A stretch of 33,600 bases of DNA from contig NZ_CP026530.1 in the NCBI RefSeq assembly GCF_004006315.1, positions 1,757,501-1,791,100 of the forward strand, read 5' to 3'. The notes below the pieces were generated by a model. The model searched no databases, had not been told where the DNA came from, and saw nothing but the letters and a program-made list of their open reading frames with translations. A program made the translations under genes and the position numbers. This DNA comes from Nautilia sp. PV-1. GTDB lineage: Bacteria; Campylobacterota; Campylobacteria; Campylobacterales; Nautiliaceae. Of the stretch, positions 1 to 33,600 are shown one piece after another (position 1 is the first letter of the stretch; each line of letters begins with the position of its first letter).

Positions 1-885
1 CACATTTTCCATAGCAGGATTAACATATGCTCTTATAACTCTAGCTAGTCCAGTGATATTTTCACTAAGGACCGGGTTTCTTTTATGTGGCATAGCAGAC
101 GAACCTTTTTGACCTTTAGAGAAAAACTCTTCCGCTTCATATACTTCCGTTCTTTGAAAATGTCTGATATTAACGGCGATTTTTTCGACGGTTGAAGCAA
201 TAAGACCCAAAGTAGAAGCCAGTCTTGCGTATCTGTCTCTTTGAATTACCTGGTTTGAAATAGGTGCGGGTTTTAGTCCCAAAAATTCACATGTAAGTTC
301 TTCAAGTTCAATTGGAGCATGAGCGAAATTACCCATAGCACCGCTTATTTTACCTACACTGATTACCTCTAGCGTTTCTTCAAGGTTTTTAAGATGTCTT
401 TTCATTTCATCGTACCAGATTGACAAAACAAGTCCGAATGTAATAGGTTCACCGTGAATACCGTGGCTTCTTCCGACCATAAGCGTATATTTATGCTCCA
501 TGGCTCTTTTTTTGATTGATTCCATTACCATTTTAACATCATCGATAATGATTTTAAGTGAGTCTCTCATCTGAAGCGCTACTGCGGTATCGATAGTGTC
601 GCTTGAAGTCATACCGTAGTGAACCCATCTGCTCTCTTCGCCCAAACTTTCAGCTACGCTTGTTAAAAACGCTATAACGTCGTGTTTTGTTTCTCTTTCG
701 ATTTCATCGATTCTTTTAATGTCAAATTTTGCGTTTTGCTCTATTTTTCTGGCATCTTCGTCAGGAATAAGCCCAAGTTTGTTCCATGCTTTAACAGCCG
801 CTATTTCTACATCAAGCCATGCTTTATATTTTGCATTCATATCCCAAAGTTTTTTCATTTCTTCCCTAGCATATCTTTCAACCAT
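1..885 (-). CDS. purB: adenylosuccinate lyase, 5' part (runs off the left edge)
   Basis: Purine biosynthesis enzyme of the fumarase/aspartase superfamily; it cleaves SAICAR to AICAR and adenylosuccinate to AMP, releasing fumarate in the cytoplasm. The first 295 codons are in the window, beginning MVERYAREEMKKLW behind GGCAGGGT. Visible family marks are HYGMTSSD near residue 100, GRSHGIHGEP near residue 150, and the superfamily signature GSSAMPHKRNP close to the window edge, which carries the catalytic serine loop. The usual family length is about 430-450 residues, so roughly one third (C-terminal) lies outside. It is divergent from tatB, with 71 bp between the two start codons. Confidence 0.95.
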   Translation of the reverse strand, partial: MVERYAREEMKKLWDMNAKYKAWLDVEIAAVKAWNKLGLIPDEDARKIEQNAKFDIKRIDEIERETKHDVIAFLTSVAESLGEESRWVHYGMTSSDTIDTAVALQMRDSLKIIIDDVKMVMESIKKRAMEHKYTLMVGRSHGIHGEPITFGLVLSIWYDEMKRHLKNLEETLEVISVGKISGAMGNFAHAPIELEELTCEFLGLKPAPISNQVIQRDRYARLASTLGLIASTVEKIAVNIRHFQRTEVYEAEEFFSKGQKGSSAMPHKRNPVLSENITGLARVIRAYVNPAMENV

Positions 886-931
886 ACCCTGCCTTTTTTA
901 ATGTAATTGTATCAAATTAACTTAGTTGTGC

Positions 932-937
932 TATAAT
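932..937 (+). promoter_or_regulatory. -10 box of the tatB promoter
   Basis: TATAAT, 20 bp before the tatB start codon and followed by an AAAAAGG ribosome binding site. It lies in the 71-bp purB/tatB divergent spacer. No good -35 hexamer is seen, which is common for Campylobacterota sigma70 promoters. Confidence 0.55.
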
Positions 938-956
938 TCACTAAAAAAGGTGACTA

Positions 957-1283
957 ATGCCTGATTTAGGATTTAACGAAATTTTATTTATAGCCATAAT
1001 TGCGGTTATTGTTCTAGGTCCTGACAAACTGCCGGAAGCAATGGTTCAAGTAGGAAGATTCGTCGGAAAACTTAAAAAAATGTGGAGAGACGCAACTGCT
1101 GATATCAGAAGAGAACTTGAACTTGAGGAAATGAAAGAAGAAATGGAAAAATATAAAAAACAGCTTCAAGATTTACAAAAAAAAGTAGACAGTGACGTGG
1201 GAGCTATCAATCAGGGACTGACAAGCTTAGATGATTTAACCGCAATGGGAAAAAAGAAAGATTATTCGGATATGCTTAAATAA
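957..1283 (+). CDS. tatB: Sec-independent protein translocase subunit TatB
   Basis: Component of the twin-arginine translocase that exports folded proteins across the inner membrane; TatB forms the substrate receptor with TatC. The 108-residue protein has one N-terminal transmembrane segment (about residues 6-20), the LGPDKLPEA hinge typical of TatA/B, an amphipathic helix, then a charged coiled coil (about 45-80). The glutamate in the membrane segment (NEILFI) and the length favour TatB over TatA. The stop codon overlaps the next start (TAATG), so it is translationally coupled to the pseudouridine synthase. tatC is not in this window. Confidence 0.88.
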   Translation: MPDLGFNEILFIAIIAVIVLGPDKLPEAMVQVGRFVGKLKKMWRDATADIRRELELEEMKEEMEKYKKQLQDLQKKVDSDVGAINQGLTSLDDLTAMGKKKDYSDMLK

Positions 1284-2167
1284 TGGGTTTTATTGTTAAA
1301 GAGTTTTTAATAAATGATGAAAAAATTCTTGATTTTTTAGTTAAAAAACTCGGATTTAATGTCAGAGAAGCCAAAAGAGCCATTGACAGAGGAAGAGTTT
1401 CCGTCAATGATAAAAGAGTTACGAAAAAAAGCGCCCGAGCAAGCGGCAAATTAAAATGCATTGTTTTTGAGCCCAACGGATACGGACTAAAACCTATATT
1501 TGAAACAGCCCATTTTGCAATATTCGACAAACCAAGCGGCGTAGCAATACATCCTAAAAAACTTGCCAATACAAAAAGCCTGCTTGATGATGTAAGAGCG
1601 TTGTGGGGTAATGATGCAAACCTGGTCCATCGTTTGGATAAAGAGACTAGCGGACTCGTCATGGCCAGTAAAAATAAATTCAGCGAAAGCGTATTAAAAA
1701 AATCTTTCCAAGACAAAGAAATACAAAAAAAATATCTTGCTTTAATAAACGGTCATTTAAACAAAGAAATAACCATTAAAAAACCTATAGCCGTAAACAA
1801 AGATGAAAATATAAAAGTAAAAGTTATGATTCATCCTGAAGGAAAAGAATCAATAACAATAATAAAACCTATAAAAAAAATTGGAAACAAAACTCTCGTA
1901 GAATGCATTCCCTTAACGGGCAGACAGCATCAGATAAGAGTTCATCTGTACAGTATAGGACATCCGATAGTAGGAGACCCTCTATACGGAGTAGACAATG
2001 ATTTTGCCGACAGATATCTAAATAAACTTATTACCAAAGAAGAAAGAATTGTAAAAACCGGAGCCGAACGATTAATGCTTCATGCATATTATCTTGAATT
2101 TATGTTTATGAATAACAAATACGTAATTACAAGCAGATCTTTTGAAAAAGAATTAAGCGAAAATTAA
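1283..2167 (+). CDS. RluA-family RNA pseudouridine synthase
   Basis: Isomerises uridine to pseudouridine in rRNA or tRNA. The 294-residue protein has an N-terminal S4 RNA-binding domain (about 10-60) followed by the RluA catalytic domain. The catalytic motif HRLDKETSG is at residues 116-124, with Asp119 as nucleophile, and RQHQIRVHL near residue 212 is the second family motif. It overlaps tatB by one base. The S4 domain makes it RluC/RluD-like, so a 23S rRNA target is likely, but the exact position cannot be assigned from sequence alone. Confidence 0.88.
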   Translation: MGFIVKEFLINDEKILDFLVKKLGFNVREAKRAIDRGRVSVNDKRVTKKSARASGKLKCIVFEPNGYGLKPIFETAHFAIFDKPSGVAIHPKKLANTKSLLDDVRALWGNDANLVHRLDKETSGLVMASKNKFSESVLKKSFQDKEIQKKYLALINGHLNKEITIKKPIAVNKDENIKVKVMIHPEGKESITIIKPIKKIGNKTLVECIPLTGRQHQIRVHLYSIGHPIVGDPLYGVDNDFADRYLNKLITKEERIVKTGAERLMLHAYYLEFMFMNNKYVITSRSFEKELSEN

Positions 2168-2190
2168 GCTTTTTTAGTTATAATTCAAAC

Positions 2191-2258
2191 TCAATTTCCC
2201 CTCCTTAAAAGTTTAAAACCTCCTCTACAAGGCCGATTCGGCCTGTTTAGGTTTTTTT
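2191..2258 (+). ncRNA. candidate small RNA with two anti-Shine-Dalgarno stretches
   Basis: A clean TATAAT at 2179-2184 lies just after the pseudouridine synthase stop, and about 70 bases later there is a strong intrinsic terminator. The predicted transcript has no open reading frame but carries CCCCTCC (2198-2204) and ACCTCCT (2218-2224); the latter copies the anti-Shine-Dalgarno core of 16S rRNA. Promoter, short length and terminator are visible. That it is a regulatory RNA acting on ribosome binding sites is inference. It could instead be only the 3' UTR of the upstream operon. Confidence 0.35.
2216..2258 (+). terminator. intrinsic terminator
   Basis: An inner hairpin AGGCCGA/TCGGCCT (2230-2244) is enclosed by AAACCT (2216-2221) and AGGTTT (2249-2254), ending in seven T. 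It would end the tatB-pseudouridine synthase operon and/or the candidate small RNA. Confidence 0.75.
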
Positions 2259-2264
2259 ATTTAC

Positions 2265-2277
2265 AGTGTCTGTCACT
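2265..2277 (+). repeat. REP-like 13-nt palindrome, copy 1
   Basis: AGTGTCTGTCACT, an interrupted palindrome sharing the pattern AGYGYCTGDCACT with copies at 2451 and 2576. It resembles the short palindromes associated with REP-associated (IS200-like) transposases; no transposase is in the window. Confidence 0.45.
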
Positions 2278-2423
2278 TTATTATATTAAGATACTCAAAT
2301 ATTATTCTTAAACTGTTAGAATTAATTCATGAAAACTATCCTAATGACAAAGCAATAGGATATAAATTAGGAGACTTTAGAGGGATTGTCGTGACTGCAA
2401 TTCCTCAAGAGGCTATTCAATAG
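2277..2423 (+). pseudogene. decayed reading frame of unknown origin
   Basis: About 48 open codons without a start codon end at TAG inside a terminator hairpin. The translation ends GDFRGIVVTAIPQEAIQ and reads like a real protein C-terminus (ENYPNDKAIGYKLGDF), not like random AT-rich sequence. I do not recognise the family. It lies exactly between two REP-like palindromes, so it may be the tail of a lost gene left by deletion or element movement. Coding origin is inference. Confidence 0.3.
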
Positions 2424-2433
2424 CCTTTTTTTT
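2410..2433 (+). terminator. intrinsic terminator
   Basis: AGGCTATT-c-AATAGCCT (2410-2426) is a perfect 8-bp stem, followed by a run of eight T. It follows the decayed frame and is probably what remains of that gene's terminator. Confidence 0.7.
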
Positions 2434-2450
2434 ATTTTTCTTAAAATCTT

Positions 2451-2463
2451 AGCGCCTGACACT
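2451..2463 (+). repeat. REP-like 13-nt palindrome, copy 2
   Basis: AGCGCCTGACACT, same length and orientation as copies 1 and 3 but with weaker symmetry. Confidence 0.4.
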
Positions 2464-2496
2464 AAATTTATAAATTTCAAATTTTCTTTTTTTCAA

Positions 2497-2573
2497 TGGA
2501 GCGGGCTACGGGATTCGAACCCGCGACCTCCACCTTGGCAAGGTGGCGCTCTAGCCAGCTGAGCTAAGCCCGC
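2497..2573 (-). tRNA. tRNA-Gly (GCC anticodon)
   Basis: A full cloverleaf can be drawn on the minus strand: acceptor GCGGGCT/AGCCCGC, D arm with AGCTCAGCTGG, anticodon stem CCACC/GGTGG with loop TTGCCAA (anticodon GCC), and T arm GCGGGTTCGAATCCCGT. The discriminator is T and CCA is encoded at 2497-2499. It lies downstream of tRNA-Asn, with a 32-bp spacer that contains a REP-like palindrome. Confidence 0.95.
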
Positions 2574-2575
2574 AA

Positions 2576-2588
2576 AGTGCCTGGCACT
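2576..2588 (+). repeat. REP-like 13-nt palindrome, copy 3
   Basis: AGTGCCTGGCACT, a perfect 6-1-6 palindrome three bases beyond the 5' end of tRNA-Gly, inside the spacer of the tRNA pair. It is the most symmetric of the three copies. Confidence 0.5.
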
Positions 2589-2605
2589 GTAAAAGCATAC
2601 TTAAA

Positions 2606-2681
2606 TGGCTCCGGCGAGAGGACTCGAACCTCTGACCCGACGGTTAACAGCCGTCTGCTCTACCGACTGAGCTACGCCGGA
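2606..2681 (-). tRNA. tRNA-Asn (GTT anticodon)
   Basis: Minus-strand cloverleaf: acceptor TCCGGCG/CGCCGGA, D arm AGCTCAGTCGGTAGAGC, anticodon stem GACGG/CCGTC with loop CTGTTAA (anticodon GTT), T arm AGAGGTTCGAGTCCTCT, discriminator G and encoded CCA at 2606-2608. It is the first gene of the tRNA pair, close behind a promoter at 2694-2721. Confidence 0.96.
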
Positions 2682-2693
2682 ATGCGGATTGAA

Positions 2694-2721
2694 ATTATAA
2701 CAAAAATTCAAAACTTTGCAA
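2694..2721 (-). promoter_or_regulatory. promoter of the tRNA-Asn/tRNA-Gly unit
   Basis: On the minus strand TTGCAA (2721-2716), a 16-bp spacer, then TATAAT (2699-2694), leaving a leader of only a few bases before tRNA-Asn. Confidence 0.6.
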
Positions 2722-2724
2722 GTA

Positions 2725-3138
2725 TTATTTTTTGTCTAATTTTTTTAAATACCAGTATATTGCCGGAAAACCGGCTAATATTTCTATAAAAATGGTAGCT
2801 ATTCTGCTTCCGATACTACCATGAAAAACATAAGCAATTAAACCGATAACCGGAGTTACTATAATTAAAGCTCTCCAAAGAACAGAGAAATAAATTTTAA
2901 TATATTTAAAAAATCTGTTCTTTGCTTTGACTTCAATTCCAAACTGTTCAAAAAAATATCCTACCGCAAATATGCTGAATATAATAGTAACTGCAAAAAT
3001 AGTTATAAAAATTTCTTTCATATAAAAAAACAGATGCCAGTAAACTAACAACACCTCGAATATCATAAAGTCCGCAATTATAACAAACAGCATAAAAATC
3101 GCTATTTTCAGCCAAAGATTAAAAGCTTTTTTTAACAT
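2725..3138 (-). CDS. small multi-spanning membrane protein, unknown
   Basis: About 137 residues, with three or four hydrophobic segments (roughly 12-30, 40-60, 88-106 and 112-130) joined by short basic loops, and a C-terminus rich in lysine (KKLDKK). The start at 3138 is preferred because AAGGA lies five bases before it, whereas that same AAGGA abuts the upstream ATG at 3144. I do not recognise the family. It is divergent from the AraC gene and ends just upstream of the tRNA promoter, so it appears to be a single-gene unit. Confidence 0.7.
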   Translation of the reverse strand: MLKKAFNLWLKIAIFMLFVIIADFMIFEVLLVYWHLFFYMKEIFITIFAVTIIFSIFAVGYFFEQFGIEVKAKNRFFKYIKIYFSVLWRALIIVTPVIGLIAYVFHGSIGSRIATIFIEILAGFPAIYWYLKKLDKK

Positions 3139-3221
3139 AAACATCCTTTTAAAGCAATATTTTACTATCGCAAGTATCTTATAATAAATTATAATTCTAT
3201 TATATTATTTTAAGGTTAATC

Positions 3222-3935
3222 ATGATTGAATTTAAAAACAAACTTACCTATATTGAAAATAAAAATCAAAATACCGAATTTAAACCCCATTTTCATCAGA
3301 CATATTCATTTGCACTGATAACAAACGGGGAATGTGAAGTCATGTTTAACAGTAAAAAAATTACTTATAAAAAAAACGATTTTAGAATTATCAATCCTTA
3401 TGAAGTCCATTATGTAACAAAAGGAATATGGGAATATAAAAGTATCGTTTTAGATACGGATACAGTTAATGAAATCACCTATGAAATAGCCAATAAAAAA
3501 AATTTAATTTTCGAAAATAAAATAAATTCCAAAGAACTTAACGGTTATTTTATAAAAATGTACAACAATCAGGAAGAATCCATCTATTTTTTCTTTGAAA
3601 AACTGCTTATTTACAGCAGACAGACAATTCATCTTCCGGAAAAAAAACTGCAATCCTCTTTGGAATACATAAACAGCCGTTTTACAGATAAAATTATCCT
3701 AGAAGATCTCGCGGCTTTAGAAAATTTAAGTAAATACCATTTTTTAAGACTTTTTAAAAACCAAACGGGACTTACACCCCATCAATATATAATAATCAAA
3801 AGATTAAATTACGCGATAGAGCTTATGAAAAAAGAAAAAAACCTGTCTATCGTGGCAACACTTGCGGGTTTTAGCGATCAAAGCCATTTTATAAAAGAAT
3901 TTAAAAAAGTATTCGGTTTTACACCTAAACACTGA
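3222..3935 (+). CDS. AraC-family transcriptional regulator
   Basis: DNA-binding regulator of 237 residues. The N-terminal half (about 15-90) looks like an AraC-type cupin (HFHQTYSFALI, NPYEVHYV). The C-terminal 100 residues hold the two helix-turn-helix motifs: LEDLAALENLSKYHFLRLFK near 160-180, then IVATLAGFSDQSHFIKEFKK near 208-228 with the closing FGFTPKH. TATAAT at 3190-3195 is a likely -10, and AAGG lies before the ATG. The ligand is unknown. The gene is 37 bp upstream of the Fur-family gene, but that gene has its own promoter, so a shared role in metal uptake is not shown. Confidence 0.9.
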   Translation: MIEFKNKLTYIENKNQNTEFKPHFHQTYSFALITNGECEVMFNSKKITYKKNDFRIINPYEVHYVTKGIWEYKSIVLDTDTVNEITYEIANKKNLIFENKINSKELNGYFIKMYNNQEESIYFFFEKLLIYSRQTIHLPEKKLQSSLEYINSRFTDKIILEDLAALENLSKYHFLRLFKNQTGLTPHQYIIIKRLNYAIELMKKEKNLSIVATLAGFSDQSHFIKEFKKVFGFTPKH

Positions 3936-3937
3936 TT

Positions 3938-3966
3938 TTGCAACTGAGTTGCATTTTTGATATAAT
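3938..3966 (+). promoter_or_regulatory. promoter with 7-1-7 palindromic operator for the Fur-family/zinc operon
   Basis: TGCAACT-G-AGTTGCA (3939-3953) is a perfect 7-1-7 palindrome, the geometry used by Fur-family dimers. It overlaps a -35-like TTGCAA (3938-3943), 17 bp before TATAAT (3961-3966). Transcription should begin around the ATG at 3973, giving a leaderless message. Autoregulation by the Fur-family product is inference. Confidence 0.6.
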
Positions 3967-3972
3967 TTTATT

Positions 3973-4371
3973 ATGAATTGTCAAAACATAGAAAATCTTA
4001 AAAAAACGGAACTTAAAATAGCTTTATTGTTAGAAGAAAAACATCTGCTTAGTGCAAAAGAGTTGCAGGATTTTCTTGACGTAGACAAAGCAACCATATA
4101 CAGAAACTTAAAACATCTGCTTAAAAAAAACACCATAAGGGAAATAAAAAACAGTGAAGGTATAGGTTATTACGAACTGAACTGTAAAATCCACAATCCA
4201 ATCCATCCCCACTTTGAATGCAGAATATGCAAGAAAATATTTTGTCTTAAACCTTTTAACGCCGAAGATATTTTAAGTCTTTCCAATTACAGCGAATACG
4301 ATATTGAAGAGATAGAAGTTATTTTTAAAGGAATATGCGATGAATGCAAAGAAGTTAAAAATGAAAAGTGA
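3973..4371 (+). CDS. Fur-family metalloregulator, probably zinc-responsive (Zur-like)
   Basis: Repressor of 132 residues with the Fur fold: an N-terminal winged helix (LSAKELQDFLDVDKATIYRN about 26-45) and a metal-binding dimerisation domain with HPHFEC (78-83), CRIC (83-86) and CDEC (122-125). The two CxxC pairs form the structural zinc site of the family. Location directly upstream of znuA-znuC-znuB supports a zinc role; a PerR- or Fur-type function is less likely. No Shine-Dalgarno precedes the ATG and the -10 box ends 6 bases before it, so translation is probably leaderless. Its 3' end overlaps znuA by 32 bp. Confidence 0.85.
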   Translation: MNCQNIENLKKTELKIALLLEEKHLLSAKELQDFLDVDKATIYRNLKHLLKKNTIREIKNSEGIGYYELNCKIHNPIHPHFECRICKKIFCLKPFNAEDILSLSNYSEYDIEEIEVIFKGICDECKEVKNEK

Positions 4372-5143
4372 AAAGTTAAAAACATTATTAATTATGTTTT
4401 TTATGACACCGCTTTTTGCGTTGAATATAAGTGTTACGATACTGCCTCAAAAAGGCGTTGTTAAGGCAATAGGAGGAGACAAGGTAAGCGTAAACGTAAT
4501 GGTTCCTCCGGGAAATTCGCCGGCAACTTATTCTCCCAACTTCAAACAGCTCAAAGAACTAAAAAAATCAGATATCTATTTTACTGTTGGAGTGCCGTTT
4601 GATAAAAAATATATTTCAAAAATTAAAGAAATAAATCCGCAAATCGAAATTATCGATTTCGGAAAATATCTTAAAAAAGACTCCAATCCCCACATTTGGC
4701 TGAGCCCGGCACTGCTGCAGCTTGAATCAAAAGCAGTTTTAGACACTTTATTAAAACATGATCCTAAAAATAAAGACTTCTATCTGAAAAATTATGAAAC
4801 ATATATCAGCAAGCTTGCAAAACTTGAAACCAAAGGCTTTAACAATATTCATCAAAAAGCATTTATTACCTTTCATCCTTCATTTCACTATTTTGCAAAA
4901 GATTTTATGATCAAGGAAATTGCCATTCAAAAAGAAGGCAAAAGCCCAAGCTTCGCATATTTAGCAAAAATTATAAAACTGGCAAAAGAAGACCGTGTGA
5001 AAACTGTGATAATTTCACCTGAATTCCCGACTAAATACGCAAAAATCGTTGCTTCTAAAATTGGCGCCGAAGTTGTTGTGATTTCTCCGTTAAATGAAAA
5101 ACCTTCGGTTACAATAAATCGGCTTATAGAGGTTTTGAAATGA
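4340..5143 (+). CDS. znuA: zinc/metal ABC transporter substrate-binding protein (ZnuA-like)
   Basis: Periplasmic metal-binding protein (cluster A-I) that delivers zinc or manganese to the ZnuBC permease. It has a signal peptide (about 8-28), then SVTILPQK and the conserved PPGNSPATYSP. Probable ligands are His118 (NPHIWLSP), His179 or His183 (FHPSFH) and Glu228 (SPEFPTKY). The first canonical histidine, normally SPH in this loop, is Ala62 here, and there is no His-rich loop. The start at 4340 has AAGGA seven bases upstream; an ATG at 4361 would give a shorter n-region and is also possible. Overlaps the regulator upstream and znuC downstream (ATGA). Confidence 0.88.
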   Translation: MNAKKLKMKSEKLKTLLIMFFMTPLFALNISVTILPQKGVVKAIGGDKVSVNVMVPPGNSPATYSPNFKQLKELKKSDIYFTVGVPFDKKYISKIKEINPQIEIIDFGKYLKKDSNPHIWLSPALLQLESKAVLDTLLKHDPKNKDFYLKNYETYISKLAKLETKGFNNIHQKAFITFHPSFHYFAKDFMIKEIAIQKEGKSPSFAYLAKIIKLAKEDRVKTVIISPEFPTKYAKIVASKIGAEVVVISPLNEKPSVTINRLIEVLK

Positions 5144-5862
5144 ATGCACTGGACGTAAAAAACCTTTATTTTCAATATGATAAAGAAACGGTGCTGGAAA
5201 ATATAAATTTTTCTCTTAAAGATAAAGAGTTTATGGCAATCATAGGTCCTAACGGCGGAGGGAAAACCACTCTTTTAAAACTGATCTTAGGTTTTTTAAA
5301 ACCGACAAAAGGCGAAATTTTCATATACGGAAAAAAACCTGAAAAAGTAAAAGAAATAATCGGATATGTACCTCAGCATACAAATTTTTCACTTGATATT
5401 CCTATTACGGTTTTTGACATAGTTTTGCAGGGAAGACTGAAAAAAGGAAAATTTTTTTACAATAAAAAAGATAAAGAAAAAGCGATGAAAACTTTACAAA
5501 CCCTTAAAATAGAACATTTTGCCGACAGAAAAATAAAAGACCTTTCAGGGGGACAAAGACAAAAAGTTTTAATAGCAAGAGCGCTTGTAAGCGAACCTGA
5601 AATAATAATCATGGATGAACCGACAAGCGCAATCGACCCTGCGGGACAGCAGGAAATACTCGATTTAATAGAAAGTCTTGATATTACAAGAATTGTTGTC
5701 AGTCACGATATAAAAATACTTCTCAGAAAAGTGGACAAAATCGCCTTTATAAATAAAAAAGCGGTAATTCACGAGGGGCCTAAACTAAATATTCCTAAAG
5801 ACAAACATTTCTGTGAAGTTGAACTTATAGAATTTTTAAAGGAAGAATCGTGTGGGATTTAA
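5140..5862 (+). CDS. znuC: zinc/metal ABC transporter ATPase (ZnuC-like)
   Basis: Cytoplasmic ATPase powering metal import. The 240-residue protein carries Walker A GPNGGGKTT (36-44), Q-loop VPQH (77-80), signature LSGGQRQK (135-142), Walker B IIIMDEPTS (155-163) and switch His189 (VVSHD). It overlaps znuA by four bases and znuB by thirteen, so the operon is tightly coupled. Substrate assignment comes from its partners and the Fur-family gene upstream. Confidence 0.92.
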   Translation: MNALDVKNLYFQYDKETVLENINFSLKDKEFMAIIGPNGGGKTTLLKLILGFLKPTKGEIFIYGKKPEKVKEIIGYVPQHTNFSLDIPITVFDIVLQGRLKKGKFFYNKKDKEKAMKTLQTLKIEHFADRKIKDLSGGQRQKVLIARALVSEPEIIIMDEPTSAIDPAGQQEILDLIESLDITRIVVSHDIKILLRKVDKIAFINKKAVIHEGPKLNIPKDKHFCEVELIEFLKEESCGI

Positions 5863-6629
5863 TATCTAATTCGGTATATGCCGGAGCGCTTTTAAGCATA
5901 GCGATAGGAATTATCGGAAGTCTGATAGTTATAAACAAAGCCACAGCCATTACCGGAAGTATCGCACACGGAAGTTTCGGAGGAATAGGTATAGGCATTT
6001 TTCTTGGAGTCAATATACTGCTTTCAACAACACTCTTTACTCTGCTTCTTGCTTTTATACTGTCATTCATAGCAATATACTACCGTCACAGGCTCGATAG
6101 TCTTATAGGTGTTATATGGGCGATAGGAATGAGTATAGGTATTATTTTCCTAAATTTAACACCTGGATACAATGCCGACGCTCTAAGCTATCTGTTTGGA
6201 AACATTCTTCTTATTGAAAACAAAGACTTGATAATTATGTCAGCAATAGACGTTTTACTGATTGTATCCGTAATTTTTCTCTATAACAGATTTCTTGCAA
6301 TGAGCTACGATATGGAATTTTTAAAGGTAAGAGGCGTTAACGCTAATATTTTATATACTTATTTTTTAATTTTAACGTCTCTGACCGTCGTTATGAGCGT
6401 TAAATCTATAGGTATTATTTTAATTCTGGCCCTTTTTACCATACCTCCTTTAATAGCGGAAAAATTTACCAAAAAATTCTATCAGATGATAATTTTAAGC
6501 TCCATCCTTTCCGCGGTATTTATAACAGCGGGTATTATTATCAGCTATTTTTACGATTTGGCACCGACACCGATTATCGTTATACTTGCTGCCGCGGGAC
6601 TTTTTTTGAGTATGTTTAGGAAAAGGTAA
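5850..6629 (+). CDS. znuB: zinc/metal ABC transporter permease (ZnuB-like)
   Basis: Integral inner-membrane channel of the ABC-3 family, 259 residues with about seven or eight transmembrane segments. Family marks include AITGSIAHGSFGGIGIG near residues 31-47 and LILALFTIPPLIAEK near 190-204. The start is GTG, placed six bases after AAGGA inside the end of znuC; no ATG fits. The gene is followed immediately, in the same frame past its stop, by a decayed helix-turn-helix fragment. Confidence 0.92.
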   Translation: MWDLISNSVYAGALLSIAIGIIGSLIVINKATAITGSIAHGSFGGIGIGIFLGVNILLSTTLFTLLLAFILSFIAIYYRHRLDSLIGVIWAIGMSIGIIFLNLTPGYNADALSYLFGNILLIENKDLIIMSAIDVLLIVSVIFLYNRFLAMSYDMEFLKVRGVNANILYTYFLILTSLTVVMSVKSIGIILILALFTIPPLIAEKFTKKFYQMIILSSILSAVFITAGIIISYFYDLAPTPIIVILAAAGLFLSMFRKR

Positions 6630-6809
6630 AAAGGTATTTTTCAATTAGAACTTGCTCATTTAATAGGCCATAAATCTGTAAGTATAGTTTCATGTGCGAA
6701 AATTTATCATAAAAAACAACACTTCAATATAATTCATTTAATACAGATTGCAAAAGCACTTAACGTCGACATCTGCGATTTTTTTGAAGAAATTTCTTCT
6801 AAAGTTTAG
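6630..6809 (+). pseudogene. remnant of an XRE-type (HTH_3) regulator
   Basis: Sixty open codons directly after the znuB TAA, in the znuB frame and without a start codon. The translation contains FQLELAHLIGHKSVSIVS and later LIQIAKALNVDICDFF, which match the Cro/CI helix-turn-helix pattern from helix 2 to the end of the domain; helix 1 and the start are missing. The TAG at 6807-6809 overlaps the 3' end of the PIN toxin gene by 11 bp on the other strand. It is probably a decayed antitoxin or phage-type regulator. Confidence 0.6.
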
Positions 6810-7206
6810 CAGTCATTTCGGCAGGAGTCAGAATTTTCACTTTTGATGTTTTAAAGCCTTTTTTATCTCTTGTAACTATATAATCTATACCTTTCATATA
6901 TGCGCTTGAATAAACAATGCTGTCTTCAAAATCGTTAAAACTGCTATTTAGCGCTTCAAGCAAAACCGCTTTGTTAACCTCGGCTATTTCAAACAGTTTT
7001 AAAAGTTTATATACTATTTCATCCGCCGTTTTTTTATTAAGAGACTTTGAAGTTAAATAATGTATTGTATTTATACTTGAAGCACATAAAAAACCTTCAA
7101 TCTTTTTATTTTCAACTGCACTGAAAATTTTATACATTTCTTCAAAAAACGGCTCTCTTTGTAAGAAGAAATCGAGAACGACATTTATATCAAGTAATAT
7201 TTTCAT
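6799..7206 (-). CDS. PIN-domain ribonuclease toxin (VapC-like)
   Basis: 135-residue PIN-domain protein, presumed RNase toxin of a type II toxin-antitoxin pair. The acidic active-site residues are visible: Asp6 (LLDINVVLDFF), Glu or Asp in FNDFEDSIVYSSA (about 92-95), and Asp in DYIVTRDKKGF (about 108-114). The family normally cleaves RNA, tRNA in several cases; the target here is unknown. The start overlaps the antitoxin stop by four bases (ATGA), the usual arrangement in which the antitoxin is made first. Confidence 0.85.
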   Translation of the reverse strand: MKILLDINVVLDFFLQREPFFEEMYKIFSAVENKKIEGFLCASSINTIHYLTSKSLNKKTADEIVYKLLKLFEIAEVNKAVLLEALNSSFNDFEDSIVYSSAYMKGIDYIVTRDKKGFKTSKVKILTPAEMTAKL

Positions 7207-7424
7207 AAATATTTTTCTTCCAAATGTTTTTTATAATCTTCAATTTTTACATCTTTTAAAATTCCTGCCAAAGAATCGGTAATAGGAGCGGATTGATTTT
7301 TTTCAAGTAGTGATTTAAAAAATTCATTAACTATTGCTGATACACTCGTATTTTTCTTTTTTGCATATTTTTTTATTTTTTCAATAAGTTCTTTATCACT
7401 GTAAAGAGTAATTTTTGCATTCAT
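7203..7424 (-). CDS. antitoxin with N-terminal ribbon-helix-helix-like domain (DUF6364-type)
   Basis: 73 residues. The N-terminal half (AKITLYSDKELIEKIKKYAK, then NTSVSAIVNEFFKSLL) fits a ribbon-helix-helix DNA-binding fold. The C-terminal part (DSLAGILKDVKIEDYKKHLE) is the type that wraps around the PIN toxin. It is the first gene of the pair, behind a minus-strand TATAAT at 7459-7454 that faces the trmH promoter. Autorepression by the toxin-antitoxin complex is expected for the class but not shown here. Confidence 0.8.
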   Translation of the reverse strand: MNAKITLYSDKELIEKIKKYAKKKNTSVSAIVNEFFKSLLEKNQSAPITDSLAGILKDVKIEDYKKHLEEKYL

Positions 7425-7437
7425 TTTAATCCTTGTT

Positions 7438-7477
7438 GTATAGTTTATTTATTATTATACGACAATTTTAGTATAAT
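7438..7477. promoter_or_regulatory. divergent promoters of the toxin-antitoxin pair and trmH
   Basis: Two back-to-back -10 boxes: TATAAT on the minus strand (7459-7454) and TATAAT on the plus strand (7472-7477). An imperfect inverted repeat GTATA (7438-7442) / TATAC (7456-7460) spans the antitoxin promoter and could be its operator. Confidence 0.45.
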
Positions 7478-7497
7478 TTCAACAAAAAAGGAAAACC

Positions 7498-8127
7498 TTG
7501 TATCTTGTAAGCGAAGAGCGTCTTGAAAAAATGAAAAGTATTTTAAACACCCGTCAAAATACCCTGAGGGTTTTTATGGATTATGTATTCTCATCACATA
7601 ACCTCTCGGCAATCGTCAGAACATGCGATGCCGTAAATGTAGGAAAGCTTTACTACAGACATCAGAGAAAAGTTAGACTTAACAACGAAATAACAATGGG
7701 TGCGCATAAATGGATATTTCACGAATATGTTGAAGATATTGAGGAATTTTATAAAAGCATTAAAAAAGAAGGCTATCAGGTGGTAGTAACGCTGCTTGAT
7801 GAGGAAACGGTCGATTTCAGGGAAGTTGATTATACAAAACCGACCTTAATAGTATTAGGCAACGAAGTGGACGGTGCAAGCGACATAAGTATAAAATACG
7901 CAGATAAAAAAGTAATAATCCCGATGTACGGAATGAGCCAGAGTCTTAACGTATCCGTAGCAAATGCGGTCATTTTGTATGAAGCTCAACGCCAAAGAGC
8001 CGCAAAAGGCATGTATGACACTCCTTCACTGCCTCAGGAACTGATTGAAAAAACCCTTAAAAAATGGGCATATGACGATATTATAGAAAAAGAGCTGAGA
8101 AGAGTAAGACACAAACCCAAAAATTAA
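7498..8127 (+). CDS. trmH: tRNA (guanosine-2'-O-)-methyltransferase, TrmH type
   Basis: SPOUT-family SAM-dependent methyltransferase of 209 residues; TrmH methylates the 2'-OH of G18 in the tRNA D loop. Motif 1 is SSHNLSAIVRTCDAVNVGKLY (about 32-52, with the catalytic Arg), motif 2 LIVLGNEVDGAS, and motif 3 IPMYGMSQSLNVSVANAVIL forming the SAM knot. The C-terminal tail WAYDDIIEKELRRVRHK is typical of TrmH. The start is TTG six bases after AAAGG; the next ATG (7531) would remove the N-terminal helix. Ends one base before the convergent lipoprotein gene. Confidence 0.88.
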   Translation: MYLVSEERLEKMKSILNTRQNTLRVFMDYVFSSHNLSAIVRTCDAVNVGKLYYRHQRKVRLNNEITMGAHKWIFHEYVEDIEEFYKSIKKEGYQVVVTLLDEETVDFREVDYTKPTLIVLGNEVDGASDISIKYADKKVIIPMYGMSQSLNVSVANAVILYEAQRQRAAKGMYDTPSLPQELIEKTLKKWAYDDIIEKELRRVRHKPKN

Positions 8128-8268
8128 TTATTGAGTGTCCAGCTCTTTCCATGCTTTATTTGCATCCTGTTTTTGCATTTGTATGGAATTGGCTTTATTT
8201 ACTTCCTGCTTGGAACTGCATCCCGTAATAAAAAAAAGAACACAGATACCAAATAAAATTTTTTTCAT
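8128..8268 (-). CDS. very small lipoprotein, unknown function
   Basis: 46-residue reading frame with a type II signal peptide: MKKILFGICVLFFITGCSS, lipobox ITGC with the lipidated Cys at residue 17. The mature part is only 30 residues, charged, with NKANSIQMQKQDANKAWKEL. It starts one base after the stop of the CAP protein (TAG-A-ATG) and has AAGGA upstream, so it is translated from the same message. The family is not recognised. Good signal sequence and start context make it very likely real. Confidence 0.75.
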   Translation of the reverse strand: MKKILFGICVLFFITGCSSKQEVNKANSIQMQKQDANKAWKELDTQ

Positions 8269-8269
8269 T

Positions 8270-9427
8270 CTAATCCTTTATAATTAATGTAATCCGTCTG
8301 TTTTTGGTGTAAATTTTAAGTTTTTTATTATTTTTGCCGGAAATATTGAGATAAAGGGTATTGGCGTCTTTATAACCGATTTTGTTAATGGTAAGCCCTC
8401 TTCTGAATTCATATTTTAAATCGGAAAGTTTATCGTTTTTATTTAAAGGTTTAAAATAAATCAGGTATGTAATATTCGGTTTTATATAATATTTTCCTTT
8501 ATTGCCTATTACGTTAATTACAGGGATATATTTATCCTCCACTTCAAAAGACCATTTATAACTTTTGATTTTACCGTCTATTACAAAATCGGCTTCGACA
8601 TTGTATTTTGCTCCGTATTCCAGTCTTTGCAGCGGAAATAAAACAAAATCGGTTTTTTTAAGCATATGATTTTCGTCGGTTTCAGATGTAATTATTTTAA
8701 CATCGTTAACAGGCATTTTCCCTTTATACAGAGTAAATGTAATAAGCTGTATTTTCTTGTTTTTATAATAATACGGATTAAAGCTTATACTTACAGGATA
8801 ACCGCAGACTCCATAATCCGGAAGAGGATCGGGTATTTCATCATAAAAAACAGGCGGAGTGTTTTTCATACCGTTATACGGCCAGAACACAACTTTGGGA
8901 TTATTCTGCATATTTGCAATATATACTTCTTTTGGAATTATTTTATTTTTATCCCTGCAAAGACCTGCAAACCCGCTGTTAAATTTTTCCAAATTATCAC
9001 AGGCTTCACTAATATATTTATTTCCCATATCATATACATAAATATCGTTTAAACGGTAATAGCCTATTTCGTTAATATTAAAATTCAAAAAAGCAAGTCT
9101 GTGATATATTGCACTGAACAAATCTTTAACAGATTCTTTATAGCTTTTTTCTCCTTTTGAAATATTTTCAATAACAAACCTGGAAGGATAACCGCAGCTC
9201 ATTGCCCTGTCAGCCGGAGTAACGCCGGCGAATCTGTATCCGTATTTTTTTTCGTAATGAGAAAATTCATTGTTTTTAAACATATATTTTGCATGCAGTT
9301 TTGCGGCAAAATCCAAAGAAGGATTATCTTCCAATGAGTTCAAACCCACAGCGCTTCTGTATTCGTTTATAATAAAAAGAGGATTGGCAAAAAGAAAAAC
9401 GGCTAAAAAGATTATAATCTTTTTCAA
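8270..9427 (-). CDS. secreted CAP/SCP-domain protein
   Basis: 385 residues with a signal peptide (about 1-14, ending LFANP), then a CAP (SCP-like) domain over about 17-140: NEYRSAVGLNSLEDNPSLD, FSHYEKK, VTPADRAMSCGY and VIENISKG are its typical blocks. The remaining 240 residues are beta-rich, with PVSISFNPYYY and two possible Ig-like units, and end without an anchor. Bacterial CAP proteins are extracytoplasmic, but their roles are mostly unknown. The start overlaps the metallo-beta-lactamase-fold gene by four bases. Confidence 0.8.
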   Translation of the reverse strand: MKKIIIFLAVFLFANPLFIINEYRSAVGLNSLEDNPSLDFAAKLHAKYMFKNNEFSHYEKKYGYRFAGVTPADRAMSCGYPSRFVIENISKGEKSYKESVKDLFSAIYHRLAFLNFNINEIGYYRLNDIYVYDMGNKYISEACDNLEKFNSGFAGLCRDKNKIIPKEVYIANMQNNPKVVFWPYNGMKNTPPVFYDEIPDPLPDYGVCGYPVSISFNPYYYKNKKIQLITFTLYKGKMPVNDVKIITSETDENHMLKKTDFVLFPLQRLEYGAKYNVEADFVIDGKIKSYKWSFEVEDKYIPVINVIGNKGKYYIKPNITYLIYFKPLNKNDKLSDLKYEFRRGLTINKIGYKDANTLYLNISGKNNKKLKIYTKNRRITLIIKD

Positions 9428-10119
9428 AACTCTATCACCCTTCCGACGCCTCCGGGAATGTAATTTTCCCCGTAAGCGTCTTTAAACATTTCAATAGCCC
9501 TGTCACCGCTGCAATGCGTAGGAGTTACGTATTCTACACCCAAGCTTTTAAGCTCTCTTATAGTTTCGGTTATTTCTGCTTCAGGGCTTCTCATAAGATG
9601 GAATCCTCCTAAAGCATACAATACGGGCTTATTCAGCATTTCTATTGCCCTTTTTACAATATTTACGATTCCCGGATGCGCACATCCGGTCACAACCACG
9701 CTAAATTCCCCCTCGTCAATCACAAGACTCTGCTCTCCCACAGGCTCCATTACGCCCGTAGTGTAAAAACTTCCAAAAAGTTTCTTAGGATTACTGTCCG
9801 CTACAATTGTTTCACGTGAAAGCGTCTTTAAATCCCTTATATAAAGCTTTGAAAGTGAATTAGGAAGTATCAGGCTCATTTTTCTGTTTACGTCCACAAT
9901 ACTGTCGATTCCGCCTATATGATCCCAGTGAGGATGAGATATAAAAAGGTATTTAAATTCATTAATATCAAATCCCATTTTTGCTATGTTTCTTACAAGC
10001 GCACGCCCGTTGCTTCCCGTATCAAAAAGAAAATAGTCATTGATTACACACGAAAACCCCCAAAAACTTTCCAGTTTTTCGTTTGCTATGTAATTGTCAA
10101 ATACTATGCTGAACTGCAT
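9424..10119 (-). CDS. metallo-beta-lactamase-fold hydrolase, COG1237 type
   Basis: 231 residues. The metal-binding HxHxDH is HPHWDH (62-67); further ligands are in TGCAHPGIVNIV (144-155), ALGGFHL (169-175) and the late THCSG. The GCAHPG block is the hallmark of COG1237, a family that includes a proposed methanopterin-pathway enzyme acting on ribofuranosylaminobenzene phosphate; that reaction cannot be assumed here. It is the first gene of the unit with the CAP protein and lipoprotein. A parS-like 16-mer lies within its coding region at 9808-9823. Confidence 0.82.
   Translation of the reverse strand: MQFSIVFDNYIANEKLESFWGFSCVINDYFLFDTGSNGRALVRNIAKMGFDINEFKYLFISHPHWDHIGGIDSIVDVNRKMSLILPNSLSKLYIRDLKTLSRETIVADSNPKKLFGSFYTTGVMEPVGEQSLVIDEGEFSVVVTGCAHPGIVNIVKRAIEMLNKPVLYALGGFHLMRSPEAEITETIRELKSLGVEYVTPTHCSGDRAIEMFKDAYGENYIPGGVGRVIEF
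9808..9823. promoter_or_regulatory. parS-like site, third and weakest copy
   Basis: TGTTTCACGTGAAAGC matches the ParB-binding consensus TGTTTCACGTGAAACA at 14 of 16 positions, with the central 14 bases exact. It is inside the COG1237 gene, where it encodes SRET. Confidence 0.5.
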
Positions 10120-10322
10120 TTTTTACCTTTGTTTTTTCATATTTTAGCACAACCGTCTAAAGCATAATAGACAGTTTAAACTTTTTTTTAATTATAAAGC
10201 AAACTTTTATATGCACTTAACGGTATTATTGCAATTTTTCGGTTGAAATGTAAGGGTTATAAAAAAAAGAAAGGGCGGGAGTTTTTATATAGTTTTTAAA
10301 TACGATTGGCTGATTTTCATTC

Positions 10323-10562
10323 TTACATATATCTGTGTTTGCCTGTTTTAATAAAAAGCACTGAAAATTCTTCCCAGTCATAAAGATGAATTAAAATTCC
10401 GAGCTTATCATCGGCTATACAGGTTGAGCCTGTTGCGCTTGTCTTCCAAAAGTTATAAAACGGCAGTTTTTTAATGTCTTCCTCTCTCACATAGTCCTGA
10501 TTATCAATATTATATACTTTTAATCCAAAATAAGTTGTTCTTTCTTTATTGTTAGAAGACAT
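10323..10562 (-). CDS. small uncharacterised protein
   Basis: 79 residues, no signal peptide or membrane segment, mixed alpha/beta with several aromatic residues (LPFYNFWKTSATGSTCIADD, HLYDWEEFSVLF). The ATG at 10562 is chosen because AAAAGG lies six bases upstream; a TTG two codons earlier is unlikely. It stands alone, with about 200 bp downstream and 100 bp upstream without genes. I do not recognise the family. Confidence 0.6.
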   Translation of the reverse strand: MSSNNKERTTYFGLKVYNIDNQDYVREEDIKKLPFYNFWKTSATGSTCIADDKLGILIHLYDWEEFSVLFIKTGKHRYM

Positions 10563-10661
10563 TTGCAACCTTTTTATAATTTTGTTGGAATAATTATAAT
10601 ATATTTTTTTCGTTGGACTATTTTATGAAAAGCTGGATTATCTTGTGAGAATTACGTATCT

Positions 10662-11024
10662 TTATTCTTCCGCCAAGCCCAAATTTTTAAGTCTTTTTTT
10701 AATGCTTTTCCAAAGCATTTTATGATTATCGGGAAAAAGCATATTTATAACTTCATCGTCAAGCGCATATTTCCAAACGACTTCGGGAGTAAATATAGTA
10801 TTCATTTCATACAAATCCATATGGGTTAGAATTTTTGAAAACCATCTTTTTTTTACGTCTTCGTCTGCGTTGGCGAACATAACTAAAAACTCATCGGGAT
10901 TTAAACTGCTATCCCACAATATCCTCTCTAACCATTCGGCTATTTCTCTTTGTTTTTCAACGGGCATTTCGGATATATGCCCGAACATCTCTTTAGTTTT
11001 TTTTATTTCTTCGGCTGTAGGCAT
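10662..11024 (-). CDS. uncharacterised helical protein, third gene of a small cassette
   Basis: 120 residues, acidic and largely helical (MPTAEEIKKTKEMFGHISEM, LFPDNHKMLWKSIKKRLK), cytoplasmic by composition. The start ATG abuts the stop of the coiled-coil gene upstream (TAA-ATG), so the two are translated together. Family not recognised. Context suggests it works with the two upstream genes, but no function can be given. Confidence 0.65.
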   Translation of the reverse strand: MPTAEEIKKTKEMFGHISEMPVEKQREIAEWLERILWDSSLNPDEFLVMFANADEDVKKRWFSKILTHMDLYEMNTIFTPEVVWKYALDDEVINMLFPDNHKMLWKSIKKRLKNLGLAEE

Positions 11025-11582
11025 TTATTTAACCGGAAGCCCTATTGACACAGTCCCGTCCGGAAGTCTATATCTATAGTCAGGATCTCTTATAGTTTTT
11101 ATTTCGGTTTTTATTTCGTATTCCATTTTGTTAAGTCTGTTTAATACGTCTTTGTGGTGTTGGATAAGGTTGTCGCTTATATCAACTTGATTTCTACTTA
11201 ACATTCTAACCACGTCTCCTCCTAATTCGTCTAACTCATTATGAATATACTCTTTCAGTTTCTCAAATTTTTCCCCGTTGTCGATTAGTCCGGCTATGCC
11301 TTTTAGTTTTTCGTCTATTTCGCCCATCAGTTTTTCATCGTTTTTGTCAAGCGCTTTTTTTATAAAATCCGCAAGCGTCATTACGACTTCCTCCGCTAAC
11401 GCTTTATAAAACTTTTTAGTTTCCTCTTTTGTTTCCTGTGCGTTTTCTTTTGCTTCCTTTACCTCATCCTTCACTTCGGCTAATTCTTTTCTTAACTGCT
11501 CGTTTTCGGATATGAGGGAGTCGATTTTGCTGTTTTGTTCTTCCACTTTTTCAAGGATTTTTATTAAAATGTCTTCGTTCAT
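11025..11582 (-). CDS. uncharacterised coiled-coil protein, second gene of the cassette
   Basis: 185 residues. A long charged coiled coil runs from about residue 5 to 60 (EQNSKIDSLISENEQLRKEL, repeated KEAKEN/ETKEETKK), followed by helical segments and a short C-terminal tail with RDPDYRYRLPDGTVSIGLP that looks like a small folded or binding motif. No membrane segment. Thirteen bases separate it from the gene upstream. The domain layout suggests a structural or scaffold protein; the family is not recognised. Confidence 0.65.
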   Translation of the reverse strand: MNEDILIKILEKVEEQNSKIDSLISENEQLRKELAEVKDEVKEAKENAQETKEETKKFYKALAEEVVMTLADFIKKALDKNDEKLMGEIDEKLKGIAGLIDNGEKFEKLKEYIHNELDELGGDVVRMLSRNQVDISDNLIQHHKDVLNRLNKMEYEIKTEIKTIRDPDYRYRLPDGTVSIGLPVK

Positions 11583-11595
11583 TTTAATTCCTTTA

Positions 11596-11895
11596 TTAAA
11601 CTTTTACCTGTCCGTCAAACTGCTTTACAGACTCCTGCACAATCTGGTTGTATTTTTCGAAATACCCGTCATACTCTTTTCTGATTTCTTTATATCTTTC
11701 TTCAAGACCGTCAATACTGTCAGCCCCGTTAATTCTAATGCTGTTGGATAACTCAAGCGCTTTTTTCTGCAGGGTTTTTATTCTTTCGGCATCTTTAAGT
11801 TCTTCTCTCTTAACTGCGATATCCTCATACCAGGCTAGCTGCCCTATGACATCCGCAAGTCCGGCAAGTATTACTTCTGTTTTTAACGAATCCAT
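11596..11895 (-). CDS. uncharacterised helical protein, first gene of the cassette
   Basis: 99 residues from the ATG at 11895, which has AAAGGA six bases upstream; the longer TTG frame (11913) lacks a ribosome binding site. Nearly all helical, starting MDSLKTEVILAGLADVIGQL and then rich in Lys, Glu and Tyr (LEERYKEIRKEYDGYFEKYN). No signal or membrane segment. The three genes 11895-10662 read as one operon. Function unknown. Confidence 0.65.
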   Translation of the reverse strand: MDSLKTEVILAGLADVIGQLAWYEDIAVKREELKDAERIKTLQKKALELSNSIRINGADSIDGLEERYKEIRKEYDGYFEKYNQIVQESVKQFDGQVKV

Positions 11896-11955
11896 TATCA
11901 TTCCTTTAAACAAACTTTTTCTATTATAGCACTTTTTTATTAAAATTCTAAAATT

Positions 11956-12573
11956 TTATTTTAAATCTTTTTTCCCCTTTACAACTTTAAAAGCTCCGCC
12001 GTTGCAGCCGTTTATTCCGAATGTCAGACTATCAAGACTGTCGCCGTAAAGGTTTTCTTTGCATTCAAAATCATTAAACCCGGCTTTTTTCATAAGGTTT
12101 ATTATATCGTTTTTGGTAAAAAATGTAGCAGGTGCGTAAAATTTGGATTTTGCTTTGTTTTTTTCATACATTCTGCCAAGAGGCGAATCCAGATCAACAA
12201 AGGCAACTAAAAGATATCCGCCTTTTTTAAGTGCTCTATAACAATTAGAAATAGTTTTTTCAGGATCTTTTACAAAGCATATTGTCGTCACCATCAATAT
12301 AAAATCAAATTCATCCTCAAAATCCATCTCTTCAGCCGTGGTTTCAACAACTTTCAAACCTTTGCTTCTTGCGATTTCAGCCATTTTACGGCTCGGTTCT
12401 ATCCCGAATTTGATACCAAGAGGCGCCGCAAACCTCCCGCTTCCGACTCCCACTTCCATCCCTCTGCCTTTTGGCAAAAGGGTTTTTACGGTTTTAAGCT
12501 CTTCTTCATAGATTTCATGATATTTTTCAAACCACTCTTCATAGTCTTTATAATATAAATCAAAAAGGCTCAT
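11956..12573 (-). CDS. class I SAM-dependent methyltransferase
   Basis: 205 residues with the Rossmann methyltransferase fold. Motif I is GMEVGVGSGRFA (about 38-49), the acidic motif II is in IEPSRKMAEIA, and LILMVTTICFVKDPEKTISN with LKKGGYLLVAF are the usual later blocks (Methyltransf_11 type). The tail FGINGCNGGAFKVVKGKK is unusual, with a Cys and Gly cluster. The substrate cannot be deduced. It lies 24 bp downstream of nrdG and may be read from the same message. Confidence 0.82.
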   Translation of the reverse strand: MSLFDLYYKDYEEWFEKYHEIYEEELKTVKTLLPKGRGMEVGVGSGRFAAPLGIKFGIEPSRKMAEIARSKGLKVVETTAEEMDFEDEFDFILMVTTICFVKDPEKTISNCYRALKKGGYLLVAFVDLDSPLGRMYEKNKAKSKFYAPATFFTKNDIINLMKKAGFNDFECKENLYGDSLDSLTFGINGCNGGAFKVVKGKKDLK

Positions 12574-12597
12574 AAATCCTCTTTTTGTCTGATTATA

Positions 12598-13275
12598 CTA
12601 AAAATTCCTAAATTCTACGGGTATTAAGCCTGATATTTTGGAAGTGTCTAATTTTCTTTTTTGAGGACCTATATTTCCTAATGTTTCTTTATCGGATTCG
12701 AAGTAGTTTTGAAGGTAATATATGCCTTTGTAGCCTTTATTATGCAGTGTTTTGATTATTTCGTTTATATCGTTTTCATCCAACAAATCTGTATGAACGG
12801 TTGTGCGGACTTCAAATTCAACGTTACTCGATATTAAAAAATCAAGTGTTTTTTCGTATCTGTCAAAATGTCTGCTTTTTGTAACGGTTTCAAACTTTTC
12901 GGGCGGGGCTTTAAAATCAAGCGCGATATAATCGACAAGATTTTCATCAACCATCTGTTTAATGACGTCAAAATTCAGTCCGTTGGTGTCGAGCTTGATT
13001 TCAAAACCCATCTCTTTAATTTTTCTGCTAAAAGGAATAATATTTTTATAAAGCGTGGCTTCACCGCCTGTAAAACTTACACCGTCAAGTAGCCCTACAC
13101 GCTTTTTCAAAAATTCCAGCACCTCGTCTTCTTCTATCTGTTTTTCCCCAAATACGACGTCTTTGTTATAACAGTAAGGACAGCGCATATTACAGCCGCT
13201 AAACCATAAAATCGCACAAAGACGCCCGGGAAAGTCAAGAGAAGAAAACTTTTGAATAGAATAAATACCTAACAT
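12598..13275 (-). CDS. nrdG: anaerobic ribonucleotide reductase activating protein
   Basis: Radical SAM enzyme that uses SAM and a 4Fe-4S cluster to create the glycyl radical of class III ribonucleotide reductase. The cluster motif CNMRCPYC is at 28-35 (Cys28, 32, 35). SFTGGEATLY near 67-76 is the GGE SAM-binding motif. 225 residues, the longer NrdG form close to those of thermophiles. The start overlaps the end of the small glycyl-radical gene by seven bases, so expression is coupled to its presumed substrate. Confidence 0.92.
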   Translation of the reverse strand: MLGIYSIQKFSSLDFPGRLCAILWFSGCNMRCPYCYNKDVVFGEKQIEEDEVLEFLKKRVGLLDGVSFTGGEATLYKNIIPFSRKIKEMGFEIKLDTNGLNFDVIKQMVDENLVDYIALDFKAPPEKFETVTKSRHFDRYEKTLDFLISSNVEFEVRTTVHTDLLDENDINEIIKTLHNKGYKGIYYLQNYFESDKETLGNIGPQKRKLDTSKISGLIPVEFRNF

Positions 13276-13436
13276 TCTTTGAAATAAGTTCTTTCTTTAT
13301 GCTCTGCTTTTTTACCGATATTAAAACTTTCAACAGGTCTGTGATAACCCATTACTCTTGTATAAACCATGCATTTTTGTCTTTTTTCTTTTACTTTTTC
13401 TAAAATTTCTTCTTTTGATAATGTTTTTACTTCCAT
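13269..13436 (-). CDS. stand-alone glycyl-radical domain of class III ribonucleotide reductase
   Basis: 55-residue protein between nrdD and nrdG. After a charged helix (LSKEEILEKVKEKRQK) it contains CMVYTRVMGYHRPVESFNIG, which matches the C-terminal glycyl-radical loop of NrdD (pattern YxRVxGYxRPV-x-x-x-N-x-GK); Gly30 is the predicted radical site. Its own AAAAGGAGAGAGA ribosome binding site precedes the ATG, and its frame differs from that of nrdD. It therefore supplies, as a separate polypeptide, the part missing from the end of nrdD. It should dock on NrdD and be activated by NrdG; that is inference. Confidence 0.85.
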   Translation of the reverse strand: MEVKTLSKEEILEKVKEKRQKCMVYTRVMGYHRPVESFNIGKKAEHKERTYFKEC

Positions 13437-13447
13437 TCTCTCTCCTT

Positions 13448-15553
13448 TTATTTATTAAATTTTTCTTTTTCTATTTCTTCTAAAAGCTCTGCATCGCAAT
13501 ACGGACAGTATTCGTGTTCACCGGCAATATAACCGTGTTTCGGACATACCGAAAATACAGGCGTAATAGAAATATACGGCAGTCTGAATCTCGTAATTGC
13601 CTTTTTGACGAGGTTTTTTGCCGCTTCTGTGGAGCTAAGTTTTTCGCTCATATACAGATGCAGAACGGTTCCTCCGGTATACATAGTCTGAAGTTCGTCC
13701 TGAAGCTCAAGAGCTTCAAAAGGATCATCAGTATAATCGGCAGGCAGCTGAGAAGAGTTAGTATAATAAGGAGCGTCTTCAAAGCCAGCCTGGATCATAT
13801 TAGGGAATCTTTTTTTGTCTTCTTTTGCAAATCTGTAAGTGGTTCCTTCTGCAGGTGTTGCTTCAAGGTTATAAAGATTTCCTGTTTCTTCCTGATATTT
13901 TTTAAGTCTTTCTCTCATAAAATCAAGAATTTCTTTAGCAAATTCAACTCCCCATTCGCTTGCTATGTTTTCTTTGTCGTTAGTAAAGTTTCTAATCATT
14001 TCATTCATACCGTTTACACCGATGGTTGAAAAATGATTGTTAAAGCCGGGGAGATATCTTTTCGTATAAGGATAAAGACCTCTTTCATACATTTCCTGAA
14101 CAAATTTTCTTTTTTTCTCAAGCGTTGATTTGGCGAGATCCATAAGTTCCGTCAGTCTTTCGAGAAGAGCCTGCTTATCTCCTTTATAAAGATATCCGAG
14201 TCTTGCCATATTGATAGTCACAACACCTATACTTCCCGTCATTTCAGCACTACCGAAAAGTCCTCCTCCTCTTTTTAATAGTTCTCTTAAATCAAGCTGA
14301 AGCCTGCAGCACATACTTCTGACTGCTCCCGGTTCGTATGCGTTAGGATTTCTGACCCTGTTTCCGTTTTCATCAATTATATACTGACTTCCTATAAAAT
14401 TTTGAAAATAACTGCTTCCGATTCTTGCCGTATTTTCCCAAAGAGCTTTTGCCGCAGGAGAATCCCAGTCAAAATCTTCTGTTATATTAACAGTCGGAAT
14501 AGGAAACGTAAACGGCTGTCCGATTGCATCCCCTTTTGTCATAACTTCATAAAAAGCTTTTATTATTTCCTGCATTTCAGGCTCAAAATCTTTATACGTA
14601 GCATCGGTGAGTTTTTTGATTTTAGGATTTCTTTTTTGTAATTTTTTTAATAGCTCTTCATCTTCAACACCCTCTAAAAGATGTTTGTTGTTGCGTGTAG
14701 GAATCTGGTCTTTCAAATCATCGGGCACCGTAAAGTCAATGGTAATATTCGTAAACGGGCTCTGTCCCCAACGTGCCGGTACGTTTAGGTTATATACAAA
14801 ACTTTCAATCGCTTCTTTAATTTCCCTGTATGAAAGTTTGTCTTTAAATACATAAGGAGCCAGATATGTATCGAAACTGCTAAATGCCTGTGCGCCGGCC
14901 CACTCGCTCTGAAGGATTCCAAGGAAATTGGCCATCTGTCCAAGAGCGCTTCTGAAATGTCCCGGAGCTTTTGCCTCAACCCTTCCTCTTACTCCGTTAA
15001 ACCCTTCATTAAGCAGGTTTCTAAGACTCCATCCCGCACAGTACGGTGCCAAACAGTCAAGATCATGTATATGATAATCTCCGTCTCTGTGCGCTTTTCC
15101 TTCGGCAGGAGAATATACTTTGTCAAGCCAGTAATTGGCTATAACCTTCCCCGCGGTATTGTTTATAAGTCCCGCATGAGAATATCCCGTATTTGAGTTG
15201 GCGTTTATCCTCCAGTCCTGTTTTGAGATATATTCGTCAATTGTAGTATTACAGTTAATATAAGTCGCTTCTTTATCAAGCAGATTTTCTCTTTGCAATT
15301 TATGCAGATGTCTGTAAAGCATAAAATTTTTCATTACGTCAAAATAGCCGTGTTTATACAGTGAGTGCTCTATTAAATCCTGAATATATTCCACTTCCGG
15401 AGTTTCGATTTTCTGCAGCTGTTTAATAACTTCTTCAAATACTTGAGGATCATACGAAACATTTGTAGCTTCAAAAGCTTTTTTAATGGCATCTTCTATT
15501 TTATAAGGGAAATAGTTCTGAGGAGTACCGTCTCTTTTAATTACTTTTTTCAT
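13448..15553 (-). CDS. nrdD: anaerobic (class III) ribonucleoside-triphosphate reductase, large part without the glycyl-radical motif
   Basis: Reduces ribonucleotides to deoxyribonucleotides without oxygen. 701 residues from the ATG at 15553, chosen because AGGAG lies five bases upstream; the longer TTG frame is not supported. The N-terminal ATP-cone (KKVIKRDGTPQNYFPYKIED) is the allosteric site; the barrel follows, with HIHDLDCLAPYCAGWS and SMCCRLQLD. The protein stops just after the C-terminal zinc-binding region (CPKHGY at 670, CPYC at 683-686). The YxRVxGY glycyl loop that normally follows within about 10 residues is absent and is encoded by the next gene, 11 bp downstream. Confidence 0.93.
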   Translation of the reverse strand: MKKVIKRDGTPQNYFPYKIEDAIKKAFEATNVSYDPQVFEEVIKQLQKIETPEVEYIQDLIEHSLYKHGYFDVMKNFMLYRHLHKLQRENLLDKEATYINCNTTIDEYISKQDWRINANSNTGYSHAGLINNTAGKVIANYWLDKVYSPAEGKAHRDGDYHIHDLDCLAPYCAGWSLRNLLNEGFNGVRGRVEAKAPGHFRSALGQMANFLGILQSEWAGAQAFSSFDTYLAPYVFKDKLSYREIKEAIESFVYNLNVPARWGQSPFTNITIDFTVPDDLKDQIPTRNNKHLLEGVEDEELLKKLQKRNPKIKKLTDATYKDFEPEMQEIIKAFYEVMTKGDAIGQPFTFPIPTVNITEDFDWDSPAAKALWENTARIGSSYFQNFIGSQYIIDENGNRVRNPNAYEPGAVRSMCCRLQLDLRELLKRGGGLFGSAEMTGSIGVVTINMARLGYLYKGDKQALLERLTELMDLAKSTLEKKRKFVQEMYERGLYPYTKRYLPGFNNHFSTIGVNGMNEMIRNFTNDKENIASEWGVEFAKEILDFMRERLKKYQEETGNLYNLEATPAEGTTYRFAKEDKKRFPNMIQAGFEDAPYYTNSSQLPADYTDDPFEALELQDELQTMYTGGTVLHLYMSEKLSSTEAAKNLVKKAITRFRLPYISITPVFSVCPKHGYIAGEHEYCPYCDAELLEEIEKEKFNK

Positions 15554-15585
15554 TTTTACTCCTGAATTTTTATTCAATAATAGGA

Positions 15586-15591
15586 ATTATA
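15586..15591 (-). promoter_or_regulatory. -10 box of the nrdD operon
   Basis: TATAAT on the minus strand, with a -35-like TTTACA about 15 bp upstream and a leader of roughly 25 bases to the nrdD start. No NrdR box is visible. Confidence 0.45.
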
Positions 15592-15701
15592 TATCCTTTT
15601 TTTTAATGTAAACTTAAGCAACGCCGGGAGTTCGAGAGTATTTTTATCTTAATAAGAGTTTTTTATCCGATTTTACGGGATAGAAAGAAAAGAAAAAAAT
15701 T

Positions 15702-16676
15702 TTAAGATTTTTTTACGCTATAAGAAAATCTTTTACCTGCATACATAGGTTTAACTTCACCTACCATCTGAGGAACAATATACTCCTCTTCAACAAGCAC
15801 TACCTCTTTTTCAGGCACAGCTAAATCAAAGTTTCTTCTGGCGTTGTCGCTTATGAATTTTTGGAACGTATCATTATCACCGTCAAAAAACTCGGCAAGT
15901 GCCGGAAGAATAACAGGTGCGCTGAAAAGTCCGGCGGCGCCTTTTAGTTTGTTTTCTATCGAATGAGGCGCACTGTCGCTTCCAAACATAACTTTTGGAT
16001 GTCCTGATCGCACAATTTCCTGCAGGGCATCCCTGTCTTTTGGCGTTTTAACCACCGGTTTACAGAAATTATGAGGATTTAAACTTCCTCCTATTAAATC
16101 GTCAAGCGTTAAAAGCAGATGATGAAGTGTCACCGTTGCATAAAGATTATCATGTTTATCTAAAAGATCTGCAAGATTATATGTGGAAATATGTTCCATT
16201 ATGATTTTAAGATTAGGAAAATCACTGGCAAGTTTTTCATATACGACTGCAAACTCTCTTTCCCTGTCAAGCACAAAACCGTTTGTTTCGCCGTGAACCG
16301 AAAGAGGAATACCGAGTTCTTGCATAATTTCCAAAACAGGATATACGTTTTCAATCGATTTTACACCTGCTTCGCTGTTAGTCGTTATACCTGCCGGATA
16401 AAGTTTCACAGCAAAAATATCGTCTTTTAAATCTTCTAACTCTTCTTTTGTATATTCTCTCATAAAAACATTCATAAGAGGCGTAAAATTTTCACTGTTT
16501 TGCAAAATTTCTTCCCTGTATCCTTCAAGTCTTTCTCTGTTATCAACAGGGGGAACTAAATTTGGCATAACAACGGCCGCCGCAAACTGATTATACGTAT
16601 AAGGTATTACATCTCGCAGCATTTTGCCTTCTCGCAGATGCAGATGCATATCAATAGGAGTATTCAAAGTAATCAT
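15702..16676 (-). CDS. pyrC: dihydroorotase
   Basis: Zinc enzyme of pyrimidine biosynthesis that cyclises carbamoyl-aspartate to dihydroorotate. 324 residues, E. coli PyrC type. Metal ligands are visible: DMHLHLR (His11, His13), carboxylated Lys91 in AVKLYPAG, His128 in SVHGE, His162 in IIMEHIST, and Asp234 in FGSDSAPH. No other pyrimidine gene is near. It is probably monocistronic or leads a unit with the genes beyond 16.7 kb only weakly; a 57-bp gap with AT-rich sequence separates it from the DUF493 gene. Confidence 0.93.
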   Translation of the reverse strand: MITLNTPIDMHLHLREGKMLRDVIPYTYNQFAAAVVMPNLVPPVDNRERLEGYREEILQNSENFTPLMNVFMREYTKEELEDLKDDIFAVKLYPAGITTNSEAGVKSIENVYPVLEIMQELGIPLSVHGETNGFVLDREREFAVVYEKLASDFPNLKIIMEHISTYNLADLLDKHDNLYATVTLHHLLLTLDDLIGGSLNPHNFCKPVVKTPKDRDALQEIVRSGHPKVMFGSDSAPHSIENKLKGAAGLFSAPVILPALAEFFDGDNDTFQKFISDNARRNFDLAVPEKEVVLVEEEYIVPQMVGEVKPMYAGKRFSYSVKKS

Positions 16677-16733
16677 CGGAAGCCTTTTTTATGTAATTTT
16701 ATCATAAGTTGGTTGTTTGAATTAAAAGAGGAA

Positions 16734-16982
16734 TTAAAGAACGAATTTAATGTCCTTATGTTCCTGAAGTCTTTTGAAAAACTCATTTCTTTCCTCTTCG
16801 CTCGTTACGTAAGCTTCAAATTTTTGAGAGTGGTATTTTCCATGCGATTTGTTGTCTTCAACATTGCATTCCTGATTGTTTATGCATTCTTTAACTGCCT
16901 GACGCATTTTTTCTTTATCTTCGCCTATTATTCTGAAACCCCACATTCTTGGATATTCTATTTTGTTTTCTTTTTCTGACAT
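16734..16982 (-). CDS. DUF493 (YbeD-like) protein
   Basis: 82 residues, cytoplasmic. The pattern YPRMWGFRIIGEDKEKM at the start, then a central acidic loop and KYHSQKFEAYVTSEEERNEF, fits DUF493, a small ferredoxin-like fold family widespread in Proteobacteria including Helicobacter. No enzymatic role is established; a regulatory ligand-binding role is suspected. GGAGG is placed before the ATG. Confidence 0.8.
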   Translation of the reverse strand: MSEKENKIEYPRMWGFRIIGEDKEKMRQAVKECINNQECNVEDNKSHGKYHSQKFEAYVTSEEERNEFFKRLQEHKDIKFVL

Positions 16983-17055
16983 ACTGCCTCCTTAAAACTT
17001 ATATATTTATTAATATTATATCAAAAATTTAAGGAAAAGTTAAGAAAGAGAAGGT

Positions 17056-18885
17056 TTACATAAAGTAAACGATCGGAACGATAGTAGGATATTTTTTCGT
17101 TTTTCTAAATACGTGTTTTCTGATTACGTTTCTAAGCTCGTTTTCGAAAATTCTCGTTTTTTCGTATACGTAATCTTTTGCATGATCTATATAATTGATT
17201 AAAATATCTTCCATTTCTTTTGCGAAATTTTTGTCTTCTTTGTCTGCAATAATACCGTATGTCGTTACACGAGGGCGTGAAAGCAGTTTTTTCTTCTGTT
17301 TGTCAACCTGCGCAACGATCATTATAATACCCTCATTTGCAAGTTTCTGTCTGTCTAGCACTATATCCGTTTCGATTTTTTCATTTATCTGATTATCGAT
17401 ATAAATTTTACCCACTTTTACGGATTTGACTTTTCTGACTCTTTTAGGAGTAATTTCCCACTGCTCTCCATCTTCCATAACGAATATGTTATTTTCATCC
17501 ATCCCAAGGCTCATGGCTGTTTCTCTGTGTTTCATCAGGTGATTGTATTCACCGTGCACAGGGAAAAAGTATTTAGGTTTTACAAGTCTTAGCATAAGTT
17601 TTTGTTCTTCCTGAGCCGCATGACCCGAAACGTGGATTTCGCTGAAATCCTGATACGCAACCTTTGCGCCTTTTTTCATTAAGAAATTGATTAATTGTGA
17701 TACTGTAGGTTCATTACCCGGGATCGCTTTTGCGCTTATTACTATCTGATCGCCTTCTTTAATCTTAACATGTCTGTGTTCGTCTATCGCCATTCTGTAT
17801 AAAGCGCTCATACTTTCACCCTGGCTTCCCGTAGTTACTATTAAAATCTCATGATCTTCATATTTTCCTATTTCATAAGGATCGATAAATATATCGCGAG
17901 GCAGTTTGATATAACCGAGATCCATCGCTACATTCAGGTTCTGCTCCATACTTCTACCGATAATACACACTTTTCTTCCATGTTTAATACCTCTTTCGAT
18001 TGCCTGATATACTCTGTGAATGTTTGAAGAGAATGTTGACATTATCACTCTTCCCTTCGCTTTTAAAAACAGGTCATCAAACGTATTTCCTACTACGCTT
18101 TCACTCGGTGTAATTCCCGGCTTATATGAGTTCGTAGAATCGCTGAAAAGCGCTAATACACCCTTTTCCCCGTAATATGCAAATCTGTGTAAATCAGGCG
18201 CATATCCGTCAATCGGAGTATGGTCTATTTTGAAATCTCCCGTATGTATAAGTGTTCCTACGGGCGTCTGTATTGCCAAAGATGAACTGTCTATAATAGA
18301 GTGCGTCATATGAATCCACTCTATTTTAAAATCTCCTATTTGAATCGGATGGCGTTTTTTAACGCTTCTGAAATAGCTTTTATACTGTAATAATTTATGC
18401 TCTTTAAATTTATTTTCAATCATTGCAAGAGGAAGCGAAGTTCCGTAAATAGGAAACTGCATTTCTTTAAACAGATACGGCACGGCTCCTATATGGTCTT
18501 CATGCCCGTGTGTTATGATAAGACCTTTGATTTTGTGTCTTATTTCTCTTAAATAACTGAAATCGGGAATTAAAATATCCACTCCGTGCATATCTTCATT
18601 CGGAAAACTCATTCCGCAGTCGATTATAATCGCACTGTTTTCCGTTTCAAGAACAGCACAGTTTCCTCCGATTTCGTCTAATCCTCCAAGAGGCGTAAAT
18701 CTAACCCACCCTTTTGTATTGTTGTCTATTTTTGTATGTGAATTAAGTCTCGCCTGTTGAATTTTTTCGTTTTCGTTAAATGCTTTGTTTAAATCTTTGA
18801 ACCAAACAAAGTTTTTCGGATCTGTCTTTTTTTGTTGATAATTTTTTTTAGTTTTAACAACGGCTTTTTGATTTTTTTCTTCCAT
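17056..18885 (-). CDS. rnj: ribonuclease J
   Basis: 5'-3' exonuclease and endonuclease of RNA decay and rRNA maturation, the main RNase of Campylobacterota, which lack RNase E. 609 residues: an N-terminal Lys/Asn-rich extension (1-58), then the metallo-beta-lactamase domain with HGHEDH (126-131), the beta-CASP domain containing MSTFSSNIHR and TTGSQGE, and a C-terminal domain (PKYFFPVHGEYNHL to the end). The extension is typical of Helicobacter-type RNase J. It starts 19 bp after the ksgA stop, so the two make an rRNA-maturation unit. GGAG precedes the ATG. Confidence 0.95.
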   Translation of the reverse strand: MEEKNQKAVVKTKKNYQQKKTDPKNFVWFKDLNKAFNENEKIQQARLNSHTKIDNNTKGWVRFTPLGGLDEIGGNCAVLETENSAIIIDCGMSFPNEDMHGVDILIPDFSYLREIRHKIKGLIITHGHEDHIGAVPYLFKEMQFPIYGTSLPLAMIENKFKEHKLLQYKSYFRSVKKRHPIQIGDFKIEWIHMTHSIIDSSSLAIQTPVGTLIHTGDFKIDHTPIDGYAPDLHRFAYYGEKGVLALFSDSTNSYKPGITPSESVVGNTFDDLFLKAKGRVIMSTFSSNIHRVYQAIERGIKHGRKVCIIGRSMEQNLNVAMDLGYIKLPRDIFIDPYEIGKYEDHEILIVTTGSQGESMSALYRMAIDEHRHVKIKEGDQIVISAKAIPGNEPTVSQLINFLMKKGAKVAYQDFSEIHVSGHAAQEEQKLMLRLVKPKYFFPVHGEYNHLMKHRETAMSLGMDENNIFVMEDGEQWEITPKRVRKVKSVKVGKIYIDNQINEKIETDIVLDRQKLANEGIIMIVAQVDKQKKKLLSRPRVTTYGIIADKEDKNFAKEMEDILINYIDHAKDYVYEKTRIFENELRNVIRKHVFRKTKKYPTIVPIVYFM

Positions 18886-18904
18886 TTATTCTCCTTTCTT
18901 TAGC

Positions 18905-19639
18905 CTAGCGGACATTAGAAAAGAGCTGGAAAAAAGTAGAGCCGTCTACCTGGTGAGGCCGTATGCTTTTGGCAAGTCCGAATTTTTCAGGATCAAAATC
19001 CTTATATTTCACGGATAAGTTTTTTCTGAGAGTTTTTCTAGGGTTTGCAAAAGCGACTTTTAAAAATTTTGCAAACTCCTCATTAAAAGAGTTTTCAAAC
19101 TTTTCAAATAAAATCACACTGCTTGTAACCTTGGGCGCAGGAACAAACGCGCCCGGAGGTATATCAAACAGTTTTTTTACTTTAGCTACACTTTGTGCAA
19201 GTATCGCTAAAGATGAGTAATTTTTATCCCCCGCTTTTGCAGAAAACTTATCCGCAACTTCTTTTTGAATAAGTACTAGTATGTTTTTTGCATTTTTATC
19301 TTTTAATGCTTTTAATATTATATTTGTCGCAACGTAATAAGGTAAATTTGCAATCAAATCATACTTTTCATTTTCAAGAGTTTCTTGCCAAAACTCCAAT
19401 ACATCACCACATTTTAATTCAAGATCAGGAAATTTTTCTTTTAAAATTTCACATAAATCTTTATCAATTTCATAAGCTGTTACTCTTCTTTTTTCCAGCA
19501 GCTTTTCTGTTAAATCGCCTAAGCCAGGCCCAATCTCTACTACCAGATTATCGGTGTTGGGCATCGCTTGGACGATTTTATCCAAATAATGTTTATCTTT
19601 TAAAAAATTTTGTCCAAATTTTTTCTTTGCCTTGATTAT
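18905..19639 (-). CDS. rsmA: 16S rRNA dimethyladenosine transferase, apparently with an ATA start
   Basis: Also called KsgA; it dimethylates A1518 and A1519 of 16S rRNA. The Rossmann core shows VVEIGPGLGDLTEKLL (motif I), NLPYYVATNI (catalytic NLPY) and the C-terminal FANPRKTLRKNL. The conserved N-terminus IKAKKKFGQNFLKDKHYLDK is encoded in frame upstream of the only standard start (TTG 19585), and that TTG would delete FGQNFL, needed for SAM binding. No ATG, GTG or TTG lies further upstream in frame. ATA at 19639-19637 sits where homologs have Met, six bases after AAGGA. The start is therefore read as ATA; a base error or mutation is the alternative. Confidence 0.8.
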   Translation of the reverse strand: MIKAKKKFGQNFLKDKHYLDKIVQAMPNTDNLVVEIGPGLGDLTEKLLEKRRVTAYEIDKDLCEILKEKFPDLELKCGDVLEFWQETLENEKYDLIANLPYYVATNIILKALKDKNAKNILVLIQKEVADKFSAKAGDKNYSSLAILAQSVAKVKKLFDIPPGAFVPAPKVTSSVILFEKFENSFNEEFAKFLKVAFANPRKTLRKNLSVKYKDFDPEKFGLAKSIRPHQVDGSTFFQLFSNVR

Positions 19640-19676
19640 ATCATATCCTTTTACTAAATGTAAATAGTTTGATAAA

Positions 19677-19682
19677 ATTATA
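19677..19682 (-). promoter_or_regulatory. -10 box of the ksgA-rnj unit
   Basis: TATAAT on the minus strand. Transcription from about 19670 leaves a leader of about 30 bases with AAGGA (19650-19646) before the proposed ATA start. A second TATAAT (19640-19635) overlaps the start itself and would leave no ribosome binding site. Confidence 0.5.
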
Positions 19683-19689
19683 ACAAAAA

Positions 19690-19780
19690 AGAGGCTGAGA
19701 AACAGCAGCGTTTTAAAAGAAAGAGAAGTTATACATATTCTGACAAATAGGAATAATCGATATTCTGCTTTTCAGCCTCT
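19690..19780. repeat. inverted repeat in the ksgA/hisF spacer
   Basis: AGAGGCTGA (19690-19698) and TCAGCCTCT (19772-19780) are perfect inverted 9-mers flanked by partly complementary CAGCAG and CTGC. They bracket 73 bases with no other structure that I can name. If transcribed towards hisF, the pair would form a long stem-loop ending just before its ribosome binding site. Confidence 0.5.
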
Positions 19781-19801
19781 GCTATTTTATAAAGGATATT
19801 A

Positions 19802-20566
19802 ATGGAATATTTTGCTAAGCGTATAATACCCTGTCTGGATGTAAAAGACGGCAGAGTTGTTAAAGGCGTAAATTTTGTAGGACTTAGAGATGCGGGAGAT
19901 CCTATAGAAGCCGCAATACGATATAATGAAGAAGGAGCGGACGAACTCACCTTTTTAGATATTACCGCCAGCCATGAAGGGCGTAAACCGATAGTAGATA
20001 TCGTAAAAGAAGTCGCGCGTGAAGTTTTTATTCCTTTAACCGTAGGAGGCGGTATAAGCGAACTTAACGACATTTACAATCTATTAAATGTAGGATGTGA
20101 TAAAGTTTCTATAAATTCCGCCGCCGTAAAAAACCCGGCTTTTATTAATGAATCCAGTAAAAGATTCGGCAGCCAGTGTATCGTTGTCGCAATCGATGTA
20201 AAAAAAGTGGCTTCTGACAAATGGCACGTTTTTATAAAAGGCGGAAGAGAAGATACCGGTCTTGACGCTATTCAGTGGGCTAAAGAAGTCATTGACAGAG
20301 GAGCGGGTGAAATACTGTTAACATCAATGGACACCGACGGGACAAAATCAGGCTTTGATATTGAAATAACCGAAAAAATATCAAGACTAGTAAACGTTCC
20401 TGTCATAGCAAGCGGCGGAGCAGGTAAAATGGAACATTTTAAAGACGTATTTGAACATTATGCGGATGCTGCTCTTGCCGCAAGTATTTTCCATTTTAAA
20501 GAAATCGATATTATGGATCTTAAACATTATCTCAATAAAAACAATATAAGCGTAAGGATTAATTAA
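19802..20566 (+). CDS. hisF: imidazole glycerol phosphate synthase cyclase subunit
   Basis: Histidine biosynthesis: converts PRFAR plus ammonia from HisH into imidazole glycerol phosphate and AICAR. 254 residues, a TIM barrel with catalytic Asp11 ([15 protein letters not shown]) and Asp near residue 130 (VVAIDVKK), phosphate loops LTVGGGIS and [15 protein letters not shown] lies before the ATG. It is away from other his genes in this window; the next gene starts directly after its stop. Confidence 0.95.
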
Positions 20567-21001
20567 ATGAAAAAAATTTTTATTTTAATGATTTTACTAG
20601 TTAATATATTTGCCTTTGATGTAGTATTTACAAAAGTATTTACCAAATATGTCGTTCCAAAAAAAGACGCGATATTAATTAAAACAAAAGCGCAGAATTT
20701 AACTTTTCCTTTTAAATATATCAAAACCGATGACGGTTATATTCTGCTAGGAGACACTAGACAAATAAATATGTGGCTTGATAACGAATTTTATGCACCT
20801 CAGGATGCTCAGTTCGAAAATATTAAAGTCGCTTATATAAATTCTGACAAACTGCAATATTCAGTTATAAAGCAGGTAAAACACACATACAAAAAATGTA
20901 AAATAAAAGAATTAATATTTTTATCGCCGGATGAAAACAAAATAATAACCAAGCCTGAAACCGTTAAACTAAAATATAAAGTTATTCTTGATTGTAAATG
21001 A
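20567..21001 (+). CDS. secreted protein of unknown function
   Basis: 144 residues with a signal peptide (MKKIFILMILLVNIFA, cut near residue 16), so probably periplasmic. The mature part is beta-rich and basic, with paired lysines and two Cys (KKCKIKEL and the C-terminal DCK) that could form a disulfide. It starts right after the hisF stop. I do not recognise the family. Its stop codon is part of a parS-like site. Confidence 0.7.
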   Translation: MKKIFILMILLVNIFAFDVVFTKVFTKYVVPKKDAILIKTKAQNLTFPFKYIKTDDGYILLGDTRQINMWLDNEFYAPQDAQFENIKVAYINSDKLQYSVIKQVKHTYKKCKIKELIFLSPDENKIITKPETVKLKYKVILDCK

Positions 21002-21014
21002 TTCACGTGAAACA
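20999..21014. promoter_or_regulatory. parS-like site
   Basis: TGATTCACGTGAAACA matches the ParB-binding consensus TGTTTCACGTGAAACA at 15 of 16 positions (position 3 differs). It covers the stop codon of the upstream gene and part of the spacer. Confidence 0.7.
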
Positions 21015-21034
21015 AAATAAAAAGGTATAAAGAA

Positions 21035-21580
21035 GTGATAATAAGCGCAGGTAAAAATGAAATATTTAATTTTGCCACCCCGATAGGAGTTGGACTTATT
21101 AATTCAGCAATTAATCTTACAAGGATCTGTTTATTTCAAAAACCTGAATTTTTAATCTTTATCGGAACGGCCGGAAGCTACGGTAATAAAAAAATTTTTG
21201 ATATTATAGAGACAAGCAGTGCTTCAAATATTGAGAACTGTTTTTTAAACAAAAACTGTTATACGCCTATAGAAAACATAATAAGTTTTTCAAAAGATGT
21301 TTCCCGTGAAACAATTATAAACTCTTCAAACTATATCACCACTGATAAAGAAATATCTGAAAAATACTTGAAAATGAAAATAGATGCGGAAAATATGGAA
21401 TTTTATTCGGTTATGAGCGTGGCAAAAGAATTTAAAATACCTACACTTGGAATTTTTGTTATAACAAATTACTGTAATGAAAATGCACACACTGACTATA
21501 TTCAGAATATTGAAAAAGCTAAAAAATTATTAATTGAAAGACTTGTAGAAAAAAATATATTAAAGGAAATTAATGGATAA
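21035..21580 (+). CDS. purine nucleoside phosphorylase / MTA-SAH nucleosidase superfamily protein
   Basis: 181 residues, shorter than MTA/SAH nucleosidases (about 230). It has the superfamily glycine block ([27 protein letters not shown]) and the substrate-binding MEFYSV at 121-126. At the place where MTAN has the catalytic Asp (SD), this protein has Asn145 ([11 protein letters not shown]). The start is GTG at 21035 behind AAAAGG. It may be a purine nucleoside hydrolase or phosphorylase; the substrate is not assignable. The end overlaps rlmN by eight bases. Confidence 0.7.
21298..21313. promoter_or_regulatory. parS-like site
   Basis: TGTTTCCCGTGAAACA, 15 of 16 matches to the ParB consensus (position 7 differs). 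It lies inside the nucleoside phosphorylase-like gene, encoding VSRET, 299 bp from the other strong copy. Confidence 0.65.
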
Positions 21581-22640
21581 AAAAATATTTATGGATTATT
21601 TACCTGATGAACTGGTAGACATGGGCATAAAACCGAAATTCAGAGTTAATCAGCTTTATACATGGATATATAGAAAATATGTAGAAAACTTTGATGAAAT
21701 GCAAAATATTCCTAAAACTTTAAGAGCAGAATTAAAAGATAAATTTATAATCAATCCTCTGGAACTGGTAAATCATGAGATAGCAAGCGACGGTACGGAA
21801 AAATTCTTGTTTAAAATGCAAGACGGACATACGGTAGAAACCGTATTAATAAAAATGAAAGATGAAGAAATAAAAGACGGAAAGAAAAAAGAGGCAAAAT
21901 ATACCGTTTGTGTTTCAACGCAAGTCGGATGTAAAGTCGGATGTGCATTTTGTTTAACCGCAAAAGGCGGATTTGTAAGAAATTTAAGCGCAGGTGAAAT
22001 AGTTGCACAGGTATGGTGGATGAAAAAATTTAAAAACTTTGACGAAAATAAAGCGTTAAATATCGTTTATATGGGAATGGGCGAACCGTTAGACAATTAT
22101 GAAAATTTAGTTAAAGCTATTAAAATCTTAGCCGATCAGAACGGAATGAATATTTCCCCAAGACGCCAGACCGTTTCTACATCAGGAATAGCTCCAAAAA
22201 TAAAGAAACTCGGAAACGAAAATTTAGGAATAAACTTAGCGATATCATTGCATGCCGTAGATGATAAACTGCGCGAAGAACTGATACCTCTTAATAAAGC
22301 ATACAACATTCAAAGTGTAATAGACGCTATCAGAGAATTTCCGATTGACAAAAGAAAAAAAGTTATGTTTGAATACCTGGTAATAAAAGATGTAAATGAT
22401 GATATTGAATCGGCAAAAAAACTTGTAAAGCTTTTAAACGGTATTCCGAGTAAAGTTAATTTAATATATTTTAATCCATATCCCGGAACCAATTTTAAAA
22501 GACCTGATGATGAAACTATGAAAAAATTCCAAGATTATTTGATCAATAAAGGAATAATGTGTACAATTAGAAAAAGCAAAGGAATGGATATATCCGCCGC
22601 ATGCGGACAGTTAAGGGAAAAAAAACTAAAAAACGATTAA
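21573..22640 (+). CDS. rlmN: dual-specificity 23S rRNA/tRNA adenine-C2 methyltransferase
   Basis: Radical SAM enzyme that methylates A2503 of 23S rRNA and A37 of some tRNAs. The 4Fe-4S motif CKVGCAFC is at 120-127 (Cys120, 124, 127), GMGEPLDN follows near 168, and the C-terminal Cys344 (AACGQL) is the residue that carries the methylene intermediate with Cys from the second half. 355 residues, full length. Ribosome binding site AAGGA is placed before the ATG and overlaps the gene upstream. Confidence 0.95.
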
Positions 22641-22650
22641 AGGTTTAAAA

Positions 22651-22995
22651 ATGGCTGAATTAAAATACTTACCTGCGGGAGTAAGACTTCATTTTAAAGA
22701 ACTTGTTTACAAACTGACTGATGATTTAAACAGGTATTATTACTTTCATTTTGAAGATATTCCAACCGGATTAAAAGCTGAAAAACTGTTAAAAGACTAC
22801 AATATCAAATCAATTCCGACACCTGACGAAATATTTGAAGACTGCGGAGTGTCAATACTGACTACTGACAAAGAAACTATTAAAGATGTTTTATTAAAAG
22901 AAGGAATAAATTTTGAAATCTGGAAATATGAAAACGGATTTAAAAAAATAGAAGGAGAAATTGTTCCAAATGAAAAAGGAACATGTAAAATATAA
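22651..22995 (+). CDS. DUF3343-like protein
   Basis: 114 residues, cytoplasmic. GLKAEKLLKDYNIKSIPTPD and the single DCGVS block fit DUF3343, a small family sometimes discussed as a selenium or sulfur carrier because of its conserved Cys (Cys70 or so, ECGV-type). Ten bases separate it from rlmN, so it is the last gene of that unit. Its end abuts the convergent surA-like gene. The family call is moderate. Confidence 0.6.
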   Translation: MAELKYLPAGVRLHFKELVYKLTDDLNRYYYFHFEDIPTGLKAEKLLKDYNIKSIPTPDEIFEDCGVSILTTDKETIKDVLLKEGINFEIWKYENGFKKIEGEIVPNEKGTCKI

Positions 22996-23808
22996 TTATT
23001 TATAAAATTTTATATAAGCTCTGTTTTTCAGTTTGGAAAAATAGTCTTTTAAAATCATTTCTCTTTTTTCAGCCGCAATTTTATTTGCTATTGCGTTTTT
23101 GACTTTATCAAACGGTATATACGCACTTCCGTCTTTTCTGTCAATAAAATACATGCTATATCCTAACCCGTCGTTAATAATAGGAGTAAATTCCCCTACT
23201 TTGGTCTGTTTAAATAAAAATAAAAGTCCTACAGGCAATTCATTATAACTGTAAACCTGAGTAGACGTTTTTACATTTGCGTTAGCTAAAGGATTTGATT
23301 TTATTTTATTTAATATTTCTTTGTTATTCGCACTGTATTTTGTTACCTGGACAGTATTAAAAACTTTAAAATCATTTTTATGATTTTTATAATAATTTTT
23401 TATTTCATCGTCAGATATATTTAATTTAGTCTGAACAATCTGATCAAAAAGCTTTTCTTTTAAAAGATTCTGTTTTATCTGTTTTTTTACTTTATCCAAT
23501 TCGCCTTTTTGCATTAATATGTTTTTAAATTCGAATAAACTAAGCCCGTTTTGTTTAGCAATCTTTTCCATTGCGTTTTCTACTTCAAAATCATCAACTT
23601 CTATTCCTCTTTTTTTTATTTCGCTCTGAATAAGTTTTTGATCCAAAAGATAATTTAAAGCTTTCTGTTTAGAAATATTCATTTTTTTTGCAGTTGTGTC
23701 AACTTCATATGAAGTAATAGGAATATTATTAACAGTTGCAATTATTTTATCTATCACCTGTGCGTTTAATAATATTACCAGTCCTAATGTAAACAGTAAT
23801 TTTTTCAT
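22996..23808 (-). CDS. periplasmic SurA-like chaperone / peptidyl-prolyl isomerase
   Basis: 270 residues with a signal peptide (MKKLLFTLGLVILLNAQ). The N-terminal chaperone part (20-130; DKIIATVNNIPITSYEVD, LLDQKLIQSEIKKRGIEVDD) is SurA_N-type, followed by a parvulin-like region (FKVFNTVQVTKYS to FTPIINDGLGYSMYFIDRK). The parvulin part lacks clear active-site conservation. Helicobacter and Campylobacter have similar outer-membrane-protein chaperones (Cj1289, HP0175 class). Lies 9 bp beyond the MarR stop on the same strand. Confidence 0.78.
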   Translation of the reverse strand: MKKLLFTLGLVILLNAQVIDKIIATVNNIPITSYEVDTTAKKMNISKQKALNYLLDQKLIQSEIKKRGIEVDDFEVENAMEKIAKQNGLSLFEFKNILMQKGELDKVKKQIKQNLLKEKLFDQIVQTKLNISDDEIKNYYKNHKNDFKVFNTVQVTKYSANNKEILNKIKSNPLANANVKTSTQVYSYNELPVGLLFLFKQTKVGEFTPIINDGLGYSMYFIDRKDGSAYIPFDKVKNAIANKIAAEKREMILKDYFSKLKNRAYIKFYK

Positions 23809-23817
23809 TTAAATCCT

Positions 23818-24234
23818 TTAAAATAATTCTCTGATTTTTTTTAATGTTTCAAGCATATGTTTTATATCTTTTTCTCCGATTTTATCCATTATCATTTTAT
23901 GGTATTTAAACGCAATATCATCGGCTTTTTTCAACATTTCCCTGCCGTTTTTTGTCAGTTTGATATAAAAAGAACGGTTATTAATACTCTCTTTTTGTAT
24001 TAAGCCTTTATGATCCAAAGATTTAATAATTCTGGTAATAGTAGCCTTGTCCCTGTTTAAAAGTTCGGATATCTGTGTCGGTGTCAGTTTTTCTGATTCT
24101 GAAACGAGTTTCAAAACACCATACTGCTCTGAACTTAAATCATAATTTTTTATTTCCCTATTGAAATTTTTTCTAAGCAAATTTAATGTTGTAGTGAGTG
24201 CGTAACCGACTGACGTTTCTTTATTATATTGCAT
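23818..24234 (-). CDS. MarR-family transcriptional regulator
   Basis: 138 residues with the winged helix of the family: SSEQYGVLKLVSESEKLTPT, then ISELLNRDKATITRIIKSLD as recognition helix and KGLIQKESINNRSFYIKLT as the wing. It has no cysteine, so it is not an OhrR-type thiol sensor. A palindrome over its own -10 box (24256-24268) suggests autoregulation. It lies between tpx and the surA-like gene, all on the minus strand; control of either neighbour is possible. Confidence 0.9.
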   Translation of the reverse strand: MQYNKETSVGYALTTTLNLLRKNFNREIKNYDLSSEQYGVLKLVSESEKLTPTQISELLNRDKATITRIIKSLDHKGLIQKESINNRSFYIKLTKNGREMLKKADDIAFKYHKMIMDKIGEKDIKHMLETLKKIRELF

Positions 24235-24255
24235 AAAAACCCTTTCAATTGATTA

Positions 24256-24288
24256 TGCAATTATTGCAAGTGTAATTAATTAAGTCAA
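24256..24288 (-). promoter_or_regulatory. marR promoter with palindromic operator
   Basis: On the minus strand TTGACT (24288-24283), 17 bp, then AATAAT (24265-24260). The perfect palindrome TGCAATAATTGCA (24268-24256) covers the whole -10, a typical layout for MarR autorepression. Confidence 0.55.
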
Positions 24289-24319
24289 GTAGATGATTAT
24301 AAAAAAGAGAGAAGAGGAA

Positions 24320-24838
24320 TTATTTAGCCGCAGCTTCTTTTAAAGCGTTTAAAGCAGCTTCATAATCCGGTTCAGCGGTAATTTCGTCAACTAATTCTTT
24401 ATATACCACTTTTCCGTCTTTTCCTACTACGAATACAGCTCTTGCACTTAATCCTCTTAACGGTCCTTCTGCTATAAGTGTTCCGTATGCAGCTGAGAAA
24501 CATTTGTCTCTGAAGTCGCTAAGTACTTGAAGATTTTCAATTCCTTCAGTTGAACAGAATCTTTTTGCGGCAAACGGCAAATCCATAGATACAACATATA
24601 CAGTCGCTCCTTCAACAGATGCCGCTTGATTGTTAAATTTAGCAGTCTCCATTGCACATACAGGAGTGTCTAGACTAGGCACGGCTACGATTAACTGAGC
24701 TTTGTCCTGAGCTCCTCCTACAGTTACCTCTTCTAATCCTCTGTTCGGAAGCGTTACAACCGGTGCATTGTCTCCTACGTTTACCTGATTTCCGTAAAGT
24801 GCTACATCGTTTCCTTTTAATTTTGTTAATGTTGGCAT
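24320..24838 (-). CDS. tpx: thiol peroxidase, atypical 2-Cys peroxiredoxin
   Basis: Reduces hydrogen peroxide and organic peroxides using thioredoxin. 172 residues; the peroxidatic Cys61 is in PSLDTPVCAMET and the resolving Cys95 in AKRFCSTEG, both Tpx hallmarks. PLRGLSARAVFVVGKDG completes the active site. Codon use and the Ala/Val-rich composition point to a highly expressed gene. It is the gene upstream of marR, and AAAAGG precedes the ATG. Confidence 0.95.
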   Translation of the reverse strand: MPTLTKLKGNDVALYGNQVNVGDNAPVVTLPNRGLEEVTVGGAQDKAQLIVAVPSLDTPVCAMETAKFNNQAASVEGATVYVVSMDLPFAAKRFCSTEGIENLQVLSDFRDKCFSAAYGTLIAEGPLRGLSARAVFVVGKDGKVVYKELVDEITAEPDYEAALNALKEAAAK

Positions 24839-24926
24839 GTTTAATCCTTTTTTTATTGAAGTATAACAGAAAGGAAAAAAATAAAAAAGAGTATTTTTAT
24901 CTTTTATTTAGAAGTGTTGCATTTTG

Positions 24927-25649
24927 TTACTTATATTGTGCAATAAAAGTATTTTTTACTCTGCCTTTAAAATATAAACGACCGTTTTTTAATCTTATTT
25001 GTAATTCTTCACCGCTTTTTGGATAAACTGTTACTTCATTACCCACTAATCCTTTTTCCCTGGCCAAAAGAAAACTTGCGCACATTCCTGTCCCGCATGC
25101 AAGCGTTTCATCTTCCACGCCTCTTTCATACGTTCTTACATACAGTTTGCCGTCTTTTACCTCAGCAACATTCACATTTGCATTGTGTTTATATCTTAAA
25201 TCCCTGCATTCTTGTAAATCAAAATTATCAATACTGTCAATTTTAACCAAATGCGGAACACCCGTATCAAAAAGTTTCCATTCGTTTATTTCTTTAATCT
25301 CTTTATGCGGAGTTAACTGGGATTCCACTTTATCTCCGTCCACTTCCGCTTCAATAACACCCGCAATAGTCAAAAATCTCATTTTTGCAGGTGCCAGACC
25401 GTTTATAAAAGCATAATGAGCAGCCGCCCTGCTTCCGTTTCCGCACATTTCGGCAATGCTACCGTCGGAATTGTAAAACTGCCATTCAAAATCATATTCT
25501 TCATGCGGAAGTATAACGATTAAACCGTCCGCCCCTATTCCGTTTTGACGGTCACACAGCTCTTTTGCCAATAAACTCCTGTCTTTTTTTATAAATGTAT
25601 GGAAAATAACAAAATCATTTCCGCTTGCAGAATATTTATATACAACCAT
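24927..25649 (-). CDS. dapF: diaminopimelate epimerase
   Basis: Converts LL- to meso-diaminopimelate for lysine and peptidoglycan synthesis. 240 residues; the two catalytic cysteines are Cys69 in AEMCGNGSR and Cys185 in ACGTGMCA. The N-terminal KYSASGNDF is the substrate loop. Somewhat short (270 is usual). It begins on the stop codon of the GGDEF-EAL gene upstream, one base overlapping, so it is coupled to it. Confidence 0.94.
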   Translation of the reverse strand: MVVYKYSASGNDFVIFHTFIKKDRSLLAKELCDRQNGIGADGLIVILPHEEYDFEWQFYNSDGSIAEMCGNGSRAAAHYAFINGLAPAKMRFLTIAGVIEAEVDGDKVESQLTPHKEIKEINEWKLFDTGVPHLVKIDSIDNFDLQECRDLRYKHNANVNVAEVKDGKLYVRTYERGVEDETLACGTGMCASFLLAREKGLVGNEVTVYPKSGEELQIRLKNGRLYFKGRVKNTFIAQYK

Positions 25650-27691
25650 TAATATGTCCTTAAATATTTTTCTTCAAATTCTTCAGCGCATATAGGCATT
25701 GAATAATATTCCCCCTGAATAAAATCGCAGCCTTTGTCTATTACAAACTGTCTTTGAATTTTATTTTTCACACCCTCTGCAACTGTAAGCAGATCGAGGT
25801 TTTTGCCGAGATTAATAATCGCTTTTGTAATTATAACATCATCCCTGTTATAAGGAATATCGCTAATAAAACTCTGATCGATTTTGATTTTATCTATAGG
25901 CAGCTTTTTTAAATAAGCCAATGATGAATAACCGGTACCAAAATCGTCTATACTTATACTTATTCCGAGTTTTTTTATTTCGTTCAGCATTTTAATTGAC
26001 GTTTCAGGATCATTCATAATACTTTCTTCCGTAATTTCCAGATTAAGAATTTTAGGGTCTATTTCGTATTTTTGAATAATATTTTTAACCTGCTGCAAAA
26101 ACTCTTTTTTCTGAAGCTGATACATAGTTACATTCCATGACATCACCCCCGGATAATACCCTTTTAAATACCACTCTTTATACTGTTTAACGGCAGATTC
26201 AAAAACAAATAAATCAATTTTGTCTATAAGTCCCATTTCTATGGCAGAAGGGATAAAACTTTCAGGATATAAAAAACCTTTTACTGGATGATGCCATCTA
26301 ACAAGCACTTCGCTCCCGTAAAGATACTCATTTTTATCAAACTGAGGCTGAAAATATATTTCAAACTCTCCCTTTTTCAGCGCTCTTAAAATATCGTCTT
26401 TTAAAGTTATGAAATTCTCGGCTTTTTTAGTAAATTCGGAATTATAAAAATTAAATCTGTCTTTGCCGTCTTTTTTTGATTTATACATTGCGACATCCGC
26501 ATAAACAATGAGTTTATCAAGATCCTCTCCGTTTTCAGGATACATGCTTATTCCTATACTTCCTGAAAGGTAATATTTTTTATTGTTTACAACAATTTCC
26601 CTTTTTATATTAGCAAGAATCCTCTGGGCATATAAGGCTACGTCTTCTACGGAATGTACGCCTTTTAATATTATCAAAAACTCATCTCCTCCGAATCTTG
26701 AGACGATATCGGATCTTCTTACACTGCTTTTTAATCTGTCAGCTAATATTTTTAATACCTTATCCCCTACTTTATGACCGTCCGAATCATTTATCTGTTT
26801 GAAATAATCTATATCTATAAACAATACGGCAAATTTTTCTTTTTTCCTGTTTGCTTCATAATAAATGTCTTTTAATTTCTGCATAAAACACTCTCTGTTG
26901 CATAGACCTGTCAGATTGTCGTAGTTAGCCTGCAAAAACAGTTTATGTTTTTCTTTCTGCAATGCATTATCGTAAACCTTAAATATTCTGTTAACGATAT
27001 CGGAAAGTATATACATGATTACAAGAGTTATAATCATAGAGATCAGTGAAACGATCACAATTGTTTTAATTAGACTGTTTAAAAGCTGTTTTTGTTTGTT
27101 TTTTTTCGCAATCAGATCTTTGTTTAAACTGTTTAGATATATACCAGTCCCAATTATCATATCAAGAGGCTTGAAATATTTCACATAAGATATTTTTTCC
27201 ATAGACTTGCCGTTAGGAAAATAAGCTGCGTATTCTACAAACGTTCCGTCAGGATGTTTAAGGGCCGATTTAATAATAAGCTGGACTATTTTCTGTCCGT
27301 CTCTGACTACATTCCACCTGTTTTGACCAATGTATTTATGGTTAATGTGATAAATCGTATTGCCTTTTGAATCAAATATAAAAATATATCCGTTGTCAGG
27401 CCATCTTAATTTATCCATAACGCTTTGAATAAGTTTAAGCGTTTTATTTTTGTCGTTCGGATTGCTTTTATACAGGGCTTCGATAATATTGTAGGTAATA
27501 TTTATTCTTTTTTTGGTAGTGAATTTCAAATTTTTAAAAAAGTTCTTTTCAGTCTGTACAAGTTCTTTTTTAAAAGTCTGTTTTATTGTAAATATTGTAC
27601 CGAAACTTATAAATAATATAGTCAGTAAAACCGAAACAACCGGCAAGCCTATTATAAGTTTCGGTATTAATTTCGATTTATTTTTATACAT
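25649..27691 (-). CDS. cache-GGDEF-EAL cyclic-di-GMP enzyme
   Basis: 680-residue membrane sensor. Two transmembrane segments (about 14-36 and 208-230) flank a periplasmic single-cache domain (about 40-195; RWPDNGYIFIFDSKG, DMIIGTGIYLNSL). A GGDEF domain follows with intact GGDEF at 334-338 and an inhibitory site RRSD at 325-328, so a diguanylate cyclase is plausible. The EAL domain has EVL at 461-463 in place of EAL, with Asn520, DDFGTGYSS at 582-590, and AEGVK where AEGVE is usual, so phosphodiesterase activity is uncertain. First gene of the unit with dapF. Confidence 0.92.
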   Translation of the reverse strand: MYKNKSKLIPKLIIGLPVVSVLLTILFISFGTIFTIKQTFKKELVQTEKNFFKNLKFTTKKRINITYNIIEALYKSNPNDKNKTLKLIQSVMDKLRWPDNGYIFIFDSKGNTIYHINHKYIGQNRWNVVRDGQKIVQLIIKSALKHPDGTFVEYAAYFPNGKSMEKISYVKYFKPLDMIIGTGIYLNSLNKDLIAKKNKQKQLLNSLIKTIVIVSLISMIITLVIMYILSDIVNRIFKVYDNALQKEKHKLFLQANYDNLTGLCNRECFMQKLKDIYYEANRKKEKFAVLFIDIDYFKQINDSDGHKVGDKVLKILADRLKSSVRRSDIVSRFGGDEFLIILKGVHSVEDVALYAQRILANIKREIVVNNKKYYLSGSIGISMYPENGEDLDKLIVYADVAMYKSKKDGKDRFNFYNSEFTKKAENFITLKDDILRALKKGEFEIYFQPQFDKNEYLYGSEVLVRWHHPVKGFLYPESFIPSAIEMGLIDKIDLFVFESAVKQYKEWYLKGYYPGVMSWNVTMYQLQKKEFLQQVKNIIQKYEIDPKILNLEITEESIMNDPETSIKMLNEIKKLGISISIDDFGTGYSSLAYLKKLPIDKIKIDQSFISDIPYNRDDVIITKAIINLGKNLDLLTVAEGVKNKIQRQFVIDKGCDFIQGEYYSMPICAEEFEEKYLRTY

Positions 27692-27751
27692 ATTTTCCGG
27701 TCTTTCTTTTTAGTGTATTATAGCATTAAATGTTTAATTAAAAATATCTGA

Positions 27752-27757
27752 TATAAT
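27752..27757 (+). promoter_or_regulatory. -10 box of the kdsA operon
   Basis: TATAAT, 24 bp before the kdsA ATG, with AAAAGG as ribosome binding site. It is the start of a five-gene plus-strand operon. Confidence 0.55.
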
Positions 27758-27781
27758 TTTAATAAAAATAAAAGGTGCGTA

Positions 27782-28579
27782 ATGATATTAATCTCCGGTC
27801 CTTGTGTAATAGAAAGCAAAGAACAGATTTTTAAAATAGCGGAATATTTAAAACCGTACAGTGACAAATATGAATTTTATTTCAAAGCTAGCTACGATAA
27901 AGCAAACAGAACGTCTTTAAACAGCTACAGAGGCCCTGGAATTGAAAAAGGCCTGGAAATTTTAAACGAAGTTAAAGAAAAATTCGGATATAAATTACTA
28001 ACAGACGTGCACGAAACCTGGCAGGTAAAAAAGGCAGCCGAGGTAGTAGACGTGCTTCAGATACCGGCGTTTTTATGCAGACAGACGGATTTGCTGGTTG
28101 AAGCGGCAAAAACCGACAAAATCGTAAATATTAAAAAAGGACAGTTTATGAATCCGGCCGATATGAAATATTCTGTCCTTAAAGTGCTGCAGACAAGAGG
28201 ATGTAATAAAGCGACATATGAAAACGCTCAAAAACACGGTGTATGGCTTACAGAAAGAGGCACAACATTCGGATACGGAAACCTTGTGGTGGATATGAGA
28301 AGTTTATATATAATGAGAGAATACGCACCAGTAATATTTGACGCTACACATGCTGTTCAGATGCCCGGAGGCGCAGGAGGCAAAAGCAGCGGTAAAAGGG
28401 AATATGTGCCTGTTTTAAGCAGAGCGGCAGCAGCTGTGGGAATAGACGGATTTTTCTTTGAAACACATTATAATCCTGATGAGGCTCTAAGCGACGGGCT
28501 TAATATGATTACACCGGATACATTGGAAACAACATTAAAAGAAATTGAGTGTATAACAAATTGCAAGGAGAATAAATGA
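27782..28579 (+). CDS. kdsA: 2-dehydro-3-deoxyphosphooctonate aldolase (Kdo-8-P synthase)
   Basis: Joins arabinose-5-phosphate and PEP to form Kdo-8-phosphate for lipopolysaccharide; its presence shows a Gram-negative outer membrane. 265 residues, TIM barrel: [10 protein letters not shown] at the start, [24 protein letters not shown] and [11 protein letters not shown] are the known blocks. A Cys at residue 6-7 of GPCVIES, with His and Asp ligands further on, suggests a metal-dependent form. Overlaps ribH by four bases. Confidence 0.95.
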
Positions 28580-29043
28580 AAATAATTGAAGGAAACTTAC
28601 AGTTAAACGGAAACGAAAAAATAGCTATAATAGCCAGCAGATTTAACCATCTGATAACTGACAGATTGGTTGAAGGCGCAAAAGACGCGTTTTTAAGAAA
28701 CGGCGGAAAAGAAGAAAATTTGGAACTGATATTAGTCCCCGGTGCGTTTGAACTTCCTTTCGGATTAAAAAGAGCCATCAAAACAGGAAAATATGACGGA
28801 GTATGCTGTGTAGGTGCGGTAATCAGAGGAGCGACACCTCATTTTGACTACGTAGCGGCCGAAGCTACAAAAGGTATTGCCAATACTACTTTACAGGCGG
28901 ATATTCCCGTAACATTCGGTCTTTTAACAACAGACACCATCGAACAGGCAATTGAAAGGGCCGGAACTAAAGCCGGAAACAAAGGTTTTGAGGCAATGCT
29001 TGGACTGATCGAAATGATTAATCTTTACAAAGAGATAAATTGA
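28576..29043 (+). CDS. ribH: 6,7-dimethyl-8-ribityllumazine synthase
   Basis: Penultimate step of riboflavin synthesis. 155 residues, full length: [10 protein letters not shown] (substrate), [12 protein letters not shown], and [17 protein letters not shown] with the catalytic His are all present. It lies in the kdsA-ribH-nusB order that is common in Campylobacterota, ATGA-coupled to kdsA and by a TTGA overlap to the small membrane gene downstream. Confidence 0.95.
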
Positions 29044-29234
29044 ATTTTAATATAAAAAACACACTGGATTTTTCAATCCTGATTTCAATAATGATTTTAA
29101 TTTTAACGGGGGTGTTTTTGAGATTTTTCAAATATTTTTTTACTCCCGTAACAACGGAAAAACTAGCACTTTTATTAATTCCTGAAATGTTTATTGCATT
29201 AGGATTAATAACTATAAAACTTTGGAGGAAATAA
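29040..29234 (+). CDS. small two-span membrane protein, unknown
   Basis: 64 residues with two hydrophobic spans (about 12-32 and 42-60) and a basic tail (KLWRK). The start is TTG overlapping the ribH stop (TTGA), with only AAAGAG as a weak ribosome binding site, and the stop overlaps the nusB start (TAATG). Both overlaps argue that it is translated in the operon. Family not recognised. Confidence 0.55.
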
Positions 29235-29650
29235 TGGCTACGATAACACATGCTAGAGAAGCTGTAATACAGACGCTATATGCACAGGAAATGGGTAACG
29301 ACCAGGCAATAGAGCAGTTTGAAGAAATACTGAAAGACAAAAAAGTAAAAGGCGGCAAAGCCGAATTTGCAAAAAAACTTCTAAAAGGTATTTTAGAACA
29401 TATTGATGAAATTGACGAAATCATCAAAAATCATCTGATTGACTGGGATTTTGACAGATTGGACAAAGTAGACAAACAGATACTGAGAGTAGGAATATAC
29501 GAAATACTGTATACCGACACTCCTTATCAGATCGTAATAGACGAAGCTGTAAAAATAGCAAAAAATTTTTCAGAAGACAAAGCAAAAAGTTTCATAAACG
29601 GTATTTTGGACAAGGTTGCCAAGGAAAAACCAACTAATGAAAAAAATTGA
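29234..29650 (+). CDS. nusB: transcription antitermination factor NusB
   Basis: RNA-binding factor that, with NusE (S10), loads antitermination complexes on rRNA operons. 138 residues, all helical: ATITHAREAVIQTLYAQEMG at the N-terminus, LDKVDKQILRVGIYEILYT and IVIDEAVKIAKNFSEDKAKS further on are the standard NusB blocks. The ATG at 29234 is chosen, since GGAGG lies five bases upstream; a TTG at 29222 would sit on that site. Confidence 0.94.
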   Translation: MATITHAREAVIQTLYAQEMGNDQAIEQFEEILKDKKVKGGKAEFAKKLLKGILEHIDEIDEIIKNHLIDWDFDRLDKVDKQILRVGIYEILYTDTPYQIVIDEAVKIAKNFSEDKAKSFINGILDKVAKEKPTNEKN

Positions 29651-31985
29651 AACTTTAAAAGAAAAAATATTAAGACACAATATAGTAGCTACATATTCTA
29701 TTTTAATATTTTTAACTTTTGCTTCTTTTGCCATTACTTTTTTTATAATGTATGAAAAATATCAGACAGAAATATATTTAATAAAAAACAATTACATCGA
29801 AAATCAAAAAAATATGATGGAACATCAAGTTAATAATATAATAAAATTAATCAGTACGTTAAGACAAGAAAAATTAAAAGAAGTAAAAAAATTTTTAAAA
29901 ACTTCCAATATAAACGCAGTTAAAATTCTTCAAAAAAATGAAAATCATCTTTATGATATTATGAATTATATCGATAAAGTAACTCCATTTGTCCACTGGG
30001 CCCTTACAGACCTGAAAGGAAACCTTATTTATAGCAGTATGGAAGATTTTAACCATACAAAAAGAATTAAATTAATAAAAACACTGCTGAATAAAAATAT
30101 TAATCAAATATATTTTAAACATCATACATCACTAGGTGATAAAATAACATATCAACATATATTTGATAAATATTTACTGACAGCAGCTATATATAAAAAA
30201 GAAATAGACAAAATGGTAAAACATAAAATTATAAAAATTATATACAACGTAAGATTCGGTCCTAAAAATCATGGATATATATCTATAGCTGAAATACTTA
30301 ATTATAAAGGCGGGAAAAATTTCGCAAAAGTGGTAGCTCTTCCGGTAAATCCCAAAATGGTCGGAAAACTTTTAAGCGACGACAAAAAAGACGCAAAAGG
30401 AAAGCTTTACAGAAAAGAATATCTTAAAATCGCCAATACCACCGGTGAAGGATTTGTAACATACTGGTTTTATAAATATTCAACAAAAGTTATAAGACCT
30501 AAAATTTCATATGTAAAACTGTACAAACCATGGAACTGGCTCATATTTACAAGTGTTTTTATAGATGATATTGATAATGTCATCAAAAAAAAAGAACAAA
30601 TATTTAAAAAAGATTTGAAAATTTTATCAGGTCTGTATTTACTGATATTTTTTATAATCTTACTTATAGCCGATTATATAATAAAAAAACAAAACGCTAT
30701 TATCGAAAAAATAATAGACGAATTTGAAAAAAGAATAAACACCAAAAACCAAATGCTTGAAGACCTAAATAAAAATTTAAAAAACGAAGTTCATAAAAAA
30801 ACAAAAGAACTGACTAAAAACATGTTTACGGACAACCTTACAAACCTTCCTAACAGAGAAAAACTGATCAATGATTTCGAAGACAAATACATAGCCATCA
30901 TCAACATAGACGATTTCAAAGAAATAAACGACTTCTTCGGTGTAAAAGAAGGTGATAAACTGATAAAAGAATTCGGAGAGTTTTTAAATAAAATTCAAAA
31001 AACATATAAACTTTCAGGAGATGAATACGCTATTATAGAAAAAACACCAGCAAAATTGAAACATATCTCTTCAGATATTATTGAGAAACTTAAAAGTTTA
31101 AAATTCAAAATAGGAAATGAAGAAATAAAAATAAATATTACCGTAGGTATCGGAAAAACGCTCGCAGAAGCCGATACGGCCCTGAAATACGCAAAAAAAA
31201 GAAAAAAACAGATAATAGTATATAATAAAAAACTTCCTATTTTAAAAGAATTTGAAGAAAATCTGAAATGGAAAAAAATAATAAACGAAGCAATAGAAAA
31301 CGACAATGTTATACCTTACGTACAGGCTATAATAAACAACAAAACCAAACAGGTTGAAAAATATGAATGTTTAATGAGAATAAAACATAATAATAAAATT
31401 TATACCCCGTTTCATTTTCTTGAAATTGCCAAAAAAACACACCAGTATGAAGCTCTTCAAACAATTATCATTGAAAAATGCTTTAATAAATTTTCTAAAC
31501 TTCCTTATAATTTTTCTATTAATCTTTCTTTAAGAGACCTTAAAAACGACCAGTTTGTTAAACATCTTACAGAAAAAATAAATGAATACAATGTAGCACA
31601 CAAATTAACAGTAGAACTGCTTGAAGACGAAGAGATGATATCTGATAAAAAAATAAATGACGTAATTTACAGTCTGTCTGAAATGGGTGTTAAAATAGCT
31701 ATAGACGATTTTGGCAGTGGATATTCAAATTTTGTTTATTTAATTAAAAATTTACCAATAAACATCATTAAAATAGACGGCACACTGGTAAAAGATATTT
31801 TAGAAGACGAAAAACTGAAAAAACTTCTAAAAAGAATTGTAGAAATTGCAAAAGACTTTAATTTCGAAACAATAGCTGAGTTTGTAGAAAATGAAAAATT
31901 GTATCTGGAATTAATAAAGCTTAATGTAGACGCATCTCAAGGATATCATTTTTCAAAACCGTTTAATATAGAGGGTCTGAAATAA
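29637..31985 (+). CDS. cache-GGDEF(degenerate)-EAL(divergent) signalling protein
   Basis: 782 residues from the ATG at 29637, which overlaps nusB by 14 bp; a TTG at 29616 is a weaker option. Transmembrane segments at about 18-38 and 330-345 enclose a long periplasmic cache-type sensor (GEGFVTYWFYKY, ISYVKLYKPWNWLIF). The GGDEF motif is SGDEY (460-464) and no inhibitory site is seen, so it is probably not a cyclase. The EAL domain has ECL at 577-579, DDFGSGYSNF, KIDGTLV and AEFVE, keeping most metal ligands. It could degrade or bind cyclic di-GMP. Last gene of the kdsA operon. Confidence 0.88.
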   Translation: MKKIETLKEKILRHNIVATYSILIFLTFASFAITFFIMYEKYQTEIYLIKNNYIENQKNMMEHQVNNIIKLISTLRQEKLKEVKKFLKTSNINAVKILQKNENHLYDIMNYIDKVTPFVHWALTDLKGNLIYSSMEDFNHTKRIKLIKTLLNKNINQIYFKHHTSLGDKITYQHIFDKYLLTAAIYKKEIDKMVKHKIIKIIYNVRFGPKNHGYISIAEILNYKGGKNFAKVVALPVNPKMVGKLLSDDKKDAKGKLYRKEYLKIANTTGEGFVTYWFYKYSTKVIRPKISYVKLYKPWNWLIFTSVFIDDIDNVIKKKEQIFKKDLKILSGLYLLIFFIILLIADYIIKKQNAIIEKIIDEFEKRINTKNQMLEDLNKNLKNEVHKKTKELTKNMFTDNLTNLPNREKLINDFEDKYIAIINIDDFKEINDFFGVKEGDKLIKEFGEFLNKIQKTYKLSGDEYAIIEKTPAKLKHISSDIIEKLKSLKFKIGNEEIKINITVGIGKTLAEADTALKYAKKRKKQIIVYNKKLPILKEFEENLKWKKIINEAIENDNVIPYVQAIINNKTKQVEKYECLMRIKHNNKIYTPFHFLEIAKKTHQYEALQTIIIEKCFNKFSKLPYNFSINLSLRDLKNDQFVKHLTEKINEYNVAHKLTVELLEDEEMISDKKINDVIYSLSEMGVKIAIDDFGSGYSNFVYLIKNLPINIIKIDGTLVKDILEDEKLKKLLKRIVEIAKDFNFETIAEFVENEKLYLELIKLNVDASQGYHFSKPFNIEGLK

Positions 31986-31989
31986 CCCC

Positions 31990-32460
31990 CTATTTTAAAA
32001 TTTCAGGTTTAAACTCGTCAATAAGTTTGTTTTTATCTGTTTTAAGAAGATCTTTTTCAACAATTCTGTAAATTTTTGATCTATTTTTTACATTATCCAG
32101 TACGTCTTTCGCAATATGTTTAGGAAGAGATAAAAAGACTTTTTTATCACCGTATTTGTCTATAAGCATATCAATATCTTCGGCAACTGATTTTACCGCT
32201 TCTTTATATATTTCAGCTTTTAAATTATGGTTTTCTCCGCTGAAAGCCCTGTTTAAAAATCCTGGTTTATTAGCACCTTCTATACCCGTTACGAGTTCAC
32301 TTACTCTTTTATGAGCTGTTAAAATATCTATTGATGCTATTAAATCTAATTTTATTTCGTTAGGTTTTAATCCCGCTTCCGCTTCCGGAGTTCTAGGATT
32401 TGCAACATAAGCTTTAATTTCACCAAGCGTAGCAACGATTACCAAATCACCTACTCTCAT
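31990..32460 (-). CDS. host-attachment / baeRF-like protein
   Basis: 156 residues, cytoplasmic. The pattern FLNRAFSGENHNLKAEIYKE, EDIDMLIDKYGDKKVFLSLP and IVEKDLLKTDKNKLIDEF resembles the host-attachment family (PF10116) and the bacterial archaeo-eukaryotic release-factor-like domains related to it. That family has no settled function. The family call is moderate and rests on pattern memory. It is convergent with the EAL gene, 4 bp apart. Confidence 0.5.
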   Translation of the reverse strand: MRVGDLVIVATLGEIKAYVANPRTPEAEAGLKPNEIKLDLIASIDILTAHKRVSELVTGIEGANKPGFLNRAFSGENHNLKAEIYKEAVKSVAEDIDMLIDKYGDKKVFLSLPKHIAKDVLDNVKNRSKIYRIVEKDLLKTDKNKLIDEFKPEILK

Positions 32461-32496
32461 ACCTTCTCCTTTAAAATGATGTATAAATATTATACA

Positions 32497-33081
32497 TCAA
32501 AAAGTAGGCAATTTCCAACTTTTTTTATGTGCAATTACCCTAATTATCACTCCTATAATCAAAATTAATATTATATTTACATCAGTAATCCCAAAAATAT
32601 ATAAAAATATACTTACAAAAATACTTACGCTTCCGTAAAAATTTTCTTTTAATATAAAAGGAATCTTATTAATCAGAATATCTCTTATCATTCCTCCGCC
32701 TACTGCCGTAATAAGAGCCAAAAAAACAACTCCGTAAACGTTAAATCCTGAATTAAGCGCCACAATGCTTCCAGAAATAGAAAATGATACCAGCCCTATC
32801 GAATCGCTTATTAAAAACAGATCTTTTTTTTCAAAATCGTATTCATGCAGTTTAAAGTATATTCCAGTTACTATAACGGCCAAAACAATGCTTCCGGGTA
32901 TTATATTTGTAAAAGAATATATTGCCCTGTCTGCCAAAACATCTCTGATAATACCGCCCCCAAGAGCCGTTAAAAATGCGCTTATGGCAATTCCCAATAA
33001 ATCGAGCTTATTTCTGACACCTATGATAAATCCGCTTATGGCAAAAGCGATTATTCCAATAATATCGGTAATCTCTAACAT
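32497..33081 (-). CDS. TRIC-type (UPF0126) cation channel protein
   Basis: 194 residues with about seven transmembrane segments in two repeats, each carrying the family motif: [15 protein letters not shown] near 39-53 and [16 protein letters not shown] near 125-140. Bacterial TRIC homologs form trimeric monovalent cation channels. The start overlaps the end of ruvC by seven bases, so it is translated from the ruvC message. Confidence 0.9.
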
Positions 33082-33539
33082 TTTACCCTCTGTGAATGCG
33101 TTATGGCAACCGCTATAGCGTCAGTAATGTCAAGAGGTTTTATATCGGCTTTTATTCCGAGTATTCTTTTAACCATAAAAGCAACCTGCTCTTTTTTTGC
33201 TTTACCGTTTCCGGTAACCGCTTTTTTGACCTGTAAGGGTGTGTATTCGCTAAAATTTCCGTGTATCTGAAGTATTCTAAGAGAAAGCGCTCCTCTGAAC
33301 TGCGCAAGTTTTAAAACTGTTTTGGGATTATAAGCAAAAAATATGTCTTCAATAGCCACTTCGTCAATGGAGCTGTCGTATATCATATCAATACCTTCTA
33401 TAAGCTGTGAAAGCTGATACTGAAGCTCTTTTTCCGTAATTTTTATAAATCCTGCGTCTATAAGAGTAAGTTTCGGTCTGGTTTCTATAATCGCATAACC
33501 GCATTTTATGGTTCCCGGATCAATTCCCAATATTTTCAT
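33075..33539 (-). CDS. ruvC: Holliday junction resolvase RuvC
   Basis: Cuts Holliday junctions during recombination, with RuvAB. 154 residues; the RNase H-like catalytic acids are Asp7 (GIDPGT), Glu64 (AIEDIFF), Asp137 and Asp140 ([10 protein letters not shown]). Ribosome binding site AAAGG is six bases before the ATG. In several Campylobacterota ruvC borders dnaA and oriC, and DnaA-box-like repeats lie just upstream here. Confidence 0.95.
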
Positions 33540-33566
33540 TAAAGCCTTTCACACTATGTTCAACAA

Positions 33567-33596
33567 TTATTCACATGCTATTCACTATGTGAATGA
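33567..33596. other. DnaA-box cluster, left edge of a probable oriC
   Basis: TTATTCACA (33567-33575) and CTATTCACT (33578-33586) lie 11 bp apart, in phase with one helical turn, and TGTGAATGA (33588-33596) is TCATTCACA on the minus strand. The last fits the Helicobacter-type DnaA box TCATTCAC. CACTATGT is repeated at 33552 and 33583. The cluster runs to the window edge, so the rest of the origin and dnaA would be to the right. Confidence 0.6.
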
Positions 33597-33600
33597 AATG

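Follow-up and report, generated by a model that had tools for sequence, protein, structure and literature searches.

A conserved AUA codon is the probable start of ksgA in Nautiliaceae, and AUH starts recur on the same gene elsewhere in Campylobacterota

The window analyzed here, the final 33.6 kb of the 1.79 Mb single-contig genome of the heat-vent bacterium Nautilia sp. PV-1, carries on its minus strand a ksgA/rsmA gene in which the conserved N-terminus KKFGQNFL is fully encoded, yet no ATG, GTG or TTG precedes it in frame before the open reading frame runs out. At which codon does translation of this gene begin, and does the choice of that codon matter for its regulation? A sequence-only reading of the locus had pointed to an ATA codon and had suggested that a rare start under the control of IF3 could link the amount of the enzyme to the state of the ribosome.

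When read from the proposed ATA to the stop codon, the gene (18905..19639, minus) encodes 244 residues. The product scores 226.7 bits on the KsgA/RsmA profile TIGR00755 (cut-off 171) over residues 2-241, profile position 1 aligning with residue 2, and it also matches Pfam RrnaAD. It is thus a full-length 16S rRNA A1518/A1519 dimethyltransferase that carries the N-terminal motif KxFGQNFL, of which K-F-G-Q-N-F-L is common to the solved KsgA structures. A search of this genome with RF00177 gave no match to a 16S rRNA gene, which was probably masked. Two neighbors were named from sequence: an rnj-like gene (RNase J) lies directly downstream (17056..18885, minus), and a hisF-like gene (19802..20566, plus) is divergent from ksgA, which therefore needs a promoter of its own between the two. 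KsgA is 244 aa long in this genus (L003 and L004) versus 253-261 aa in other members of the family, in which the gene continues beyond the equivalent of window positions 18905-18960, where it ends here. In L005-L021, codons 236-256 at the 3' end show strong synonymous conservation, possibly because this stretch overlaps the beginning of the rnj-like gene that follows.

The reading frame through the start region (IIKAKKKFGQNF...) runs AAA GGA TAT GAT ATA ATC AAG GCA and on into the lysines and the FGQNF of the motif. The lack of a canonical start noted by the sequence-only reading was borne out: the first in-frame canonical codon is an internal TTG (19583..19585, minus). A Shine-Dalgarno (SD) sequence, AAAGGA (19646..19651, minus), is invariant in 19 distinct genomes of the family, and its AAGGA (19650-19646) ends six bases before the ATA (19637..19639, minus), just as had been described. 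In a 400-kb portion of this genome, 54 of 70 genes have 5-7 nt between AAGGA or TAAGGA and the start codon, 5-6 nt being commonest. At ksgA the corresponding gaps are 6 nt for ATA, 9 nt for the following ATC and 1 nt for an out-of-frame ATG, so that the SD stands at normal spacing to an AUH codon (AUA, AUU or AUC). Further upstream, TGTTATAAT (19677..19685, minus) likely serves the promoter of ksgA as its extended -10 box; the TATAAT box reported earlier is thus present, with a gap to the ATA of 37 nt instead of 38. Two other elements overlap the ATA itself, namely TATGATATAAT (19635..19645, minus), which matches the extended -10 consensus, and the out-of-frame two-codon frame ATG ATA TAA (19636..19644, minus). 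This start is exceptional in its own genome: among 216 orthologous ORFs compared against two other genomes (G001 and G016), no real protein gene but ksgA lacked a canonical start at its conserved N-terminus. The remaining flagged rows were judged by eye to be shadow ORFs, rRNA, or leaders that precede a normal start.

Comparison of the start codon in related genomes, which the sequence-only reading had called for, revealed the same start region in 23 of 23 loci of the family Nautiliaceae (19 distinct sequences, four genera), all of which carry AAAGGATATG[N]TATAATCA. The 19 distinct orthologs, this one and 18 relatives, read AAAGGATATGNTATAATCA, N being the sole variable base. Around the ATA, positions -12 to +6 vary at -2 alone (A8 T2 G3 C6), including an invariant T at -1 and an invariant A at +4, whereas every position from -40 to -13 varies within the family. 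ATG, GTG and TTG are kept out of the start position throughout this comparison, in several independent genomes, and an ATG at 19639-19637 is excluded for the whole family. The 18-mer of the start region is present in the sampled family genomes and almost nowhere else among 397 Campylobacterota genomes. Of the codons in this region, GNT before the ATA varies at its second base, unlike a codon under protein selection, and the following AAG/AAA/AGA and GCA/GCG/GCC vary as codons. Eight relatives have an in-frame TAA or TGA immediately 5' of AAA GGA (L005, L006, L007, L009, L010, L013, L014 and L019), and these stops beside the SD, together with the variability of GNT, place the coding start within a few codons, where the available near-cognate codons are ATA, ATC and AAG. 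For the same reasons we rejected an N-terminal extension from an upstream start, and the in-frame TTG found just upstream of the SD in L018 and L021 was set aside as a non-start because the SD lies downstream of it. A deeper member of the family (L022) and the outgroups use TTG, GTG or ATG, and the ATA aligns with the ATG or TTG of more distant relatives: in L225, ATG ATC AAG GCA is exactly in register with the ATA ATC AAG GCA of the family, in agreement with the earlier claim that ATA holds the position of Met in homologs. Taken together, these comparisons make it very probable that ksgA is translated from an AUA start codon in this family.

The 5' part of the gene is constrained in another way as well. 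Synonymous sites of codons 1-50 are far more conserved than those of most of the gene, the 3' end excepted, and codons 21-43 (~19580-19501, minus) contain an RNA hairpin that is found in L003-L103 and others, with a 5' arm AAATCGTC C AAGC GAT GCCCAA (19557..19578, minus) and a 3' arm TTGGGC CTG GCTT A GGCGATTT (19512..19533, minus). In 91 distinct Campylobacterota sequences 97.1% of the pairs form, compared with 72% when synonymous codons are randomised (maximum 73.7% in 200 draws), and changes on both sides occur in 6 of 18 pairs (62 cells versus 15.3 in shuffled and 0-2 in slid controls). A covariance model recovers the hairpin in 133 of 150 genomes of the phylum and in 38 of 39 genera, a count in which the sequences used for building match by construction; 17 genomes gave no match, and all but one of these come from a single genus (g17, family f2). 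The hairpin is a covariation-supported RNA element without an Rfam match, as the Rfam 15 search of 19350-19850 gave nothing above the gathering score. It could be a site for KsgA binding or for an RNase, acting on ksgA or on rnj. We ruled out an overlapping ORF behind the conserved 5' end, since stops interrupt every other frame.

Absence of a canonical ksgA start is not confined to Nautiliaceae. It was also found in genus g26 of family f8 and in genera g6, g30, g42 and g45 of family f2, which is taken to be Helicobacteraceae. The AUH codon, assigned in these two families from position and SD alone, sits ~5-9 nt after AAGG or GGAG. Within f2 it is AUA, AUU or AUC in g6, AUA or AUU in g30 and g42, and AUC in g45. 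Examples from outside Nautiliaceae include AAGGAG-AAAGT-ATC (L321), AAGGAG-CTTTTT-ATT (L360), AAGGG-TGTTACT-ATA (L353) and an ATC in L357, and the start region in a genome of f8 (G072) reads AAGGAG-AAAGT-ATC GAG. Congeners carry TTG (L339, L345) or ATG (L344, L355, L334, L335) at the corresponding codon. On a tree of 106 KsgA proteins, 44 with AUH and 62 with canonical starts (ATG/GTG/TTG), at least nine changes of start type are needed, an approximate count given that this is a quick tree with some long branches. In family f2, each of the 21 infC genes with a readable start begins with TTG, and most of these genes come from genomes with an AUH ksgA; rpsL starts with GTG in 10 of 10, mostly from other f2 genomes plus four with an AUH ksgA; AUH therefore looks specific to ksgA and does not reflect a general relaxation of start usage. 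The TTG of infC in f2 is preceded by GAGGTTAGCTTT-like leaders (L433-L495). At one locus (L293, G086:C33:95799-96653) the ksgA match is split into two pieces, possibly reflecting a frameshift in addition to the missing canonical start.

Several other readings of the start region have to be weighed against the AUA start. Initiation at the next codon, ATC (19636-19634), which is also non-canonical, is improbable: no family member departs from ATC at this codon, even though ATC is rare among the Ile codons of ksgA (34 of 287), and L321 and L357 appear to use ATC, but a 9-nt gap from the SD stands at the far end of the range, with 4 of 70 genes, the ATA is replaced by ATG or TTG in L225 and others with Ile or Val as the next residue, the base at -1 would be A, and the ATC of codon 22 shows the same invariance, there on account of the hairpin. 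We regard as similarly improbable a role for the out-of-frame ATG (19644-19642), either through a frameshift into ksgA or as a decoy AUG-NUA-UAA minigene competing with the AUA. Here the ATG does not vary, nor does the TAA that lies six bases further on, and in this genome the frame reads AUG AUA UAA, as the lambda bar minigenes do; yet an ATG 1 nt from AAGGA lies outside the range seen in the 70 genes, and the SD is not spaced for initiation there as in a bar-type minigene, the P-site codon NUA varies and so offers no fixed slippery site for a frameshift, and a minigene has no need of the T at -1. That translation begins at the internal TTG (19585) and yields a shortened protein is highly improbable. 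No canonical codon precedes it in frame, but it lacks an SD and is not conserved (TTG 9, TTA 9 and CTA 1 across the family), and a start there would remove KKFGQNFL, which is covered by TIGR00755, RrnaAD and the solved KsgA structures. A sequencing error or decayed gene has nothing in its favor except the missing start and can practically be dismissed, as 19 distinct orthologs agree, the reading frame is intact and the protein is strongly conserved.

Two further readings do not displace the AUA start and carry more weight. TATGNTATAAT, which is invariant in the family except at N, is exactly an extended -10 box, and its conservation could serve transcription from a second, sigma-70 promoter (P2) lying over the ksgA start, a tentative reading that we keep as a genuine minority possibility. 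Within TRTGNTATAAT the N alone is free to vary; TGNTATAAT occurs more often in this genome than its reversed controls do (298 versus 178) and frequently sits 19-45 nt before gene starts, TATGNTATAATC being found once, at ksgA; and the box stands at a leaderless-type spacing before ksgA in outgroup genera (L036, L041, L049). Against it, RNA from P2 would begin inside codon 4 and, while carrying the hairpin, would hold no start codon for full-length KsgA, the internal TTG not being conserved. P2 could nonetheless coexist with the AUA start without competition between them, and use of TATGNTATAAT as a promoter, as a pause signal or its conservation for some other cause are possible alternatives among which we do not choose. 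In the outgroups (L041, L049, L036, L037, L046 and others) a -10 box lies 6-9 nt before the ATG of ksgA, mostly without an SD, and ksgA of several outgroup genera looks leaderless from its sequence, following the arrangement described for leaderless mRNAs of Epsilonproteobacteria (PMC3847290). The other reading, which we hold to be rather unlikely, accepts AUA as the real start and denies it regulatory meaning: few copies of KsgA are needed, so that a weak AUH codon drifts in and persists. In its favor, 62 of the 106 ksgA genes on the tree have a canonical start and switches went both ways, with the at least nine changes mentioned above, and bacteria can generally do without KsgA (PMC2807437). 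However, the ATA is fixed in 19 distinct genomes from four genera while neighboring sites vary freely, drift would be expected to yield reversions to GTG or TTG in so diverse a family, and it would be expected in other genes too, whereas infC and rpsL are free of it.

We favor, with moderate confidence, a deliberate AUH start that keeps ksgA expression low and sensitive to initiation fidelity. AUH starts have recurred separately on ksgA while canonical starts were kept on infC and rpsL, and to judge from these sequences they look selected. A short leader would be transcribed from the promoter 37 nt upstream of the ATA, with the SD at normal spacing; IF3 and the P-site of the mature 30S subunit would reject non-AUG codons, so that the AUH codon would initiate poorly and the level of KsgA would stay low, and synthesis would rise whenever start-codon scrutiny is relaxed. 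With T at -1 and A at +4 invariant, the mRNA could pair more extensively with the anticodon loop of the initiator tRNA; extended pairing of mRNA with this loop has reportedly been described (Esposito 2003 EMBO J, as cited in PMC9841429). Dimethylation of A1518 and A1519 by KsgA would support IF3 binding and initiation fidelity, and a shortage of KsgA would then lead to more AUH initiation and more KsgA, a negative feedback like that of E. coli infC, which has an AUU start and is autoregulated by IF3. By analogy, feedback through KsgA's own rRNA methylation is a plausible extension that we place at somewhat less than an even chance. Loss of RsmA methylation lowers initiation fidelity and may act via weaker IF3 binding (PMC7949028), the GTC start of Streptomyces sigR is repressed by IF3 (PMC5472188), and the S. 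aureus genes infC, ccpN and citZ have AUA starts, with reporters giving ~10-30% of AUG (PMC13009471). The proposal of the sequence-only reading that IF3 control ties ksgA to ribosome state may thus be called partly supported, since it fits this published work on non-AUG starts and RsmA, and the convergent AUH starts on the same gene strengthen it. That reading had not remarked on the invariant TATGNTATAAT over the start or on the hairpin within the gene.

Several points weigh against the selected, fidelity-sensitive start. A gene whose product is required in small quantity may simply tolerate AUH; an AUA start alone leaves the invariant TATG (-6 to -3) and the ATC of codon 2 unexplained; the canonical majority on the tree makes the trait non-obligatory; and infC starts with an ordinary ATG in the Nautiliaceae loci read, which means that the classical infC AUU loop is absent there. 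More speculatively, the ksgA mRNA of Campylobacterota might be a self-regulating sensor of 30S maturity in which the AUH codon is read mainly by ribosomes of relaxed scrutiny, these being under-methylated or IF3-poor 30S subunits, and in which the hairpin provides a second control, together with the start or on rnj, for instance as a binding site for KsgA or an RNase. We consider this combined reading possible but doubtful.

To our knowledge, few bacterial genes depend on AUA, AUU or AUC starts, and a literature search, with subscription papers mostly outside its reach, turned up neither a non-canonical start nor a hairpin described for ksgA. The repeated, gene-specific evolution of AUH on an enzyme of 30S maturation offers a clear and testable case in which start-codon choice would couple ribosome assembly to initiation fidelity. 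There is also a practical consequence: annotation limited to ATG, GTG and TTG is bound to shorten ksgA or misplace its start in many genomes.

Among known systems, infC (AUU in E. coli, AUA in S. aureus) is like ksgA a translation-factor-related gene with an AUH codon behind an SD and a product that bears on start-codon scrutiny. KsgA differs in being an rRNA methylase whose effect on scrutiny would be indirect, and infC itself starts with ATG in Nautiliaceae and TTG in family f2. Streptomyces sigR shares with ksgA a non-canonical start kept in relatives (PMC5472188), but it encodes a regulatory sigma factor and has no part in ribosome biogenesis, and repression by IF3 was shown for sigR, whereas for ksgA it is proposed from sequence. 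The AUA of ccpN and the AUU of cvfC1, whose reporters likewise reach ~10-30% of AUG, are conserved AUH codons behind a good SD (PMC13009471); there the SD is strong and extended, in contrast to the plain AAAGGA of ksgA, and no feedback logic was proposed. E. coli pcnB, for which an AUU start is described (Binns and Masters 2002, as cited in PMC13009471), resembles the ksgA proposal as a low-level enzyme with a weak start, while being, in that account, a poly(A) polymerase from another lineage. Finally, the leaderless mRNAs of Epsilonproteobacteria (PMC3847290) are a parallel to ksgA in several outgroup genera, where the start codon follows closely on a -10 box; the ksgA of Nautiliaceae differs from them in having an SD, and no AUG is expected at the 5' end of an RNA that begins from its box.
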